This document shows, piece by piece, positions 1 to 64,000 of a stretch of DNA of 64,000 nt; position 1 is the first letter of the stretch, and every line of letters starts with the position of its first letter. The position numbers and the translations under genes were made by a program. The notes beneath the pieces are model-generated. The model saw only the letters and a list, made by a program, of their open reading frames with translations. It had not been told where the DNA came from and ran no database searches. The stretch is taken from assembly GCF_016107395.1 (NCBI RefSeq), contig NZ_JAAIKO010000034.1, positions 1 through 64,000 of the forward strand, in the 5' to 3' direction. Source of the stretch: Streptomyces fildesensis. GTDB lineage: Bacteria > Actinomycetota > Actinomycetes > Streptomycetales > Streptomycetaceae.

Positions 1-197
1 ACCGGCTCAACGAGTCCCGCGAGGAAAGGCAACATGTTGAATCTTTACGACTCCACTACGCGCGCAACTTGCTGACCAAGGTTCCGAAGTCCGCTCAGCC
101 GTAGGTGGCCACCTTGTTGCGGACGGTCTTCGAACAGCCCGACGCCGACGCCGTCCGCCACCAGATGGAGTCTGTGATCACCACCCTCGACGACAAG
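1..197 (+). pseudogene. IS256-family (mutator) transposase remnant, interrupted by a stop
   Basis: Reading from base 3, the frame gives the typical mutator-transposase stretch ending HYARNLLTKVPKSAQP, then a TAG at 102-104 where family members usually have Trp (AQPW), then VATLLRTVFEQPDADAV in the same frame. The reading stops resembling the family after about base 197 (DDK), where an oppositely oriented IS701 remnant begins. The left part runs off the window. Family members catalyse cut-and-paste or copy-out transposition with a DDE active site. This piece covers only a middle-to-late segment, is closed by an internal stop and truncated, so it cannot be functional. The assignment rests on recalled family sequence, not on a search. 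Confidence 0.7.
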
Positions 198-457
198 TCA
201 CCCACCTCGTCGTGGACTTGGTCGGCATCCCACTTCGCCCTCCCGAGCAGGTGCTGCATGCCGTCCGGGGTCCTGTCCCCGGCCCACTCGGCGATGGTCC
301 AGCAGTTCTTGCGCGGCAGGTCCGACAACTGGCCGAGTACCAACTTCCTTGCCCGGCGTCGGGATTCGACCCGTGTGAAGCGTCCCGCTATCCGGCTCAT
401 CAGGCCCTCGAACGCCTCCTACCAGCAGGCAGGGTCTACGCTGTGACCTGCGGCCAC
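198..457 (-). pseudogene. IS701-family transposase N-terminal remnant with nonsense codon
   Basis: On the minus strand a GTG at 457-455 begins VAAGHSVDPACW, followed by TAG at 421-419 and then EAFEGLMSRIAGRFTRVE...LSDLPRKNCWTIAEWAGDRTPDGMQHLLGRAKWDADQV. This is the highly conserved start of Streptomyces IS701-type DDE transposases, in which the stop position is normally Gln (CAG to TAG). Similarity ends near DEVGDL, at about base 200, exactly where the opposing IS256 remnant ends. Only about 85 of roughly 400 residues survive, so the gene is dead. No inverted repeat of this element is recognisable here. Confidence 0.75.
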
Positions 458-566
458 CGCATGATCGTTTGTCTTCACACACCGATGATCAACGGTGGCC
501 GCACCCGTCTCCACACCGCGTCAGGTCGCGCAGCGTCTGCCTGCCTTCCTGTGTATCGGAGGGCTT

Positions 567-971
567 GTGCAACGTGGCGAAGTCTGGTGGGTCCAGTTCG
601 ACGAGCGGAGGTTGGTCGTACTGCTGTCAGGAGACGACGCGTCCGGGTTCCAGGTGATGCAGGTCGTTGCTCCGGCGGGCCTCGACATCGGCGGTCTGGG
701 CATCGAAGTGACGGTCGGCGCCGGTGAAGGGCTGCCGCTCGAAGGCGTGCTGCGGCTCGCGTTCCCGCGTCCAGGCTTCACCCCGTGCACGTGGCTGACC
801 ACCGTGTCCCGGGACGACCTGATAGAGCGGGCGGCCGTCCTGTCCTCCAGGAAGCTCAGCGAGATCGACGATGCCCTCCGACTCGTTGAACAAGCACAGG
901 AGCGGACCCCGGCAACGACCGCGAAGCTCAGCGAGATAAGGGACGCCCTCCGTCGCGGTGAACTCGGGTAG
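567..971 (+). CDS. MazF/PemK-like protein, possible orphan toxin
   Basis: A 134-residue protein opening MQRGEVWWVQFDE, the hallmark start of PemK/MazF endoribonuclease folds, with a further core through the AFPRPGFTPCTWLTTVSRDDLIERAAVLS stretch. I chose GTG 567 because GGAGGG lies just upstream (558-563) and because family proteins begin at this RGEVWW segment; an upstream ATG at 495 would add unrelated residues. MazF enzymes cleave mRNA and are usually paired with a small upstream antitoxin, but no antitoxin is visible: the upstream DNA is transposase debris. The C-terminal helix appears twice, as KLSEIDDALR and KLSEIRDALR, which is unusual. It could be an orphan toxin or a MazF-fold protein of other function. 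Confidence 0.65.
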   Translation: MQRGEVWWVQFDERRLVVLLSGDDASGFQVMQVVAPAGLDIGGLGIEVTVGAGEGLPLEGVLRLAFPRPGFTPCTWLTTVSRDDLIERAAVLSSRKLSEIDDALRLVEQAQERTPATTAKLSEIRDALRRGELG

Positions 972-1205
972 ACGGAGAAGGAGCCGACGCCCGCGACGGC
1001 ATGGGCGATCTCGGGCGAGATGATCCACGCTGGACACCTGCCGCCTCGACTCCCCTCACCCTCGAGATCACGATCTACGGCTGGAGTACTACTGAACTTG
1101 ATTGGGTGATGTCGGGTGGGCGGGCTGTGCGTGCGTCCTGACGGGAATGCGGTGGCCGAACGCTGATCGGCCTGCGATTGTGTGGGCGTGCCAGAAGACC
1201 TGACG

Positions 1206-1649
1206 ATGCGATCGCTGTTGCCGGACACGATGTGGGCGGCCGGGTCGATTCGGATCATGAGTCGGACCGTTCGCGCCGACGAGATCTCGGCTCGTCTGGG
1301 GATTGTTCCGGACGAGCTGTTCGAACAGGGGAGCTTGATGAGTCCCCGGAACCCGAGGAGTGCCCGGAGGGAGTCCAGTGTCTGGATCCGGCGGAGCGGT
1401 CTCGGAAGCGACAGCGAGCTTGAGGAGCACGTCGCGGCGCTGGTCCGAGTGGTCAGCGGCAGTCGTGAGGAGCTGATGCGTCTGTCCGCCGAGTGCGATC
1501 TGGATCTGTTTCTCGGGTTCGGCAGTGAGAGCGGTCAGGGAGCGTGCGTCCTGCCGGCCCGCCTGCTCGCCGAGGTCGGCGGGCTGGGTCTCACTGTCGT
1601 CCTCGACCTGTACCCGCCCACGTCAGAGGTGGGTGTCATGGGGGGATGA
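1206..1649 (+). CDS. DUF4279-like protein, IS630 passenger
   Basis: A 147-residue protein whose architecture (SIRIMSRTVRADEISARLGIVPDE, then SSVWIRRSGLGSDSELEEHVAALVRVV, then LDLFLGFGSESGQGACVLPARLLAEVGGLGLTVVLDLYP) matches DUF4279 proteins, small alpha/beta proteins of unknown role often found near mobile DNA. ATG 1206 is used; GTG 1182 in the same frame is an alternative. It lies inside the IS630 inverted repeats, convergent with the transposase (stop at 1649 versus 1689), so it would be carried if the element moved. Function unknown; it may simply have been captured. Confidence 0.65.
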   Translation: MRSLLPDTMWAAGSIRIMSRTVRADEISARLGIVPDELFEQGSLMSPRNPRSARRESSVWIRRSGLGSDSELEEHVAALVRVVSGSREELMRLSAECDLDLFLGFGSESGQGACVLPARLLAEVGGLGLTVVLDLYPPTSEVGVMGG

Positions 1650-1688
1650 TTGCCGCCCCACCCAAGCTGGGTCGAGGGACTCGACTGG

Positions 1689-2748
1689 TCAGTCGAAGGT
1701 GAGTCCGGTGCCGGTGAGGCAGCTGTCGACCAGGTCCGGGCGATACTGGATCTTCTTGAGCCGGCGCTTGACGACTCGGGTGATCTGCCCGAGGTCGGCG
1801 GCGAGGTTGCCGATGTCGCGCTTGACCAGGGACCAAATGCCCTCCTGCGGGTTGAGATCGGGGGCGTAGGCGGGCAGCTGGAACACAGTGAGCCACTCCT
1901 CGTTCGCGTCGATGAACTCCCGTATTCCGGCGGTCAGGTGGAGGCGGAGGTTGTCGCAGACCAGCACGATCGGGCCGCCGAGCTGGGCGTGAGCGCGGAC
2001 AACCAGGTCGCGGAAATCCCGCGAACCAAAGCCCTTCGGTTCGTCCTTGCGCCCCCTGTACTCGCGGACCGCGTAGATGAGTCGGGACCGCTCGCCCGGC
2101 CTGTAGCAGGTCATGCCCGCCATCGACACCCGCCCGGAGCCGCGTCCGCGCACGCGGACGACGGATGTCTGGCCGATCCGGCCCCAGGTCCTGGCCCGCG
2201 GCGGAGTCATCGACTGCCCGGCCTCGTCCTCAAAGACCACCCAGGCGCCGCGCTCCGCCGCGACGCTCCTACCCACGGCCAGGTCTCCTTCCTCCATACT
2301 GCGACCGCCTCGTCGTCGCGCTCGATGGCCCGTCGTGCGGGCTGCTGCCACGACCAGCCGTGACGCTTCAGCAGCTGCCATGTGCCCTCTACCGTGTATG
2401 AGACGTGGAACAGCCGGCCGATCAGCGTCGTGATCCGGGCGAGCGTCCACCGCTGGTCCGCCCATCCGTGGGCGAGCGGGCCGCGCTCCAACTCCCGCTC
2501 CAGCCTCACGACCTGCGCCTCACTGAGCCGAGACCTTCCCGGAGAACCCTTCGACAGCACCCCGGCCTCGCCTTGTTCACGCCAGGCCCGTCGCCACCGC
2601 TCCACCGACCCCGCTCGCTCACCCGCAGCGCTGCAGCGATCTCCCCGTTCTTCTGCCCGCTCTCGAAGCGCTCGACGGCCTGCAGCCGCAACCGCTCCCG
2701 CTTGACTCTCTCAGCGTCGGTCAGCCCGCCGCCCTGCGCGTACCGCAC
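1689..2748 (-). pseudogene. IS630-family transposase in three frames
   Basis: Three overlapping minus-strand frames together give one complete transposase: residues from 2748 (MRYAQGGGLTDAERVKRE, helix-turn-helix), shifting near 2607 into ERWRRAWREQGEAGVLSKG, and shifting again near 2268 into RSVAAERGAWVVFEDEAG. The DDE triad is present in the last frame: FEDEAG, VLVCDNLRLHL and APDLNPQEGIW. Both junctions need a -1 shift in the same sense; the first follows a GGGG run. Some IS630 relatives use one programmed shift, but two are unlikely, so decay by two single-base losses is the simpler reading. Confidence 0.8.
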
Positions 2749-2820
2749 ACCTCACGGCTACCGGAACGGGCCAGCGACTGTCAGGCAAACGACCCCGACA
2801 TCACCCAATCAAGTTCAGTA

Positions 2821-3186
2821 GCCTGAAAACGAATCACCGATTGGCCGTCGATACACCACGCCAACGGACGTGACCTTCCCCCGTCACGCAGATTGTTAGC
2901 GAGCAGAGGCAAATAGGGGGCCAGGCTGTGCCATGGCCCTGGGAGCGGGGCAAGGCCCTTGCGCTTGAACGCGGCGGTTTGTTCTACGGGCACTGGTGGC
3001 ACCGGCTTAGGACACGAGGAATCATGGTCGTCAGTGGTTCGACTCGACCAGGCTCCGGCAAGTGCGTCACCGTAGATTTCTCGCGCCCTCAGTTCAGGAT
3101 TCACAAGCAGCGTGCTGCGGCACTCGGCGGCCCAGGATCGCGCGGATCCCCATTTCACGGGACAATCGAGAAAGGAAGGGATTGCC
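2821..3186. other. Intergenic stretch, no gene recognised
   Basis: The 366 bases between the IS630 right end and the next gene hold only frames without recognisable similarity. GGAAGGG at about 3174-3180 is the ribosome binding site of the gene that starts at 3187. No terminator-like hairpin or clear promoter was noticed. Confidence 0.4.
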
Positions 3187-3555
3187 GTGAAGAGCACACA
3201 GCCCACGACGCCAGTGGTGGTGACGCTCACCAGCTGCTCGCAAGAAGATGCCAATGCCGTCTTCGAGGCACTGCGCCGATCTTTCGACTGCGACCGCACA
3301 GACGACGAGGCGCCGAACGCCGCATCGCACCCGCACACCGTGTGGGCCTCCACCTTCGAGGTGACCCCCGAGCATGCGCCCCTCGCGCCGGCGCGGCTGT
3401 CAGCCGCCGTCGAGGCTGGCCTCCAGGGCGGCTACTGGGCGGTTGACGAGATGTTGGAGGCACTATCCGCCGCCTTCAACGTTCAGGAACGCAGCACCGC
3501 CGCCGGGGACCAGGAGAAGGACGTGCAATTGCGGCTGGTGAGCTCAGTTCGATAG
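3187..3555 (+). CDS. Conserved hypothetical protein (Streptomyces type)
   Basis: A 122-residue soluble protein starting at GTG 3187 behind GGAAGGG. Its pattern, PVVVTLTSCSQEDANAVF near the start, HTVWASTFEVTP in the middle, LQGGYWAVDEMLEALSAAFNV and a final GDQEKDVQLRLVS, is one I associate with small conserved Streptomyces proteins of unknown function. No signal peptide, membrane segment or cofactor motif is visible. It stands alone, with 284 bp to the next gene. Upstream in-frame codons back to 3112 look non-coding. Confidence 0.6.
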   Translation: MKSTQPTTPVVVTLTSCSQEDANAVFEALRRSFDCDRTDDEAPNAASHPHTVWASTFEVTPEHAPLAPARLSAAVEAGLQGGYWAVDEMLEALSAAFNVQERSTAAGDQEKDVQLRLVSSVR

Positions 3556-3839
3556 CTGACCGGGCCGAAACGCGGAGCCGGGCGGCCGGTATGCACCACG
3601 CTGTCGCAGACGGCGGTGCTTCCAGCTGTGCGGGTTCACGACACTGCCCTTGCAACGACCAGCGGGCCGCTCACGTCGCTGCTGCGTTGGCACGCCGCGG
3701 TGGGCGGCGTCCGGATTCGTGGAGCGCGGGGGCGTTGAGAGTGTGAAAGCCTTGATGCTGTTGGGGACTGTGCGGCCGGGGAGGCGTTCCGCTGATTCCA
3801 AGGCGCTTTCCGACTCCGCGTACGAAGAGAGGTCGCCTC

Positions 3840-4394
3840 ATGGTCACCTTGCAGGGAAAGACCATTGCGTTCCTGGTTGCACCCGAGGGCGTCGAGCAGG
3901 TGGAACTGACCCAGCCCTGGCAGGCCGTTCTCGAGGCGGGAGGCATGCCGCGCTTGGTGTCCACCCAGAGCGGTTGGGTCCAGGCATTCAACCATCTGGA
4001 CCACGGTGACACCTTCGAAGTCGACGATGTGGTCGACGGTGTCTCGGCCGACGAATACGACGCTCTGGTACTGCCAGGCGGCGTGGCCAATCCCGACGCG
4101 CTACGGATGCATTCCGCTGCGGTGGATTTCGTCAGGGCCTTCTTCGGCGCCGGGAAGCCTGTAGCTGCGATCTGCCACGCCCCTTGGATCTTGATCGAGG
4201 CCGATGCGGTCGGCGGGCGGAGCCTGACCTCATGGCCGAGCCTTCGCACCGACCTGGTCAACGCCGGCGCGCAGTGGGTCGACCGACAGGTCCAGATCTG
4301 CACTGCCGGACCCAATGTGCTGGTGACCAGCCGTAAACCCGATGACCTGCCCGCCTTCGGCGAAGCACTGGTCTCCGTGTTCGCCGCGGCGTAG
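3840..4394 (+). CDS. DJ-1/PfpI family protein (YhbO/PfpI-like)
   Basis: A 184-residue class I glutamine-amidotransferase-like protein. It has the conserved early acidic residue region (APEGVEQVELT), the strand ALVLPGG at about 75-81, and the nucleophile elbow AICHAPW with Cys112-His113, followed by LTSWPSLRTDLVNAGAQWVD, all typical of PfpI/YhbO proteins. Members act as stress-linked glyoxalase/deglycase, holdase or peptidase-like enzymes in the cytoplasm. ATG 3840 follows an AGAGAGG ribosome binding site. It is monocistronic here. Which exact activity it has cannot be told from sequence. Confidence 0.85.
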   Translation: MVTLQGKTIAFLVAPEGVEQVELTQPWQAVLEAGGMPRLVSTQSGWVQAFNHLDHGDTFEVDDVVDGVSADEYDALVLPGGVANPDALRMHSAAVDFVRAFFGAGKPVAAICHAPWILIEADAVGGRSLTSWPSLRTDLVNAGAQWVDRQVQICTAGPNVLVTSRKPDDLPAFGEALVSVFAAA

Positions 4395-4930
4395 CGGGTA
4401 GGGGTTTGCCATGGCTGACCACCTGCAGATCGAACCCCAGGGCGACCACGTGCTTACGCGATCCCACGATCGTGGAGTGGCGTGGCAACGGCCCTGACGT
4501 ATGGGAGAGCCGCTGCCCCGAGGAAGGCGCCGAGCCCACGGGGCGGCCGACGGAGTTTCAGGGCAGTGGTTGCCGTGGCGGCTGGGCCTGTTCCTGGGGT
4601 GGTGCTCCGAGGCGGGTCTGGGGCGCGATGCCGGCGTCGTCATCGCGAGTTGCGGGACTTCCTCGCTCACCACTGATGACACCCGACGCCCGTGGATTGC
4701 CGGACAGCACGATTCCCGGCGTTGAGCGGGCACGGGACAGTGGTGTGAAACACGCGAGATCGCGAGTGCCGGCGGTGGACCTGCTCCTGAGCAGGTGCGT
4801 GGAAAGCCCGGCACCGGCGGTCGTACGGCCGCCCGCATCCGATCGGCGACCTGCGCGTTGAAGCGGCAAGAGGACAATGGGAGCGGCGCCCTCACGTTCA
4901 CGATGCGGCCGGAAACCCGGGACGGACGAG
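4395..4930. other. Intergenic stretch with a possible gene-start remnant
   Basis: About 536 bases with no convincing full gene. An ATG at 4410 opens a 28-codon frame beginning MADHLQIEPQGDHVL that looks coding but ends at a TGA near 4496; it may be the surviving start of a lost gene. Nothing else is recognised. Confidence 0.3.
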
Positions 4931-5752
4931 ATGTCAGCGATGGAGAACAAAGAAGCTGCGGGGCCCACCGCAGGAACCACCGGCAGCGACGTCTTCGGCG
5001 CACCGTGCTGGATCAGTCTGATGGCCCGCGATCTGGAGAGCGCGCAGCGGTTCTACGGAGCGGTGCTGGGCTGGGAGTTTCGGCCCGGCGGACTGGGTGA
5101 CGCGTTCAGTGTGGCGCTCGTGAACGGGTCGCCCGTTGCGGGCATCGGTGCTCTGGCGCCTGCGTTGCAGGTGGCCGTGGCATGGACCCCCTACTTCGCG
5201 GTAGCGGACGCGGACGTGACCGCGGCGCGGATCCGGGAGCGCAGCGGTACGGTCGCGGTTGGGCCGCTGAGCCTCGGGGACGGCCGCGGGGCACTGGCCG
5301 CGGACCGGGACGGCGCCGTCTTCGGCATCTGGGAAGGGCAGTTGTTGTCCCAGTGGGATGCATGGCGGCGACAAGCACCGGCGTGGTTGCGACTGTGGAC
5401 CCGCAATGCATTCGACGCAGCCATCTTCTACGGCGAGGTCCTGGACTGGGCGTGCGAACGCCCCGGGTGCTGCGAGGTCGCCTACGAGGACCAGGAAGTG
5501 GTGCTGCGCAGCGCGGGGCATGTGATGGCCCGGTTGAATTCCGGCGCTGTCGAGGTGGCGCCGGACCCTGCGAGGCGTCCCCGATGGCAGGTGCACTTCC
5601 CCGTGGCTGATGTGAAAGCGTGCGTGCGGGCAGCCCTCGAACTCGGCGGAACCGCCGTTCCGCACTCTCCCACGCCCGGTCAGGGACAGGCAACGTTGCG
5701 TGACCCCGACGGGGGGCTGTTCACCGTCGTTCCGCACACTTCCGGCAGGTGA
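4931..5752 (+). CDS. VOC-family protein with two glyoxalase-like domains
   Basis: A 273-residue protein made of two vicinal-oxygen-chelate modules: the first (about 15-130) opens CWISLMARDLESAQRFYGAVLGWEF, the second (about 150-270) contains WLRLWTRNAFDAAIFYGEVLDWACE and ends with LRDPDGGLFTVV. Proteins of this type include glyoxalases, fosfomycin/bleomycin-resistance proteins and ring-cleaving dioxygenases. The canonical metal ligands are not obvious here, so the substrate is open. ATG 4931 is used; ATG 4940 three codons later is equally possible. It is a single-gene unit. Confidence 0.8.
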   Translation: MSAMENKEAAGPTAGTTGSDVFGAPCWISLMARDLESAQRFYGAVLGWEFRPGGLGDAFSVALVNGSPVAGIGALAPALQVAVAWTPYFAVADADVTAARIRERSGTVAVGPLSLGDGRGALAADRDGAVFGIWEGQLLSQWDAWRRQAPAWLRLWTRNAFDAAIFYGEVLDWACERPGCCEVAYEDQEVVLRSAGHVMARLNSGAVEVAPDPARRPRWQVHFPVADVKACVRAALELGGTAVPHSPTPGQGQATLRDPDGGLFTVVPHTSGR

Positions 5753-6160
5753 GTGCGCTCCCACTCATGCGGCGAGGTGAGGGATTCCACCGGCTGGTCC
5801 ATTCGATCCACCGGAATGGCGCAACAGTGCTGGTGGGAGTCGCCTCGGCGACGTGTTGGCAACCGGTGAGCGGAGCGGCCGTCGGTGCCAACTCGGCTGC
5901 TCCGCAAGCCCCGTTCGATGGCATCCGGCAGCGCCTGCCCGGCCCCGCAGAGCATCGGCTCCCCTCTGGCTCGCCGCGCCGCGGGGCTGATGGGCTGGTC
6001 CTGCTCCCATGGCGATGTCCCCCGACGCTTGTGGGGATGGTTGGTGGCTGTGCGCCGATGGGGTGGGTTTGGGGCGCCGCAGGCCGTGCTGGGCCGGTGG
6101 CTGGGCTGTTCGGCGATGAGGATGTCTGTGGATGTTCCCCCTCTGAGAAGGAGCCATGCC
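5753..6160. other. Intergenic stretch, nothing recognised
   Basis: About 408 bases with only short, unconvincing frames. A GAGAAGGAG ribosome binding site at its end (about 6144-6152) serves the gene at 6161. Confidence 0.35.
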
Positions 6161-6436
6161 GTGTTGGAGCGCACCCAGCGTAAGAACGCTCTTGAAGTCA
6201 CGTTCGTGCTGCCTGCTGAGGAGCCGAGAGGTGCGGTGAGCGTGGTGGGTGATTTCAATGGCTGGCAGCCGGGCGTCCATCCGCTGGAGGAGCGTCTCGA
6301 CGGCACGCGGGCGGTCACGGTGAAGATGCCCACCGCGAGGCGAGTGCGTTTCCGGTATCTCGCGGAAGGCGACCACTGGTTCAACGATGAAGCTGCCGAC
6401 GGGTACGACGGAGACAACAGCCTCCTCCACACCTGA
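6161..6436 (+). CDS. Small isoamylase-early-set/CBM48-like protein
   Basis: A 91-residue protein consisting of a single glycogen-binding-like E-set fold: VTFVLPAEEPRGAVSVVGDFNGWQPG is the classic start (GDFNGW) seen in AMPK-beta and branching-enzyme CBM48 domains, and VRFRYLAEGDHWFNDEAADGY is the closing strand pair. GTG 6161 with GAGAAGGAG upstream fixes the start. Stand-alone copies of this domain are common in Streptomyces and presumably bind alpha-glucans; no catalytic domain is attached. Confidence 0.75.
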   Translation: MLERTQRKNALEVTFVLPAEEPRGAVSVVGDFNGWQPGVHPLEERLDGTRAVTVKMPTARRVRFRYLAEGDHWFNDEAADGYDGDNSLLHT

Positions 6437-6493
6437 GCGCCGATCCCGTACGCACCGCCTTCAACCGGAGATCTCCCCCGGAGGAAGCGCGTC

Positions 6494-6839
6494 ATGTCAG
6501 AGATCTGGGAGTACTCCGCCGATGCGCGCTATGAGGCCGGTACCGACCTGATCGGCTACCAGGTCGAAGCGACCGATGGTCACATCGGGAAGATTGACAG
6601 TGCCTCTCACGAGGTCGGTGGCGCGTATCCAGTGGTGAACACCAAGCCCTGGCTGATCGGCAAGTACGTCGTGCTACCCGCGGCACCGCACGGCGGGTAG
6701 ACCACGATGACGAGATGATCTACATCGGCCTGACCAAGGGCAGATCAAGAACGCGCCGGAGTACGACCCGGACGTCCAGGGCGGTGGCCGGAGTGGACCG
6801 GCTGCCCGCGAGAATCGACGCCCCGCCCGCCCCCGCTAG
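6494..6839 (+). pseudogene. PRC-barrel domain protein, frameshifted
   Basis: ATG 6494 follows GGAGGAAG and opens MSEIWEYSADARYEAGTDLIGYQVEATDGHIGKIDSAS, a PRC-barrel start closely related to the intact gene at 7769. The frame is broken around 6685 (readthrough ends HGG-stop at 6700), resumes as RRVDHDDEMIYIGLTKG in another frame, and shifts again near 6740 to QIKNAPEYDPDVQGGG, ending at TAG 6837-6839. Two indels in about 350 bp make it a pseudogene unless the sequence is wrong. Its intact paralogue 1 kb away suggests duplication followed by decay. Confidence 0.75.
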
Positions 6840-6926
6840 CTCACGTCTACCCGAAGCCGGACCGCCGGATTCGTGTCCGGTCGGGCAGCGTGCCGCTGAT
6901 TCGCGTGCTCGCGCGGTGTTGATATG

Positions 6927-6957
6927 CGTCAGGCCCCGGCGGGGCCGGGGCCTGACG
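6927..6957 (-). terminator. Hairpin terminator after the small membrane protein gene
   Basis: A perfect 14-bp stem (6927-6940 with 6944-6957, arm CGTCAGGCCCCGGC) and a 3-nt loop lie 20 bp past the stop of the minus-strand gene ending at 6978. GC-rich hairpins without a U tract are the usual terminators in this kind of genome. Confidence 0.7.
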
Positions 6958-6977
6958 ATGACGTGCGATGCGGCCGC

Positions 6978-7148
6978 CTACCAGCGGTACCAGCGACCGC
7001 GGCTGCCGGAGGCACCCGTGCCGCGCATGACGAAGCCCAGCAGCCAGACCACCAGTACGACGACGGCGACCCACCACAGGATCTTCAGCGCGAACCCGGC
7101 GCCGAACAGAATCAGGGCGAGCAGTAGAACCAGAAGCAGTGGACCCAT
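6978..7148 (-). CDS. Small two-helix hydrophobic membrane protein
   Basis: A 56-residue protein beginning MGPLLLVLLLALILFGAGFAL, then ILWWVAVVVLVVWLLGFVMRG and a short basic tail ending RWYRW. Two hydrophobic segments with hardly any loop suggest a hairpin in the membrane. ATG 7148 is preceded by AGGAGG at good spacing, which excludes the longer frame back to 7214. Such small hydrophobic proteins sit next to CsbD and other stress genes in many streptomycetes; no activity is known. Confidence 0.75.
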   Translation of the reverse strand: MGPLLLVLLLALILFGAGFALKILWWVAVVVLVVWLLGFVMRGTGASGSRGRWYRW

Positions 7149-7172
7149 GGTTATCAACCTCCTGACCAGCGG

Positions 7173-7197
7173 ATACCCCGGGATGGATTCCGCAGTC
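7173..7197 (-). promoter_or_regulatory. Possible SigB-type promoter for the small membrane protein gene
   Basis: On the minus strand GACT (7197-7194) is followed after 15 bases by GGGTAT (7178-7173), fitting the streptomycete SigB-class pattern GNNT-N14-16-GGGTAY. It ends about 25 bases ahead of ATG 7148. A SigB-family factor is encoded 1.1 kb away. Short pattern, so chance is possible. Confidence 0.4.
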
Positions 7198-7344
7198 ACA
7201 CAATTTTCCGCCAATCGGAGGGCACCCTTCGTCGCCGGGGCGGAGCGCCGGGTGATTCCTCATGTGTCCGAAATTGCCGGGTATTGACGTGGCCGACCTG
7301 GGTAGGCGGCCAGGTGCATCATCCGCACAGATCTTGGAGGAACC

Positions 7345-7518
7345 ATGGGTGCCGAAGACAAGGCCGAGAACACCGCGGACAAGGCAAAAGGCAAGGTCAA
7401 GGAAGCCGCCGGTAAGACTGTGGGCAACGAGCGCCTCGAAGCCGAAGGCAAGGCCGACCAGGCCAAGGGCGATGTGAAGCAGGCCGGCGAGCACATCAAG
7501 GACGCCTTCAAGCACTGA
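7345..7518 (+). CDS. CsbD family stress protein
   Basis: A 57-residue, strongly charged protein (MGAEDKAENTADKAKGKVKEAAGKTVG... with a second GKADQAKGDVKQAGEHIKDAFK repeat). This is the CsbD fold seen in Bacillus CsbD and E. coli YjbJ, very abundant general-stress proteins of unknown mechanism. ATG 7345 follows TTGGAGG at 7334-7340. In Bacillus csbD depends on SigB; a SigB-type factor gene lies close by, so shared control is plausible but only inferred. Confidence 0.85.
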   Translation: MGAEDKAENTADKAKGKVKEAAGKTVGNERLEAEGKADQAKGDVKQAGEHIKDAFKH

Positions 7519-7768
7519 CTTGATGCGACGTGATCCCCTGCAGCCATCCACGACTGCGGCCTTCGCGCGGCCGGAAGGGCTTCAACGCCTTCCTCCCGCC
7601 GTATCTTCGCGGACCGCCGTCTGATGCACGCGATCCACGCCATATTGTCCGGCGATGGAGGAAACGCGTGTTGGTCGGAGGTTGCAGGGAAGGCGACTTT
7701 TGAGGGTTTCCCACCGAATAGCCGGAAGGGATCTCTCGCACCACTGCACGACGACGGAAGGGTTTCTT

Positions 7769-8119
7769 GTGACTGACAACATGTGGGGATACCCGGCAGC
7801 TTCGGGTTACCAGGCCGGTACGGATCTGACCGGGTTCAAGGTCGAGGCGACCAACGGCAGCATCGGCAAGGTCGACAAGCACTCCGACGAGGTCAGCGCC
7901 GCATACATCGTGGTCGACACCGGAGTGTGGATCTTCGGCAAGCACGTCCTGCTCCCGGCGGGGACGATCCAGTCCATCGACATCGCCGAGCGGAAGATCT
8001 ACGTCGCCCGCGACAAGGACGAGATCAAGAACTCTCCGGAGTTCGACAAGGACAAGCACGCCGGCGACCTGGGCTATCACCAGCAGGTTGAGGGCTACTA
8101 CGGTACCCACCGGGCCTGA
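7769..8119 (+). CDS. PRC-barrel domain protein
   Basis: A 116-residue protein opening MTDNMWGYPAASGYQAGTDLTGFKVEATNGSIGKVD, a PRC-barrel (about residues 15-90), continuing VVDTGVWIFGKHVLLPAGTIQSIDIAERKIYVARDKDEIKNSPEFD. GTG 7769 is chosen because GGAAGGG precedes it and because homologues start at this point. PRC-barrels act in RNA processing factors and in photosynthetic reaction centres, but stand-alone Streptomyces copies have no assigned role and often cluster with stress genes. The pseudogene at 6494 is its degraded paralogue. Confidence 0.8.
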   Translation: MTDNMWGYPAASGYQAGTDLTGFKVEATNGSIGKVDKHSDEVSAAYIVVDTGVWIFGKHVLLPAGTIQSIDIAERKIYVARDKDEIKNSPEFDKDKHAGDLGYHQQVEGYYGTHRA

Positions 8120-8133
8120 GAGCCGGTCGCATC

Positions 8134-8197
8134 GCCCCAAGACGCCCTGTCTCCCCAGACCCCAGGTCTGGGGAGACAGGGCGGGCGTCTTGGGGCC
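8134..8197. terminator. Long bidirectional terminator hairpin
   Basis: GCCCCAAGACGCCC and TGTCTCCCCAGACC pair with GGTCTGGGGAGACA and GGGCGTCTTGGGGC on the other side of a 3-nt loop, giving an almost complete 28-bp stem with one 3-4 base bulge. It sits between the convergent genes ending at 8119 (+) and 8296 (-) and could end transcription from both. Confidence 0.8.
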
Positions 8198-8295
8198 AAG
8201 CGTCAGCGGGCTGATCACGCCGTCTGTGCCAACACCTCCGACGCCGGGGTGAGGCGTACCCGCTCAGCCACGGCTGGCTGCTCAGGCAGAGGCGG

Positions 8296-9153
8296 TCAGG
8301 CGGCCAGGTGGTTGCGCAGGTGGGTGAGGGTGCGGTTCAGCAGGCGGGAGACGTGCATCTGACTCACGCCGAGTTCGGCGCCGATCTGGGCTTGGGTCAT
8401 TTCCTGGCCGAAGCGCATGTTCAGGATCGCGCGGTCGCGTTCGGGCAGAGCGGCGATCAGCGGCTTGAGGGCGAGGAGGTTCTCCACCCCCTCCAGAGCC
8501 GGGTCGACGTCACCGAACCGGTCGGCCAGGATGCTGGTGTTGTCGCTGCTGTCATCGCCGCCGACGGGCAGGTCGAGGGTCCCGGCGGTGTAGCCGTTCG
8601 ACGCGACCAGGCCCTCGGTGGCCTCCTCCGGCGTGATCTCCAGGAATGCCGCGAGTTCCGGGACGGTCGGGTCCCGCTCCAGCCGGTCGGACAGGGTCTC
8701 GGCGGCCTTCGCGAGCTCGAGCCGAAGTTCCTGGAGACGGCGCGGGACGTGGACGGCCCAGCTGGTGTCGCGGAAGAACCGCTTGATCTCGCCGGAGATG
8801 TAGGGGATGGCGAAGGTCGTGAACTCGACCTCGCGGCTCAGCTCGAACCGGTCGATGGCCTTGATCAGGCCGATCGTGCCGACCTGGATGATGTCCTCAC
8901 GCGGTTCCGGGCGGTTGCGGAAGCGCCGTGCGACGAACGTGACCACGGCCATGTTCAGCTCGATGAGGGTGTTACGGGCGTACTGGTACTCCCGCATGCC
9001 TTCCTCGAGTGTCCGCAGGCGGTCGAAGAACAGCTTCGACAGCTCCCGTGCGTCGGCCGGGGCGACCTCGCCCGGGTTCTCGATCCACGGCAGCGACACA
9101 GGGGGCGGGGCCGGAGCGGTGATGGTGGTCTGTGCTGCCGCGGTGATCGTCAT
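8296..9153 (-). CDS. SigB/SigF/SigG-family RNA polymerase sigma factor
   Basis: A 285-residue group 3 sigma factor. Region 2 is clear (ARNTLIELNMAVVTFVARRF, then EDIIQVGTIGLIKAIDRF and FTTFAIPYISGEIKRFFRD), region 3 follows (VPRRLQELRLELAKAAETLSDRLERDPTVPELA), and region 4 ends the protein (LPERDRAILNMRFGQEMTQAQIGAELGVSQMHVSRLLNRTLTHLR), which binds the -35 element. Members of this family direct osmotic, oxidative or developmental regulons and are normally held by RsbW-like anti-sigma ATPases; an RsbW-like ATPase is encoded at 16199. ATG 9153 is used. Which sigma (SigB, SigF and so on) cannot be settled here. Confidence 0.9.
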   Translation of the reverse strand: MTITAAAQTTITAPAPPPVSLPWIENPGEVAPADARELSKLFFDRLRTLEEGMREYQYARNTLIELNMAVVTFVARRFRNRPEPREDIIQVGTIGLIKAIDRFELSREVEFTTFAIPYISGEIKRFFRDTSWAVHVPRRLQELRLELAKAAETLSDRLERDPTVPELAAFLEITPEEATEGLVASNGYTAGTLDLPVGGDDSSDNTSILADRFGDVDPALEGVENLLALKPLIAALPERDRAILNMRFGQEMTQAQIGAELGVSQMHVSRLLNRTLTHLRNHLAA

Positions 9154-9531
9154 GACTGCTCCTCACCCTGTCGGTCGGCTCGGCACCGAGCCCCACGTAC
9201 CTCCCGCCCGGCAGGGCGAGAGAACTGCAGCCCACCGGTGTCACTCGCGTCCTGCCGGGACACTGTTCCAGCGACGGACAAAAAACTGTTGTGACCAAAA
9301 TAGACAATCTCGAATCTCGCCGCTACCGTTCTGTGTCAGGGACCCCCGCCCAGGGCTGTGGGGCGCCCCGAGGGCTGGGTAGAAGCGATGGGGAACATGC
9401 GTGATCACCGAAACCGCCGCCTGGCGGCTTTCACGCGGCGACAGGGCCATGCCGCTCTGGATCTTCCCCCGCCCACGCCCGAGCCGGGGCACCTGACGAG
9501 CGAAGAACTCGGCGCCGAAGGAGACACCGTC
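9154..9531. other. Divergent intergenic region
   Basis: This 378-bp stretch separates the sigma gene from the divergent DUF5133 gene. It includes an unusually AT-rich patch at about 9275-9315 which is a reasonable place for promoters, but no clear -10/-35 pair was identified. GAAGGAG at about 9517-9523 is the ribosome binding site for the gene at 9532. Confidence 0.35.
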
Positions 9532-9756
9532 ATGCTGATGCCTCGCCCCGCCACGCTTCAGTTGCTGATCGACCGCTACGACCAACTGCGGGCGCTCGAA
9601 AGCGCGGGGGCTATGACGTCCGAAGAACGCCGCCAGCTGGAAGACAGCGCCTACACGCTGTGCGTCTCCACCGGCACCCGGAACATCGCCGACGCGCTGC
9701 GCGTCGCGAGCTGCCACTGCGGTACGTCCACGCGACAGATGACCACCGCGGCCTGA
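9532..9756 (+). CDS. DUF5133 domain protein
   Basis: A 74-residue protein beginning MLMPRPATLQLLIDRYDQLRAL and carrying the signature AYTLCVSTGTRNIADALRVA, which defines DUF5133. GAAGGAG precedes ATG 9532; the in-frame extension upstream to 9358 is not coding-like. Function unknown; it is a small helical protein peculiar to streptomycetes. A paralogue lies at 14676-14945, also among stress-type genes. Confidence 0.8.
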   Translation: MLMPRPATLQLLIDRYDQLRALESAGAMTSEERRQLEDSAYTLCVSTGTRNIADALRVASCHCGTSTRQMTTAA

Positions 9757-9925
9757 CGACGCGGGGCCGCCGATACGGCCGAGCCGTCGGCGAGCTGACG
9801 CGCCCGCGCAATGGGGGACTTGGCAGCTGGGACCGTCACTGCTGGCACGAGGTCACATCAACAGCTGTCTCAAGGAGGTAGGCACCGATCCTGCATCTGG
9901 ATCCGCTTACGGCGAGGGGTCGCAG

Positions 9926-11011
9926 TCAGCGTTTGGTGCGGGCAATGGCGTCGGTGACGACGGACCGTAGATCGCCGGTGCGGGCGTATGTGTCGCGCTG
10001 GAGCCCGGCCCCGCCGCCGCGTCCCATCAGCTGACTCAGCGACTCCTTGACCAGGGACAGATCGTCGGCGTCCAGCAGCGCTTCGGTGGTGTGCTCCACC
10101 AGTGTGTTGATCACCGTCTCGACAGGGGCCGGAGTCCAGATGAGGGGATGGACGAGTTGGTCGGAGACCCTCGATCTGGCGGCCCGCCACGACGCGAGTC
10201 GCAACAGACCCACCGGCGCCGCCCGCGTCGGTTCGCCTGCGCGCCAGGCGCGCGCGGCTGTCTCCACCAGAGCTCGTACGAGCGCTGCCAGCAACACCGC
10301 GTCGTCCGCGTCCATGCACACGTCGGCGACCCTGATCTCGATGGTCGGATAGGTGCGTGAGAGCCGAGCATCGAAGTAGATCATCCCTTCGTCGAGGAGC
10401 GTCCCCGTCCCCAGCAGAGACCGCACCTGAGAGTGGTATCGCTCCGGCGATCCGAACTCCTCCGTAGGACCCGCCGAGGGCCAGCGCCCCCACACCTGAT
10501 TCCGGAAGCTGCTGTACTCGCTGTCATTGCGCTGCCAGAACGGCGAATTCGCACTCAGCGCCAGCAGGACGGAAAGCCAGGGCCGGATCCGGTCGAGGAC
10601 GGCCACACCTTCCTCGTCCGACTGCACGCCCACATGCACATGGCAGGCACAGGTGAGCTGTTCCTGCGCGGTAAGACCGAACTTCTCGATCAACCGATGG
10701 TAGCGGCGCCCCGAACTCACCGAGGGATCCGCAGGCAGGACAGATGTGGCAAGGGCCGCCACTTCCGTCCCCGTCTCGCGGGCCCTCTCCGAGGCCGCTG
10801 CTCGCCAGCGCCGCAGTTCCCTGGCCAGATCACTCATCGATGTCTGCGGCCGCGTGGTGGTCTCCACCTGTTCCCGTTGCAGCTCTGATTCCAGCCTGGC
10901 CTCGTCGTCGGCCTCAACCTCTGCGGCCAGTACCGCTTCCGCGACGGCCCGTGGCTCCCCAGTGCCCGGGTCCACCAGCAGCAGTTCTTCCTCGACGCCC
11001 ACACTACGCAC
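9926..11011 (-). CDS. YbdK-type carboxylate-amine ligase (glutamate-cysteine ligase family 2)
   Basis: A 361-residue ATP-dependent ligase: MRSVGVEEELLLVD at the start is the GCS2 signature, LTCACHVHVGVQSDEEG and NSPFWQRNDSEYSSFRNQVW are the substrate and metal-binding motifs, and YPTIEIRVADVCMDADDAVLLAALVRALV completes the core. Family members couple glutamate to amino groups (weak glutamate-cysteine ligase activity in YbdK). Start is GTG 11011. It has no close operon partner: downstream is 170 bp of non-coding DNA and upstream a LigD remnant. Confidence 0.85.
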   Translation of the reverse strand: MRSVGVEEELLLVDPGTGEPRAVAEAVLAAEVEADDEARLESELQREQVETTTRPQTSMSDLARELRRWRAAASERARETGTEVAALATSVLPADPSVSSGRRYHRLIEKFGLTAQEQLTCACHVHVGVQSDEEGVAVLDRIRPWLSVLLALSANSPFWQRNDSEYSSFRNQVWGRWPSAGPTEEFGSPERYHSQVRSLLGTGTLLDEGMIYFDARLSRTYPTIEIRVADVCMDADDAVLLAALVRALVETAARAWRAGEPTRAAPVGLLRLASWRAARSRVSDQLVHPLIWTPAPVETVINTLVEHTTEALLDADDLSLVKESLSQLMGRGGGAGLQRDTYARTGDLRSVVTDAIARTKR

Positions 11012-11042
11012 GGCAGCTGCCCCTTCTTCGCGCCGGTAGATC

Positions 11043-11296
11043 TCATATGCAGGGGTCGCTGTCGAGCCGGTCGCCCAGGTCGGTACTCGTCCAGCGGCGG
11101 GCCGTCAACTCCAGCTCGTCCATCTCGTCCCAGCCGAGCGGCGTGGCGACGGGCGCGCCCGGCAGGGGCCGGACGGCGAGGAGGGGCGACGACGGTCTGG
11201 CTGTCTATTGCGGGCGATGTCCAGGAACAGTCGCCGGTCCGCGAAGGTCCGGCCGTACTGACCGAGCAGGCGGCGCATCAGTTCGTCATCACTCAT
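11043..11296 (-). pseudogene. LigD polymerase-domain C-terminal remnant, fused and frameshifted
   Basis: Two minus-strand frames join: RRLFLDIARN in one (from an ORF beginning MSDDELMRRLLGQYGRTFAD at 11296) and then, after a shift near 11210, PLLAVRPLPGAPVATPLGWDEM...LTARRWTSTDLGDRL in another, ending at TGA 11045-11043. The LFLDIARN-APVATPL-RRWT series is the end of the LigD polymerase/primase domain used in actinobacterial non-homologous end joining. The first 20 residues belong to some other gene. Only about 75 LigD residues remain, so this is debris of a deletion. Confidence 0.55.
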
Positions 11297-11405
11297 GATC
11301 GCTCATCCTTCGTAGCGGTGCCAGCAGCGTCTACCCGTATCCGGGCGAGCTACCCCGACGGCTTGGGCAGAGCAGGGCTCCTCGGCTGCGGTGCCGAGGG
11401 CGTCG

Positions 11406-12131
11406 TCAGCCGGTGGCGCCGGCATCCTGCGACAGACCGAGCAGGTGGTCCCCGAATCCACCTCGGGCACGGGCGCGCAGCCGCGCGGAGGTCACGACGG
11501 AGAGGTTCGCGGTGCGCAGCACCCGGTGCCCGCCGCGTTCGAGCGCGGCGACGAGACTCCGGTCCTCGCCCACGGCGAGCGGCGAGAACCCCCCGACGCG
11601 GAGATAGCTGTGGGCGACGACGCCCAGATTGGCTCCGTGGACATGCGGATGATCCCAGGGCAGGCCGTGCGGGGGGCGGGAGACCTCGTACAGCTCCTCG
11701 AACCGGGCGGCCAGCGCGTCCGCGTCGGGGGGCCAGTGCTCCACGCGCACGGTGCCGACCACCGCCTCCCACCCCTGGGCCGCGTATTCGGCCTGGCGGG
11801 CGAGCCAGTCCGGCGGCACCGCGCTGTCGGCGTCGGTCGACGCGATCCACGTTCCCGCGGCCGGTGTGCCGAGAGCTTCCAGGGCGTGCGACGCGCCCGC
11901 CGCCCGGGCCGCTCCGGGGTTGCGGCCCGTGATGGCCACGACCTCCGCCCCGGCCTGCCGGGCAAGGGCCGCGGTGGCGTCACGGCATGAGTCGGCCACC
12001 ACCACGGTCACCACTCGTACTCCGGCGAGTGCCGGGTGACGGCGGGCCACTTCCAGCGCGTTGAGGGCGCGAGGCAGCAGCAGTTGTTCGTTGTGGGCCG
12101 GGACGACGACGGCCATCGCCTCAACGTTCAC
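11406..12131 (-). CDS. Family 2 glycosyltransferase
   Basis: A 241-residue GT-A glycosyltransferase: AMAVVVPAHNEQLLLPRALNAL at the start, the nucleotide-sugar aspartates in WIASTDADSAVP at about 95-106, and HVHGANLGVVAHSYLRVGGF in the acceptor half. Its GTG start (12131) overlaps the methyltransferase stop by 4 nt, indicating translational coupling. No membrane segment is evident, so it probably acts in the cytoplasm. It is the last of a four-gene operon (acyl-CoA dehydrogenase, PIG-L, methyltransferase, glycosyltransferase). Sugar donor and acceptor are unknown. Confidence 0.8.
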   Translation of the reverse strand: MNVEAMAVVVPAHNEQLLLPRALNALEVARRHPALAGVRVVTVVVADSCRDATAALARQAGAEVVAITGRNPGAARAAGASHALEALGTPAAGTWIASTDADSAVPPDWLARQAEYAAQGWEAVVGTVRVEHWPPDADALAARFEELYEVSRPPHGLPWDHPHVHGANLGVVAHSYLRVGGFSPLAVGEDRSLVAALERGGHRVLRTANLSVVTSARLRARARGGFGDHLLGLSQDAGATG

Positions 12132-12745
12132 ACCAGACCTTCCCGCGTGGCGGGCGACGGCGGACGGGCCCCATCGCTCTGCAGGCGGCCGAAGACCTGG
12201 AGGACGAAATCGTCTTCGCGGTGGTCGGCCATGAGGGCCAGTTCCGGGACACGGGCCAGGACGTCTGCCAGTTCCACCCCGGTCCACAGGTGTTCCCTCA
12301 CCGGATGGTTCCAGTGCACGGTCACCAGCGTGCCCGTCGGCTCCAAAGCCCCGACCGTCCGGTCCAGCAGCTGACTCAGGTCGGACGGGTCGAAGTAGTA
12401 GAGCAGCTCCGACAGCACGACGAGGTCGAAGGTGCCGGCCGGCCACTGCCGGGGGAGGACCAGTTGCCGGACCGTCACCTGAGGGAGATGGGCGGTACGT
12501 CGCTGCGCCGTTCCGACCGCAGAGGCGACCCGGTCACAGGCGAGCAGCGCATCGCACCGATCGGCCAACAGGGTGGTCAACTCGCCGACCGAGCAGGCGG
12601 GTTCGAAGCCCGACCGGTACCGGGCCCGGGGGAGCGCCGCCAGCGTGAGGTCATACTTACGCTGCTCGTACCAGCGGCTCGCCAGCTTCCACGGGTCGTC
12701 CGATCCCCGGTACATGTCATCGAAATAGGACGCCGCGGTACTCAA
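12128..12745 (-). CDS. NodS-like SAM-dependent methyltransferase
   Basis: A 205-residue methyltransferase: YFDDMYRGSDDPWKLASRWYEQRKYDLTLAALP is the typical NodS-family N-terminus, FEPACSVGELTTLLADRCDALLACD is motif I and its acidic partner, FDLVVLSELLYYFD is motif II, and GTLVTVHWNHP follows. NodS N-methylates a deacetylated chitooligosaccharide in rhizobia; by analogy this enzyme may methylate the amine freed by the neighbouring PIG-L deacetylase, which is inference. It overlaps both neighbours by 4 nt, so translation is coupled. Confidence 0.8.
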   Translation of the reverse strand: MSTAASYFDDMYRGSDDPWKLASRWYEQRKYDLTLAALPRARYRSGFEPACSVGELTTLLADRCDALLACDRVASAVGTAQRRTAHLPQVTVRQLVLPRQWPAGTFDLVVLSELLYYFDPSDLSQLLDRTVGALEPTGTLVTVHWNHPVREHLWTGVELADVLARVPELALMADHREDDFVLQVFGRLQSDGARPPSPATREGLV

Positions 12746-13530
12746 CGGAACACCACCTCCATGTCCCGCAGATGGTGGGCCAGCTCTTCAGGCGGCAGGA
12801 TGGGCGCCTCGTCAGAGCCCGGGCCCAGCGGACGGATCTGACTGACGAACCGCCCCACAGCGGCTGTCTTGCGGGCTGCTGCTTCCGGTGGGAGGACGAT
12901 GCGGGCCGCGCGCTCCCAGGGCACGCGGACGTCGTCGGGGCGGGCCCAGTGCCACATCCACACCGGATACAGCAGGCACGGCACCTCTGCCGTGAGCGCC
13001 GCGCGCACCGCGGCGCGACCGGTCGCCTCATGGTCGGCGTGCACGTCTCCGGTCCACGGAGCCACGCACAGCGCGGCCCCGCGAAGGACGTCACCGAGAT
13101 CCGAGGTCACCCGGTCCTCATGGTCGGGCACTTCGGTGTCGGGGATGCCCAGCCGCCTCACCTGTGCGGCGCCTGCCCCCAGTTCACGCAGCGCAGCCAG
13201 CGTCTCGGCGGCCCGGATCCCGGCCAGTTCCGTCGGTGTGCGGACCCGGCTGGACGGATGCGACCGCTCTCCGTCGGTGACGGACACGACGACGATCTCG
13301 ACTCCGGCCGCTGCCAACAGACACAGCGTGCCACCGAATCCCAGCACCTCGTCGTCAGGATGGGCCGCCACGACCACCACCCGGCCCTGTCGCGGAAGGG
13401 TGAGCTGCGGCAGGGAGCGCAGACGGGGCCAGGATCTCCACACCGACTCGTCGGTTCCCGGGGCGTCGATCACGTTCAGGACCTTCGGGCCCCCGGACGA
13501 TGTCCGTGAGTGCCCCACGGATGCCGTCAT
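12742..13530 (-). CDS. PIG-L (LmbE) family N-deacetylase
   Basis: A 262-residue zinc deacetylase. VVVVAAHPDDEVLGFGGTL is the metal-binding AHPDDE motif, VVSVTDGERSHP follows, and VAPWTGDVHADHEATGRA supplies the HxDH zinc ligand pair. Family members remove N-acetyl groups from GlcNAc-containing substrates (MshB, lipid-linked GlcNAc). Located between the acyl-CoA dehydrogenase and the NodS-like methyltransferase with 4-nt overlaps on both sides, it very probably works on the same small molecule or glycan. Confidence 0.85.
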   Translation of the reverse strand: MTASVGHSRTSSGGPKVLNVIDAPGTDESVWRSWPRLRSLPQLTLPRQGRVVVVAAHPDDEVLGFGGTLCLLAAAGVEIVVVSVTDGERSHPSSRVRTPTELAGIRAAETLAALRELGAGAAQVRRLGIPDTEVPDHEDRVTSDLGDVLRGAALCVAPWTGDVHADHEATGRAAVRAALTAEVPCLLYPVWMWHWARPDDVRVPWERAARIVLPPEAAARKTAAVGRFVSQIRPLGPGSDEAPILPPEELAHHLRDMEVVFR

Positions 13531-14579
13531 CGTGCCTCGTTCGGACGTGCGACCAGAGCTCCGAGTTCGGCCAGATTGCGCTCGGCGTGGTGCTGGCGGA
13601 TGTACACGGTGAGGTCGGCGACATTGCGGGCATGGCGTACGTCATGGCAGAGCGGCCCGGCGCCGGTGGCCCGCCCGACCCGGGTCAGCACCTCGGTGCA
13701 GGCGTCCTCGACCAGGGTCCGCACGCGCAGGCTGCGCAGCCTGGCGCCCCCTCCCAGGTCGATCGGGTCCTGGTCGATCTCGGCCGCCGCCTGCGCCAGC
13801 ACCGCTTCGACGGCGTGCAGGCGCATGTCGATGTGGCCCAGATGGGCGTCGGTGTGCGGGTCCGGGCGCCCTGCTGCGGCCTCCCGCAGGGTTCGCACGA
13901 CGGCGCGGGCGCCGCCGTACCAGCAGGCGGCCACCCCGATACCGCCGTGCTGGAATCCGGGCCGGGTGAGGTATGCCTCGACGTCCCCGACCGCTGTGGC
14001 GGGGACGGCTGTGAACCGGACATCGGGAGTGTCACTGCCCGCCATACCGATGGCCTGCCAGCTGCCGTCGACGGGCTCGCAGGCCGGCGGGCCGATCCGC
14101 ACGGCGAAGAGGCGACGGCCGTCCTCGGCCGTCGCCGTCACCAACGCGTGCGTGCAACTGTGCGCCCCTGAGCTGTACTGCTTGAGTCCGTTGAGCTCCC
14201 AGCCCTCCCCGACGCGGGTCGCGGTCAGGCCCTCGCCGGGTGGTTCGGCAGCCCAGACGCCCCACCGGTCGGCGGGCCCCGGGGCGGGCCCCGCGAGTTC
14301 GGCGAGCACGGCCAGTGCGTCGGCGTGTCCCTCGGCGAGGCGCGCCAGTGACAGGTCCTGCTCGGCGACGGCGCACAGCGCGGCGAAACGCTCGGCGGTA
14401 CGTCCCGTGCCGGGCAGCGGAAACTCCAGTTCACCCGTGGCGAGCGACCCGACCAGCTGGGAGAACCGCTGAGCCGTCTCCCGCCGTGCGGCGCGAGGTG
14501 TGAACTCTTCGGCCGCCGCCTCGTGCTTCGGTCGCCCCCTCGGCGGCGCCGCTGTGGGATACGTGGTTTCCGGCATCAT
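13527..14579 (-). CDS. Acyl-CoA dehydrogenase-like flavoprotein
   Basis: A 350-residue protein of the acyl-CoA dehydrogenase fold: an N-terminal helical part, LNGLKQYSSGAHSCTHALVTAT in the beta domain, the DTPDVRFTAVPATAVGDVEAYLTRPGFQHGGIGVAACWYGGARAVV linker, and a C-terminal helix bundle (RNVADLTVYIRQHHAERNLAELG). It is somewhat shorter than fatty-acid enzymes (about 380). First gene of a four-gene operon; ATG 14579. In this setting it may oxidise something other than a fatty acyl-CoA. It carries FAD by family precedent. Confidence 0.75.
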   Translation of the reverse strand: MMPETTYPTAAPPRGRPKHEAAAEEFTPRAARRETAQRFSQLVGSLATGELEFPLPGTGRTAERFAALCAVAEQDLSLARLAEGHADALAVLAELAGPAPGPADRWGVWAAEPPGEGLTATRVGEGWELNGLKQYSSGAHSCTHALVTATAEDGRRLFAVRIGPPACEPVDGSWQAIGMAGSDTPDVRFTAVPATAVGDVEAYLTRPGFQHGGIGVAACWYGGARAVVRTLREAAAGRPDPHTDAHLGHIDMRLHAVEAVLAQAAAEIDQDPIDLGGGARLRSLRVRTLVEDACTEVLTRVGRATGAGPLCHDVRHARNVADLTVYIRQHHAERNLAELGALVARPNEAR

Positions 14580-14675
14580 CGAACTCCCTCGACGTCGGCG
14601 GACTGTTCCACTCTCACCCGGTCGCCGGGTGACTGCATCTCGGACGGTTTGCCCGTGCTGCTCACACGGTCGCGG

Positions 14676-14945
14676 TCATGGTCGCTGTCCCGCGGCGGCG
14701 GAGCGAGCCGAGGCCGCGGCGGGAGCCGCAGCCGCCGCGGGTGCCGCTGAACGGGAGAGCTGCTGCCGGGCGACCTGGAGCGCCGCGTCGATGTCGCGGG
14801 TGCCGGTGGACACGCACAGCGTGTATGCGGCGTCCTCGAGCCGGTGGTGGATCTGCGGCCCCACCACATCGGCATGGGCCAGCGCGTCAAGGGCTTCGTA
14901 GTGCTCCAGGAGATTACGCAGGACGACGGGGTGCGCCATGAGCAT
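14676..14945 (-). CDS. DUF5133 domain protein with Ala-rich tail
   Basis: An 89-residue paralogue of the gene at 9532: MLMAHPVVLRNLLEHYEALDAL then AAYTLCVSTGTRDIDAALQVARQQL, followed by a low-complexity Ala/Pro tail of about 25 residues. ATG 14945 follows a GAGGAGAAGTT-type ribosome binding site. It is 96 bp ahead of the acyl-CoA dehydrogenase operon on the same strand and could be co-transcribed with it. Function unknown. Confidence 0.8.
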   Translation of the reverse strand: MLMAHPVVLRNLLEHYEALDALAHADVVGPQIHHRLEDAAYTLCVSTGTRDIDAALQVARQQLSRSAAPAAAAAPAAASARSAAAGQRP

Positions 14946-15178
14946 GGAACTTCTCCTCGTTCCAGGGAGTGGACATTCGCCGACTACCCGCGCGAGCAGG
15001 CGCTAAGCCGGGCACGTGAGTCTCCGCCGCACGGCGGGGGCGCGGAGACGTCGGAAGACGGCAACAGAACCGAATGGGGCAGTTCCTGTCGACATCACGG
15101 GGGTAGGCGCGCCCGTAAGGGTTCCCATGACACGGGATGGGGGCCACTGACCAGACAACGGAAGGCGCGGGAAGACCG

Positions 15179-15601
15179 ATGATGGGACCGGACGTCCGGC
15201 CACCCGCTGAAAGTGCGTCCGAAGCACCGGTGGGGGAGCTGATTTCCCGGGCTTCGGAGCAGATCTCTCAGCTGGTGCGGGAGGAAATCCAGTTGGCCAC
15301 GGCGGAGATGACCCGAAAAGGCAAGCGCTTCGGGATCGGCGGCGGCTTGTTCAGCGGAGCGGCCCTGATGGCGTTCATCGCGCTGCAGGCCGCAGCGGCC
15401 ACCGCCATCGCGGCCCTGTCACTGGTCGTGCCGGTCTGGGCCGCGGCCCTGATCATGACCGGCGTCCTGCTCGCGGTGGCGGGCGTGGCAGCGGTGGCAG
15501 GTAAGAAGCAGGTGAGCAAGGCGATCCCGCCGACACCACAGCAGACGATCGACAGTGTGAAGGCCGATATGGCCGAGATCAAGGAGAGGGCGCACCGATG
15601 A
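15179..15601 (+). CDS. Holin-X/DUF1469-type membrane protein
   Basis: A 140-residue protein with an N-terminal amphipathic stretch (GELISRASEQISQLVREEIQLATAEMTRKGKRFGIGGG), two hydrophobic segments (about 65-85 and 92-113) and a charged C-terminus. This is the actinobacterial phage-holin-like superfamily, which despite the name is a chromosomal envelope protein. ATG 15179 is used; a second ATG follows directly. Its stop overlaps the next start by 4 nt, so it is coupled to the DUF3618 gene. Confidence 0.8.
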   Translation: MMGPDVRPPAESASEAPVGELISRASEQISQLVREEIQLATAEMTRKGKRFGIGGGLFSGAALMAFIALQAAAATAIAALSLVVPVWAAALIMTGVLLAVAGVAAVAGKKQVSKAIPPTPQQTIDSVKADMAEIKERAHR

Positions 15602-16107
15602 CGGACAAGAAGGCCGGCGAATCGACTCCCACCCCCGAGGAGCTGCGCGAGCGCGTGGAGAACACCCGCGAGCAGCTCGGTCAGACGGTCGAGGCTCTGG
15701 CCGCCAAGGCGAATGTGAAGGCACGCGCCCAAGGCAAGGCAGCCGAGGTCCAGGCGGAGGTACGGGAAAGGGCAGCGGACGCGAAGGACGGCATGCGGGA
15801 GAAGGTGACCCATACCGTGGGCCGGGTCCAGGACGCGACTTCGCGCGCTGTGCACGCCGCCCAGGACCGGACACCTGAACCCGCGCGGGAGAAGGCCTGG
15901 CAGGCCGGTGAGCAGCTGATCGCGGTCGCAAGCACGGCGGCGGGCGGCGTATCGGAGCACACACCCGCGTCGGTGCGCGATACCGCGGGAAAGGCAGCAC
16001 AGGCCGCCCGCCGCAATCCCACCGCGACGGTCGTCGCGGCCGCCGGTGCGGCCGTGGCCTTGTGGGCGGTGCGACGCGGTATGAGGCAGTCGAATCACGC
16101 ACGGTGA
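15598..16107 (+). CDS. DUF3618 domain protein
   Basis: A 169-residue protein: TPEELRERVENTREQLGQTVEALAAKANVKARA is the DUF3618 signature, followed by a long Ala/Lys-rich helical region and one C-terminal transmembrane helix (TVVAAAGAAVALWAVRRG). The preceding gene encodes a holin-X-like protein; the two are a standard pair in Streptomyces and probably form an envelope complex of unknown role. ATG 15598 overlaps the preceding stop. Confidence 0.8.
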   Translation: MTDKKAGESTPTPEELRERVENTREQLGQTVEALAAKANVKARAQGKAAEVQAEVRERAADAKDGMREKVTHTVGRVQDATSRAVHAAQDRTPEPAREKAWQAGEQLIAVASTAAGGVSEHTPASVRDTAGKAAQAARRNPTATVVAAAGAAVALWAVRRGMRQSNHAR

Positions 16108-16198
16108 GCCCCGTGTGAGCGGGTTTCGGGGCGGCCCCACGTGCCGATCGGCCGGAGCGGGGCCGGGCACGGTGAGCCGACGACGTACGGAGTTACGA

Positions 16199-16723
16199 AT
16201 GGGAGAGACATCGCTCAAGGCCACCGGCTGGGCCCGGTCGTTTCCCGTGACAGCGGGTGTGCGGGCCAGCCGGAGGTGGACCCGGGAGCACCTCGATTCC
16301 CTGGAGTGGACCAGCGAGGTGCCCGAGACGGTGGACGCGATTCTGCTGACAGTCTCGGAACTGGTCACCAACGCCCACATCCATGCTCATAGCAGCGCCC
16401 GGCTCGTCCTGACCTGGGACAGCCGCTGCCTGCAGGTCAGCGTCAGCGACTCCTCCGACCATCTGCCGGCCCCGCGCGCCCCTGATGAGGAGAGGCCCTC
16501 GGGCCGCGGGCTGGCGATCGTCGAGGCGCTCGCGGACGAATGGGAGACCCACGCTCGGTCGCATGGCAAAACGGTCTCCGCGTGCTTCCATCCGCCGGGC
16601 CGTCCCGACCCGCGTACCGTGGAAGCCCACCCGCGGGCTGCTTCTTCCGCAGAGGGCTGGCGGGTGCCGGATCGGTCCTCGCTGCCGGGGCACTCGGTCG
16701 CCGGGCCACGGCGACGGCGATGA
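16199..16723 (+). CDS. RsbW-like ATP-binding protein (anti-sigma type) with chimeric tail
   Basis: A 174-residue GHKL ATPase. WARSFPVTAGVRASRRWTREHL begins the fold, AILLTVSELVTNAHIHAHSSARLVL is the N-box, and RPSGRGLAIVEALADEWETHA is the G2 box. Such proteins phosphorylate anti-sigma antagonists or bind sigma factors; a SigB-type factor is encoded 7 kb away. ATG 16199 has ACGGAG upstream. From about residue 147 the tail is read out of frame through an NrfD remnant, so the native C-terminus has been replaced by DNA rearrangement. Confidence 0.8.
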   Translation: MGETSLKATGWARSFPVTAGVRASRRWTREHLDSLEWTSEVPETVDAILLTVSELVTNAHIHAHSSARLVLTWDSRCLQVSVSDSSDHLPAPRAPDEERPSGRGLAIVEALADEWETHARSHGKTVSACFHPPGRPDPRTVEAHPRAASSAEGWRVPDRSSLPGHSVAGPRRRR

Positions 16724-16860
16724 AGCTCTGGTCCCTGGCCATGGTGACGTTGTCGGCCGCTGCCTTCGTGCACGACCTCGGCCGCCCCGATCGGTTCGGC
16801 AACATGCTCCGGGTCTTCAAACCCACCTCGCCGATGAGCATGGCCGGGCGCCTCCTGCGT
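16640..16860 (+). pseudogene. NrfD-like membrane subunit remnant
   Basis: In frame 3 from about 16640 the reading is CFFRRGLAGAGSVLAAGALGRRATATAMKLWSLAMVTLSAAAFVHDLGRPDRFGNMLRVFKPTSPMSM, which is the first two-helix section of NrfD/polysulfide-reductase membrane subunits (GLAGASSVLAAG, VHDLGRP.RFLNMLRVFKPTSPMSVGSW). It breaks off after MSM. NrfD is normally over 300 residues with eight or more helices and sits with an FeS and a molybdopterin subunit; none is here. The piece overlaps the 3' end of the ATPase gene in another frame. Confidence 0.65.
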
Positions 16861-16982
16861 GCCGCCGAACTGATCCCGGGGACGCCGTCGTGCCACGGAA
16901 CGAGCGGTTGGCCCGCGATCGGTAGAACGAGATGCGGGACGGGGAAGGACCCCATGACGTGAGAGAGCTGAAGGAGGACCTC

Positions 16983-17255
16983 TTGCCCAAGACAGCGAAA
17001 GTCGTGTACAAACCGGTCGGTCTCGTCGTCGGAATGGCGGGCGGCGCACTGGCCGGCCTGCTCTTCCGGAAGGTATGGGACCGGATCGGCCCTGGCGAGG
17101 ATGCCCCGCAGCCGCTGGAGCAGGACCACAGCTGGAAAGGAGTGCTCGCCGCCGCAGCCATCGAGGGTGTCATCGTCTCGGTCGTGCGGGCGGCCATCCA
17201 GCGAGGCGGCGCCACCGGGTGGCGCCGCGTCACCGGAACCTGGCCGGGCGACTGA
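16983..17255 (+). CDS. DUF4235 membrane protein
   Basis: A 90-residue protein: MPKTAKVVYKPVGLVVGMAGGALAGLLFRKVWDRIG then SWKGVLAAAAIEGVIVSVVRAAIQRGGATGWRRVTGTWPG. This matches DUF4235, with one or two membrane helices. TTG 16983 is chosen because AAGGAGG (16971-16977) sits at ideal distance and family members start at this residue; GTG 16959 is less likely. Function unknown, commonly near holin-X/DUF3618 genes as here. Confidence 0.8.
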   Translation: MPKTAKVVYKPVGLVVGMAGGALAGLLFRKVWDRIGPGEDAPQPLEQDHSWKGVLAAAAIEGVIVSVVRAAIQRGGATGWRRVTGTWPGD

Positions 17256-17426
17256 GCGCAGCGGCCCTACGGGGAACTGGCCGATTCTGCCGTGCACCGG
17301 CCCGACGCGGGTCGGAGGAGCCGCGCGGTTGACGGTTTCCGGCAGCCCCGGCTCCCACGGACCGGGGCGCGCCGGAAGTCCGGGTGCCGTCATCGCGGGA
17401 CAACGCGTCCACCCCATGAGGTCCGG

Positions 17427-20400
17427 TCACGCTGGATCGGTGAATACCGCCAGTGCGGCCTCACGGACGTCCGGCCGCGGATGACGGCGCAGCGTGTGCA
17501 GCACCTCCCGCCAGGCGGTGGGCCAGCCGAGCTGCGCCCCGGCCGTCGTCAGTGCGACGGCGAAAAGGCCGGGAGCGAGTCCGTCACCGGCGGCCAGTCG
17601 GCGGGCGGCTGCCAGGACGTGTTCGGGATCCTCCCGTCGTCCGTTGCCGTACCGGCGCAGCGACTCGGCCGTGGTCACGGTCAGCGCCGGGCGATCGGCG
17701 ACCAGGACGGCCAGCTCGGCGAGGCGCTCGCCCAGGTCGGGTGCGTCCGGGTCGAGCGCCGTGACCAGTCGACGGGTGGCCTCGGGCAGCAGCACGGGTT
17801 CGGTCAGCAGGAGTGAGGCAACCGCGCGCTGGGTGGCCTGGAAGGATTCTGCGGGGGCGTCCGGGCTCCACATCGAGCCGGTGAGCGCGGCGATCCGCCG
17901 CCGGGCCGGCTGGTCGCGGCCAGGGAGATCCGGTTCCCCGGCGTGCACGGTCTCGATCAGCGTGGTCAGGGCGTCCGCCAGGACGCTGCCGGGCGCGCAG
18001 CCGCCGAGTGGATGAGCGGCGTCCGACAGCGCCACCCCGGTCAGAACCCGGGCTGCTCCCTCCCAGCGGTCCCGCTCGGTGAGGTCGGTTACCAGAGGGA
18101 CGATTGCCCGCACCTCCTCCGGCGCATACCGACCCCAGGAGACGAGTTGCCCTCGCGCAGATGCGCCGATGAAGAGGTCGTCGTCAATCGCCAGTCGGGC
18201 CATCAGGCCGGCGAACGCGGGGCGGTGCTCCATGGGTACCTCGTGCGCGCGGAGGTGCTGGACGAGCATCGTCCGCAGCCCCGGCGGTCCATCAGCCGCG
18301 TCGGTGAGCACGTCCCACAGCGGCAGGTCGGCGATCCGTTCGCTGATCGTCGCCACCACGGCGGCGCGGACGTCATGGTGCTGCTCGGGCGCGGTGTACG
18401 CCTCACGCAGCAGGACGGCCGCGTCGGCGAGGACCAGGTGTTCGGCGGCGAGCCGGATGGCCTGCTTGCGGCTGGTCACCCTCGCCCCCGGATCGAGCGC
18501 GATCCGGCGCAGCCCCGGGCCGAGTTCGGCGCTCGGCGTGAACCGGGCGGCGCGGCCCGCCGCGTACAGGGTGACCCGGGCTCGGTCGTCGGCGGCGTGG
18601 GAGAGCAAGTCGGGCAGCGCCCCGGCGGGGCGCTCGGTCCAGGGCAGCGCGGCGAGCGCGGCCTCGGCGAGGACGATCTCGGCGGAGTCCACGTACCGGC
18701 GCAGCAGAGCCTCGCCGTGGACAGGGATCCGGGCGGCGGCCCGCAAGGCGGCGGCGCGCTCGTCCAGGGCCCGTGCGGGGTCGTCGACCGTACGGGCGAG
18801 CTGTTCGATGGCCAGGTGCTGTTGTGCGGGGAGCCAGCGGCCGGCGTTGGCGAGGTCGGCCGCGGTCAAGGGAGCGGCAAGCAGGGGGCCGAGCAGATCG
18901 GTGCGGACCCGGGTCACTACGGCCCGCACCGGGGCCAGCGTGATGGCCGACGGCCTCAGCGCGAGCAGCCGGGCCACGCGTTCAGGGCTGGTGTCGGAAT
19001 CGCGCAGCAGCAGTGCAACGGCCCGTTCGACGGCACTGTCGCCGCCCGAGTGCAGGACGCGCTCCAGGAGCTCGGCGAGGTCGGGGGCTCGTCGTGCCCG
19101 GGCGCCGAGCGTCTCGGCCAGCGCGAGCAGCAGTGCGGCGTCCCGGGACCGTGCCGAGCGTTCCAGGGCGGCCCGCAGCTCATCGACCGCCGCCCTTTCG
19201 CGCCGTGGAGGGAGGGTGAGGCCGGCGCCGTCGGTCCGTTCAATGGTGCGAACGGCCCAGGCGAGCAGTTCGCGGGCCGGCCCCCCTGCATGCTCGCCGA
19301 GGACGGCCCCGGCGAGGCGGACGAGCGCGGCGCGAGTGCCCGTCGAACAGTCCCGGGCCGTCAGGGCGTCGTCGGTGAGCCGTTCCAGCAGCCCGGCGGT
19401 GGCGTCGTCGAAAAGCCTCGACGGCACCGCCGCGACGGCGTTCAGCGCCTCATGGCGGACCGGGTCCTGCTCGTTGCGCAGTCGCGTGAGCAGTTCGAGC
19501 GCCTCGGGGAGGGCGCCGGGCTCCCCGGAGAGTTCGGCCTGGTGGACCAGCTGTGCCCAGGCCCAACCGCGGTCCCAGGCATCGGCCGCGTGGGTTTCGG
19601 CCAACAGCCTCGGCCGTGCCTCGGCGACCGGCAGCAGGGCGAGTGGGATGAGGTTCTGGCTGTCCGCTGCCAGCTGGGCCCGCGCCCGCGCGTGCCGCTC
19701 TTTCGCCGGCAGCACGGTGAGGACGTCGACGGAGCACCAGTAGCGGTACGGGCCGGGCGGCGCTCCTTCGTCGTAGAAGGCGGCCCGCCGGGCCGGGGGT
19801 ACCTGCCGCAACAGCGCCAGGAGGTCCTTGTGGTGGCGGTGCGCGAGCACGGCGAGGCCGTCCGGCCGGGCCGCGACCAGTCGGCGGGCCACGTTGGCCC
19901 GCAGCGGCGGGTCGTAGCGGTGCCGGTCTGTCGTGAGCAGCAGACGGACGGTCCGTTCGGCGGAGACGGCGGCGAGGTCGGCGAGCCGGTCGCGCAGCGG
20001 ATCGGGGAGGGTGCGCACGGGGTGGCGTTCCAGCAGCTCCAGCACCCGGGCCGGTTTGCGGGTGGCGGCAGCTGCCAGGCCGCGGGCGTGCCGGTCCCAG
20101 AAGGCCTGCCGCAACCCGTACGGCAGGTCGGCGAGTTGGCGCTCGGCCTCGTCCAGCACGGCGCCCGGGTGGCGGCCACCGAGCGAGGTGGAGAAGGTGA
20201 TCGCGTGCGCCAGCATCGGCAGTTCGGCGCTGACGACCTCGGCCGAGCAGACCGGCAGCAGCCGGGCCGCCTCGGCGGCGCCCCAGCGCCTGCGGATGAC
20301 GGGCACCAACCGCTCGGCCACATCAGTGCGCCCGGCCCGCAGAATGGCGCGGGCCAACTCGTCGCGGACCGCTTTCGGGGCGGTGAGCATCGTGAACTCG

Positions 20401-20690
20401 ATGTCGTCGGCCGGGAAGGGCAGCTCCCCGATCGCTCGGTGCGCGTAGCGACGCACCACCGGGTCGGGGTCGTTGATCCGGTCGATCAGATGGCGCGCCT
20501 GCCGTCCGGCGAGGGCGGCCAGCGCGGCGAGCCGACGTTCATACAGGCCACGGCCGTCCAGCTCGGCGAGCAGGGCCAGCAGGTCGGAGGAGGCGAGGGC
20601 GGCGCAGGTGCGGGCCACCTGGCGCAACCGGAGCGAGTGGGGCAGTGGTTCGACGGCGGCGAGCAACCGGTCGGCTATCAGCTGAGGCAT
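17427..20690 (-). CDS. Large HEAT-like repeat protein, 1087 residues
   Basis: A 1087-residue protein made almost wholly of Leu/Ala/Arg-rich helical pairs (for example LALLAELDGRGLYERRLAALAALAGRQARHLIDRINDPDPVVRRYAHRAIGEL), which reads as a HEAT/armadillo-type solenoid. No catalytic motif, signal peptide or membrane helix is seen. ATG 20690 (MPQLIADRLLAAVEPLPHSLRLRQVAR) is preferred to an in-frame start 54 codons earlier whose extension is low-quality. Large repeat proteins of this sort in streptomycetes are of unknown function and presumably scaffold protein-protein contacts. Monocistronic. Confidence 0.75.
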   Translation of the reverse strand: MPQLIADRLLAAVEPLPHSLRLRQVARTCAALASSDLLALLAELDGRGLYERRLAALAALAGRQARHLIDRINDPDPVVRRYAHRAIGELPFPADDIEFTMLTAPKAVRDELARAILRAGRTDVAERLVPVIRRRWGAAEAARLLPVCSAEVVSAELPMLAHAITFSTSLGGRHPGAVLDEAERQLADLPYGLRQAFWDRHARGLAAAATRKPARVLELLERHPVRTLPDPLRDRLADLAAVSAERTVRLLLTTDRHRYDPPLRANVARRLVAARPDGLAVLAHRHHKDLLALLRQVPPARRAAFYDEGAPPGPYRYWCSVDVLTVLPAKERHARARAQLAADSQNLIPLALLPVAEARPRLLAETHAADAWDRGWAWAQLVHQAELSGEPGALPEALELLTRLRNEQDPVRHEALNAVAAVPSRLFDDATAGLLERLTDDALTARDCSTGTRAALVRLAGAVLGEHAGGPARELLAWAVRTIERTDGAGLTLPPRRERAAVDELRAALERSARSRDAALLLALAETLGARARRAPDLAELLERVLHSGGDSAVERAVALLLRDSDTSPERVARLLALRPSAITLAPVRAVVTRVRTDLLGPLLAAPLTAADLANAGRWLPAQQHLAIEQLARTVDDPARALDERAAALRAAARIPVHGEALLRRYVDSAEIVLAEAALAALPWTERPAGALPDLLSHAADDRARVTLYAAGRAARFTPSAELGPGLRRIALDPGARVTSRKQAIRLAAEHLVLADAAVLLREAYTAPEQHHDVRAAVVATISERIADLPLWDVLTDAADGPPGLRTMLVQHLRAHEVPMEHRPAFAGLMARLAIDDDLFIGASARGQLVSWGRYAPEEVRAIVPLVTDLTERDRWEGAARVLTGVALSDAAHPLGGCAPGSVLADALTTLIETVHAGEPDLPGRDQPARRRIAALTGSMWSPDAPAESFQATQRAVASLLLTEPVLLPEATRRLVTALDPDAPDLGERLAELAVLVADRPALTVTTAESLRRYGNGRREDPEHVLAAARRLAAGDGLAPGLFAVALTTAGAQLGWPTAWREVLHTLRRHPRPDVREAALAVFTDPA

Positions 20691-20838
20691 CGGCGATGAT
20701 TGTGCCCGGTGGACGCGGCAGGGGCACCCGGTTTTTCGCGGTGGTGCGCTTGCCGACGGCAGCGCGTGGGGAGAGGTTGCCGGCACGTGAGACACCTCAC
20801 GGTATGCGGCCGTCACGTCCGGGGCGGTTCGCAAGGGG

Positions 20839-21165
20839 TCAGGCGACGGCATCCTGAGACGGCAGCGCCGCCACGATCGGATGGTCCCGTCCGATCGGAC
20901 CGAGCTTCGCGCTGCTGCCGGGGGTGCCGAGGTCGGAGAAGAACTCGGCGTTCACGGTGGTGAAGTGCTGCCATTCCTGCGGGATGTCGTCCTCGCAGAA
21001 GATCGCCTCGACGGGGCACACCGGCTCGCAGGCCCCGCAGTCGATGCACTCGTCCGGCTGGATGTAGAGCATGCGCTCTCCCTCGTAGATGCAGTCGAGA
21101 GGGCACTCATCAATGCATGCTCTGTCCTTGACATCCACACAGGGCAAAGCGATCACAAACGTCAT
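20839..21165 (-). CDS. fdxA: Seven-iron ferredoxin
   Basis: A 108-residue ferredoxin of the 3Fe-4S plus 4Fe-4S type. Cys9, Cys17, (Cys21) and Cys50 with Cys40, Cys43, Cys46 and Cys25 give the two-cluster pattern in MTFVIALPCVDVKDRACIDECPLDCIYEGERMLYIQPDECIDCGACEPVCPVEAIF. It carries electrons in the cytoplasm, typically to cytochromes P450 or reductases. Start ATG 21165 lies 58 bp from a SoxR box shared with the divergent soxR gene, so it is probably part of the SoxR response to redox-active compounds. No P450 is adjacent. Confidence 0.9.
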   Translation of the reverse strand: MTFVIALPCVDVKDRACIDECPLDCIYEGERMLYIQPDECIDCGACEPVCPVEAIFCEDDIPQEWQHFTTVNAEFFSDLGTPGSSAKLGPIGRDHPIVAALPSQDAVA

Positions 21166-21222
21166 TGAACTGCCATCCTCTGGTCGTTCTTGCTTTCCGC
21201 TCTGACGCAGCAGACCGTATGA

Positions 21223-21240
21223 CCTCAAGTAATCTTGAGG
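21223..21240. promoter_or_regulatory. SoxR operator
   Basis: A perfect 18-bp palindrome CCTCAAGTAATCTTGAGG in the 92-bp gap between the ferredoxin and soxR genes. It differs from the E. coli soxS operator (CCTCAAGTTAACTTGAGG) only in the central bases. Location in the divergent promoter predicts SoxR control of the ferredoxin, soxR or both. Confidence 0.9.
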
Positions 21241-21257
21241 TCAAGAGGAGGCTGTGT

Positions 21258-21722
21258 ATGGAGAATCACCGTTCCAGGGAAGCCCGGGCCACCCCGGACG
21301 ACTGGCTGAGCATCGGCGAAGTGAGCGCCAGGACCGGGGCGGCCGTCTCCGCCCTGCGGTTCTACGAAGAACTCGGCCTGATCGCGTCCGAACGCGACGG
21401 TCGCAACCAGCGCCACTACGCACGCCACATGCTCCGCCGCGTCGCCTTGATCTCAGTCGCCAAAAGGATCGGCATCCCGTTGCAGGACCTCCTGGAGGCG
21501 TTCGCCGACGTGCCGCTCGACCGTCCGCCCAGTCACCAGGAGTGGCAGCGCGCCTCGCGTGGCTGGAAGCGTCGACTGGAGGAGCGCCGGCAGACCATCG
21601 AGCGGCTCGAGGCCGAGCTCACCGGGTGTATCGGCTGCGGATGTCTCTCGATGAAGGCATGCGCCCTGCTGAACCCCGGCGACACGCTCGCCGGCGATGG
21701 TGTCGGGCCCCGGCGGCTGTGA
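21258..21722 (+). CDS. soxR: Redox-sensing MerR-family activator SoxR
   Basis: A 154-residue MerR-type regulator: WLSIGEVSARTGAAVSALRFYEELGLI is the winged helix, LEERRQTIERLEAEL the dimerisation coiled coil, and CIGCGCLSMKAC (Cys124, 127, 129, 135) ligates the [2Fe-2S] cluster. Oxidation of the cluster by redox-active metabolites switches on target promoters in streptomycetes. ATG 21258 follows AGAGGAGG. The SoxR box lies 18 bp upstream, so autoregulation is likely, together with the divergent ferredoxin gene. Confidence 0.95.
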   Translation: MENHRSREARATPDDWLSIGEVSARTGAAVSALRFYEELGLIASERDGRNQRHYARHMLRRVALISVAKRIGIPLQDLLEAFADVPLDRPPSHQEWQRASRGWKRRLEERRQTIERLEAELTGCIGCGCLSMKACALLNPGDTLAGDGVGPRRL

Positions 21723-21773
21723 GAGGTGCTATCGGGCCAGAGAGTTCAGCGCGGTCGCCGCACCGGGGCGGCC

Positions 21774-21795
21774 GGGACCCTCACCCGAGGGTCCC
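21774..21795 (+). terminator. Hairpin terminator after soxR
   Basis: GGGACCCTC (21774-21782) and GAGGGTCCC (21787-21795) form a perfect 9-bp stem with a 4-nt loop, 52 bp after the soxR stop and before the convergent VOC gene. Confidence 0.6.
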
Positions 21796-21882
21796 GCCCA
21801 CCCCCCTGGTGCTCGCCCTCGACGGCATTGCGCCGCAGTCGCGTCGAGGGGAGGCTTCGTCACTCCACAGACCGTGGCCGCC

Positions 21883-22296
21883 TCAGGCGAAGTCTGCTGC
21901 GGTCATGCCGTCGGGATGTCCGGACGGCCACTCCACCAACTCGATCCGGTAACCGTCCGGGTCCGTGAGCCACGACGTCTTCGGGCCGTGAGGGCCGCCC
22001 GGGTACTGGAGGGGTTCAGGCCCCAGGCCGGCTTCGGTCAGCGTCTCCAGGGTGGTGGCGAGCGTCTCCACCTGGATCGCCAGGTGGTCGAAACCGCTGC
22101 CCACGTCGACCGGTCCGTCGCCGGGGCGGTGGACCAGTTCGAGCGAGGCCGCCGGTTCCTCGGGGAACTTGAGGATCACGAGGCGAGCCCCGTCGCCGAC
22201 ATCGACCCTGCCCAGTTCGACGTAGCCCAAGGCCGTGTAGAAACCGAGCGAGCGGTCCAGGTCGGTGACGCGGTAGGAGACGAAGAGCGTCTTCAC
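21883..22296 (-). CDS. VOC-family protein, lactoylglutathione-lyase-like
   Basis: A 137-residue single-unit glyoxalase-fold protein: MKTLFVSYRVTDLDRSLGFYTALGYVELGRV, LVILKFPEEPAASLELVH, GFDHLAIQVETLATTLETLTEAG and WLTDPDGYRIELVEWP. His and Glu metal-ligand positions are present (DHLAI, IELVEW), fitting a real glyoxalase I-type enzyme or a dioxygenase relative. ATG 22296 overlaps the RibD-like gene stop by 4 nt, so the two form an operon. Confidence 0.85.
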   Translation of the reverse strand: MKTLFVSYRVTDLDRSLGFYTALGYVELGRVDVGDGARLVILKFPEEPAASLELVHRPGDGPVDVGSGFDHLAIQVETLATTLETLTEAGLGPEPLQYPGGPHGPKTSWLTDPDGYRIELVEWPSGHPDGMTAADFA

Positions 22297-22877
22297 GCGG
22301 TCTCCTCGGGCCGACGCACCGTGTAGCGGAGGTGCGTGACGTCTCGATCCTCGAGCCGTCGGACGAGGTCGAGTTCGATGTGATCACTACCCAGATGATC
22401 GAAGAGCCGTCGGCCGTCCCCGAGGAGGACCGGAATCAGGTGGATCTCCATCTCGTCGATGTGCCCGGCCCGCAGGAGCGCTTGCGCCGCCCCCGCCCCA
22501 TGGACCAGGACCGGCCTGTCCCCGGCGGCTGCGCGAGCCTGGCGGGCGCAGTCCTCGACATCGGTGACGAAACGCGCGTGGCCGGGTGGGACGTCCCCGT
22601 CATCCACCTGGTGGGTGAGGACGAAGATCGGCACACCGTTGTGGTGGTCGCCCTGCCAACGCCCGGCGAGTTCGAAAGTCCTACGGCCTGAGATTACCGC
22701 GCCGGTCGCCAGCGCCTCGCGATAAACCTGTCCGCTGGGACCGTCGGACTCCCGGTCGTCGAGCCAGTTGAAGAGCCGTCCACCGTCGCGGCCGAGCTCC
22801 TGCCCCGGCTGATCGTCCGGGCCAGCGATATAGCCGTCGAGCGACATCGACATGTACAGCCGAATGGGGTGGTTCAT
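22293..22877 (-). CDS. RibD C-terminal/dihydrofolate-reductase-like protein
   Basis: A 194-residue protein of the RibD-C fold: IRLYMSMSLDGYIAGPDD opens the NADPH site, GAVISGRRTFELAGRW and IFVLTH follow, then PVLVHGAGAAQALLRAGHIDEMEIHLIPVLLGDGRRLFDHL. Stand-alone members of this family are annotated as dihydrofolate reductase-like or deaminase-reductase proteins of unknown substrate. Translationally coupled to the downstream VOC gene; ATG 22877. Confidence 0.85.
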   Translation of the reverse strand: MNHPIRLYMSMSLDGYIAGPDDQPGQELGRDGGRLFNWLDDRESDGPSGQVYREALATGAVISGRRTFELAGRWQGDHHNGVPIFVLTHQVDDGDVPPGHARFVTDVEDCARQARAAAGDRPVLVHGAGAAQALLRAGHIDEMEIHLIPVLLGDGRRLFDHLGSDHIELDLVRRLEDRDVTHLRYTVRRPEETA

Positions 22878-23031
22878 CCGGGCCTCCCTCTCTCCTCCAT
22901 GACACCGGGATCCGGCATCTCCTGAGCCGCCGACGGGGCGGGAATGTCACCAGGAAGACTTCAGGCAACCGGGAAACTCATCGGCCCGACACGCCGGCCC
23001 TGCTGCGCGGCCTCCACAGGAGGTAGCAGGC

Positions 23032-23226
23032 ATGACCAGCGCGCCGCCGGCCGAATGTCAGCGGCGACCTCAATCAGAAGGACCTGACGACGCGTCGGGC
23101 AGAGGACGAACCCTCGTGGAACTGCACCCGTCAGTCGGCAGGCTCCCCCCGATCCCGGGCGCTATGCAGTTTGTCAAACGCTTAAAGCGCATTCGAAACC
23201 ATGGACGGAGCGGTTCTTCACGGTGA
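23032..23226 (+). CDS. Possible small protein, unrecognised
   Basis: A 64-codon frame whose ATG (23032) is placed 8 bases after a perfect AGGAGG (23018-23023). The product begins MTSAPPAECQRRPQSEG and ends KRLKRIRNHGRSGSSR; it is polar and has no recognised domain. The strong ribosome binding site is the only support; composition is not clearly coding. It fills part of an otherwise empty 454-bp gap. Confidence 0.3.
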   Translation: MTSAPPAECQRRPQSEGPDDASGRGRTLVELHPSVGRLPPIPGAMQFVKRLKRIRNHGRSGSSR

Positions 23227-23331
23227 TGTTGGAAGGCCAGCGGCGTGCGGTCCGGAGCTGTTGGCCATCGGCCGCGCCCGCGACAGCAGTTGCTGCACAG
23301 CCTCCGAGAACCGGAAGGAAGTACACCACCG

Positions 23332-23691
23332 ATGCGCAAAGTGAAGAACCTCGTGCTGGGCACTGCCCTGGCGGCTTCGGCACTCCTGGGCGGAGTGGTC
23401 GCCGTGGCTCCCGCGGCGGCCGCGGCCCCCGCGGCGTGTCCTGAGTCGCCGTCGACCAACTACAACTCTCCCGGTGGGTTCACCGGGAACGGAGTGAATA
23501 TCCGCACCGGGCCGGGGACCGGCTGCACCGCCAAGGGCTACGGATACACGAACCACTCGGTGACCGTCCGGTGCCTGGCTTACGGCTGGGTCTACCTCAC
23601 GGACAACACCACCGGGGTGACCGGCTGGGCGCTCGACGACTTCGTCACCTGGCACACCGTGCCGGTAGGCCGCTGCTACCCCCCGGCCTGA
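23332..23691 (+). CDS. Secreted SH3-like domain protein
   Basis: A 119-residue secreted protein: signal peptide MRKVKNLVLGTALAASALLGGVVAVAPAAAAAP (cleavage after AAA at about 32), then a bacterial SH3-like module with GVNIRTGPGTGCTAKGYGY and VYLTDNTTGVTGWALDDFV. Two Cys pairs may form disulfides outside the cell. SH3b modules bind peptidoglycan or proteins. ATG 23332 follows GGAAGGAAG. A second, similar-sized SH3-like secreted protein follows 115 bp downstream. Confidence 0.8.
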   Translation: MRKVKNLVLGTALAASALLGGVVAVAPAAAAAPAACPESPSTNYNSPGGFTGNGVNIRTGPGTGCTAKGYGYTNHSVTVRCLAYGWVYLTDNTTGVTGWALDDFVTWHTVPVGRCYPPA

Positions 23692-23722
23692 GCATCCTCC
23701 GCACCTCATGAGGGAGGCACCC

Positions 23723-23760
23723 GGCCCCCAGCAGAAGCACGTGCGGCCCCTGCTGGGGCC
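23723..23760 (+). terminator. Hairpin between the two secreted-protein genes
   Basis: GGCCCCCAGCAG (23723-23734) can pair with CTGCTGGGGCC (23750-23760) across a 15-nt loop, 30 bp after the first stop codon. It would separate the two transcripts. Confidence 0.5.
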
Positions 23761-23806
23761 GCATTCCGATCGCACCAATTCTTCGACACAACGGGAGTGT
23801 TCAGCC

Positions 23807-24136
23807 ATGCAGCCTCATCACCTCGTCCGTGGTCTCGCCGCAGTCGGCGCGACAGCGGCTCTGCTCACGGGACTCGCCGCGGGACCCGCGCTCGCCGAGG
23901 GCCCGGCTCAGCCGGCGCGACCGCAGAACGTGTGCTTCGAACGCGAGACGTGCTGGGTCACGGAGAACAACGTCATCTATCGCGCCTCTCCCGGCGGTAC
24001 ACCGCTGGGACAGGTCCACCGGGGCCAGGGTTTCGACACCGTCGAGTACCGCAACGGATGGTTCCGGGGCAACCTGTGGGGCGGACGGACCAACGTCTGG
24101 ATCTACGCGGCCTACCTCGACTCGACCCGCCCCTGA
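23807..24136 (+). CDS. Secreted SH3-like protein
   Basis: A 109-residue protein with signal peptide MQPHHLVRGLAAVGATAALLTGLAAGPALA (cleavage after ALA at about 30) and a short mature domain: VCFERETCWVTENNVIYRASPGGTPLGQVHRGQGFDTVEYRNGWFRGNLWGGRTNVWIYAAYLD, which follows the SH3b pattern of variable loop then WFRG and VWIYAAYL strands. ATG 23807 follows ACGGGAG. Secreted; partner unknown. Confidence 0.75.
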   Translation: MQPHHLVRGLAAVGATAALLTGLAAGPALAEGPAQPARPQNVCFERETCWVTENNVIYRASPGGTPLGQVHRGQGFDTVEYRNGWFRGNLWGGRTNVWIYAAYLDSTRP

Positions 24137-24164
24137 CCCTCTCGGCGCCCCGGCGCACGAGCCG

Positions 24165-24201
24165 CGCGGGGGTGCGGACACCGCGCGTTCGCACCCCCGC
24201 G
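24165..24201 (+). terminator. Hairpin terminator after the second SH3-like gene
   Basis: CGCGGGGGTGCG-type arm (24165-24176) pairs with CGCACCCCCGCG (24190-24201), a 12-bp stem with a 13-nt loop, 29 bp after the stop at 24136. Confidence 0.65.
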
Positions 24202-24247
24202 GGAGCCGGTTGCGCACAGCTCGCGAGGCTGAGAGCATCACCTGTCC

Positions 24248-24484
24248 ATGGCTATAGATCTTCCTTATCCGGTCAATGTCGTCACCGTCGACATCCCCCG
24301 ACGAGAAGACCCCGTTGCCCACAGCTGGACTGTATGGGGCGACCCCGTGAGGGGCGCCGACGCGGCTCTCTCCTCGCTGAGCGTCAGGGCTGCGGGACTC
24401 GGCGCTCAGGAGGTCATCGGGGTCAGACTCCTTGTCCTCCCGATGGCTCTGATGGCCTACGGAACAGCGATCAGGTACGCCTGA
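24248..24484 (+). CDS. Possible YbjQ/heavy-metal-binding-domain-like protein
   Basis: A 78-residue frame whose second half, ADAALSSLSVRAAGLGAQEVIGVRLLVLPMALMAYGTAIRYA, resembles the AALGADAVIGVRL...GTAVR end of YbjQ/UPF0145-like domains. The start (ATG 24248) has no strong ribosome binding site, and the N-terminal half is unlike the family, so this may be a remnant. Codon usage is weaker than in neighbours. Confidence 0.35.
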   Translation: MAIDLPYPVNVVTVDIPRREDPVAHSWTVWGDPVRGADAALSSLSVRAAGLGAQEVIGVRLLVLPMALMAYGTAIRYA

Positions 24485-25302
24485 GAGGCCTCGCACCGGC
24501 TCCGGCCTGCCCATACAGCCCATGAGGAAACGGATGTCGCGGACGGTCCGGTCGTCGATGTGTGGGCGACCCGGCAGGTGTCCGAGGTCCGCACGGTCGT
24601 GGAGAAGCGCGCGTTCCAACTGGGCCGGTTGAAGCTGTCGCAGATCCCGCCGATTCCCGGCAGAGTCGATCGCGTGACCCAGGGGCCCACGCGCCGCATG
24701 GCAGCGCAGCCGGCCCGGTCCGCGACCAAAACGGTGGTGCTCTGCGAGCGTCCACGTCCTGCTTGGGCCCCCACCGGCAGCCCGCCCCCGAATCGGGGCA
24801 GGCTGCACTGCGAGACCCGCACATCCATGAGCCCGTTGCCGGGACGGGACAGGAGCACTCTGGTTCCGTGGTGGTGGCGTACTCCTCGAACTTCAGTGAT
24901 CCATCGGGGCCGTACGGGACTCTCCGCCGCAGGCGCTCGTATCGGTGCCCCATAGGAGGTCCCGGTCGCTGACCGCCTTCACTGTGGCGAATCCTCGGCA
25001 CCGCGGCGGAACAAGGTGGCCGCCGGCACAACGCATGCCTGCGGCCACCCACCGCCGGCCAGGAGGCCCGGCGCACCTTCCATTCTCCGAACCGCTGCTG
25101 GTGAAGGAGATGCCCGTTGCAGGCGCGGCACCTCCACTGCCGGACGGGAGCGCTGTGGCCCTCGCCCGGGTCGGCGGGGAAATCCGCCTGGCTCGATTGG
25201 CGCGGACGACGAAGGCAGCCGTGGTTCTTCGTCGTCGAGGATGAGAGGTGAGCCCATCGGCCGCCATAACGTCAGGGACAACTCTCACTGGAAGGCTCCG
25301 AC
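24485..25302. other. Intergenic stretch, nothing firmly recognised
   Basis: About 820 bases in which all six frames are interrupted or low in coding character. A minus-strand piece at about 24865-24955 reading MGHRYERLRRRVPYGPDGSLKFEEYATTTE looks coding for 30 residues and then loses its frame; I cannot name it. Probably a decayed gene. Confidence 0.3.
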
Positions 25303-26340
25303 GTGACCGCTGATTTGCACCACCGCGCCATCGTCGCCGATACCCACAACGATCTGCTGATGGCGGTGTCGGCGCGGCCCCCGTTCCGCTGGGCTGACTT
25401 TTTCCGTGAACGCTGGCTGCCGCAGCTCCAGGCCGGAGGCGTGGACATCCAAGTGCTGCCCGTCTTCATCGACGACGCCTACCGGCCGGAGGGCGCGCTG
25501 CGCCGCACCCTGCGGATGATCGAGACCGCGCATGTGCTGGCCGAGGGGAACCCGGATACCGTGGCCCTGTGCGAGGACGGCGACCAGATCGACGCCGCTC
25601 TCGCCGCGTCGAAGATCGCACTCGTGCTCGCCCTGGAGAGCGCGCCGGGCGTCGACGCCGATGTCGAGCTGTTCCACACCCTTCACCGCCTCGGCGTGCG
25701 TGTCGCTTCCATCGCGCACTGGAACCGCACCCCGCTCGCCGACGGCAGCGGAGAGGACGCCACCGGCTCCCGGCTCACGGCCGCCGGAGTCCGGGCCCTG
25801 GCGGAGATGGAACGACTCGGCATGCTCTTCGACGTCTCCCACCTCGGCGCCGCCGGGGTGGCCCACGTCCTCGAACTGGCCACCCGCCCGCTCCTGGCCA
25901 CCCACTCCTCGGCCCGCGCACTCAGCGACCACCACCGCAATCTGACCGATGAGCAGCTCCGAGGAGTCGCCGCCACGGGCGGCGTCGTCTGCGTCAACTT
26001 CTTCCCCGGCTTTCTCGCCGAAGCCGAGGAGGACCGCACCCTGGAGAAGCTGGTGGACCACATCGAGCATGTGGCGTCCGTCGCGGGCATCGACCACGTC
26101 GGCATCGGGCCCGACTTCGTACGCGAGGTCCTTCTCGACGTCACCCCGCCCTGTTGCGAGGATCTGAATCTCGACGACATGGACCCGCTCGTCACCCTGC
26201 CGGGGCTCGACGGCCCGGCGGGCCTGCCCCTCGTGACGGCGGAACTCTTCCGGCGCGGCCACCCCGAGGCCGACATCGGCAAGATCCTCGGCGGGAATGT
26301 CCACCGGCTCTTCCGCGCGGAACTGGGGCGCGCCCGATGA
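25303..26340 (+). CDS. M19-family membrane-dipeptidase-like peptidase
   Basis: A 345-residue renal-dipeptidase relative. The zinc site is visible: VADTHNDLLM (first His and Asp), then LALESAPG, SIAHWNRT, LFDVSHLG, LLATHSSARALSDHHRNL and VGIGPDF. Length and order match the family. These enzymes hydrolyse dipeptides, including D-residue and dehydro-dipeptides, with two zinc ions. GTG 25303 follows GGAAGG. Its stop overlaps the start of the truncated M20 peptidase by 4 nt, so the two were originally a coupled dipeptide-degrading pair. Confidence 0.85.
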   Translation: MTADLHHRAIVADTHNDLLMAVSARPPFRWADFFRERWLPQLQAGGVDIQVLPVFIDDAYRPEGALRRTLRMIETAHVLAEGNPDTVALCEDGDQIDAALAASKIALVLALESAPGVDADVELFHTLHRLGVRVASIAHWNRTPLADGSGEDATGSRLTAAGVRALAEMERLGMLFDVSHLGAAGVAHVLELATRPLLATHSSARALSDHHRNLTDEQLRGVAATGGVVCVNFFPGFLAEAEEDRTLEKLVDHIEHVASVAGIDHVGIGPDFVREVLLDVTPPCCEDLNLDDMDPLVTLPGLDGPAGLPLVTAELFRRGHPEADIGKILGGNVHRLFRAELGRAR

Positions 26341-27365
26341 CGCCCGCCGCCGTCCCGGTATCCGCCTCCGGCCCGCAGGCCGCCGCCGTCCCGGTGCCCG
26401 TCACCGGTCCGGAGTCGGCGGGCACCATGAATCTCGACGCCATGCTCGCCGACCTCGAAGAGCTCGTGCTCTGCGAGTCGTTCTCGGCGGATCATCAGGC
26501 CGTCGCAGCCAGCGCCGCGACCGTCGCCGCCCAGGGCACCCACCACCTCGGAGCCGCGCCCGAGATCCTCGTCATCGGGGGAGTCACCCATCTGCGCTGG
26601 ACGTTCGGTGAGCCCCGGGTGCTGCTCGTAGGGCACCACGACACCGTGTGGCCCATGGGCTCGCTGGCCACCCACCCCTGGTCGGTCGTGAACGGAATCG
26701 CCCGCGGACCCGGGGTCTTCGACATGAAGACCGGACTCGTGCAGATGTTCCACGCGCTCAGGTCGCTGCCCACGCTTGACGGCATCCGTGTCCTGATCAC
26801 CGGCGACGAGGAACTGGGCTCGCCCACCTCCCGCGAACTGGTCGAGGAGTCCGCCAAGGGGTGCGTCGCCGCGTTCGTCCTGGAAGCCTCCGCCGACGGC
26901 GGGGCACTGAAGACCGCGCGCAAGGGGGTGTCCGAGTACGAGATCGAGGTACGGGGCCGGGCCGCGCACTCCGGACTCGAACCGGAGAAGGGCGTGAACG
27001 CGGCCATCGAGGCCGCCCACCAGGTCCTGGCGATCAGCAGGCTCGGCGACCTGGTCAACGAAGAACTGTCCGTCTCCCACGGTCCGGACGCCACCACCGT
27101 CACACCGACCCTCCTGCGGGCGGGAACGGCCGTCAACACCGTGCCGCCGCGGGCCTCCATCTCCGTCGACGTGCGGGTACCGGACGCTGCGGCCCAGCGC
27201 CGGGTGGACGAACTGATCCGCTGCCTCCCCGTGCACACCCCCGGTGCCCGTCTCAGCGTCTCCGGCGGCCCCAACCGGGCACCTCTGGAAGCGACTTCGT
27301 CGGCCGGGCTCTTCGCCCGGGCACCAGGCCCGCATCGGCCAGTTGCATCAGCAGGACGGCGGTGA
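26337..27365 (+). pseudogene. M20-family metallopeptidase, 3' truncated
   Basis: The frame starts at ATG 26337 and has the M20 elements VLLVGHHDTVWPMG, GVFDMKTGLVQM, ITGDEELGSPTS and a dimerisation domain with RGRAAHSGLEPEKGVNAA. Family similarity ends near 27318 (APLEATSSAGLFARA); the remaining residues to 27365 are the reverse of a beta-lactamase remnant. The C-terminal catalytic domain half carrying the last metal-binding His is missing, so it should be inactive. About 60-80 residues have been lost. Coupled by a 4-nt overlap to the M19 gene. Confidence 0.75.
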
Positions 27366-27573
27366 ACACCTTCGTCGTGGAACCGATCTGGAACAGCGTG
27401 TCCGGGGTGACGGCTCGGCCCGTCGCAATGTTCTCGACGCCGACGGAGCATTCGGCGACCTCGTCGCCGATGGCGACGGCGACCTGCGCTCCGACGATTC
27501 CCAGTTCGGCCGCTGCTTCACCGGCCAGGTGTGTGATGGCGGCTCTGTCGATGGCCGCAGTTTCGCTGGTCAT
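27319..27573 (-). pseudogene. Serine beta-lactamase/esterase family N-terminal remnant
   Basis: From ATG 27573 the minus strand reads MTSETAAIDRAAITHLAGEAAAELGIVGAQVAVAIGDEVAECSVGVENIATGRAVTPDTLFQIGSTTKVFTAVLLMQLADAGL, the start of a class C beta-lactamase-like serine hydrolase with the nucleophile motif S65-T-T-K68. It stops being family-like at about 27320 where the opposing M20 peptidase begins. Roughly 80 of an expected 400 residues remain. Both genes lost their 3' ends at one junction. Confidence 0.75.
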
Positions 27574-27927
27574 GGGCGAGGTCTCCCCTGTGTACGCGAC
27601 TCGGAATGCACCTCAGCCTAGGTAGTACACGAAGTGACGGCCCAGTGCCGCGGCACCAAATCGGCCGCTTCGGTTGGGGCGTCCGGACGAAGCCGGTGGC
27701 GACTGGGACGCCCCGACGGCCGGGGCGACCGCGACCGTGAATCGACTCCCTCGAAGCTGTGGTCCGCGTGGTTCCGGAGCGGCCCAGGAGGCGGCAGGCC
27801 TCAATCAGTGCTGGGTCGGACGAGCTTGACAGGCGGTCTGTCGATGGCATCACCGGTTTCGCGCCGTGGGTGACGGGGTGCAGGAGCGTGCCTGACATGT
27901 CGGAGGGTGCCAGTAGCCTCAGGAACC
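27574..27927. other. Intergenic stretch, nothing recognised
   Basis: 354 bases between the beta-lactamase remnant and the hypothetical gene at 27928; no coding frame, hairpin or promoter was convincing. Confidence 0.35.
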
Positions 27928-28401
27928 ATGGGGATTCAGATAGATGTAGTGGTGGGATACCCGGTCAACGATGAGGTGGAGAGGGTGCTCGGGCTGGCTG
28001 AGGCGGTTGGCGAGCCTGTCACTGTCACGTTCATGTGGGAGGGGCGTGACGAGGCGGAGCGCGCTGTGCTGGTGCCCGCGGCCACGCTGGCGCTCTGGGA
28101 GCATTGGGCTCCCACTGCCTACCCGACGAGTGACGCCAGGGACGAGAACCGGGCCGATGCGGAAGAGCCGGAGCTGGCTCACCCAGCGGAATTCGGCGCG
28201 TTCACGCTCTTTCGACGTCGCGCAGGAGAGCGCACGGCGGTCGCTCGTGGGGGAGTGGTGGTCGCCGAGCTCCTGGTCCCCGACGAGGCGCACTGGCTCG
28301 AAGAGCAGGCCCGCAATGTCCGCCAAGGCTTCATGGATCCGAAGCAGAAGGCGGCGTTCGAGGAGTTCCTCGCCCGACAGCCACCCCTCGATGAGCAGTG
28401 A
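27928..28401 (+). CDS. Hypothetical protein, unrecognised
   Basis: A 157-residue acidic cytoplasmic protein (MGIQIDVVVGYPVNDEVERVLGLAEAVGEPVTVTFMWEGRDEAERAVLVPAATLALWEHW...) with good coding character, ATG 27928 after a CAGGAAC ribosome binding site. Beta-strand-rich N-terminal half, then a helix-rich C-terminus (HWLEEQARNVRQGFMDPKQKAAFEEFLARQ). No family recognised. Isolated; possibly an immunity-like or phage-related small protein, but that is a guess. Confidence 0.6.
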   Translation: MGIQIDVVVGYPVNDEVERVLGLAEAVGEPVTVTFMWEGRDEAERAVLVPAATLALWEHWAPTAYPTSDARDENRADAEEPELAHPAEFGAFTLFRRRAGERTAVARGGVVVAELLVPDEAHWLEEQARNVRQGFMDPKQKAAFEEFLARQPPLDEQ

Positions 28402-28739
28402 CGCGCCGACTTGTGCTTCAGCCGCGGCATGCGCGCGCCGCCAGGTCACCACCGCGCCAGTGCCTCCGCGGACCATCCGCAGTAGCCGCCAGCCCTCGGC
28501 GTCATCTATCCCGCGAGCGCGAACTCGTCATGCCACGCACGTGGTTTGGCGGCCCGATGCCGCTCGAGCTGCAGGTTCAGGAGGAGTTGTCGGAGTCAGC
28601 GGCGAGGGTCTTGCCCGCGACTCCTGACCGGGTGACGCCGTCGACTGCGTCAACCCACCGAATTCGGCGCGAGCCGGCGCGCCTGACCACCGGCCGCGGC
28701 TGCGGGCACGCGGCGCGGGCCAGTGGCGGCGGCTTCGGT

Positions 28740-28870
28740 TCGTGGTGTGGTCGTCCGGCTGGGCGGACCACTGGAGGAGGAAGCGCAGGGATTCCTGGGA
28801 GGGGGAGTCCGGTGGGGCCGTGTAGGCGACAAGTTGCTGGTCGGGCTGTGTGTCGACCTTCGGGACCCAC
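28740..28870 (-). pseudogene. Unidentified gene 3'-end fragment
   Basis: The minus strand here reads DTQPDQQLVAYTAPPDSPSQESLRFLLQWSAQPDDH, a stretch with strong coding bias but no start and no continuation in frame. It resembles the ligand-binding-domain tail of some actinobacterial helix-turn-helix regulators; confidence in that is low. The surrounding 700 bp appears to be gene debris. Confidence 0.3.
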
Positions 28871-28918
28871 CTGGCCAAGGCCGACTGAACAGGCCATCCT
28901 GAGTACCGCAGCGCACGC

Positions 28919-29035
28919 GCCGGCGCGATCTGCCACGGCGGCCGGCGCCAGATCCACCAGGCGCACCGGGAGGACCAGCTCGCCGCCCTCGGTCTGGTCC
29001 TCAACACCGGCGTCCTGCACTCGCCCGCTGGGCCA
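28919..29035 (+). pseudogene. Tn3-family transposase C-terminal fragment
   Basis: In one plus frame: GGRRQIHQAHREDQLAALGLVLNTGVLHS. This corresponds to the end of Tn3-type transposases (RR.I..AYREG.EDQLGALGLVLN.VVLWNT), with small internal deletions. Only about 30 residues remain and the terminal repeats are not seen. Supports past Tn3-like activity here. Confidence 0.45.
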
Positions 29036-29132
29036 CTCGTTGCATCCGGTAGAGGCCAGGCACCCGACGCTCCGGGCCGAGGCGAGGAACGCCGAGCTGG
29101 GCTGAGCGCTGGCGCAACGACCTCACGGAGCC

Positions 29133-30418
29133 CTAAAGGGCACTCTCCTGAACGGGATCCCGCGTTTCCGGGTGAGCTGGATCGTCGGCCGCGGCGGCGG
29201 CGCGCAGCGCCGCCTCGACGTGGCGGTTGCTGGTCATGGTCGACGTGACGGCGGTCATGGTGAGGAGGAGGCCGGCGGCGGTGTAGAGCGGGGTGCGTAT
29301 GTCGTAGGTGCTGGCCAGCCAGCCGCCGAGGAAGGCCCCGATGGGGGCGGCGCACATGGCGAGCATGCGGGATGTGGAGGCGACCCGGCCCATCAGGTGG
29401 GCGGGGACGATCGCCTGTCGGAGGGAGGGGGCGAGGACCATCGTGGCGCCCATGCCGGCCCCGCAGACGGCGAGTGCCAACCCGGCCACGTACGGGTTCG
29501 GGGCGGCGGCCAGGCCCAGGATGGCAAGTCCCTCGACGGCGGCCGTGCAGGTCAGCGCGGTGCCGGTGCCGAGTCGTCGGCCGAGGAAGGAGGCGATGCC
29601 CGCGCCGAGCAGGCCGCCGGCGGCCTCCGCGGTGAGGAGCAGGCCGAAGCCGTAGGTGTCGATGCCGAGGCGGTCGTGGGCGAACAGGGCGAGTACGGTC
29701 TCCACGGCGAGGAAGGCGATGTTCCCGACCGCCGGACGCAGGGCGAGTCCGAGCAGCAACTGATCCCGGAATACGTACGAGGCGCCGGCCCGCGCCTGCC
29801 GCAGCAGTGACTCGCGGGCCTGCGGTACGGGCCGGGGTGCGGCAGGCAGCGACCGTACGAGCAGTGCGGACAGCGCGAACGACACCGCGTCGGCGAGCAG
29901 CGGAACCGCTCGCCCGAGCGCGAGCAGCGCACTGCCCGCAGGCGGTCCCGCGAAGCCGGACGCGGCGGTCTGGGCGCCGCGCAGGCGGGAGTTGGCGCGC
30001 TCCAGGAGCGCGGGGTCACGGCCGAGCAGATCCGGCAGATAGGCCGTGGCGGCGTGTCGAAGAAGAGCCCGCCGAGGCCGAGCAGGAAGGCGACGGCCGC
30101 GAGCAGTGGAATGCTCAGCGCGTCGAGCGCGGCCGCTGCCGCCGGTATCGCGAGCAGCACCGCACGCGCCGCGTCCGTGACCCACATCGTGCGCCGACGG
30201 TCCCAGCGGTCCACCAGGGCGCCGCCGAGCACCCCGAAGAGCAGCCACGGCAGCGTTCCGGTGGCCGTGACGACGGCGAGCGCCATCGGATCCCGCGTCA
30301 ACGTCAACGCGAGCAGCGGCAGCGCGGCGTGCGACACCCCGTCACCGAGCGAGGAGACCGTCTGCGCGGTCCACAGCCGTCCGAACCCGGTCGGCAACTT
30401 GCGGATATCTGAGGTCAC
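29133..30418 (-). pseudogene. MFS drug-efflux-type transporter with one frameshift
   Basis: N-terminal frame from ATG 30418: FGRLWTAQTVSSLGDGVSHAALPLLALTLTRDPMAL...GGALVDRWDRRRTMWVTDAARAV...LGLGGLFFDT. A one-base loss near 30050-30057 then moves the frame to AATAYLPDLLGRDPALLERANSRL and on to the end at 29133, giving together about 428 residues and 10-12 membrane helices of an enterobactin-exporter-like MFS protein. Except for this single indel it looks intact, so recent inactivation or a sequencing error are both possible. It follows its ArsR-type regulator with a 4-nt overlap. Confidence 0.8.
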
Positions 30419-30954
30419 TTGGCGTCCCCTTCGGCCTGCTCACGCGTTGTCGGGTGGAACAGTGCGAAGACGAGTGACGCGTCCGGCAGCGACGGATCGG
30501 ACAGCTCCCGGTACTCGTCCGCCAGTGCCTGCATCCGCGCCCCCAACCGCGCGAACTGCTCGTCGGTGAGCCGCAGATGCGCCATCCGTACGTGCCGCTC
30601 GCCATCCGCCGGCGCTGCCTCCAGGTCCGCCACCGCATGCCGCATCAGCACATCCGGCCCTCCTTCGCCCGGGTCCGGCAGCACGATCGACCGCGCGGCC
30701 ATGGCGTAGTACCGCTCGGTGACCCCCCGGACCTTCCGCGTTCGTACCACCGTCACCAGGCCGGCCCGCTCCAGCAGCCGTACGTGGTAGCTGGAACTCC
30801 CCTTCGCAATGCCCACTCGCTCGGCGATCTGCGTAATCGTCGCGGGCTCGAAGCGGAGCACGGCCATGATCCGGTGACGCGTGAGATTGGAAACGGCGCG
30901 TAGCTGCTCGTCGGTGGTGACGTGGAACGTCTCGGGGAGATCGTCTGTAGGCAT
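30415..30954 (-). CDS. ArsR/HTH_20-type transcriptional regulator
   Basis: A 179-residue winged-helix protein: LRAVSNLTRHRIMAVLRFEPATITQIAERVGIAKGSSSYHVRLLERAGLVTVVRTRKVRGVTERYYAMAARSIVLP, followed by a C-terminal helical region (MAHLRLTDEQFARLGARMQALADEYREL). This is the standard partner of MFS pumps and represses its own operon. ATG 30954; upstream in-frame codons to 31092 are not conserved-looking. Palindromes directly before the start are the likely operator. The transporter it controls is frameshifted. Confidence 0.85.
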   Translation of the reverse strand: MPTDDLPETFHVTTDEQLRAVSNLTRHRIMAVLRFEPATITQIAERVGIAKGSSSYHVRLLERAGLVTVVRTRKVRGVTERYYAMAARSIVLPDPGEGGPDVLMRHAVADLEAAPADGERHVRMAHLRLTDEQFARLGARMQALADEYRELSDPSLPDASLVFALFHPTTREQAEGDAK

Positions 30955-30959
30955 GGCCC

Positions 30960-30990
30960 CAATGGTCAACACTTCTTGACCATTGGTCAA
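30960..30990. promoter_or_regulatory. Probable operator of the ArsR-type regulator
   Basis: Nested palindromes 6 bp before the ATG: CAATGGTCAA-N6-TTGACCATTG (30960-30985) and TTGACCATTGGTCAA (30976-30990). They cover the expected -10/-35 region (TTGACC at 30990-30985 on the minus strand), so binding would block transcription. Confidence 0.65.
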
Positions 30991-31358
30991 GGGGTTTTGT
31001 TCGGGCTTCCGGAATCGGTTCTCCAGCCCGTGAGGCCTTCGTAGTCGCCACCAGCGATGCTCGTTCGTTCTGTGGTACCTGGGGCGCCCCAAGCGCGGAT
31101 ATGAAGACCACCCCTGGCGGGCGGCTTCGATCGAAGGGACCTCAGGCGGCCGTCACTGTTGGGGGTCGCCATGCGGCAAGGGCATCAGGGGGAACGTCCC
31201 GTCATATTCAGCTGAACGTGACGCTCCGGTCGGTGGCATCCGGTGCGACGAAGGCGAGAAGTGACTCGGCGCCTCGTCCAACACCGCCGCGGTGTCTGCC
31301 GCGACAGCGGCCGGAACGATCGTTGCAGCGCGCCACGTTGCTGTGCTCTGACGCCGGG
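30991..31358. other. Intergenic stretch, nothing recognised
   Basis: About 370 bases upstream of the regulator and before the TetR remnant; frames are short and unconvincing. Confidence 0.3.
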
Positions 31359-31640
31359 TCAACCCGAGTTGGGGAGGGCGGAGAGCAGGGCCGCGGCGGC
31401 TCTGTCGAAAGGGGTGGTGCTGCCCGCTGCGCGACACAGGATGTGGGCGCCTTCGAGAGTGACGATCAGGAGAGTGGCCAGATCGGCGGCCGGGGATGGG
31501 CTCATTCCGGCCTGAGTGAGTTTTCCGGCGAGCTCGCCGGTCCAGCCGGTGAACCCTTCGGCCGCGACGGTGCGCAGGCTGCTTCGGTCAGCGATGGCCG
31601 CACCGCCGTCGATGGTGACCGCCGCGACTGCGCAGCCGGT
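31359..31640 (-). pseudogene. TetR-family regulator, C-terminal domain only
   Basis: Minus strand: GCAVAAVTIDGGAAIADRSSLRTVAAEGFTGWTGELAGKLTQAGMSPSPAADLATLLIVTLEGAHILCRAAGSTTPFDRAAAALLSAL, the ligand-binding half of a LmrA/YxaF-type TetR protein with the characteristic ATLLIVTLEGAHILCRA helix. The DNA-binding N-terminus is absent: upstream of about 31640 the sequence belongs to an oppositely oriented gene fragment. Non-functional remnant. Confidence 0.65.
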
Positions 31641-31799
31641 TTCTACGAGTTCGACAGCGCGGAGAACGCCCTGACCTTCGCTCAGGGCCCCTTCGCCGAA
31701 GAGGCCCGCCGGGCCGGAGCCCCGGCAACGACGCGACTGTTCGACGGTGACATCGTCAAGGACGCCAGCATCGACCTGAACTCGCCCTACTACGACTGA
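31640..31799 (+). pseudogene. C-terminal fragment, possibly YdhR-like monooxygenase
   Basis: Plus strand frame ending at TGA 31797-31799: FYEFDSAENALTFAQGPFAEEARRAGAPATTRLFDGDIVKDASIDLNSPYYD. Pattern (FDSAE-AL-F-GP...TRLFD) recalls the end of small dimeric alpha/beta-barrel monooxygenases such as YdhR, but this is tentative. The 5' part has been replaced by the TetR remnant in the opposite orientation. Confidence 0.35.
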
Positions 31800-31800
31800 C

Positions 31801-32502
31801 ACCGCAGGTCGCCACCGCTTCGGCGCTGGACGCCGGCTCGCCCCACTGCGGGGCGAGGCGGCCACCGCGCTGTTCGGTTGGACCGTCGCCCCACCGGACT
31901 CCAACGGCTACAGGCTCTGCACGCTGCGCGGACATCTCGTCGCCGCCCTTGGGCCGGCCGAGGACGCCGGCGCACCCTACTGGACGATCAACGTCACCGT
32001 GTCGGACATCCAGGCCACCGCCACTCGCTTCACGAACCTGGGCGCCCAGATCATCGTGGCACCCACCGAAGTCGGGACACTCGGCTACTACGCCGTCGCT
32101 CTCGACCCCGTCGGCGCACCACTGTCACTTTGGCAGCCCGGCACCCATGACGGCATGCAACTGACCGGCGAACCGGGCGCTTTCGCCGGCATCAGCCTTC
32201 TCACCGACCACTCCGCGCAGGCCGCCGCCTTCTACCGACCAGCCCTGAACTGGAACTACAACCCCGGCCACACAGAGTTCCGGCTGCCGGACCACTCCAT
32301 CGCCGCGACCAGCCCGCCGCCAGGGACTCCAACGGCACAGCGATCACTCTGGCCGGTCAGTTTCGCCAGTGACAGGCCCGACACCGACGCCAAGCAGGCC
32401 CTGCAACTCGGTGCGACCGCAGTTCGCCAGGACTCCAACGGAGACGTGGTCCTGCGCGATCCCACCGGCGCTCTGTTCGGCCTCACTCAGCACACCCGAT
32501 AG
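31801..32502 (+). pseudogene. VOC-family protein lacking its N-terminus
   Basis: An open frame runs from about 31801 to TAG 32500-32502: ATALFGWTVAPPDSNGYRLCTLRGHLVAALGP...PYWTINVTVSDIQATATRFTNLGAQIIVAPTEVG then a second unit LTGEPGAFAGISLLTDHSAQAAAFYRPALNWNY. This is a two-module VOC protein (like the gene at 4931) but the usual opening CW.DL...FY..LFGW is missing before LFGW, and no ribosome binding site precedes any start. GTG 31999 could start a shorter protein of 167 residues. I treat it as a 5'-truncated gene. Confidence 0.55.
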
Positions 32503-32586
32503 TGCCACTCCGACCGAACGCGTTGCCCCAGGCGACTTCATGAGTCACCGCACGAGGTCCGGCCTTCGTATGTCACGCTCGTCCCC

Positions 32587-33174
32587 ATGCAGAAACGACA
32601 TGTCGCCGCGGCGACGCTGATGGTGATCGTATGGACGGGGGCCGCTGCGTGCGGTGGGAGCGACTCGTCATCTTCGTCTTCCCCAGGGAAATCGACCGGT
32701 TCAACAGGCGCCAAGAAGCCCGCCGGAGGAGAGCCGTCGATCCCCAAGGGGCCGCGCACGACACTCAAGGGGATGGACGTCTGCAAAGCGCTGAGGGCCG
32801 AGTCGCTGACCGCGATCGGCGTTCAGCCCTCCGACGCCAAGGAGGGCAGCGAATCCGGCAGAAGCTCGGACTCCGGCTGTGACTGGCACAGCGGCGGGAC
32901 GGAGGTGCAGATCAACGGCATCGTCGACATGTCGGTGGACTTGTCCGTGGACGAGTACGGAATCCAGAAGAAGATCGACGTCCTGGGCTTCCCAGGGGTC
33001 GCGGCCACTGCGATCGGCAACTCCTGTGACGACTCCATGCAGGTCAACGCCGACGAACTCGAGGTCAATGTCCGGAACGAAGACAGCAGCAATCCGGCGC
33101 TTCGCGTTAGCAAGGCGTGCGACGTGGCGAGGGACTTCACCCGACAGGTGCTGACGGGAGTCACCAAGAAGTGA
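32587..33174 (+). CDS. DUF3558-type lipoprotein
   Basis: A 195-residue exported lipoprotein: signal MQKRHVAAATLMVIVWTGAAAC with lipobox AAAC (Cys22), a Ser/Gly/Lys linker, then a domain with MDVCKALRAESLTAIGV, SGCDWHSGGTEVQINGIV and CDVARDFTRQVL, matching the DUF3558 family of actinobacterial lipoproteins. Anchored on the outer face of the membrane; function unknown. ATG 32587. No operon partner is intact. Confidence 0.8.
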   Translation: MQKRHVAAATLMVIVWTGAAACGGSDSSSSSSPGKSTGSTGAKKPAGGEPSIPKGPRTTLKGMDVCKALRAESLTAIGVQPSDAKEGSESGRSSDSGCDWHSGGTEVQINGIVDMSVDLSVDEYGIQKKIDVLGFPGVAATAIGNSCDDSMQVNADELEVNVRNEDSSNPALRVSKACDVARDFTRQVLTGVTKK

Positions 33175-33175
33175 G

Positions 33176-33553
33176 GTGGCGGCGCTGCCTGCCGTGCGCG
33201 CCTGCTCGCCAGAACTGCCCGAGCACCCGGACTTCACCCGCATCCTTGCCGTGTTCAACGAGGAGACCGGAACGCTGCGGGCCAGGGACGTCGCCCAGGC
33301 CCTCGGCCACGAACTCCCGCCCACGAACGTCGTGGGCATCCGGGCCAAGCCGAAGCGCCTGGTCGAACTCGACGTCCTCACCGACGCCGACACGGGCAGC
33401 TTCGCCAGGAAGCCAGAGCGCAGCCGCGCCTGTGCCGGATGGATGCCAGGGGTGGGCCGGGCTGCCGCAGGCCGCGGGCCGCGGGCCGGGCACGCCACCG
33501 CGGGTGATCTCAGTGATGCCGGGAAGCGAGCACCTAGTGCCGTGACCGGATAG
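33176..33553 (+). pseudogene. Fragment of a mobile-DNA-associated winged-helix protein
   Basis: Directly after the lipoprotein stop a frame reads EHPDFTRILAVFNEETGTLRARDVAQALGHELPPTNVVGIRAKPKRLVELDVLTDADTGSFAR. This corresponds to the C-terminal helix-turn-helix segment of a Streptomyces protein type I associate with transposase genes (HPDYRRILAVF...G.LRAR.VCQAL...KNV...R.KLKRLV.LGIL). The upstream portion is missing and the frame continues to 33553 with unrelated Arg/Gly-rich residues. Likely debris rather than an expressed gene. Confidence 0.45.
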
Positions 33554-33693
33554 GTTCACCGAGGCCTCGTGTTCTGCGAGTTCGTGAGCCACCGCTGCTC
33601 CCCGGTTTCTGCTGGTCACCGGGGTGGACGACCTCGTTTGGATGGTTGTCATCGACTTGCCGCCCATCCCGCCCTGCAGGCAGGGTGTGGATC

Positions 33694-34191
33694 ATGCTTG
33701 AACTACGTAGTCTGACATCAGACGACTGGCCCCTTTGGCGGGAGTTGCGACTGGCCGCGCTTACTGAGGCGCCCTACGCGTTCGGATCGACGCTGGCTCA
33801 GTGGCAGGGCTCCGGCGACCGAGAGGCACGCTGGCGTGCCCGTCTGTCGATTCCTGGAGCGCTCGATCTCGTCGCGCTCCTCGACGGCCTTCCGGTGGGC
33901 ATCGCCAGCGGAGTACCGGGCGAGGGAACAGATAATGTGGAGTTGATCTCGATGTGGGTCGCCCCCACGGCTCGGGGCAAGGGCGTGGGTGACTACCTGA
34001 TCCAGGCGGTCGAGCGGTGGGGAGCGGAGCGCGGCGTCACGACGCTGCGGTTGTCCGTCATGCCGGACAACCGCAAGGCGACCGCACTCTATGAGCGGCA
34101 CGGTTTCACGGACACGGGTGAGCCCGGCGATCTTCTGCCCGATGGCATTGGCAGGGAGCGGGTCATGGCGAAGAGCCTGGCCGCTGTCTGA
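33694..34191 (+). CDS. GNAT-family N-acetyltransferase
   Basis: A 165-residue acetyltransferase: MLELRSLTSDDWPLWRELRLAALTEAPYAFGS at the start, VELISMWVAPTARGKGVGDYLIQAVERWGAERGVTTLRLSVMPDNRKATALYERHGFTDTGE with the acetyl-CoA loop (RGKGVG, motif A) and the ALYERHGF motif B. Transfers an acetyl group to an amine; substrate unknown. ATG 33694. Single gene. Confidence 0.85.
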   Translation: MLELRSLTSDDWPLWRELRLAALTEAPYAFGSTLAQWQGSGDREARWRARLSIPGALDLVALLDGLPVGIASGVPGEGTDNVELISMWVAPTARGKGVGDYLIQAVERWGAERGVTTLRLSVMPDNRKATALYERHGFTDTGEPGDLLPDGIGRERVMAKSLAAV

Positions 34192-34824
34192 TCTCCATAT
34201 CCGGGCACGGCGGGATCCCTCACTGGGTCAGGCTGCGGCGGCGAGGGGGCGTCCGCCCCAGCGGATGCCCTTCTCGCTGCGGATGCGGATGCGGGGTGCT
34301 GCGTGAACCACGCGGCCACAGCGCTAGCCGAGTTCGAGCTGGTTGGTTGGCATCCGGAGCTCATGCAACCCCACGTCTGCCCAGAACTGCTCCGGCGGCC
34401 CGCACATCCGTTACACCTCACTACCGCTACACCTGCGGACAGAACCCGGTGAGTTCGGATCCATCTGCCCACCCGGTGCGCAGATGACCAGGGAAGTGCG
34501 GGCGGGCGCACCGAAGCCGCCCTTCCTTCCGCTCGGGCTCATGGTCGACTCCTTCGCTCACGGCGGCGGTCCGGTCCGACGCGTCCGCGGAGCGGATTCG
34601 GGGCCGGGAGGTGCTGGCCGACCTCGCAGTTTCGCAGCCCTCGCTAACGTCTCACTCACGTTTCGCTTACGTGATGCCCGTGGCTGTGAGCGGGTGGAAT
34701 CGGGTGCCGATCAGGCTTGCCCGGACCCGGGCACGCGGTACAGCATGACCTTGCGTGACGTCGCCGATCGAAGGTTCCCGAGGAAGGGAACCGTGTCGGC
34801 AGTGGTCGGCAGCGGCCGGCGGTG
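34192..34824. other. Intergenic stretch with a minus-strand gene-end fragment
   Basis: About 630 bases without an intact gene. The minus strand at about 34219-34310 reads VVHAAPRIRIRSEKGIRWGGRPLAAAA then stop, which looks like the true C-terminus of a lost gene, but the frame is closed by a TAG a few codons earlier. The rest shows no coding character. Confidence 0.3.
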
Positions 34825-35835
34825 TCAGGCCAGCGAGGCGGCGTGGGCGGGGTCGATGGCGTGCTGGAGCGGCCGGTTCTGTGTGAAGCGGCGGAGTTCG
34901 CCGAGCACGAGCTGTCCGAGGCGGTGGCGTTCGGCGCCCATGGCGCCGCCCAGGTGCGGTGTCAGGACGACGTTGGGAAGGGTGAACAGTGGTGAGTCAT
35001 GAGCCGGGGGCTCGGGGTGCGTTACGTCGAGTACGGCGGTGAGGTCGGGCCTGGCGTGCAGGACCTGCGCGGCGGCCGTCTCGTCGATCAGCGCGCCCCG
35101 CGCGGTGTTGATCAGTGTCGTGCCCGGCCCCATGGAGTTGAGCAGCCGTGCCCCGATCGAGCCGCGGGTCTGGGGCAGCAGCGGTGCGTGGAGGCTGACG
35201 ACGTGACTGGTGGCGAAGAGTTCCTCGATGGAGATCAGCCGGACTCCCGCGCGCTGGGCGGTGTCCTGGGAGGCGACGGGATCCGTGGCGAGGACCTCGA
35301 CTTCGAAGCGGGCGAGGTGGGCGGCGACGAGCCGGCCGATGTGCCCGAGTCCCAACAGGCCGACCCGTGACCGGTACGCGCCCGGGACGTCGGGATCGGT
35401 GGGGAAGCGGCGGCTCTGCGCCATCTCCCGCTCGATGCGGTGGGCCTGTTTCAGTCCGAGCAGGACATGGGCGAGGGTGAACTCCGCCACCGGAACGGCA
35501 TTGGCCGCGGCGGCCGCGACGATCGGGATGTCGCGCTCCCAGAAGGCGGGTGTGGTCAGGTGCCGGACGGACCCCGCCGCGACGAGAACGGCCCGCAGCC
35601 GAGGGGCCCGTGACAGGAGGGCGCCGTCGAGAAGGGGTGCACCCCAGCCTGTGAGCAGAATGTCGACGGTCCGCAGCACGTCGGGGTCCGCGTCGAGCTC
35701 CTGCCGGGTGAGGGGCGGTCCCTGCCAGTGCACGAGCCGGCCGATCTCGGCCAGTACTGCGGGCGGGTAGACGTCGGCCCGGCGTTCTTCCTCCATGACC
35801 AACAGGGCTGTCGGTGCGGTGGCCGGTGCGTTCAT
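34825..35835 (-). CDS. D-isomer-specific 2-hydroxyacid dehydrogenase
   Basis: A 336-residue NAD-dependent dehydrogenase. The Rossmann motif is RVGLLGLGHIGRLVAAHLARFEVEVLATDP; catalytic Arg lies in INTARGALID, Glu in LDVTHPEPPAHDSPLF, and His in VVLTPHLGGAMGAERHRLGQ. It reduces 2-keto acids or oxidises 2-hydroxy acids in the cytoplasm. ATG 35835. Divergent from the sugar ABC importer and probably part of the same regulon, perhaps acting on a sugar-acid intermediate. Confidence 0.85.
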   Translation of the reverse strand: MNAPATAPTALLVMEEERRADVYPPAVLAEIGRLVHWQGPPLTRQELDADPDVLRTVDILLTGWGAPLLDGALLSRAPRLRAVLVAAGSVRHLTTPAFWERDIPIVAAAAANAVPVAEFTLAHVLLGLKQAHRIEREMAQSRRFPTDPDVPGAYRSRVGLLGLGHIGRLVAAHLARFEVEVLATDPVASQDTAQRAGVRLISIEELFATSHVVSLHAPLLPQTRGSIGARLLNSMGPGTTLINTARGALIDETAAAQVLHARPDLTAVLDVTHPEPPAHDSPLFTLPNVVLTPHLGGAMGAERHRLGQLVLGELRRFTQNRPLQHAIDPAHAASLA

Positions 35836-36315
35836 GTCGGGTTGTCTCCTCGGCCTGTCCGGTGGTGGACCGGCAGCCGGACGGTCGGCGGTCCCTGCTC
35901 GGATGTGATGGAAAGCGTCTGGCTTTATGTCGTGGATTGGTGGGGGCTGTTCGTTGTCCGGCCCGTAGCTCGCAGGAACCATACATCGGATCACTGAAAT
36001 GTCATCGCCGTGACCCTGGATGTCGATCTTCCTTGGTCGAGTGGCGGCCGTGGGGAACGAGGCGCCCCTTGGGGTGAACAACCGTTCCCGTCGATGCCCA
36101 ACTTGTATGGCCAAGAACCCATTTATAGGAGTCGGGTCGTCCCTCCCATCCGTCGCGCCGGCTGGAGGAGGTGCGGAAGTGTGCCAGATGAGCGCTCCTT
36201 CGGTCAGTCGAAACCCTTTGTATTCATCGGACTATTGACCGTTGATTCGGACCCGGTTACCGTCCCAGCAAGCGCTTTCTAGACCGCGGTGATGCGGGCG
36301 AAACCGGGAGTTGTC
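35836..36315. promoter_or_regulatory. Divergent control region of the glycan-utilisation locus
   Basis: A 480-bp non-coding region between the dehydrogenase and ABC genes. It contains a partial LacI-like half site GAAAGCG (35911-35917) near the dehydrogenase side, two copies of a CATCGGA element (ATACATCGGAT at 35981-35991 and ATTCATCGGAC at 36222-36232), and the promoter/operator described separately. No regulator gene is encoded in the locus itself. Confidence 0.5.
36235..36280 (+). promoter_or_regulatory. Promoter and LacI-type operator for the ABC importer operon
   Basis: TTGACC (36235-36240), 17 bases, TACCGT (36258-36263) fits a vegetative promoter. Immediately downstream AGCAAGCGCTTTCT (36267-36280), an imperfect palindrome around AAGCGCTT, overlaps the expected start point; this is the operator class used by LacI/CcpA-type sugar repressors. 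Confidence 0.7.
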
Positions 36316-37644
36316 ATGCAGAGATCGCGATGGATCGGCGCGGGGGCCCTCGCCTCGGTTCTGATCCTCACCAGCTGTACCTCCGGGGCTGCGGGAGTGG
36401 ATGCCAAGCAGAACCCCAAGGCACCTCTCGAGCTCTGGACCAGGACGACCCCGGGCGGACCGGGGGAGAAGGGCGCACTGCAGCTCGCCGCCGCCTTCGA
36501 GAAGGCCACGGGCTACCAGGTCAAGGTCACGGCCATCTTCGACGACTTCGAGACCAAACTGCAGCAGCGGGCCGCCCAGAAGAAGCTCCCCGACATCGTC
36601 ATGAACGACGTGACGCAGCTCGGAACCATGCACAGCCAAGGTCTGCTCCGAGAGATCGACCTGGGCAAGATCAAGGACAGCAAGCAGATCATCGAACAGG
36701 GCCTGAAGTCCGGGCAGAGCCTGGACGGCAAGCAGTACGGACTGCCGTTCTCCGCGCAGGCGTCCGCGCTGCTGATCCGCAAGGACTGGCGCGAGAAGCT
36801 GAAGCTCGACGTCCCGCGCAACTGGGACGACTTCGCCGCGATGGCCACGGCCTTCACCACTCAGGACCCCGACGGGGACGGCAAGAACAACACCGCCGGG
36901 CTCGCCGCCCCGCTGTCCACCAAGCGCGGTTACGCCTCCTGGTACTTCTCGAACTTCCTGTGGGCCGCGGGCGGCGACTTCATCACCGAGGCCGGCAAGG
37001 GCACGTACAAGCCGGCGATGACCACCGCGGCGTCGGTGCAGGCCATGCAGTGGTTCCGCGACCTGGGGTGCAAGGCCAAGGCCATCCAGCCCGGCGCGGT
37101 GACCATGGACACCCCGCCGACGAACGAGACGTTCGAGTCGGGTCGAGCCGGCATGTTCGTCGTCGGCCCGTACCTGCTGCCGCGCTTCGACAAGTCCCTG
37201 GGCAAGGACAAGTACGAGGTCGTGCCGATGCCCAAGGGACCCAAGGACGCCACCGTCCTCGCCGAGGGCGGCTCCGTCTACCTGATGGCCGGCTCGGACA
37301 ACCAGGCCGGCCAGGACGCCTTCGCCGGCTTCGCGGTGTCCGTCGAAGGCCAGAAGAAGGGGATGGAGGGCGCCACCGGCTACACCGTGCAACTTCCCGT
37401 CAACACCGCCGTGGACATCTCCCAGATCCGTCCCGACCCGCGCTGGAAGACCTACGCCCAGGCGTACCAGGACTCCGGGCGGTACGCGCCCTCCATACCG
37501 AACTGGACGCCGGTGCGGCAGGTGACGGCGGACGCGGTGAACGCGCTGATGGCGGACTGCGGCCTCGACATCAACGCCAAGTTGGGTGAGCTCGACAAGC
37601 AGCTCGCCGATATCCTCAAGGAGCAGGGGATCGCCGCGTCATGA
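36316..37644 (+). CDS. Sugar ABC importer substrate-binding lipoprotein
   Basis: A 442-residue family 1 solute-binding protein: signal peptide MQRSRWIGAGALASVLILTSC with lipobox LTSC (Cys21), then LELWTRTTPGGPGEKGALQLAAAFEKATGYQVKVTAIFDDFETKLQQRAAQKKLPDIV and later GRAGMFVVGPYLLPRF and ALMADCGLDI. It is anchored outside the membrane and delivers an oligosaccharide or sugar to the two permeases downstream. ATG 36316 follows CGGGAG. First gene of the catabolic operon, behind a LacI-type operator. Confidence 0.9.
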   Translation: MQRSRWIGAGALASVLILTSCTSGAAGVDAKQNPKAPLELWTRTTPGGPGEKGALQLAAAFEKATGYQVKVTAIFDDFETKLQQRAAQKKLPDIVMNDVTQLGTMHSQGLLREIDLGKIKDSKQIIEQGLKSGQSLDGKQYGLPFSAQASALLIRKDWREKLKLDVPRNWDDFAAMATAFTTQDPDGDGKNNTAGLAAPLSTKRGYASWYFSNFLWAAGGDFITEAGKGTYKPAMTTAASVQAMQWFRDLGCKAKAIQPGAVTMDTPPTNETFESGRAGMFVVGPYLLPRFDKSLGKDKYEVVPMPKGPKDATVLAEGGSVYLMAGSDNQAGQDAFAGFAVSVEGQKKGMEGATGYTVQLPVNTAVDISQIRPDPRWKTYAQAYQDSGRYAPSIPNWTPVRQVTADAVNALMADCGLDINAKLGELDKQLADILKEQGIAAS

Positions 37645-38612
37645 GCCTCGACCAGGCGGAACCGGCCGCCCGTGCGGCAGCCGGCTCCGCCCCCCGCGAA
37701 CCGGCCCTCCGGGGCGGCGGGACCGCCGGTCGTCGGGGGCGCAGCCGCAGATCGGGCCGGTGGTGGACGCCCTGGCTCTTCCTCGCCCCGGCGCTGCTGC
37801 TCTTCCTGTACTTCAAGTTCATTCCCATGGCCAGCGCGCTGACCATGTCCTTCCAGGATGTGCAGCCCTACCTGGGAAACCGGTGGGTCGGCACCGAGAA
37901 CTACGCCACGGTGCTGCAGTCGCACGGATTCCGTGAGGCCGCGTGGCACACGGTCGTGCTCGCCGTCGGCGAGACCGTCGGCGCGATGTCACTCGGCTTC
38001 GCCCTGGCCCTGCTGATGGAGGGGCAGAGCCGGCGACTGGGATTCGTGCGCTCCGCGGCGTTCCTTCCGGTGGTGGTGCCGCTCGCGGTCGTCGCCGAAC
38101 TGTGGCGGATCATGTACCACCCGACCGGGGACGGCATGCTCAACTCCGTTCTGGGCCTGGTGGGAGCCGGTCCGTCGGGGTTCATCAACGACCCCGACAC
38201 GTCGATGGCCTCCATCATGCTCACCGGCATCTGGCGGGGTGCCCCCTACGACATGATGATTTTCCTCGCCGGACTGACGAGCGTGGACCGCGGCCTGTAC
38301 GAGGCGGCGAAGGTCGACGGGGCCTCCCGGTGGCAGCGGGTGTGGTACGTGACGGTGCCCGGACTGCGGTCGGTGTTCTCGATTCTGTTCATCCTCGCCG
38401 CGATCCGCGGACTGCGCGTGTTCACCGAGGTGTTCCTGCTCACCAACGGGGGGCCCAACGGCTCCACCGAGGTCGTCATGACCCTCATCTACAAGCTCGG
38501 GCTCGAGCAGAACCGGCTCGGCGTCGGCGCGGCGGGAGCGGTCCTGCTGTTCGTCGCGACGCTGATCCTGACCATCATCGTCCAACTGCTGCGGCGGAGG
38601 GAGAGCAAGTGA
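37641..38612 (+). CDS. Sugar ABC importer permease (MalF type)
   Basis: A 323-residue permease with a 40-residue Arg/Ala-rich cytoplasmic N-terminus, six membrane helices starting at WLFLAPALLLFLYFKFIPMA, and the EAA loop YEAAKVDGASRWQRVWYVTVPGL near residue 215. It pairs with the next permease to form the channel. ATG 37641 overlaps the binding-protein stop by 4 nt. No ATPase gene is present in the locus, so a shared MsiK-type ATPase elsewhere is expected. Confidence 0.9.
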   Translation: MSLDQAEPAARAAAGSAPREPALRGGGTAGRRGRSRRSGRWWTPWLFLAPALLLFLYFKFIPMASALTMSFQDVQPYLGNRWVGTENYATVLQSHGFREAAWHTVVLAVGETVGAMSLGFALALLMEGQSRRLGFVRSAAFLPVVVPLAVVAELWRIMYHPTGDGMLNSVLGLVGAGPSGFINDPDTSMASIMLTGIWRGAPYDMMIFLAGLTSVDRGLYEAAKVDGASRWQRVWYVTVPGLRSVFSILFILAAIRGLRVFTEVFLLTNGGPNGSTEVVMTLIYKLGLEQNRLGVGAAGAVLLFVATLILTIIVQLLRRRESK

Positions 38613-39475
38613 GTGCGCCGACCGAGACCGCGCTGGGCCTGACCGAGAGCCGCAGCGTCGGCGGACGGATCCTGAAGGCCGTCATCTACCTGCTGGTCCT
38701 GACGGTGTTCGCGGGCCCGCTGCTGGCCCTGCTCGTCGGCGCCTTCGGCCACATCAAGGACCCGACGCAGCTGAGCGTCGTGCCCAAGGGCTTCACGTTG
38801 GACAACTTCCGGATCGCCTTCGACCAGGGGGTGCTCAAGTACCTGCTGAACTCGTTCTTCGTCGTCGGCTTCGGGCTGCTGCTCCAGGTCGTTGTCTCCG
38901 TGCTGGCCGGATACGCGCTGGCCCGGAAGGTGTTTCCCGGAATGACGCTGGCGCTCGTCGCCATCCTGGCGACGCTGATGCTGCCCGAGGAGATCCTGGC
39001 CCTCCCGCTGTCTGTCATTCTCTCCGACCTGCCGGTCGTCCACTTCAACCTCATCGGCACCCTCGCCGGCATGATCGTCCCGCTGGGCGCCTGGGGATTC
39101 TCCATCCTGGTGATGACCGAGTTCATGAAGGACGTGCCACGCGAACTGGAAGAGGCCGCCCGCATCGACGGCGCCGGAGACCTGCGGATCTTCGCCCAGA
39201 TCATTCTGCCGATGTGCAAGCCCGCCCTCGGCGTCATCGGAGTCTTCGGCTTCACCATGATCTGGGACCAGTACCTGCTGCCCCTGCTCGTCTCCACGGA
39301 CTCCTCCTCGTACACGCTGCCGCTGGCGCTGCGGACCCTGCGGATCGACCCGGCCGTGACGCCCGGAGTGGTGATGGCCGCCTCGTTGCTGGCCCTGCTG
39401 CCCTCGGTGATCGTCTTCCTGTTCTTCCAGCGGTCCTTCGTCAGCGGTCTGTCCTCCGGGGCGCTCAAGGGCTGA
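38609..39475 (+). CDS. Sugar ABC importer permease (MalG type)
   Basis: A 288-residue partner permease with six helices and the EAA loop LEEAARIDGAGDLRIFAQIILPMCKPALG near residue 175. GTG 38609 overlaps the stop of the MalF-type gene by 4 nt (GTGA). Topology and length are standard for carbohydrate uptake family 1. It ends the tightly coupled importer part; the lytic enzymes follow after 278 bp. Confidence 0.9.
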   Translation: MSAPTETALGLTESRSVGGRILKAVIYLLVLTVFAGPLLALLVGAFGHIKDPTQLSVVPKGFTLDNFRIAFDQGVLKYLLNSFFVVGFGLLLQVVVSVLAGYALARKVFPGMTLALVAILATLMLPEEILALPLSVILSDLPVVHFNLIGTLAGMIVPLGAWGFSILVMTEFMKDVPRELEEAARIDGAGDLRIFAQIILPMCKPALGVIGVFGFTMIWDQYLLPLLVSTDSSSYTLPLALRTLRIDPAVTPGVVMAASLLALLPSVIVFLFFQRSFVSGLSSGALKG

Positions 39476-39753
39476 CCCGCGAACCGACCACCGACCCACG
39501 AACTGACCGCTGACTCGCGGACCGACCCGCGGCCCCGGTGACTTCGTAGCCCGCGCAGCCCGCGCAGCCCGCGCGGCCCGTTCCGGCCCGTTCCGGCCCG
39601 CGGCCTGCGCCGGCCCCGCAGCCCGCACCGGCCCCCGGGGCCTGCCACCCTGACGTGCCTGCGCGTCGGCCCGGTTCCCGCCCCCGTTCCCTACGACCAG
39701 CCCTGACGCGCACCGAAAAGCCGCCGGACGCCGATGAGAAAGAGCGATTCCCC
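39476..39753. other. GC-rich, repeat-containing intergenic spacer
   Basis: 278 bases composed of short imperfect direct repeats (GCAGCCCGC units at 39553-39575, GTTCCGGCCC twice at 39580-39599, and GACCGAC-type units at 39480-39530). No gene or clear promoter was seen, so whether the fucosidase has its own promoter is open. Confidence 0.4.
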
Positions 39754-41130
39754 ATGACTCCGAGCACCGACACCCCGCCGGCGCACCCGTCCGCGACCCC
39801 GGATCCCGTAGGAGGCCCGGAGACGAACTGGTTCACCACCGCCCGGTTCGGCATGTTCGTCCATTGGGGTCTGTACTCCCTCGCCGCACGGCACGAGTGG
39901 GTCAAAAACCGTGAGCGACTGACCGACGAGCAGTACCAGGTGTACTTCGACCACTTCGACCCGGACCGCTACGACCCCGCCCAGTGGGCCAGAGCGGCCA
40001 AGGCGGCGGGCATGCGGTACGTCGTGCTCACCACCAAGCACCACGACGGCTTCTGCCTGTGGGACAGCGCCCTGACCGAGTACAAGGTCACCAACACCCC
40101 GCACGGCCGTGACCTCGTGGGGCCGTTCGTCGAGGCGTGCCGCGCCGAGGGGCTCAAGGTCGGCCTCTACTACTCGCTGATCGACTGGCACCATCCGTCC
40201 TTCCCCGTGGACGGCACCCATCCGCAGCGCGACGACGAGGCGTTCAAGGCATCCCACGCCGAGCGGGACATCCGCGACTACCAGCGCTATCTGCACGGCC
40301 AGGTCCGCGAGTTGCTGACCTCGTTCGGACGCGTCGACTACCTGTTCTTCGACTTCTCGTATGCCGGGCGCACCTGGTGGGGCGGCAAGGGACCCGACGA
40401 CTGGGACTCCCCGCAGCTCCTGCGGACCATTCGCGAACTGCAGCCGCACGTCCTCGTCAACGACCGGACCGGCCTTCCCGGGGACTTCGTCACCCCCGAG
40501 CAGTACCAGCCGTCCGGTCCCATGACCGACAACGGGCGACCCGTGCTGTGGGAAGCCTGCCAGACGCTCAACGGCAGCTGGGGCTACGACCGGGACAACC
40601 TGGACCACAAGAGCCCCGACCTGCTGATCCGCATGCTCGTCGACGGCGTGTCCAAGGGCGGCAACCTGCTGCTCAACGTGGGACCCACCGGCCGCGGCGC
40701 TCTCGACCCGCGCGACACCGCGGTCCTGGAGGAGATCGGCCGGTGGACGCAACTGCACGAACGGGCGATCCGCGGCTGCGGACCCTCCTCGTACACCGCC
40801 CCCGCCGAATGCCGGTACACCCAGCGCGGCGACCGGCTCTACGTCCACCTGTTCGCCTGGCCGCTGCGTCACCTGCACCTGCCGGGCCTGGCCGGCCGGG
40901 TGCGCTACGCCCAACTGCTCAACGACGCGTCCGAGATCATCCCGGTGCACATCGACCCGGACCGGCCCGCGGTCAACACCGAGATGGGCGGACAGCCGGC
41001 CGGAACGCTCACGCTCCAGCTCCCGGTCCGGCGCCCCGATACCCCCGTACCTGTCATCGAACTGTTCCTGGACACCCAGGAAACCCAGGACGCCGGGGAC
41101 ACCACCCGGGACACCCTGGCCGCCGGCTGA
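39754..41130 (+). CDS. GH29 alpha-L-fucosidase
   Basis: A 458-residue GH29 glycosidase. WFTTARFGMFVHWGLYSLAARHEW and VLTTKHHDGFCLWDS (His96, His97) are family signatures of the fucose-binding site; the likely nucleophile is Asp200 in VDYLFFDFSYAG; GGNLLLNVGPTGRG closes the barrel. A beta-sandwich of about 90 residues follows. There is no signal peptide, so it probably acts inside the cell on imported oligosaccharides. ATG 39754. It lies between the importer and two exported lyases. Confidence 0.9.
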   Translation: MTPSTDTPPAHPSATPDPVGGPETNWFTTARFGMFVHWGLYSLAARHEWVKNRERLTDEQYQVYFDHFDPDRYDPAQWARAAKAAGMRYVVLTTKHHDGFCLWDSALTEYKVTNTPHGRDLVGPFVEACRAEGLKVGLYYSLIDWHHPSFPVDGTHPQRDDEAFKASHAERDIRDYQRYLHGQVRELLTSFGRVDYLFFDFSYAGRTWWGGKGPDDWDSPQLLRTIRELQPHVLVNDRTGLPGDFVTPEQYQPSGPMTDNGRPVLWEACQTLNGSWGYDRDNLDHKSPDLLIRMLVDGVSKGGNLLLNVGPTGRGALDPRDTAVLEEIGRWTQLHERAIRGCGPSSYTAPAECRYTQRGDRLYVHLFAWPLRHLHLPGLAGRVRYAQLLNDASEIIPVHIDPDRPAVNTEMGGQPAGTLTLQLPVRRPDTPVPVIELFLDTQETQDAGDTTRDTLAAG

Positions 41131-41177
41131 GCGCCAGCCGGCACACCGTCCGTCCACCACACCCTCACGGAGGCACC

Positions 41178-42611
41178 ATGCAACGCCGCACGTTCCTCAT
41201 GGGCACCGCGGCAGGGGCGGCGCTGGCCGTCGCCCCCGTCGGCGGACCGCTGAGCGCCAGCGCCAGCTCAGCCCCGGCGGCCGTCCGCACGCTGGACGAG
41301 CTGCAGGCCGCGATCGACCGGGCACGACCCGGTGACCGGATCATCGTGGCCGACGGGACCTACACCGTCCCACCGGACCGCCCGCTCACCGTTCGGAACA
41401 AGCAGGGCACCCGGCGCGCGCCCGTCACCATCGCCGCCCGGACGCGCGGCGGCGTCATCCTGGAAGGCGAGCACAGCTTCCTCCTCGAAGCGTCCAGCCA
41501 CATCACCCTCAGCGGCTTCTCCTTCCGGCAGAAGAACACCCTGGACCTCCCCCCGGACTGCTCGCACATCCGGCTCACCCGCAACGACTTCCAACTGGCC
41601 GACATCGAGGGCGTGCACTGGGTGATGGTGCGCGCGGACGACAGCAGCGTCGACCACAACCACTTCCACGGCAAGAGCACCCTCGGCATCTACCTCGGCA
41701 TCGAGGGCGCGAACACGGAGGAGATGGCCCAGCGCGTCCACGTGTACCGCAACTACTTCTCCGACCACACCTTCCCCGGCTCCAACGGCGGCGAACCGAT
41801 CCGGCTCGGCGTCAGCCCCCGAGCCCTGTCCAGCGCCCACGCGGTCGTGGAGTACAACCTGTTCGAGCGCGCCAACGGCGATCCCGAGGCGATCTCGGTG
41901 AAGAGCTCGGACAACACCATCCGGTACAACACCATCCGCGACAGTCTCGGCGGGATCGTCCTGCGGCACGGCAACCGCAACCGGGTGGAAGCCAACCACC
42001 TCGTCGACGGCACGGAGGGCGTGCGGATCTATGGCAACGACCATGTGATCGTCAACAACTACCTCGCCGGCCTGTCCGGGCGGGCCCTGGTGATCGGCAG
42101 CGGTTCGGAGCGCGATCACCTCCCCGGTGAGACGCCCGAGGCGCGCCGCGGCAACGACGCCCCCGACCGGATCCTCATCGCGTACAACACCCTGCTGAAC
42201 AACAACGGCACGCTCTCCGGGGAGAGTCAGCGTCCGCACGAGCCGCGGGACGTCACCGTCGCGGACAACCTGTTCGTCGCGGACACCGGCCAACTGGTCG
42301 CGATGGCGAACACCGTGCGCTTCACCTGGTCGGGCAATCTCCTGTGGGGTGCCGCCGCCGACGGCAACATCCCCGCCGGTGGCGGCATCCGGGTCGACCC
42401 CAGGCTGGTGACGGACCCGCACGGCATCGCCCGGCCGGCCGCCGGCAGCCCGGCGATCGACGCGGGCACGCTGCGGTGGCCGCGCATCACCCACGACATC
42501 GACGGACAGCCCCGCGGCAGGGCCCGGGATGTGGGCGCGGACGAATACTCCCGCCGGGCGCCGAGGCGCGGACCCCTGACCCCGGCCGATGTCGGCCCTC
42601 AGGCCGGCTGA
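41178..42611 (+). CDS. PL6-family polysaccharide lyase, first copy
   Basis: A 477-residue beta-helix protein with a Tat signal (MQRRTFLMGTAAGAAL...SASAS). The PL6 active-site block is intact: NGDPEAISVKSSDNTIRYNTIRDSLGGIVLRHGNRNRV, giving catalytic Lys242 and Arg263 by analogy with chondroitinase B. PL6 enzymes cleave alginate, dermatan/chondroitin sulfate or related uronate polymers by beta-elimination. ATG 41178 follows ACGGAGG. It is a tandem paralogue of the next gene. Confidence 0.85.
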   Translation: MQRRTFLMGTAAGAALAVAPVGGPLSASASSAPAAVRTLDELQAAIDRARPGDRIIVADGTYTVPPDRPLTVRNKQGTRRAPVTIAARTRGGVILEGEHSFLLEASSHITLSGFSFRQKNTLDLPPDCSHIRLTRNDFQLADIEGVHWVMVRADDSSVDHNHFHGKSTLGIYLGIEGANTEEMAQRVHVYRNYFSDHTFPGSNGGEPIRLGVSPRALSSAHAVVEYNLFERANGDPEAISVKSSDNTIRYNTIRDSLGGIVLRHGNRNRVEANHLVDGTEGVRIYGNDHVIVNNYLAGLSGRALVIGSGSERDHLPGETPEARRGNDAPDRILIAYNTLLNNNGTLSGESQRPHEPRDVTVADNLFVADTGQLVAMANTVRFTWSGNLLWGAAADGNIPAGGGIRVDPRLVTDPHGIARPAAGSPAIDAGTLRWPRITHDIDGQPRGRARDVGADEYSRRAPRRGPLTPADVGPQAG

Positions 42612-42643
42612 GCGCACCCGCCCACTTCGACGCAGGAGGCACC

Positions 42644-44071
42644 ATGCAACGACGCACGTTCCTCAAAGGCACCGCCGTGACCGCACTTGGCGCCGCAGCC
42701 CTGACCGCCACGCTGTCGGGCAGCGCATCGGCGGCCGACATCCCGGTCGCTTCCCTGGCAGCACTCCAGAACGCGATCAACGGCGCCGCCCCTGGTGACC
42801 GGATCATCGTCGCCGACGGCACCTACACGGTTCCAACGGGCAGCGCGATCACCATCTCCGGCAAGAACGGCACCGGCGCCGCGCCCATCACCATCGTGTC
42901 CGAGACCCGCGGTGGCGCGGTGCTGCGGGGCGCACGCGGCTTCGTGCTCAGCAATTCCAGCAACATCACCATCAGCGGCTTCGCCTTCCGGCAGAGCACC
43001 ACGCTCGAGATCCCGGCGGACTGCTCGGCGATCCGGCTGACCCGCAACGACTTCCAGTTCGCGGACACCGGCGATCCGTACTGGGTCGTCGTGCGGGCGG
43101 ACGACTCGAAGATCGACCGGAACCATTTCCACAACAAGACCACCGCGGGCATCTTCCTCGTCGTCGACGGTCCCGGCTCGACCGCCATGGCCCAGAACCT
43201 GCACATCTTCCGCAACCATTTCTCCGACCACACCTTCACCGGGGACAACGGCGGCGAGCCGATCCGCCTCGGCGTCAGCGGCCGGGCCCTGTCGGCGGCC
43301 GGCGCCTACGTGGAGTACAACCTGTTCGAGCGCTGCAACGGCGACCCCGAGGCCATCTCGGTGAAGTCCTCGGACAACACCGTGCGGTACAACACCATCC
43401 GCGACAGCCGCGGCGGCATCGTGCTGCGGCACGGCAATCGCTCCAGGGTGGAGGGCAACCACCTGATCGGCGGCATCGACGGGGTGCGCGTCTACGGCAA
43501 CGACCACGTGATCGTCAACAACTACCTCAGCGGGCTGTCCGGCCGGGCCCTGGTGGTCGGCAGCGGCACCACCCGTGACCACACCCCGGGGGAGACGCAG
43601 GAGCAGCGGCGGGGCAACGACGCCTGCGACCGCGCGGTGATCGCGCACAACTCCCTGATCAACAACGCCGGCACGCTGTCGGGCGAGACGCGGACGTACG
43701 AGCCGCAGGACGTGACCATCGCCGACAACCTGCTGGTCGGCGACTCGGGCAGCCTCGTCGCCATGGGAGCCACCTCCGGCTTCACCTGGCAGAGCAACTT
43801 GCTGTGGGGGGCGGCCGCCAACGGCAACATCCCCTCCGGGGGCTTCACCCGGGCCGACCCGCGGCTCGGTCGGGGCACGGACGGTGTTCTGCGGCTGACG
43901 GCCGGCAGTCCGGCGATCGGCGCGGCCACGCTGGGCGGCACCGTCGTGGCCGACGACATCGACGGGGATCAGCGCGGGAGCGTACGGGACATCGGTGCCG
44001 ACGAGTACGCGACGGCGCCCGTACTGCGGCACCCGCTGACCGCTGCGGACGTGGGCCCGAACGCCGCCTGA
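42644..44071 (+). CDS. PL6-family polysaccharide lyase, second copy
   Basis: A 475-residue paralogue of the preceding gene, starting 32 bp after its stop behind CAGGAGG. Tat signal MQRRTFLKGTAVTALGAAALTATLSGSASA, same beta-helix and the same catalytic block with Lys241 and Arg262 (DPEAISVKSSDN and GGIVLRHGNRSRV). The two proteins are alike over their whole length but differ in loops such as IEGVHW versus TGDPYW that line the cleft, suggesting related but distinct cleavage preferences. Exported, folded before Tat transport. Confidence 0.85.
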   Translation: MQRRTFLKGTAVTALGAAALTATLSGSASAADIPVASLAALQNAINGAAPGDRIIVADGTYTVPTGSAITISGKNGTGAAPITIVSETRGGAVLRGARGFVLSNSSNITISGFAFRQSTTLEIPADCSAIRLTRNDFQFADTGDPYWVVVRADDSKIDRNHFHNKTTAGIFLVVDGPGSTAMAQNLHIFRNHFSDHTFTGDNGGEPIRLGVSGRALSAAGAYVEYNLFERCNGDPEAISVKSSDNTVRYNTIRDSRGGIVLRHGNRSRVEGNHLIGGIDGVRVYGNDHVIVNNYLSGLSGRALVVGSGTTRDHTPGETQEQRRGNDACDRAVIAHNSLINNAGTLSGETRTYEPQDVTIADNLLVGDSGSLVAMGATSGFTWQSNLLWGAAANGNIPSGGFTRADPRLGRGTDGVLRLTAGSPAIGAATLGGTVVADDIDGDQRGSVRDIGADEYATAPVLRHPLTAADVGPNAA

Positions 44072-44106
44072 GCGAGACCCGGTGACGGGGCACCGCACGC
44101 CGGTCC

Positions 44107-44160
44107 GTCCATCCGACCCGGTCCGCCCGACCCCCGGGCGGTGGACCGGGTCGGATGGAC
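44107..44160 (+). terminator. Large hairpin after the PL6 genes
   Basis: An 18-bp perfect stem (44107-44124 with 44143-44160, arm GTCCATCCGACCCGGTCC) whose loop contains a further GCCC/GGGC pairing. It lies 36 bp past the second lyase stop and would terminate or attenuate the operon before the isomerase gene. Confidence 0.65.
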
Positions 44161-44213
44161 CGGCCGGGCAATCGCAGACCATCCGCAGGCCACATCGCGA
44201 GCAAGGCAGGGTC

Positions 44214-45053
44214 ATGACCGAGGAGAGCAGACGGACCGCGGTGGAGCGCCCGCCGCTGGGTCGGCCGGGCGGGCTGGACACCGGGCTGACCCGCCTGGGC
44301 CTGTGCTCGGTCACCTTCCGCCGGCTGCCCGCTGCCGAGGTCGCGCGACGCGCGGCTGACGCGGGCCTGGAGGTGATCGAGTGGGGAGCGGACGTGCACG
44401 CGCCGGCGGGGGAGCCCGGCACGATCCGAGCGGTGCGTGAGGTCTCCGACCGCTACGGGCTGGCCTGTTGTTCCTACGGTTCGTATTTCCGTGCCACCCG
44501 CGCGGAGCTGGCGGCGTTTCCCGCTGTGGCCCAGGCCGCCGTGGTGCTCGGGGCGCCGCGGGTACGGGTCTGGGCGGGGGGAACCGGATCGCGGTCCGTC
44601 CTGCCGGACGAGCGGTACGAAACCGTGCTCTGCCTGCGGGAGGCGGCCCGGATCGCCGCGGACCACGGCTTGGAGCTCGCGCCGGAGTTCCACGGCGGAA
44701 CGCTCACCGACACCGTCGCCTCGACCCTGCGGCTGCTGGACGAGGTGGGCGCGGACAACGTCCGCACGTACTGGCAGCCGCCGCAGGACACCCCCGACGA
44801 GGAGGCGCTGGCAGGGCTCGTCGAACTCGGCGACCGGGTCACCGCCGTACACGTCTTCTCGTGGTGGCCCGGCCACAACAGGCTTCCACTGGCGGACCGC
44901 TGGGACCTGTGGGCTCCAGCGCTCGGCCTGCTCGCGGGCCGGGGTGTCGAGGCGCTCCTGGAGTTCGTCCCCGGCGACGACCCCGCGGTGCTGGCCCGCG
45001 AGGCCCAGACCCTCAGGCGCGCCGCAGATCAATCCCCATCCGGTCAGACGTAG
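44214..45053 (+). CDS. Sugar phosphate isomerase/epimerase-like (xylose-isomerase-like TIM barrel)
   Basis: A 279-residue TIM-barrel protein: RLGLCSVTFRRLPAAEVARRAADAGLEVIEWGADVHAPAG, then LACCSYGSYFRATRAELAAF, VVLGAPRVRVWAG, LELAPEFHGGTLTDTVAST and VTAVHVFSWWPGHNRLPLADR. Glu and His metal positions of the AP-endonuclease-2 fold are visible (EFHGG, VHVF). Such proteins isomerise or epimerise sugars, fitting a role after the lyases and fucosidase. ATG 44214. It precedes the SGNH gene by 66 bp. Confidence 0.8.
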   Translation: MTEESRRTAVERPPLGRPGGLDTGLTRLGLCSVTFRRLPAAEVARRAADAGLEVIEWGADVHAPAGEPGTIRAVREVSDRYGLACCSYGSYFRATRAELAAFPAVAQAAVVLGAPRVRVWAGGTGSRSVLPDERYETVLCLREAARIAADHGLELAPEFHGGTLTDTVASTLRLLDEVGADNVRTYWQPPQDTPDEEALAGLVELGDRVTAVHVFSWWPGHNRLPLADRWDLWAPALGLLAGRGVEALLEFVPGDDPAVLAREAQTLRRAADQSPSGQT

Positions 45054-45119
45054 TTGACTGTGATCCGACGGGCCACGACAGGCGTCCCGTCCTCCGCCCA
45101 CAACGCCAGGACGGCAGAC

Positions 45120-45767
45120 ATGCACATCAAGGATGACGACACGCTCCTGTTCATCGGGGACTCCATCACCGACGCGGGCCGCGACCGTGCGGATCCCGCA
45201 TCGCTCGGCCAGGGATACGTCCGCGAGATCGCGCGGACTTTGCGCGAGCGGGCGCACGACGGACCCGGCCCCCGCATCATCAACAGGGGGATCAACGGCC
45301 ACCGCGTGTATGACCTCGCATCCCGCTGGAGCACTGACGTCATCGACCACCGGCCCACCGTCGTCACGGTCAAGATCGGCATCAACGACACCTGGCGGCG
45401 CTACGACCGAAACCTCCCCAGTCCGGTCGACGAGTTCGAGGCGTGCCTCGACCGCCTGCTCGCGGACACCGCGAGCAAGCTGTCCGCACAGCTGGTCGTC
45501 ATCACTCCGTTCCTGCTCCCGGTCGGGCCGGACCAGGAACGCTGGTTCGAGGACCTGTCGCCGCGTACCGACGCCGTCCTGCGGGCAGCTGTGAACAACG
45601 GAGCCCAAGTGGTCCGCGCAGACCTTGTCCTGCCCCGCGCGGCGCAGGATCGGGAGCCGGCGGAGCTGGCCCCGGACGGCGTCCACCCGACCCCTCTGGG
45701 GCACCGGCTGATCGCCGACGCCTGGCTCGCCGAGGTCGCTCCCACGACCCCGCACGGGCGGCGGTAG
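45120..45767 (+). CDS. SGNH/GDSL hydrolase
   Basis: A 215-residue esterase: LLFIGDSITDAGRDR carries the catalytic Ser (block I), INRGINGHRVYDLASRW the Gly (block II), KIGINDTWRR the Asn (block III) and LAPDGVHPTPLGHRLIADAW the Asp-His pair (block V). No signal peptide. In a glycan locus such enzymes commonly remove acetyl or other acyl esters from sugar units. ATG 45120 is favoured; the in-frame extension to 45054 lacks a ribosome binding site. Last gene of the locus. Confidence 0.85.
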   Translation: MHIKDDDTLLFIGDSITDAGRDRADPASLGQGYVREIARTLRERAHDGPGPRIINRGINGHRVYDLASRWSTDVIDHRPTVVTVKIGINDTWRRYDRNLPSPVDEFEACLDRLLADTASKLSAQLVVITPFLLPVGPDQERWFEDLSPRTDAVLRAAVNNGAQVVRADLVLPRAAQDREPAELAPDGVHPTPLGHRLIADAWLAEVAPTTPHGRR

Positions 45768-45922
45768 CACCGCCCCAGAAGAGACTGCCCCGAACCCTGC
45801 ACGCCGGCTGGGGCCCAGGGACGGCGGGGTGATCGTGATTCGGCATCAGGCCGCAGGGTGTCACCGATGAGGGCAGGCGCGGTGATCGCGGGCGGTGACT
45901 CGGCGCCCATGAAAGGCACTTC

Positions 45923-45997
45923 GACGTTCAAATAATTGACGTTGAGGAGCGTGCGTCACGGTGGTAATCTCACGTCGAACATTTCAACGTTGAGGAG
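45923..45997. promoter_or_regulatory. Repeated operator region of the MarR gene
   Basis: Two related sites about 48 bp apart, each ending in ACGTTGAGGAG (45939-45949 and 45987-45997). The second contains ACGTCGAA-CAT-TTCAACGT (45972-45990), a near-perfect inverted repeat; the first is a weaker version. They lie just before GTG 46003, as expected for MarR autoregulation. Confidence 0.6.
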
Positions 45998-46002
45998 TCC
46001 TC

Positions 46003-46536
46003 GTGGAGCGTGACGCCGTCGACCTCATCGTGGAACAGTGGGCTCGCGTCCGCCCCGACCTCGACGCGTCCCCCGTGAACGTTCTCGGCCGCCTGTCACG
46101 GGTGACCCGTATCGTCGAGCGCGAGTTCCAAGCGCTCTTCAGCGAATTCGGGCTGCAGATGGGCGAGTTCGACGTCCTCGGGACCCTCCTCCGCGCCGGC
46201 CCACCCGGCGGCATGACCGCGGGGGAACTGACCCGCCACTCGATGAAGACGGCCGGTGCCATCACCAACCGGCTCGACCGGCTCGTCGCCAAGGGCTACG
46301 TCACACGCGACCTCGACCCCGCCAACCGGCGTACGGTCATCGTCGCCCTCACCCCCGCCGGCCGCGAGCTCATCGACCGTGTCATCGGCGCCCACCTCGA
46401 CAATTCACGGCGCATCCTCGCCGCGCTCGATCCGCACCGGCAAGGCGACCTCGCCGCTACCCTGCGCACTCTGCTGATCAGCCTTGGTGATCAGGCGAAT
46501 GACACGAGCGACGTCCGCCTGGCGGGCGAGGCTTGA
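46003..46536 (+). CDS. MarR-family transcriptional regulator
   Basis: A 177-residue MarR protein: NVLGRLSRVTRIVEREFQALFSEFGLQMGEFDVLGTLLRAG, wing and recognition helix GELTRHSMKTAGAITNRLDRLVAKGYVTRDLDPANRRTVIVALTPAGREL. GTG 46003 is set by GAGGAG at 45992-45997. The inverted repeats directly upstream suggest autorepression. A plausible target is the monooxygenase-like gene at 46831 on the same strand; the space between holds only a resolvase remnant. Confidence 0.9.
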   Translation: MERDAVDLIVEQWARVRPDLDASPVNVLGRLSRVTRIVEREFQALFSEFGLQMGEFDVLGTLLRAGPPGGMTAGELTRHSMKTAGAITNRLDRLVAKGYVTRDLDPANRRTVIVALTPAGRELIDRVIGAHLDNSRRILAALDPHRQGDLAATLRTLLISLGDQANDTSDVRLAGEA

Positions 46537-46639
46537 GTCACTGGCCCCCGAGCAGTCCGTTCCGCCAGGGCATCCCCGCCGCTTCCCTTCTCGCCCTCGA
46601 ACCTGGCCGCAATCGCACGGCGATGGGGGACTGAACATT

Positions 46640-46795
46640 CCACTCCGGGTCCGTGGGCGGCGACTCGCTCACCGCCAGCAACCGGGACCGGGCCGGACTG
46701 GACCAAGACCTCGCGGCGGTCCGCTCCGGCGACACCTTCGTCATCCCCAACTCGACCGGCTCGCACGCTCCTTCCCTGACATCATCAGATTGCCC
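46640..46795 (+). pseudogene. Serine resolvase fragment, frameshifted
   Basis: Two frames combine to a serine-recombinase segment: LTASNRDRAGLDQDLAAVRSGDTFVIP (compare LTGTNRDRPGLREALAACRAGDTLVVTK) and, shifted near 46747, QLDRLARSFPDI (compare KLDRLARSLPDA). Only about 40 residues of the catalytic domain remain, without the nucleophile Ser region or the DNA-binding end. Debris of a transposon or integrating element. Confidence 0.5.
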
Positions 46796-46830
46796 CGGCA
46801 AGCACGACGCCACTACCGAGGAGTACTTCA

Positions 46831-47241
46831 ATGCCCACCTTGCGCTGGACCACCCCCAACTCTCCCGAAGGCCACGAATCCGCGCTGATCATGGCGTCGC
46901 GATTCGAGGTCCGGAGCCTTAAGGACGTGCCGCGGTTCTTCCTCAACTCGCTGGCGGCGTGGCGCCAGGTCCGCAAAGCTCCAGGCTGCTTCGGCGCCTC
47001 GCTCGTCGCCCGGCCCGTCAAGCGGACGTTCCAGACACTGTCCGCATGGGAGAGCCGTGAGCAGCTCATGACGTTCGTTCAGACGGAGCCGCACCGCTCC
47101 ATCATGAAGGCGATGCGCTCCACGATGAGCGATTCCACGTTCGTGTTCTGGGACGCCTCCGTCGCGGATCTCCCGATCAGCTGGGCCGAGGCCGAACGAC
47201 GACTCGACGAAATGGCGACCAAGGAAGCCCAGGAGCGCTGA
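46831..47241 (+). CDS. Antibiotic-biosynthesis-monooxygenase-like protein
   Basis: A 136-residue protein: LIMASRFEVRSLKDVPRFFLNSLAAWRQVRKAPGCFGASLVARPVKRTFQTLSAWESREQLMTFVQTEPHRSIMKAMRSTM...STFVFWDASVADLPISWAEAERRL. The FRTLSAW-type strand and following HRSIM helix fit the dimeric alpha/beta-barrel (ABM/DUF3291-like) superfamily, heme- or cofactor-free monooxygenases and related proteins. ATG 46831 follows GAGGAG. Probably controlled by the MarR gene upstream. Confidence 0.7.
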   Translation: MPTLRWTTPNSPEGHESALIMASRFEVRSLKDVPRFFLNSLAAWRQVRKAPGCFGASLVARPVKRTFQTLSAWESREQLMTFVQTEPHRSIMKAMRSTMSDSTFVFWDASVADLPISWAEAERRLDEMATKEAQER

Positions 47242-47590
47242 CCAGCTGATGCGTCCTGCCCGCAGCCACGTCCACTGACCGTCCGGACAAGATCGTCCAG
47301 CCACGCCGTTGGCGGTCTCGGGCGCGGCCAGCTCCGGCAGGCACTGCGCATGGACGAGCTGACTCAGCTCGAGGCGGTGTCATCGGGCTGACCGAAGTGG
47401 CAAAAGCCACCGCGGAGGACGCGGGACGCACTCCCGACCTGGCCGGGCGCGGACTGCGTGCCCACAACCCTGCCCAAAGCCAACTCGCCGGGGCACTGCC
47501 TGACAGAAGCCGGCAGAACACGTCCAACTGTCTGCGGACGAGGCTGCGATAGGGTCAGTTGATCACTCGTACACATGGGGAGCTGCAGTA
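47242..47590. other. Intergenic stretch, nothing recognised
   Basis: 349 bases with no coding frame or hairpin of note; TAGGGT at about 47554-47559 may belong to the promoter of the TPR gene at 47591, without a clear -35 partner. Confidence 0.35.
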
Positions 47591-48103
47591 GTGACGACCG
47601 ACGTGACACCCGAACTGGCCGAGGCGATCCAGCGTGGCTACGACCAGCGCGACCGGGCGAACATGGCGCCGACGATCGCGTACTTCCAGGCGCTGCTCGC
47701 CGAACACCCCGACCACCCAGTCCTTGTATACGAGGTGGGTGGCGCCTACGACACCGCGGGCCTGGAAGAGACCGCCCGCGGCTACTACGAGCGGGCCCTC
47801 GCCCTCGGCCTCGACGGTGACGCCCTGCGCCGGTGCCTGTGCCAGTACGCCAGCACCCTGAGGTGGCTGGGCGAGCTGGACACGTCGCTCGTGGTGCTCG
47901 ACCGCGCCCGCAGGGAGTTCCCCGACTCCGACTCCGTACGCGTCTTCCGCGCCCTGACCCTCAACGATGCCCAGCGGCCGGACGAGGCGGTGGCCGAGTT
48001 GCTCACCGTCGTCACCGGGCACGCCGAGGTCACCGACCTCGGGCGGTGGGCGGTCGGGCTGAGCGGCCTCGCCCAGTGGCTCGCCGACGGCCGCCCCGAA
48101 TAG
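47591..48103 (+). CDS. TPR-repeat protein
   Basis: A 170-residue protein with about four tetratricopeptide units: NMAPTIAYFQALLAEHPDHPVLVYEVGGAYDTAG, LEETARGYYERALALGLDGDALRRCLCQYASTLRWLG, ELDTSLVVLDRARREFPDSDSVRVFRALTLNDAQ, RPDEAVAELLTVVTG. It is of the small Streptomyces TPR type often annotated as tetratricopeptide protein and likely mediates protein contacts in the cytoplasm. GTG 47591. Confidence 0.8.
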   Translation: MTTDVTPELAEAIQRGYDQRDRANMAPTIAYFQALLAEHPDHPVLVYEVGGAYDTAGLEETARGYYERALALGLDGDALRRCLCQYASTLRWLGELDTSLVVLDRARREFPDSDSVRVFRALTLNDAQRPDEAVAELLTVVTGHAEVTDLGRWAVGLSGLAQWLADGRPE

Positions 48104-48555
48104 GAAGCGTCCCCCTGCGCAAGGCCGGCGGGATGCTGAGCGGGCGCGAAGCTGCCGGTTTCGAGGAGTCAGGGCCCGCCGCCTGGCCCGCCCCCTGCCA
48201 CAGGGCCAGCAGGCACCCATCCGTCTCGCTGCCTGACCTTGATGCCCCGCTGCCGTCCACCTCACCGTCCATCGGCGCCCAACCGAACGGCAACCGGCGG
48301 AGCACAGCTCGCCGCCTGGGGCGTTTCGTGGCCAGCACCCGGCTGACCGAGCGCTGGAGAGCCGCACGCCAAGCCAGCGCGCCGCCGCCCCTGCCCCGCC
48401 CCGGCCGACTTCACGCAGGAGACACTCGACTTGGGCTGACCCTACGACAGCGAGGCCGGACAGGATCCGAACGGCGGCTTCCCACCTCGTCCCCGCGCGC
48501 TGAAGTGGTGCCCGCCCTGCCGGATGTCCCGGCCGGGCTCGCGAGGGAGGAACTG
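48104..48555. other. Intergenic stretch, nothing recognised
   Basis: About 450 bases with a long plus frame but poor coding character; no domain recognised. Confidence 0.3.
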
Positions 48556-48830
48556 GTGGAGACCTTCGAGACGGGGCAAACGGTCGTTCGGCGTGACGTA
48601 CACCGCTCCGGGCGGGTGTGGAGTGAACAGGCGCTACGGGTCCTCGCCGACACGGGCGAGGCGCTGGTGACCGCGTGCCCGCCCGGGACTCAGGCCCGCT
48701 GGCCCACCCCGGGCCGGGCCCTTCGCCGACGCCGACCAGTGGGCGGCCTGGCGCTGGAACCCCGGCTGGCCGCCGCCATGTCTGCCCCAGTGCGAGGGAG
48801 CCATTGAGCACGGAGCACGGATCACTGACA
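48556..48830 (+). pseudogene. DUF402-type protein with internal deletion
   Basis: GTG 48556 behind GAGGGAGG begins METFETGQTVVRRDVHRSGRVWSEQALRVLADTGEALVTACPPGTQARWPTP, matching the start of DUF402 proteins of streptomycetes. The reading then shifts frame to FADADQWAAWRWNPGWPPPCLP, which resembles the usual C-terminal W.PDP.WPLP.LP tail. About 90 central residues are missing, so this is a deletion remnant. DUF402 proteins include nucleoside diphosphate/RNA-related hydrolases. Confidence 0.5.
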
Positions 48831-48915
48831 CCACCCCAACCGGTGTGCGCGTTGCACCGCACGACGCACCGCCCCCACCTGGACAAAAGGGATCCACCCG
48901 GCCAGGGTCGTATCC

Positions 48916-49800
48916 GTGAGCACCCCTCTTGGCGTCACGCTGCGCCCGTACACCCCGGCTGATCAGACCGCTGTTCTCCACTTGATCAACGCCGACCGCC
49001 TCCCTGGCCAGCCGCCGACCACTCCCGCGATGCTCCATCAGGCGCTGGAGGGCCGCTCGCCAGTAGATGCGCAGTGGTGGGCCGCACTGGACCAGCCCAC
49101 CACCGAGGTGGTCGTGGAGGACACCGGGGCCGTCTTCGGCGTGGTGTCCTACGCCGTCCGGCCCAAGGACGACACGGGGGTGATCCTGTGGCTGCATTGC
49201 GGGGAGGCCGCCCGGACCGCCGACCTGCTGATCCGGCGCGCGGTCGCCGCACTGGCGCCGCGCCCGGTCCAGGCGTTCCAGATCGCCTCCGCGCTGTCTC
49301 TGGGGCTGGAGGCGTTGCCGGTCCGGAACCGTGCGGTCACCGATGAGGCGTTGCGGCGGGCGGGGTTCACCGGCGAGCGGCTGTGGCGGTACCTGCGCGC
49401 CGCACTGCCCACCCCGGGCCTGCCTCACGCCGCCCACGTTCACATCGGCCGCGCCGACGACACGGGCAAGAACACCCGACGGCTGGAGATCCGCAACGGC
49501 CCCGACGTGGTCGCGGAGGCTGTGGTGGGCCCGCCCGTCCACGGCATCGGCGTCCTGTGGCGGATCGAAGTGGCCCCATCCGCACGCGGCCAAGGGCTGG
49601 GGCGCGCCCTGTTGGGCTCTGCCCTGGACGTGTTGACCGGGCTGGGCGCCACCGAGGTGATCCTGTACGTCGACGACGATGCTCCTGCCGGAGACGACCG
49701 AGACCGCACCGCAACGAACCGCCTCTACGATTCAGCAGGATTCATCGAGATCGACCAACTCCACTCCTACACGCTCGCACGCACTGGGCATCCGCGTTGA
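48916..49800 (+). CDS. GNAT-family acetyltransferase, two-domain
   Basis: A 294-residue protein with a degenerate N-terminal GNAT half (LGVTLRPYTPADQTAVLHLINADRLPG) and a functional-looking C-terminal half: GVLWRIEVAPSARGQGLGRALLGSALDVLTGLGATEVILYVDDDAP...TATNRLYDSAGFIEIDQLHSYTL, with the acetyl-CoA loop RGQGLG. Resembles mycothiol-synthase-like tandem GNAT proteins. GTG 48916. Its last 59 bases overlap the converging gene on the other strand. Confidence 0.85.
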   Translation: MSTPLGVTLRPYTPADQTAVLHLINADRLPGQPPTTPAMLHQALEGRSPVDAQWWAALDQPTTEVVVEDTGAVFGVVSYAVRPKDDTGVILWLHCGEAARTADLLIRRAVAALAPRPVQAFQIASALSLGLEALPVRNRAVTDEALRRAGFTGERLWRYLRAALPTPGLPHAAHVHIGRADDTGKNTRRLEIRNGPDVVAEAVVGPPVHGIGVLWRIEVAPSARGQGLGRALLGSALDVLTGLGATEVILYVDDDAPAGDDRDRTATNRLYDSAGFIEIDQLHSYTLARTGHPR

Positions 49801-50171
49801 GGTCTCTCCGCATGGCATCCCGAAGAGACTGGTATGCCTCGTCGTAGCGCAGCCGGCCCGTGATGTACTCGTCGCTGGCCCGGCCGCATCCGTCGGCGAC
49901 CACGTCGCGCAGGTCGCGGAGCCGGCGGAATGTGTCATCCGCCGGCCCGACGATGTAGCGAGGCGCGCAGATCGATACTTCGTAGCGCAGGGCTGTGCAT
50001 GCTTCGAAGGATTCCCACACGGCACGCCCGCGCCGCTGCGGATCTGGGTCTGGCTCGCGCACAGCAACGCGACAGGTGTGCCGGGTCTGTGCCAGGGCCG
50101 CCAGGTAGGAGACGTAGAGGGAGCGGCGGCCCGCTCCTGGCCTTCCTGGCGTCCACTGACGCGCGCTGAAT
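49742..50171 (-). pseudogene. 5'-truncated conserved hypothetical
   Basis: The minus frame from about 50150 to 49742 reads RRSLYVSYLAALAQTRHTCRVAVREPDPDPQRRGRAVWESFEACTALRYEVSICAPRYIVGPADDTFRRLRDLRDVVADGCGRASDEYITGRLRYDEAYQSLRDAMRRDLNADA. It has good coding bias, and the SLYVSYLAAL start of the recognisable part lacks any start codon: an in-frame TGA lies at 50172. A GTG at 50062 could give 106 residues. Looks like a small helical cytoplasmic protein that lost its N-terminus. It overlaps the GNAT gene tail to tail. Confidence 0.5.
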
Positions 50172-50264
50172 CACCCGGGGACACCGTCCCCCTCACCGGC
50201 GGCATGCGCTGACGCAACGCGGTCCTCGCCGCCGACCCGAAACGGCCGGAGCCGTTGCTCAAGG

Positions 50265-51002
50265 TCAGCGAGGGGAGAGGAGGCAGAACTCGTTGCCTTC
50301 CGGATCGGCCAGAACCGTCCAGGAGATCGCGGACCGGTCGATACCAGGGTCGGTGGCGCCCAGAGCGCGCAGTCGGGCTTCCTCTGCTCCCAGGTCGTCA
50401 CCGGGGTAGGGGCACACGTCGAGGTGGACGCGGTTCCACACGCTCTTGGTATCGGGGGTGCGGAGGAACTCCAGGTAGGGCCCGACGCCCTTGGCGGAAC
50501 GCATGGTCGCATGGTCGTCGGTGACCTCGTGCAGCGTCCAGTCCATCGTCTCGCCCCAGAACCGGGCCATCCCTCGTGGGTCGGTGCAGTCGACCACCAC
50601 CGCGGCGATCGGCCCGGTGTCCTGGTAGATCGGACGGGGCTCCAGGACGCAGAACTCGTTGCCTTCCGGGTCGGCCATGACCGTCCAGGGGACGTCACCC
50701 TGACCCACGTCGGCGAGCGTCGCGCCGAGATCCTTCAGGCGCGCGACCAACTCCGCCTGATGGGCGGTCGAGGTGGTGGCCAGATCAAGGTGCACCCGGT
50801 TCTTCACCGTTTTGGGTTCCGGGCGGGCGACGATGTCGATGCAGACGGCCACGGGGTCGGGGTAGACGAAGCCCACGGGTTCGAGGTTGGTCACGCCAGG
50901 TCCCTCGCTGTCGACACCCCAACCGAGTGCCTCCGCCCAGAACCGGCCGAGCACGGAGTCGTCCTGGGCCTTCATATTAATCTGTACGAGTCTTGTTGCC
51001 AT
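50265..51002 (-). CDS. VOC-family protein, two glyoxalase-like domains
   Basis: A 245-residue protein of two repeated modules: MATRLVQINMKAQDDSVLGRFWAEALGWGV...NRVHLDLATTSTAHQAELVARLKDLGATLADVGQ...WTVMADPEGNEFCVLEP, and AVVVDCTDPRGMARFWGETMDWTLHEV...WNRVHLDVCPYPGDDL...WTVLADPEGNEFCLL. This is the streptomycete Glyoxalase_6 arrangement; metal ligands HLD and the Glu of NEFC are retained in both. ATG 51002. Substrate unknown. Confidence 0.85.
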   Translation of the reverse strand: MATRLVQINMKAQDDSVLGRFWAEALGWGVDSEGPGVTNLEPVGFVYPDPVAVCIDIVARPEPKTVKNRVHLDLATTSTAHQAELVARLKDLGATLADVGQGDVPWTVMADPEGNEFCVLEPRPIYQDTGPIAAVVVDCTDPRGMARFWGETMDWTLHEVTDDHATMRSAKGVGPYLEFLRTPDTKSVWNRVHLDVCPYPGDDLGAEEARLRALGATDPGIDRSAISWTVLADPEGNEFCLLSPR

Positions 51003-51358
51003 GTCTCAGATCCTAGAAGATGCCGCCCGACCGCCGTGATCCGACATGTGCTCGACCCGGTAGTGACCATGGTCGCCTCTTTCTGTGTCGCCGCGACCAG
51101 CCTGCAGGAGTTCCTCGAACGGATCGGCCAACGGTTCGCGAACCAGCCCGGATCATCGGCCGAGGCGCAGAACCGGCATCCCGTTGCCTTGAGGCGATCT
51201 CGGTCGTCGGATGACGTCATTTCTGGTGGACATCCGGAGCACACAAGATCGCCGGCTGCTGCCCAAACCCTTGACCAATCGCTGCTACTTCACGGGTTCT
51301 GGCTCAGCTTCTGCGCTCTGTCGCTATTTTGGGGGTGGTTGGGCATCAATTCTGTGTG
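51003..51358. other. Intergenic stretch and probable left end of the ISL3 element
   Basis: 356 bases; the last 70 (GGGTTCTGGCTCAGCTTCTGCG at about 51294-51315 and on) are probably the left end of the ISL3 element, but no matching right repeat was found. Nothing else recognised. Confidence 0.35.
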
Positions 51359-52390
51359 ATGGGTGGGGTCCGCATCGCGGACGTTCTGCTGCCAGGTGTC
51401 GAGGTTCGGATCGATCGAGTGACACTCACGGAGACGGAGGTCCGGCTCGCCGTAAGGTCTCAGGCCGCGTCGGCAGCATGTCCCGACTATGGACGGCGAT
51501 CCGCGAGGGTGCACTGCTACTACCCGCGGACTCTGGCGGATCGTCCGGTGGCAGGCAAGCGTGTACGACTTGAACTTCAGGCCCGCCGACTCCTGTGTGA
51601 CAACGATCAGTGTGACCGCCGCACTTTCACCGAGCAGATACCGGCCCTGACGCGTCGGTACGCACGCCGCACGGACGCTCTCACCGCCCAGCTCGCCGAC
51701 CTGGCCCTGTTCCTGGGCGGCAGGGCAGGAGCACGCCTGTCCGAACGCATGTCCATCGGCACCTGCAAGGACACCCTGCTCCGGTTCATCCGCGCCCTGC
51801 CACTCCCGTCCTCGGCCCATGTCCCGCTTCTCGGTGTCGACGAGTTCGCCCTGCGGCGCGGGCGGACCTACGCAACGATCCTCATCGACATGTCCACCCA
51901 CCGCCCGATCGACGTTCTCGCTCGCGCCGCGAACACCTTCGCATCATGGCTGCGGAACCATCCCGAAGTGCGGATCATCTGCCGCGACCGTGCCGATTCA
52001 TTCCGTGACGGAGCCCAGGCGGGCGCCCCGCAGGCCCAGCAGGTGGCCGACGCCTGGCACCTCCTGCACAATCTGGCCGAAGCAGTCGAACGCGTTGTAG
52101 GCCGACACCGTGCCGACCTGCGAGAACCTCTCACCTCCCATCACGATCAGACTGAAGACAGCCGGCCTCAGGAGAACCCAGACCACACGGAACTGGACAT
52201 CCATGGACGGCCACGGCCTCTGGTCACCCGCACCCGTGAACGCCACCAGTAAATCCACGAACGCATCGAGCGCGGTGACAGCCTTCGCGCCATCGCACGA
52301 CACGTGAACGGAGCCGGCCGTGCCTGTTACAGGACAGTGACACCGCGCCGACAACGCATTCGCGTGACGGAACATCTCTTCTGGTGAGAA
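51359..52390 (+). pseudogene. ISL3-family transposase, truncated with nonsense codon
   Basis: The frame from ATG 51359 reads [27 protein letters not shown]...[62 protein letters not shown] and [33 protein letters not shown], the ISL3 zinc-finger and catalytic start. The second Cys of the zinc finger is Tyr (CPDYG instead of CPDCG). A TAA at 52250 interrupts before IHERIERGDSLRAIARHVN, which continues the family sequence in the same frame to about 52387. The last third is missing, so it is inactive. Confidence 0.8.
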
Positions 52391-52454
52391 CCACGCCAAT
52401 GGCATTTGTCTTGCCTTTGTGTGACAACCGACAGCTTCACTGGAGGGGACCACC

Positions 52455-52871
52455 ATGATCGTCACCAAGCGGCACTCCCTGCGTATCGCCGTAGTCAGCG
52501 CCATCGCGGCAGCCTCCGTCGCTCTGGCAGGCACCGCCGCGATGGCCGCGACTCCGGCGACGGCCAGCACCTCCGTCGCGCAGAAGTCACTCGCCGCCAA
52601 GGCCACCATCAGTGCGAAGCCGTCGGTGGGCTCCGTCAAGGCGTGGCAGCTGTTCCGTGTCACCGGCACGACGACCGGCCTCAAGGCGGGCACCAAGGTG
52701 ACCTTGCAGCAGAGGCAGGGCAGCAAGTGGGTCATGCTGCCCGCCTCCGTCCCCGTCGCGCGCAACGGCGCCTACTCGCTGGGCGTCAAGCTCGGCCTCA
52801 AGGGCAAGAACAGCCTGCGCATCGTCAGCGGGAACACGGCCTCCCCCGTCTTCAACGCGACGGTGCGCTAG
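52455..52871 (+). CDS. Small secreted beta-rich protein
   Basis: A 138-residue exported protein: signal peptide MIVTKRHSLRIAVVSAIAAASVALAGTAAMAA (cleavage after AMAA), then a basic, beta-strand-type domain LFRVTGTTTGLKAGTKVTLQQRQGSKWVMLPASVPVARNGAYSLGVKLGLKGKNSLRIVSGNTASPVF, resembling an Ig-like or carboxypeptidase-regulatory-like module. ATG 52455 follows GAGGGGA. Followed by a strong terminator. Function unknown. Confidence 0.75.
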   Translation: MIVTKRHSLRIAVVSAIAAASVALAGTAAMAATPATASTSVAQKSLAAKATISAKPSVGSVKAWQLFRVTGTTTGLKAGTKVTLQQRQGSKWVMLPASVPVARNGAYSLGVKLGLKGKNSLRIVSGNTASPVFNATVR

Positions 52872-52890
52872 TCCCCGGTGATCGACCTCG

Positions 52891-52927
52891 ACTGTGCCCC
52901 GGCGCCGGATGCGCGCCGGGGCACAGT
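52891..52927 (+). terminator. Strong terminator hairpin
   Basis: ACTGTGCCCCGGCGC (52891-52905) pairs perfectly with GCGCCGGGGCACAGT (52913-52927), a 15-bp stem and 7-nt loop, 20 bp after the secreted-protein stop codon. Confidence 0.85.
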
Positions 52928-53035
52928 CACGTGCGGCAGGCGTGGAGCGGGTGGTCTGCGGCTATGGGACGTTCCAGGCGGAGATGACGGGCTGCTCGTC
53001 CTCGATGGCATGGCAAACGCTCCTTGATCCGGCAA

Positions 53036-53761
53036 CTAGCGGGGGTAGACCTGGAACGTCACCGCTGGGACGCCCCCGAAGCGTGGGGCGGCCATGTCGA
53101 GCATGCCCTGGAGGAAGGACTGGGCGTAGTCCTTCGGGGACTGGTCGGAGAGCGCCGTGATGTACGCCCGGTGCTCCGCCAGTGAAGCCACCGCCCGCTC
53201 CGCTCCCGAAGGCGTGGCCTCCACCGCGTGCGTGGCCTGGGGGGACCCGGCCACAGCCACCCACCGCACGCCGTCCCACGGCGCGTCCGGCAGGTCGGGG
53301 AAGATCCAGCGGTTGCCCGCGTCGCCCGCCGCGTCGAGCGTGGCGCGGCCGACGATTCGGTGGTCGGGGGAGTTCCAGGCCGTGCCGCCCCAAGTGTCGT
53401 GGTGGTTGAGCGTGATGAGCAGCTCGGGCCGGTGCCTGCGCACCGCCGCGGCCAGGTCGCGGCGCAGTTCGAGGCCGTCCTGGATGACGCCGTCAGGGTG
53501 ATCGAGGAATTCCACCGCCGTGACACCGACCACGGCCGCGCTGGCCCGCTGTTCGGCCTCGCGGATCCGGGCCGACTCCTTTGGCTCGAGGCCGTCGATC
53601 CCGGCCTCGCCGCGGGTGACCAGCAGATAGGTGATCTCGCGTCCCGCTGCGGTCCACTGGGCGATCGCCGCGGCGGCTCCGTACTCCAGGTCATCGGGGT
53701 GGGCGACGATGGCCAGTGCGCGCTGCCAGTCGTCGGGCATGGGTGTCAGTTGGTCCGTCAT
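53036..53761 (-). CDS. PIG-L family deacetylase
   Basis: A 241-residue zinc deacetylase: [22 protein letters not shown] (AHPDD motif), [49 protein letters not shown] with the HxxH-type second metal site. ATG 53761 is used; GTG 53770 three codons upstream is an alternative. Family members deacetylate GlcNAc-type substrates. Distinct from, and not closely similar to, the PIG-L protein at 12742. Monocistronic. Confidence 0.85.
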
Positions 53762-54004
53762 TTCCGCCACGTTAGGGCCTGTCCGGTCGAGTTGGAACCG
53801 GGATTGTGCCGCGGTGGTGCGGCGAGCCGCGATGTGCGGAGCCCGACGTGAGGGCCGGCAGCCGGTAGCGGAAGAGCGGACGCCGGTCGCTGCTCGAAAC
53901 GAGCAGCATCGCAGGCGTTCGGATTCTTCGATGGAGCGGAGCCTCGGCCCATTTCCTGATCTCGTACCGCAGAACTGCCACGCCGTTTTGCGAAGGCGGT
54001 GATC

Positions 54005-54502
54005 TCAGGTGCACTGACGTTCGGCGCGCTGTCGGATCAGCTCCTCGACGGCGGTGGGCAGGGTGGTTTCGAAGTCGATGAGTTTCGCCCAGGTCGGGGT
54101 GATGACGATGCGGACCATGCCGTCGTAGAGGGAGCGGACCTCGGCCTCCCACTCGGTGCGCTGCTCGGGTGTCATCGCGTAGCTGCCGTTCATCTGGAGA
54201 TACTCCTCCGGGATGCCGTCGACGACGTCCAGCTCGGCCCGCCCGCGCAGGAGCAGGATCTTCGGTGGGTGGACCTCGGTGTCGATGGTCAGGGCAACGA
54301 TCGGGTTCTTGCGCAGTGCGGGCAGTTTCGCGGCGTTCTTCGTGGTGCACAGGACGATCTGCGAGCCGTTCCAGGTGAACGCGATCGGGATACTGCGTGG
54401 GGTGCCGTCCGTGGCGACGTAGGCCAGCCGGGTCAGGTCGCGGGCCAGCAGATCCTGGCTGATCGGGCGGTTCAGGATCTCGGTGATCTGGGTCGGCTGC
54501 AT
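54005..54502 (-). CDS. Pyridoxamine-5'-phosphate-oxidase-like flavin-binding protein
   Basis: A 165-residue split-barrel protein: LARDLTRLAYVATDGTPRSIPIAFTWNGSQIVLCTTKNAAKLPALRKNPIVALTIDTEVHPPKILLLRGRAELDVVDGIPEEY. This is the PPOX/F420-or-FMN-binding fold (deazaflavin- or heme-related members exist). ATG 54502 follows GGAGCGATC. It lies downstream of the lanthipeptide precursor on the same strand but is separated from it by 460 bp and a terminator, so a role there is uncertain. Confidence 0.8.
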   Translation of the reverse strand: MQPTQITEILNRPISQDLLARDLTRLAYVATDGTPRSIPIAFTWNGSQIVLCTTKNAAKLPALRKNPIVALTIDTEVHPPKILLLRGRAELDVVDGIPEEYLQMNGSYAMTPEQRTEWEAEVRSLYDGMVRIVITPTWAKLIDFETTLPTAVEELIRQRAERQCT

Positions 54503-54930
54503 GGTGATCGCTCCTTCGTCGAGGTCGTGGAGCGGCCGGTTCGCGGCCTCTCGTGCCCCTGGGACGGAGCCGGCCGCACGTTCTCGACATCCCGCGCACG
54601 AATTCTCCTGGAGGCGGCCGCGCAGGAGTACGCCGTCTACGGTCGGAGCCTGGGGGAGGTGTACTGGCAATGCGTGCCGCTCCGTCGGTTCAGCGCGCGC
54701 CGCTGGCAGGCCCAGGGCCACAGCGATGTGGGAACGGCGCCGCCGCATCGCCGAGGACGGCGGTGCCCGCCTGCTCGTGGACCTGGCCGAACTGGCCCGC
54801 CCACAGGTCATGACAGATACCGCCGGGATCACGGCGGACCTGGCGGACCACGGCCGTACGGGCACGCCCGACGCTGGAAGCCGGTGTGCCCGGTGCATGC
54901 TGCCCGATGCGCTGTTGATGGAGGAAGGAG
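54503..54930. other. Intergenic stretch, nothing recognised
   Basis: About 430 bases between the PPOX gene and the lanthipeptide terminator. No second precursor peptide was found in any frame. Some frames are open but lack coding character. Confidence 0.35.
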
Positions 54931-54957
54931 CGGACCGTCGGGCATGCCGACGGTCCG
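54931..54957 (-). terminator. Terminator of the lanthipeptide operon
   Basis: CGGACCGTCGG (54931-54941) and CCGACGGTCCG (54947-54957) form a perfect 11-bp stem with a 5-nt loop, 8 bp after the precursor stop codon. Confidence 0.8.
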
Positions 54958-54964
54958 CCACCGA

Positions 54965-55093
54965 TCACATGGTGGTGGTGGTCGGGTTGGTCCACAGGCT
55001 TTCGTGGATGCTGAAGCAGGGGGGCCAGAAGGCCCCTTCCTGTTCGGCGTCGACCTCGACGGTGAGTTCCTGCAGAGCGAGAATCTGGTTCAT
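54965..55093 (-). CDS. Class III lanthipeptide precursor peptide (unusual core)
   Basis: A 42-residue peptide encoded 12 bp after the synthetase stop, ATG 55093 with AAGGA overlapping that stop codon region. Leader: MNQILALQELTVEVDAEQEG, carrying the LxLQ-type helix (ILALQ, residues 4-8) that class III synthetases recognise, then an acidic stretch. Core from about residue 21: WPPCFSIHESLWTNP, followed by four Thr and Met. Ser28, Ser32, Thr35 and Thr38-41 are candidates for dehydration, but the only Cys (26) precedes all of them, so the usual Ser-x2-Ser-xn-Cys labionin cannot form. A ring from Cys26 to a later dehydro-residue, or an uncyclised dehydrated peptide, is possible. Too short for standard gene finders. 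Confidence 0.75.
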   Translation of the reverse strand: MNQILALQELTVEVDAEQEGAFWPPCFSIHESLWTNPTTTTM

Positions 55094-55105
55094 ACCGGCG
55101 TTCCT

Positions 55106-57793
55106 TCACTTTCGAGAGGGGACCTCAGGGTGGATGGGATGCCCGTGGTCCAAGGTGAACAACTCGTCCTCGGGGCCGTGCAGGACACGTTGCAGTGCCA
55201 GAAGCACTCCTGCGGCGCCCCAAGTCAGGTCGGCGGTGCATCGCATGCCGCCCGCGCCGAGGTAGCGGACACCCTGGCCATGGGGCTGGGCGTGTTTCAG
55301 CAGTCCGGTGGCGACCCGTACGGCGGCTTCACGGTCGGTCGGCCGGCCGGTCAGTTCGGCGTGCTCGGCGAGAAAGTAGGTCAGCCCGGCAAGTCCTGTG
55401 GACCAGCCCGGTTCCATGGCGCAGGTCTTCCTGGCATCGGCGACGAGCAGCGGCAGTGCCGCGACGCAGCGGTCGTCCGGCGAGGTCGCCACATAGCGGG
55501 TGAGGACCGTAGCCACGCCCGCCGAGCCGACGGACAGGTAGGGCATGGCACGCCTGATCACGGCATTGTCGGCGAAGGACAGGCCTCCGTCGGGCAACTG
55601 GAGCGCGCGGTCGAGTTCTTCGTGGATCAGGTGACGGCCTGCTGTGAGGTAGGAGGTCCGACCTGTTGCGTCGGCCAGTTGGTGCAGGAAGAGGGCAAGG
55701 CCGGAGCGGCCGTGGAACAGCCCTCTGGCGTCGTGGTCGCCGAGGGTCGGCACCAGGTCGGTGGTGCGCACGATCGCGTCTCCGGCTGCCGCGGCCAGCT
55801 CCAGGTGCCGGTTGTCGCGTGTGCGCCGGTGCAGGGCCAGCCAGCTCAGGCCGATTCCGGCCCGGCCGTCGGCCAGTGTGGTGGAGGTGCGGGTCAGGGG
55901 ATGGTTCTCGGCGGTCTGCAGGAGTTCGGTCGCCTCGTCCAGGCGGCCGAGCTGCGCCAGGACCCGGGCGATGCCTGCTGATCCCGCGTTCAGGCCGGGT
56001 GGCAGTTCATCGCGCAGTGCCAGGGAGTCGACCAGTAATCGCTTCTTGATCTCCTCAGGGATGGGCACGCCCGCCCGGTGCAGGGCGTGTACCACCCCCG
56101 AGGTTCCGTAGGCAACGCCGACGGTGTTGGTGTGGAATGCCTGGGGTGAGGGTGGGAAGACCCAGTCGGATCGACGGGTGTCGGCCGCATCGAGCAGTCC
56201 GATGGCTACCCTCGCGGCGAGATCGGCGAGGCAGCCTTCGGGATCGGCGTCCACGTCGGACGGGTCGGGCAATGCCGCGGAACTGCCGCCGTCCGTACGC
56301 TGGAAGGCGGTCGCGCGAGCCCACAAGTCCGCCGGCACTGCCGCAGTGGCAGTCAGATCACGTCGCAACAGCGCGAGTTGGGACGATTGACGCTCCGCTG
56401 CTCCTTGGAGGGGTGGAGCGAAGAGGGACAGCGTGAGTGCGGCCATGGCGTACCGGTCGTGCAGGAGCGGGTCCGTGTCGGCGTCGGCGAGGCCGCGGGG
56501 GAGGGTGAACCCGGGGGTGCCCATGGCGGCCGCCGGCTGAGTCAGCGGTGTGGCGGCCTCGAAATCGATGAGTCTGGCCCGCAGGTCGGCGGTGACGATG
56601 ACGTTGGCGGGACTGAGGTCCCCGAAGCGGTAGCCCCGGGAGTGAAGGTGGGAAAGGGACTCGTCCAGGCTGCGCAGGATTTGGCGGCAGGCCTTGAAGT
56701 AGCTCGCGGAGTCGCGGTTGGGCCACTCGGCCTTGGTGGTGGGTGAGTTCCGTGCCACCCAATGGTGCAGCGAGATGCCGTCGACGAACTCTGTGACCAG
56801 GAAGTCGTGTTCCCACTCGGTGAAGTGGTCCAGGGGCTGCGGGCATACCCCGGGGGCCGCCGCGTGGACGGCGGTGAGGACGTCGTATTCGCGGCGCAGT
56901 CTCTGCCGCGCGCTGACGCCGTCCCAGGTATAGCCGTTGTGGGCGCGTGCTTCCTTGATGAAGACAGCGCGTCCGGTGCGGCGGTCCACCGCCTGATATG
57001 CCCCTCCGGCGTTGCTGGGCTGCAGTACCTTGGCGATCTCGTAGTGGCGGATGACGATCGGCCCGGAGTGCGGTGCGGGCTCCTGGGCGACGAAGGGATC
57101 GGTGACGCCGTCGGGAAGGATGAACACGGGTCGGCGTTGGTCCGGCACGTCGCGTCCGAAGCCGTCACGGATGACCGGTTCTCTGCTGCCGTCCAGGCGT
57201 AGCCGGCTGCGGTGGCTGAACGCGCCGTAGCGGTAGTGGACGGTCCGAGAATCCCGGTAGCGGCGGTCGGACAGGATGTACGGGCCCTCCTCGCCCTCCA
57301 GCGCGGCCGAAAGGACGGCCAGGAGCCGGTGGGCCGTCTCGGTGTCCTGCGGGTAGAGGGCGCAGAACTTGCCGGCCTGTGCACGGTCCGCGTGCTTGTG
57401 GTGCAGTGCCAGGAAGAACTTCTGGGCGCTGACGTGCTTGAACGGCACCCGCTCAGCGAAGCAGGTATGTGCTACAGCGTCGAGGACGTCCTGTGTGCGG
57501 TCCAGGCGCGCGGACACATGGATCTTCCAGCCTTGAGCGGCCCGTCGGAGAGAGGGGTGGCTCCACGCCGTCCAGATGTCCTTGCCGGTGCTCAGCCATC
57601 CATCGGCCACCTGCGCAGGGGCGAGCCGCTGCCCGGTGTCGCTGATGGTTGCCAGCGGGGCGTAGAACTCCTGACCCGCAAGCGCCATACCGATGGCGTC
57701 GAGCAACGGATCCTCCTGAGGGTCGAACGAAGGTGGGCAGAGTGGCGGGTGGGAAGGATCTTTGGGAACCAGTGGCATGTCGTTCAGTGGCAT
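55106..57793 (-). CDS. Class III lanthionine synthetase
   Basis: An 895-residue three-domain enzyme. Residues 1-235: lyase-like domain. About 250-470: Ser/Thr-kinase-like domain with glycine loop at 261-266, Lys280 (VFIKEAR), catalytic Asp392 and Asn397 in GDLSPANVIV, and Asp410 in LIDFEA. About 550-895: LanC-like cyclase barrel. The zinc ligands of class I, II and IV cyclases are absent: GWSTGLAG replaces the W.CG motif and MRCTADLTWG replaces CHG, which assigns it to class III (LanKC). It phosphorylates and eliminates Ser/Thr in the precursor and then cyclises. ATG 57793 is chosen (57778 also possible); in-frame codons further upstream look non-coding. Followed directly by the precursor gene. 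No transporter or leader peptidase is adjacent. Confidence 0.9.
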   Translation of the reverse strand: MPLNDMPLVPKDPSHPPLCPPSFDPQEDPLLDAIGMALAGQEFYAPLATISDTGQRLAPAQVADGWLSTGKDIWTAWSHPSLRRAAQGWKIHVSARLDRTQDVLDAVAHTCFAERVPFKHVSAQKFFLALHHKHADRAQAGKFCALYPQDTETAHRLLAVLSAALEGEEGPYILSDRRYRDSRTVHYRYGAFSHRSRLRLDGSREPVIRDGFGRDVPDQRRPVFILPDGVTDPFVAQEPAPHSGPIVIRHYEIAKVLQPSNAGGAYQAVDRRTGRAVFIKEARAHNGYTWDGVSARQRLRREYDVLTAVHAAAPGVCPQPLDHFTEWEHDFLVTEFVDGISLHHWVARNSPTTKAEWPNRDSASYFKACRQILRSLDESLSHLHSRGYRFGDLSPANVIVTADLRARLIDFEAATPLTQPAAAMGTPGFTLPRGLADADTDPLLHDRYAMAALTLSLFAPPLQGAAERQSSQLALLRRDLTATAAVPADLWARATAFQRTDGGSSAALPDPSDVDADPEGCLADLAARVAIGLLDAADTRRSDWVFPPSPQAFHTNTVGVAYGTSGVVHALHRAGVPIPEEIKKRLLVDSLALRDELPPGLNAGSAGIARVLAQLGRLDEATELLQTAENHPLTRTSTTLADGRAGIGLSWLALHRRTRDNRHLELAAAAGDAIVRTTDLVPTLGDHDARGLFHGRSGLALFLHQLADATGRTSYLTAGRHLIHEELDRALQLPDGGLSFADNAVIRRAMPYLSVGSAGVATVLTRYVATSPDDRCVAALPLLVADARKTCAMEPGWSTGLAGLTYFLAEHAELTGRPTDREAAVRVATGLLKHAQPHGQGVRYLGAGGMRCTADLTWGAAGVLLALQRVLHGPEDELFTLDHGHPIHPEVPSRK

Positions 57794-58350
57794 GTCGTCC
57801 CAGGCCGAAGCACCCGGGCCGGAAGTGTGACGTCGTGTGCTCGATGCCGGGTCGCGGATCGGACGGCACCAGGCACGTCGGCTGCACGACGTCGGGAAAG
57901 GGGTGTCGACAGCGGGAGGACAGCCCTGCAGCTTTCTGCGATCACCCTCCTCACCACCCACCGGCCCTCCGCCGGCACCGAGGGATTGCGGCGCGCGCCG
58001 CAAGCCGGAAACGCAGACACGCGACGATCACTGTGCCGGAGCATGCGCCGACAGCGCATCCGTGAAAGCCCGTAGCCCCGCACGTAGACGGCGGGCCGGC
58101 CGGCCGAAGGTCGGCCCCCGTATCCCGCAGGGTTGCGCGCGGCCGGAGAGAAAGCCGGCCATCATCTGTCCGGAAGCCGACTTCGAGCTCTCGCAGAACC
58201 AAGCGTGCCCGCATAGCCTTCCGCTTCGCCGCCGCCAAACCATTGGACGAACTCTCCGGGAGCGCCGTCCATGCACCGAATCGCGCCCTCGTGGCCGTCA
58301 GCGTCAACGTCGAGATCGGCGACCGGGTCCCCGGAGACGCTGGGGGAACC
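57794..58350. other. Upstream region of the lanthipeptide locus, nothing else recognised
   Basis: Presumably includes the promoter of the synthetase. No clear promoter, regulator gene or extra peptide was seen in this roughly 560-bp stretch. Confidence 0.35.
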
Positions 58351-58535
58351 GGGTTGCACCGGTACCTGCTGCGGCTTCCTGACCGTGAACGTGCAGCGGT
58401 TCGGGGAGATCGTGCAGTGGTCGGACCGGGAGGTTCCGTGGGAGTCTCACACCGCCGAGCCGCCGCACCCTCCGCCGGAGCTCCACTTCGACGCGGTTCA
58501 GTACGACGCCGAAGTGGCTCGCGCTGAGGGCCGGC
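58350..58535 (+). pseudogene. Fragment of a hypothetical Streptomyces protein
   Basis: A plus frame with strong coding bias: LTVNVQRFGEIVQWSDREVPWESHTAEPPHPPPELHFDAVQYDAEVARAEG. It has no start codon with a ribosome binding site and loses coding character after about 58535. The WSD-EVP-PPELHFDA pattern suggests a piece of a conserved cytoplasmic protein whose identity I cannot give. Confidence 0.35.
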
Positions 58536-58828
58536 GTGTACGGCCCGCGGTGATGATCCACGGCCGTCCGGACCTGCGGATCGGGCTGAGGAAAGCCATC
58601 GACGACAGGTCGCCACCGTGGTCCGTACTCTGCCTCCGGGCAGTTCCTTGGAAGTCGCTCGCACGGGGTGGATACCGCGGCGGGTGGGGGCGTTGATGCG
58701 GGGGGACGGCCGAAGGTCAGCGCATGGCTGTGGGGCTCGTGGGTAGGCAGGGGGACCAACGATTGCACCTTGGCCGCCGGCACGGTGAAACTGCGGCGGC
58801 GGACCTCGTGAGGAGTTTCAGCGGCGGA

Positions 58829-58847
58829 CCCCTGCGGGTGGAGGGTG
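58829..58847 (+). repeat. 19-bp repeat, copy 1
   Basis: CCCCTGCGGGTGGAGGGTG is identical to 62981-62999. Copy 1 ends 20 bp before ATG 58868 and copy 2 ends 66 bp before ATG 63066, both in the same orientation relative to the gene that follows, so a shared promoter or regulatory element is possible. Confidence 0.5.
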
Positions 58848-58867
58848 GCGGGGCCTACTGTGCCGTC

Positions 58868-59218
58868 ATGAAGACTTCCGGCAAGAAGAAGCCCCTTTCC
58901 GAGGATCTGAAGGTGCTGGATGCCGACTTGGCCGTGGCCGCTGACATGATCGCCGGCAATGCGGCCACCAGTCTGCGCGACGGCCGGTGGGTGGATCTGG
59001 TCGTGGACTTGGTCGAGGCCAACCGGCGTACTCAGATCAGCCTGCACGAAGCGGTCGAGAAGGCGCTCGCGCACGGTCAGAGCTTCGAGTCCCTGGCAGC
59101 TGGATCCCATCTGTCGGCCGAGTATCTGCAGGAGGCGTACGAGCAGTTCGATCGTGCGGCGGTGGCACGACCTGGTCCCGATAAGGACGGCCGGGAGCCG
59201 TGGCGGGTCCTGGGTTGA
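58868..59218 (+). CDS. Small helical hypothetical protein
   Basis: A 116-residue charged protein: MKTSGKKKPLSEDLKVLDADLAVAADMIAGNAATSLRDGRWVDLVVDLVEANRRTQISLHEAVEKALAHGQSFESLAAGSHLSAEYLQEAYEQFDRAAV. It is predicted helical with no recognised family; the SLHEAVEKALAHGQSFESLA part looks like a helix-turn-helix-type segment. ATG 58868. Preceded by the 19-bp repeat also found before the radical SAM gene. Confidence 0.55.
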   Translation: MKTSGKKKPLSEDLKVLDADLAVAADMIAGNAATSLRDGRWVDLVVDLVEANRRTQISLHEAVEKALAHGQSFESLAAGSHLSAEYLQEAYEQFDRAAVARPGPDKDGREPWRVLG

Positions 59219-59298
59219 GGGCCGTACCGTCGAAAGGCGTCCGAAAGCCAGCCCTCCCGTGGCGGGGGACGCCCGTGTCGTACGGCATGTTCAGAGGG

Positions 59299-59510
59299 CT
59301 AACAGTTCGTCCGGCGTAGGAGCAGGGTGACGAATCCGAGGGTGCCCCGGTAGCCGTGGAGCCAGGTGTGGCGGTGTTCGGCCGCTGCCTTGAGGGCTTC
59401 TCCGTTGTCGGGGTGCTCGGGGTGGTCCAGGGCCCACTGGGAGAGGCTTCCGGTCCAGGACCACTCGTAGTCGTCCCATACCTGGAGGGTGCTGACGCGT
59501 CGATCCGTTG
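59299..59510 (-). pseudogene. Fragment of a hypothetical protein
   Basis: Minus frame: VSTLQVWDDYEWSWTGSLSQWALDHPEHPDNGEALKAAAEHRHTWLHGYRGTLGFVTLLLRR. This reads as the C-terminal part of a conserved small Streptomyces protein (STLQIW...GTLGFVTFLL). There is no convincing start or ribosome binding site upstream, so it is probably 5' truncated. Confidence 0.4.
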
Positions 59511-59635
59511 ACGGTCCATGGCGGCATCCTGCCCCTGCCTGCCGCGTGGGTCTCACGGTTTTTGGCAGGTAGTGGGGGACGCGCAGGGGCGGGAAGCGGA
59601 TCGTTCAGGCTGGTGGATGGGGGTGGTGCGTGCTG

Positions 59636-60283
59636 TCAGCGTGTCAGGGAGACGGCGAAGGGCTGGAATCCATGGCGTCGCACGATGTGGGGGACCAGCA
59701 GGATGAGGGCTTCTGTGGCGCGGGCGGTAGTGATGCCGCCGAGGTTCTCGATCCATTCCGGCTGCCAGCCGAGGTCGCCGAGCAGGGCTCCGACGGTCTT
59801 CTTGGCGTGGTCGTCCTCGCCGGACAGGTAGACCGTTGGCGGTGTGGCCAGCGTATGTGGCGACGTCATGACCATGAAGAGCATGGTGTTGAGGGTCTTG
59901 ACGACCCGGGTGTCGGGTAGGGCCTGCTGGAGGTTTTCGGCCAGGCTGCTGCCGGGGTAGACGAGGTCTCCCGGCAGTCCGTCGGCGGCATCGTGGGTGG
60001 CGTTGGAGACGTCGATGAGGATTTTGTCGGCGAGTTCGGTGCGCAGTTCCGTCAGTCGTTCCAGCGCGCTGTCGCCCGGGGTCGCGTTGATCACGATGTC
60101 GGCGGCGCGCGCGGTGGCGCGCTGGTCGGCGAACCGGATCGAGGGGTCCATGCCTGCCTCCTTGCCCGCTGCTGCCGCGTCGGGGGTGCGGTGGCCGAGG
60201 ATGACGGTGTGTCCGGCGGCGGCGAGGGCACGGGCGAGGTTGCTGCCGACGCGCCCGGTGCCGAGAATGCCGATGGTGCTCAT
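59636..60283 (-). CDS. F420/NADP-oxidoreductase-like NAD(P)-binding protein
   Basis: A 215-residue single-Rossmann protein: MSTIGILGTGRVGSNLARALAAAGHTVILGHRTPD is the dinucleotide site, IVINATPGDSALERLTEL and KILIDVSNATHDAADGLP follow, with VVKTLNTMLFMVMTSPHTL and VYLSGEDDHAKKTVGALLGDLGWQPEWIENLGGITTARATEALILL. It is the NADPH-dependent F420-reductase (Fno)/YahO-like family. ATG 60283. It is 28 bp downstream of the inositol-monophosphatase-like gene and likely in its operon. Confidence 0.8.
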   Translation of the reverse strand: MSTIGILGTGRVGSNLARALAAAGHTVILGHRTPDAAAAGKEAGMDPSIRFADQRATARAADIVINATPGDSALERLTELRTELADKILIDVSNATHDAADGLPGDLVYPGSSLAENLQQALPDTRVVKTLNTMLFMVMTSPHTLATPPTVYLSGEDDHAKKTVGALLGDLGWQPEWIENLGGITTARATEALILLVPHIVRRHGFQPFAVSLTR

Positions 60284-60311
60284 GGGGGACTCCTTGTGGT
60301 GGGAGGGCTGA

Positions 60312-61124
60312 TCAGGCGAGCGGGGCGAGGACCGTGACGGCGGCGGCGTGAAGGCCGGGGGCCGCGGCCAGGAAATCAGGGCTGGCCAGATTCCAGGGCG
60401 CGCCGCTGATGTCGGTGACGGTGCCGCCGGCCTCGATGGCCAGAAGGGCGCCGGCCACCAGGCCGGAGCGGACGTCGGAGAACTGCCAGAAGGCGTCCAT
60501 CCGTCCGGCGGCGAGGTGGATGAGTTGCAAGGTGGCGGGGACCGAGACCCGGACGACCAGGCCGTTGATCAGCATCGCGGTGACGGATTCGCCGATCTTG
60601 CGGAAGGTGTCGGCGTCCTCGCCGGGCTTGGCCTGGCCGGTGCCGACCAGGGCCGCGCCCAGGTCGGTCTTGGCCGACGCGCGCAGCACGGCGCCGTTGA
60701 GGTGGGCGCCCCTTCCCGCGATCGCGGTGTAGGTGTCGCCGGTCAGCGGAAGGTGGACCACGGTCAGGACCGGCTGGTTGTCGCGCACCAAGGTGGCGGT
60801 GACCGCCCAGTCGGGCATGCCGTGGACGTGGTTGATGTTGCCTTCGGCGGGATCGACGATCCACCACTCGCCGTCTGGCAGCGCCCCGCCGGCCAGTTCG
60901 TCCTCGGCCCACTGCGAGCCCGGCCTGGCCAGGAGCAGCGGCTCCCGCATGACTTTCAGGACCGCGTCGTCGTTGGCGTAGATCTCCTTCACGATCTCGT
61001 CGAGAGCCGTTCCGCGAGCGTGCGTGGTGAAGCGGTCGAGCAGTGTGTCGCCTGCGGTTCGAACGATGGAAGTGACCGTGGCCAACAGGGAGTTGTCGAG
61101 GTCGAAAGACGTGTCGAAGGACAT
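60312..61124 (-). CDS. Inositol-monophosphatase-like protein with altered metal motif
   Basis: A 270-residue protein of the IMPase fold: FDLDNSLLATVTSIVRTAGDTLLDRF, then WWIVDPAEGNINHVHGMPDWAVTATLVRDNQPVLTVVHLPLTGDTYTAIAGRGAHLNGA and FSDVRSGLVAGALLAIEAGGTVTDISG. The conserved metal motif is normally DPxDGTxN; here it is DPAEGNINH, so the second Asp is Glu and Thr is Asn. A relative with changed specificity or a redox/other role is possible. ATG 61124. Divergent from the LysR gene and probably its target. Confidence 0.75.
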   Translation of the reverse strand: MSFDTSFDLDNSLLATVTSIVRTAGDTLLDRFTTHARGTALDEIVKEIYANDDAVLKVMREPLLLARPGSQWAEDELAGGALPDGEWWIVDPAEGNINHVHGMPDWAVTATLVRDNQPVLTVVHLPLTGDTYTAIAGRGAHLNGAVLRASAKTDLGAALVGTGQAKPGEDADTFRKIGESVTAMLINGLVVRVSVPATLQLIHLAAGRMDAFWQFSDVRSGLVAGALLAIEAGGTVTDISGAPWNLASPDFLAAAPGLHAAAVTVLAPLA

Positions 61125-61200
61125 GGGGTGCTCCTGAAGAGGAAGTGACCGAAGCGGCGATGGCCGCGGCCCTGGTGTCTGGTCTCGACCGTAGACCGAC

Positions 61201-61239
61201 CACTGATTAACAACCAGTGCATGTTGGTCAGCTATATAT
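61201..61239. promoter_or_regulatory. Divergent promoter/operator between IMPase-like and LysR genes
   Basis: CTGATTAACAACCAGTGCATGTTGGTCAG (61203-61231) is an imperfect dyad with T-N11-A character as expected for LysR binding; TATATT (61234-61239) fits a -10 box for the lysR-type gene starting at 61248. Confidence 0.5.
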
Positions 61240-61247
61240 TTACTCTC

Positions 61248-62180
61248 ATGCACTTGGACTTGAACCTGCTCACGGCCTTGGACGCACTACTGGAAGAGGG
61301 CAGCGTGAGCGGCGCGGCGGCTCGCACCCATGTCACCGCCCCGGCGATGAGCCGCTCGCTGGGCCGTCTCCGCAAGGTCACCGGGGACCAGATCCTGGTC
61401 CGCTCCGGGCACACCATGGTCCCCACCACCTACGCTCTCGCCGTCCGAGCACAGGTCCACGACCTCGTGCAGCAGGCGCACGAGGTGCTGTCGCCGGACC
61501 GGGAGGTGGATCTGAGCACGCTCGAGCGCGTGTTCACGGTGCGCTGGCACGACGCCCTCGCCGACGCCTGCGGCCCGGCCCTGTTGGCAACGGTGCACCG
61601 CCAGGCCCCGGGCATCCGGCTGCGTTTCGTCGCCGAGCCCAGTGCCGACACCCCGGACCTGCGCCGGGGCGATGTGGACCTGGAGTCCGGCACCGGCACG
61701 CCCGCGGCGCCCGACGTCCGCCACCGGCAGATCGGGCAGGACCGCCTTGTCGTCGCGGTACGCCCAGGTCACCCCTTGGCCGGAGCACCGCTGACCGTCG
61801 AACGCTACGTTGCGGCCGAGCATGTCACCGTCTCGCGTCGTGGACGGCTGCGCGACCCGGTCGACGATGTCCTGGCCAGCCTCGGAATGGAGCGTGTGGT
61901 CGTCGCTGCGGCCCCAACAGCATCAACCGCCCTACGACTTGTCCACGGCACTGACCTGGTGGTATCCGTCCCCGAGGCCAGTACCCGAGCGGCGCGACGA
62001 CAACTGGGCCTGCTGGCGCTGCCGGTCCCCATGCAACTGCCGCCGATCGGGCTGTACCTGGCCTGGCACCGGCGCCATGACAACGACCGGGCCCACACCT
62101 GGCTTCGCGAACAGGCCCGAACGGTCCTGCAAGCCCTGTTCGCGGAACCGACCACACCGGAACGGCAACCGACCCGATGA
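61248..62180 (+). CDS. LysR-family transcriptional regulator
   Basis: A 310-residue LysR protein: MHLDLNLLTALDALLEEGSVSGAAARTHVTAPAMSRSLGRLRKVTGDQILVRSG is the winged helix-turn-helix; the effector domain follows with VFTVRWHDALADACGPALL and HRQIGQDRLVVAVRPGHPLAG. ATG 61248 matches the family start; ATG 61221 would add nine residues. Divergently arranged with the IMPase-like/F420-reductase-like operon, which it probably controls. Confidence 0.9.
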   Translation: MHLDLNLLTALDALLEEGSVSGAAARTHVTAPAMSRSLGRLRKVTGDQILVRSGHTMVPTTYALAVRAQVHDLVQQAHEVLSPDREVDLSTLERVFTVRWHDALADACGPALLATVHRQAPGIRLRFVAEPSADTPDLRRGDVDLESGTGTPAAPDVRHRQIGQDRLVVAVRPGHPLAGAPLTVERYVAAEHVTVSRRGRLRDPVDDVLASLGMERVVVAAAPTASTALRLVHGTDLVVSVPEASTRAARRQLGLLALPVPMQLPPIGLYLAWHRRHDNDRAHTWLREQARTVLQALFAEPTTPERQPTR

Positions 62181-62690
62181 GCGGCGCTCGCGGCAATACG
62201 GAATCCACCGGACACGCGGTACGTGCCCCCCGGCCACGGCTCCCCTCTACAGCAGACACGGCTGAGAGGCCGACGACCGCCTCGCCCTGCAGGCCGGTGC
62301 CGACACGACCGGCACCGCAAGATGTTCCTTCTCCAGTACCACTTCGCGATGTTCCCCTGGAACGCGAGAACCGGATAGCAGGAACCCCTGCTGCGGCCGG
62401 CATACAGCCAGTGCATGCAGGTGCCCAGCCGTGGCAGGCCGGCTTCATGTTGATCCGAAAGGGCGATGCCGCGCAGGCGTCCTGAGGCCGTCCGTGCAGA
62501 ACGGTGGCGGCCACGATGGCAGTATCCGGTGCTGAGGGTCCCCGGTGTCTCCGCGCGGACTCGTGCAGTGATCCTCCGGGTCGAAGACCGGCAGATGTGG
62601 CCCAACGCGGTCGCCCAGGCACTCTCGTGTTTCGAGTGGGCGGCGACGCGCTGGTGGTGGACCGGAATGCGGGAACGCTGACGGTCGCCG
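62181..62690. other. Intergenic stretch, nothing recognised
   Basis: About 510 bases after the LysR gene. A frame from 62177 overlaps its stop but lacks coding character. No hairpin of note. Confidence 0.3.
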
Positions 62691-62850
62691 AGGTCGCCGC
62701 CCCTCCCTGGCTTCGGTGCCGAGGGCGATCAGCAGGTGAGACTTGCCGGTGCCGGTGCCGGTGCCGGTGCCGGTGCCGGTGCCGGAGTCGGAGTCGGAGT
62801 CGCGGATGAGGAAGAGCCGCAGGCTCTTCTTGGTCCATTCGCACTTGGCG
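62690..62850 (-). pseudogene. IstB/IS21-type ATPase fragment with expanded P-loop repeat
   Basis: The minus strand reads LRLFLIRD, then alternating DS and GT units ending GTGKSHLLIALGTEAR. This is the Walker A region of IS21 helper ATPases (LIGDSGTGKSHLLIALGTEA) in which the DSGTG codons have been amplified: six GCCGGT units plus GCCGGA and two GTCGGA units on the plus strand (62745-62798). The gene has no other recognisable part and cannot bind nucleotide normally. Confidence 0.6.
62745..62804 (+). repeat. Hexanucleotide microsatellite
   Basis: (GCCGGT)6, GCCGGA, (GTCGGA)2, GTCGCG in tandem. It lies inside the IstB-like fragment and repeats the codons of the nucleotide-binding loop. Confidence 0.9.
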
Positions 62851-62980
62851 AGGATACGGATCCGCGTAGGTCGCGATCACCGGGTCGTATCGGGTGTTGC
62901 GGCCAACCCGCATTGCCGTCCCCGACTGATAGCCCACAGTCAGTTCCTCGACCTCGCTGAGAGGTGTTCTGCCAGCGGGC

Positions 62981-62999
62981 CCCCTGCGGGTGGAGGGTG
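62981..62999 (+). repeat. 19-bp repeat, copy 2
   Basis: CCCCTGCGGGTGGAGGGTG, identical to copy 1 at 58829-58847; lies 66 bp before the radical SAM start codon. Confidence 0.5.
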
Positions 63000-63065
63000 A
63001 AGGCGCCACATTGGCGGGAGTCTGGAGCGAGTTCCCACTGGGGCCTGTTCATGCATGATGACGGG

Positions 63066-64000
63066 ATGAACCACAGTAACCAGCGCTTCCACGTCATCGT
63101 GCTGTCGAACTTCGCGAAGGGTTTCGACAAGTACGCGTTCGCATACGGTAAGGCGGGGATTCCGGAGAGTACCTATCCCGACAGGTTCCACCTGCTCACC
63201 CGTGCGGAGTTGGGAATCGGCATCGCCAAGGCGCGACGCTTGCTGGACCGTCTGGCCATTCCCGGCGACCGGGTGCTGGTGCTGGAAACCACGGTGGACC
63301 CCGACAAGCTGGTGTCCAACGTGTCGACCGGCCTCGGCATGGAACTGCACGAGGATCGCATCCGGTTGTCAGCAGTCCACGAGCTCGACCAAGTAGGCGA
63401 CGAGTTCACTCTGCGCCCGACAACCGTCGAGGATGCGATGGCGGCCTCCCTGCACCTGCACGGATCGGCACAGCGTCGCTACGCCGACACGCGACCGCGC
63501 TCGGTTTCGCTTCTGCCGGTCGCCTCCGCCTGCCAAGCCCGGTGCTCGTTCTGCTTCTCCTCGGCTTCGATCTCCAGCGACCAAGCGCCGGCACGGGTCC
63601 CGTGGGACGCGGTCGCCCACTGGCTGGAGCGCGCCCGTGCGGCGGGTGCCGAGCGTGCAGTGATCACCGGCGGCGGGGAGCCCACGCTCATACCGTTCGA
63701 ACAGCAGCTGCGACTGGTGTCCGCCTGCTCGGCGGCCTTCCCGAAGGTCGTCCTGATCACCAACGCGCACACCCTGGCGAAGGGCCGGCACGCTGACCGG
63801 GCCGGCCGCCTCGCAGCCCTGAGCGCCGCAGGCCTGAGCGTGCTGGCGGTCTCCCGGCACCATCAGGACGACGCCGTCAGCGAGCGGCTGATGATGCTGC
63901 GCACGCCGGTGGCCTCTGTGATCGACACCTGGCGCGTGGAACGTGACCGCTGGCCGGGGCTGCGGATGAGGCTGATCTGCGTGCTCCAGCACGGCGGCGT
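63066..64000 (+). CDS. Radical SAM protein, C-terminus beyond the window
   Basis: The frame is open from ATG 63066 to the right edge (311 residues visible). Residues 1-145 form an unrecognised N-terminal domain (HVIVLSNFAKGFDKYAFAYG, HLLTRAELGIGIAKARRLLDRLAIPGDRVLVLE). The radical SAM core starts with CQARCSFC (Cys156, Cys160, Cys163, the CxxxCxxC that binds 4Fe-4S) and has the SAM-binding GGE motif in VITGGGEPTL (203-205), then VVLITNAHTL and LAVSRHHQDD. It cleaves SAM to make a 5'-deoxyadenosyl radical for an unknown reaction. Weak ribosome binding site. Partner genes are probably to the right. Confidence 0.85.
   Translation, partial: MNHSNQRFHVIVLSNFAKGFDKYAFAYGKAGIPESTYPDRFHLLTRAELGIGIAKARRLLDRLAIPGDRVLVLETTVDPDKLVSNVSTGLGMELHEDRIRLSAVHELDQVGDEFTLRPTTVEDAMAASLHLHGSAQRRYADTRPRSVSLLPVASACQARCSFCFSSASISSDQAPARVPWDAVAHWLERARAAGAERAVITGGGEPTLIPFEQQLRLVSACSAAFPKVVLITNAHTLAKGRHADRAGRLAALSAAGLSVLAVSRHHQDDAVSERLMMLRTPVASVIDTWRVERDRWPGLRMRLICVLQHGG

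Follow-up and report, generated by a model that had tools for sequence, protein, structure and literature searches.

This locus raises the question of what a class III lanthipeptide synthetase would make from a precursor whose only Cys lies ahead of the Ser residues that it would be expected to join. Within the window, by which we mean the whole 64,000-nucleotide stretch of Streptomyces fildesensis DNA that was analysed, the two genes concerned lie side by side on the reverse strand and, judged from its sequence, the pair amounts to a class III lanthipeptide locus in minimal form, made up of a LanKC and an adjoining precursor gene.

The synthetase and its adjoining precursor

The lanKC gene (P0002; 55106..57793, reverse strand, as are all features below) encodes an 895-aa class III lanthipeptide synthetase with lyase, kinase and LanC-like domains in one protein (NF038151, 755.6 bits against a cut-off of 575; Pfam RamC_N, Pkinase and LANC_like). 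The RamC_N lyase domain (aa 56-241, 57071..57628; PF25816, 220.5 bits) conserves the eight lyase residues of ThurKC named in PMC10604976, and the kinase domain (aa 262-469, 56387..57010; PF00069, 48.6 bits) carries the motifs FGDLSPANV and DFE. Alignment to ThurKC chain 8sao, whose numbering we deduced to be that of PMC10604976 minus 3, showed that the catalytic residues of both domains are present. The LanC-like cyclase domain (aa 637-873, 55175..55885; PF05147, 43.6 bits) has S754, S798 and T799 at the three ligand positions, which bears out the sequence-only reading of a LanKC-type synthetase with kinase motifs and without the zinc ligands of the cyclase.

A 12-bp spacer (55094..55105) with an AGGA stretch resembling a ribosome-binding site separates the lanKC stop codon from the start of the precursor gene lanA (54965..55093, 42 codons plus stop), whose translation is MNQILALQELTVEVDAEQEGAFWPPCFSIHESLWTNPTTTTM. 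The peptide contains the leader recognition motif ILALQ (aa 4-8, 55070..55084) and the predicted core crosslinking motif C26-F-S28-I-H-E-S32 (54998..55018), and its segment PPCFSIHESLWTNPTTTTM has a computed unmodified mass of 2161.98 Da. For the whole untagged precursor the computed mass is 4777.24 Da unmodified, 4741.22 Da after two dehydrations and 4651.17 Da after seven, at a loss of 18.01 Da each. The sequence-only reading had the coordinates, the 12-bp spacing, the peptide sequence and the residue numbers (C26, S28, S32, T35, T38-41 and M42) right. It had also described a terminator with an 11-bp stem; the inverted-repeat search recovered the hairpin (54930..54958; arms 54930-54941 and 54947-54958), with a perfect stem of 12 bp, and the 53-nt stretch that holds it has an MFE of -29.2 kcal/mol (z -4.96). 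Because UCCUUCC and no U-run follows the hairpin, we regard it as terminator-like only.

A spurious 42-codon frame, with the true substrate encoded elsewhere, is hardly conceivable. Among the 1,246 frames of the window (stop-to-stop, at least 20 codons), a profile of 21 homologous precursors that excluded the window's own row matched this frame alone (E 3.5e-12), and an equivalent frame adjoins LanKC in 24 of the 25 branch loci, the 25th (L014) ending at a contig edge. This is the opposite of an unconserved frame with a precursor elsewhere, which the earlier reading had named as counting against its proposal. A spurious frame would fit the scores of the NCBIfam precursor models, which lie under their cut-offs (lanthi_III_a, 17.4 bits; cut-off 22), and the synonymous/non-synonymous comparison, which the earlier reading had likewise named as able to count against its proposal and in which dN/dS was below 1 but only moderately so: 0.46 for the core and 0.64 for the leader in the PPCFSVAWS subfamily, indicating moderate purifying selection at the codon level. 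For another subfamily, the leader dN/dS was 0.23, with zero synonymous changes among its seven core codons. As evidence of coding, these codon statistics are weak.

Neighbouring genes, called by a GC3 rule of thumb, included no transporter or protease beside the pair among 10 of the 11 other called genes in 19.5 kb, a 141-aa frame being left out, and no transporter or protease was common to the neighbourhoods in a comparison of loci in which part of the gene copies were scanned. The recurring neighbours were large AAA/LuxR-type regulators (7 of 31 loci), a GAF protein (4 of 31), a cyclase/AAA protein (4 of 31) and an S8 peptidase (3 of 31), all four of which are absent from the window locus. 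A LanM partner was considered for the window locus and rejected, DUF4135 occurring in the genome only on contig C449 and the window lying on C271.

A Cys-first core across one LanKC branch

A search with the lone precursor in 35 genomes, of which 34 were congeners of the window's genome, gave no match beyond the window itself, and we therefore used profiles and the LanKC as queries. LanKC and precursor co-occurred in the same 13 of 394 genomes, with 19 precursor candidates scored per genome, so that some precursors may have been missed; LanKC scores in these 13 exceeded 1,070 bits, and the next best among the 394 reached 787. A phylum sample of 396 genomes contained no further LanKC at E 1e-150 or better, and a plasmid search at E 1e-100 or better returned a single LanKC match, from Deinococcus, with 33.6% identity. 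The Cys-first LanKCs form one branch comprising 24 of 66 tree rows (SH-aLRT 100), and the nearest neighbouring enzyme groups are 41-50% identical to the window LanKC. Left out of the tree were L014 (contig end), L068 (short), L062, L064, L080 and L081 as presumed copies of L005, L012, L009 and L015, respectively, and L070 as the second synthetase encoded in the genome of the window.

The check suggested by the sequence-only reading gave a positive result: homologous LanKCs adjoin precursors that combine ILALQ with a [PF]CxS core and consistently keep Cys first, and C-x-S-x3-S is present in all 31 precursors from 24 loci of this Streptomycetaceae branch. The loci L004-L019 were reached through LanKC and not the precursor; L057-L065 were first reached via precursor matches, so that the motif there is not independent of the search. 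In the 22-row precursor alignment, Cys26, Ser28 and Ser32 are the sole invariant core residues and the residues around them vary, and in the LxLQ-type leader beside lanKC L5, A6, L7, Q8 and L10 are invariant and I4 is nearly so. Pro immediately precedes Cys in 20 of the 22 rows, His is not conserved, and the Trp- and Thr-rich tail of the window peptide is not conserved in its homologues. The codons of the motif are TGC, AGC and AGC in 31 of 31 precursors; both fixed Ser are thus AGC in 62 of 62 codons, compared to 32 of 60 for the other Ser of the same peptides, a bias that would be expected if these positions never passed through a non-Ser codon, although the rows share common descent.

The canonical SxxSx(2-5)C pattern occurred in none of the 31 branch precursors compared to 42 of 53 at other LanKC loci, and a looser form of it in 2 of 31 compared to 45 of 53, with C-x-S-x3-S found in 2 of the 53 precursors outside the branch. 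This comparison set comprised 40 loci among the matches listed (26 of intermediate and 14 of lower similarity) together with L066-L068, and since 13 of the 43 loci had no leader-pattern precursor, the 42 of 53 covers the other 30. C-x-S-x3-S does not mirror S-x2-S-x(2-5)-C exactly, as its two Ser lie one residue further apart. The earlier wording that the only Cys precedes all core Ser/Thr is correct if Thr11 is counted as leader, an assumption on which it rests. As far as these alignments reach, the Cys-first design holds as real and as fixed across one Streptomycetaceae LanKC branch.

The predicted fate of Cys26

We consider it fairly probable that LanKC dehydrates Ser28 and Ser32 and that Cys26 attacks towards the C-terminus, which would yield a reverse lanthionine or a reverse labionin. 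The leader helix (ILALQ) would dock on LanKC, whose kinase and lyase domains would turn Ser28 and Ser32, and probably a subset of Thr35 and Thr38-41, into dehydro residues. In the metal-free cyclase domain, Cys26 would then add to a dehydroalanine located C-terminally of it, with Dha32 as the most plausible acceptor, to give a reverse-direction lanthionine. Capture of the enolate by Dha28 would produce a reverse labionin with five residues in the thioether ring and three in the carbacycle. The leader would be removed by a protease encoded elsewhere, with trimming perhaps halting at the Pro before Cys, and the mature peptide may be bioactive. That the product is specifically this reverse labionin (Cys26 to Dha32, enolate to Dha28), a reversed-polarity thioether-carbacycle that four or more types of precursor core in Streptomycetaceae would yield, is a suggestion that we put forward only tentatively. 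To our knowledge, no characterised enzyme makes such a crosslink.

Since the core has no invariant residues besides Cys26, Ser28 and Ser32, we favour a crosslink among them over a peptide that is merely dehydrated and leaves its Cys unused. The sequence-only reading had left a reversed ring and an uncyclised product side by side, and the fixed Cys/Ser/Ser favours the former and speaks against the latter. It is nonetheless conceivable, if rather unlikely, that LanKC dehydrates only, Cys26 remaining a free thiol or entering a disulfide and the product being a linear dehydropeptide. The metal-free cyclase has variable positions, among them that of S798, where 23 of 24 branch rows carry Y/F/H and the window enzyme differs with Ser, and the window peptide has a Thr-rich tail, all of which would suit dehydration alone; however, a free thiol needs no fixed spacing to two Ser, and the LANC-like domain is retained across the branch. 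Of the five positions examined in the ThurKC cyclase, none has a residue that is both branch-fixed and branch-unique: H694 of the window LanKC, at the position of ThurKC D667, occurs in 24 of 24 branch rows compared to 23 of 42 other LanKC rows. Branch-specific residues occupy 18 alignment columns, and the cyclase residues R644, W651 and R690 are each present in all 24 branch rows and rare elsewhere, other branches commonly having His in place of W651 and Ala/Ser in place of R644.

A thioether in the canonical direction, in which the Ser/Thr partner precedes Cys (Thr11 in the window peptide, the Ser of TEPEAYSLPPC-type sequences elsewhere), would agree with what class III enzymes are known for, and 30 of the 31 precursors contain Ser or Thr in the stretch from leader to Cys. 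These residues stand at no fixed place, however, with no conserved upstream Ser/Thr column in the 22 rows, and the third precursor of L061 has none at all; together with the absence of SxxSx(2-5)C from all 31, of which two have the loose canonical pattern, this makes such a ring highly improbable. Somewhat less improbable, although still quite unlikely, is a role for Cys26 at or near the N-terminus after leader removal, where it could bind metal together with His/Trp, be acylated at the N-terminus or take part in thiazolidine chemistry. The Pro before Cys could stop trimming at this point, and noursin, a LanKC peptide, can bind copper (PMC10206099), but His is not conserved and no recurrent acyl or oxidative tailoring enzyme was found among the neighbours examined.

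Relation to known lanthipeptides

With systems of the SapB/AmfS, labyrinthopeptin and andalusicin/ThurKC type, the locus shares a LanKC that unites lyase, kinase and metal-free cyclase domains, an LxLQ leader, a short adjoining precursor and, in most cases, the lack of a protease gene alongside; it differs in a core that lacks SxxSx(2-5)C and has its sole Cys on the N-terminal side of the Ser pair. Classes I and II include rings in which Cys precedes Ser/Thr, for example in cinnamycin, with the same thioether direction as proposed here, but these are products of zinc-dependent LanC or LanM cyclases instead of a metal-free LanKC. Noursin and its LanKCHbt (PMC10206099) likewise represent a LanKC branch with an altered cyclase outcome, which for our branch is predicted; in noursin, the labionin between Ser3 and Cys15 is kept and a His-to-Dhb crosslink is added, so that a C-terminal Cys and a crosslinked His there contrast with a Cys that precedes Ser28 and Ser32 and an unconserved His here.

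The closest precedent is a prediction published in 2024 (PMC11251773), in which a 'reverse labionin'-like single-Cys subfamily with the printed motif CxSxxS is proposed for Streptomyces clusters with LanM and LanKC; as presented there, this subfamily C comprises six peptides and is prediction only. It resembles the present family in its single Cys before Ser, its occurrence in Streptomyces and its type III synthetase, and its LanM and Cys-free peptide are matched in the clusters of L008 and L065; the window locus has no nearby LanM. The printed motif, which served for the comparison of the cores, is one residue shorter than the CxSxxxS found in 31 of 31 precursors here. Subfamily C is very probably one part of the present Cys-first family. 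The earlier suggestion of an undescribed lanthipeptide subfamily therefore stands only in part: a 'reverse labionin' subfamily had been predicted, and 'reverse labionin' together with 'lanthipeptide' occurred, within the main texts searched, only in PMC11251773, but the core strings of the branch were not found in those main texts.

If Cys26 closes a ring towards the C-terminus, LanKC cyclases would not be tied to one ring direction, and neighbouring enzyme groups would make opposite rings from otherwise similar leaders. The determinants of ring direction, and of labionin versus lanthionine formation, in a metal-free cyclase would then become directly testable, and the branch would offer compact systems in which a single enzyme builds a new peptide scaffold. 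Should the peptide stay without a ring, some other reason would have to be found for the fixed C-x-S-x3-S, and that would be no less surprising.

Synthetase and precursor genes

The lanKC gene (55106-57793, minus strand; 895 aa) is followed, after a 12-bp spacer that contains AGGA, by a 42-codon precursor gene (54965-55093, minus strand) encoding MNQILALQELTVEVDAEQEGAFWPPCFSIHESLWTNPTTTTM, in agreement with the gap and gene length of the sequence-only reading. The hairpin that had been read as a terminator with an 11-bp stem is present downstream of the precursor gene (54930-54958, z -4.96), with a perfect 12-bp stem and without a U-run. Lyase, kinase and LanC-like domains were all detected in the LanKC by domain search, and the protein passes the NCBI class III synthetase model with 755.6 bits (cut-off 575). 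Alignment to the structure of the class III synthetase ThurKC, in which we deduced chain numbers to equal the paper numbers minus 3, showed that the lyase residues named as important in the available text of PMC10604976 are kept. The kinase motifs FGDLSPANV and DFE were found, and S754, S798 and T799 occupy the zinc-ligand positions, confirming a LanKC-type synthetase without cyclase zinc ligands.

The window contains 1,246 stop-to-stop frames that span 20 codons or more; of these, a profile of 21 homologous precursors, with the window's own left out, matched the 42-codon frame alone (E 3.5e-12). When the LanKC neighbourhoods of relatives, found by LanKC search of genome contigs, were inspected for short ILALQ frames, such a precursor lay directly downstream in 15 of 16; in the sixteenth, L014, a contig end cuts off the downstream side. 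The dN/dS values of 0.46 (core) and 0.64 (leader) in one precursor subfamily and 0.23 (leader) in another are below 1 and favour coding, although this codon-level support is weaker than that from the profile and homologous loci. We regard the gene pair and its conservation as certain.

A LanKC branch with Cys-first precursors

Branch members are 57-65% identical to the window LanKC and all others fetched 32-48% (best tblastn segment); the next LanKC group reaches 41-50% over the whole protein. In a tree of 66 LanKC rows, the 24 Cys-first enzymes, whose precursor Cys precedes a conserved Ser pair, formed one branch (SH-aLRT 100, quick search). A survey of 394 Streptomycetaceae genomes gave LanKC scores above 1,070 bits in 13, with 787 bits as the highest score after these; at E 1e-3 or better, the precursor profile matched 16 genomes: the same 13, two with Cys-free ILALQ peptides (G200 and G208), and G037, in which no leader peptide was seen. 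A phylum sample of 396 genomes yielded no further enzyme at E 1e-150.

The position of Cys ahead of the core Ser, first noticed in the window, is kept as C-x-S-x3-S in all 31 different precursor genes of the 24 loci, these being every frame with an ILALQ-type leader; 27 have a single Cys. Outside the leader, a 22-row alignment leaves Cys26, Ser28 and Ser32 as the sole invariant residues, with Pro25 nearly so. Four core kinds have the pattern in common: WPPCFSIHESLWTNPTTTTM (window locus), PPCFSVAWSISDIFPEPM (many Streptomyces), FCISSGWSDWSIHTA together with FAPCFSIVGSSITVHTQ (Streptacidiphilus jeojiense) and FPCFSIYASSFVDNDTY-like cores in single genes or triplets (genus code g14); the L004 precursor is an additional intermediate. 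Codons of the conserved Ser pair are AGC in 62 of 62 cases versus 32 of 60 for the remaining Ser of the same peptides. As exchange between AGC and TCN takes two substitutions, this fits unbroken Ser retention, although the rows are related by descent.

The canonical motif SxxSx(2-5)C occurs in 0/31 branch precursors versus 42/53 at other LanKC loci (looser form, 2/31 versus 45/53), these 53 coming from 30 of 43 loci, with no precursor recognised in the remaining 13. C-x-S-x3-S was found in two of the 53, and six lack Cys. The comparison script barred an inner Cys in the reversed motif and so counted 30/31 in the branch, L011 having a second Cys inside. Judged by these sequence comparisons, the Cys-first design is a branch trait and not an oddity.

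Three tandem Cys-first precursors follow one LanKC in L057, L058 and L061, the third being a distinct type, PC[LF]S[IV]FASHYYETL, conserved across these loci. In L005 and L062, the same lanKC is flanked by FAPCFSIVGSSITVHTQ upstream and FCISSGWSDWSIHTA downstream. Separately, L066, L067 and L068, with LanKCs 33-34% identical to the window's, carry one to three Cys-free class III-like precursors at most 450 bases after the LanKC, with MTQILALQGL-like leaders and mostly SHWS..AH.R.EAPV-like cores; this is a LanKC branch with thiol-free substrates, perhaps using His.

Ring direction

Leader docking, phosphorylation and elimination would proceed as in ThurKC, and the last step would differ in that the nucleophile Cys26 lies upstream of its conserved acceptors. 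Attack on Dha28 is improbable because a single residue would lie inside the ring. Attack on Dha32 would enclose five residues, the top of the canonical x(2-5), and Dha28 could subsequently capture the residue-32 enolate across a gap of three residues, versus two in labionin. The product could accordingly be either a reverse lanthionine alone or a reverse labionin. A crosslink via Cys26 is likely; reversed ring direction would follow if it joins a conserved Ser, and a reverse labionin is a possible product.

Eighteen LanKC columns are fixed in the branch (23 or 24 of 24) and rare elsewhere, including R644, W651 and R690 of the cyclase domain, positions occupied in most other LanKCs by A/L/S/T, H/L and T/A/P, respectively; that such residues set ring direction is a guess. 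None of five positions studied in ThurKC (here T639, H694, S754, S798 and T799) is both branch-fixed and branch-unique. Position 754 is Ala in 22/24 branch rows and 9/42 others, and Ser in the window LanKC.

Neighbouring genes and described relatives

No transporter or protease was found in the 10 scanned of 11 other genes, called by rule of thumb, within 19.5 kb around the pair, so leader removal would have to come from elsewhere. The genome has ten matches to the M1 peptidases, the family to which AplP belongs. A leader protease encoded elsewhere is usual for class III according to the text seen of PMC8960859. The same genome encodes a second LanKC/LanL-like synthetase (C449:270141-272609), which at 331.7 bits misses the cut-off, as well as a DUF4135 (LanM) protein (C449:129527-130705), and contains a LanKC N-terminus-like stretch with one internal stop (C63:27288-27647). 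Several genes recur near Cys-first loci (L004, L005, L058, L059, L062, L063 and others): those for AAA/LuxR-type regulators (7 of 31 loci compared), for a GAF protein and a nucleotide-cyclase/AAA protein (L004, L058, L062, L063) and for an S8 peptidase (L004, L059, L062).

A LanM adjoins the Cys-first LanKC in L008, L011 and L065. In L008 (2417-5948) and L065 (13292-16165) it is accompanied by a Cys-free peptide (...PWTTGSLTLF) ending VDTPWTTGSLTLF or VDVPWTTGSLTLF, chosen among the small frames listed for its presence in both, L011 meeting its contig end there; with the Cys-first pair it may form a two-component system. Cinnamycin, from another class, has Cys before Ser/Thr in a ring. For other classes, PMC11251773 in its accessible text gives 'occasionally C*[ST]', and its 'subfamily C', from clusters that combine a type II with a type III synthetase and also encode a Cys-free peptide, comprises six peptides with one Cys each, whose motif, likened to a 'reverse labionin', is printed CxSxxS. 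Given the LanM and Cys-free peptide beside the Cys-first LanKC, the PPCFSVAWS group is very probably this subfamily, compared by its description, although the spacing here is one residue longer than printed.

LanM+LanKC clusters with Cys-free LanM peptides are also mentioned in the text seen of PMC7268733. In the literature searched, the Cys-first core strings were absent from main texts, and 'reverse labionin' occurred with 'lanthipeptide' in PMC11251773 only. The nearest precedent met is noursin (PMC10206099, as far as its text was available), from a LanKC branch with altered cyclisation, but its Cys is still last. Of the proposal of an undescribed lanthipeptide subfamily, novelty thus holds in part: within class III, the Cys-first variant is new, yet was partly foreseen in 2024 by subfamily C as described in PMC11251773.
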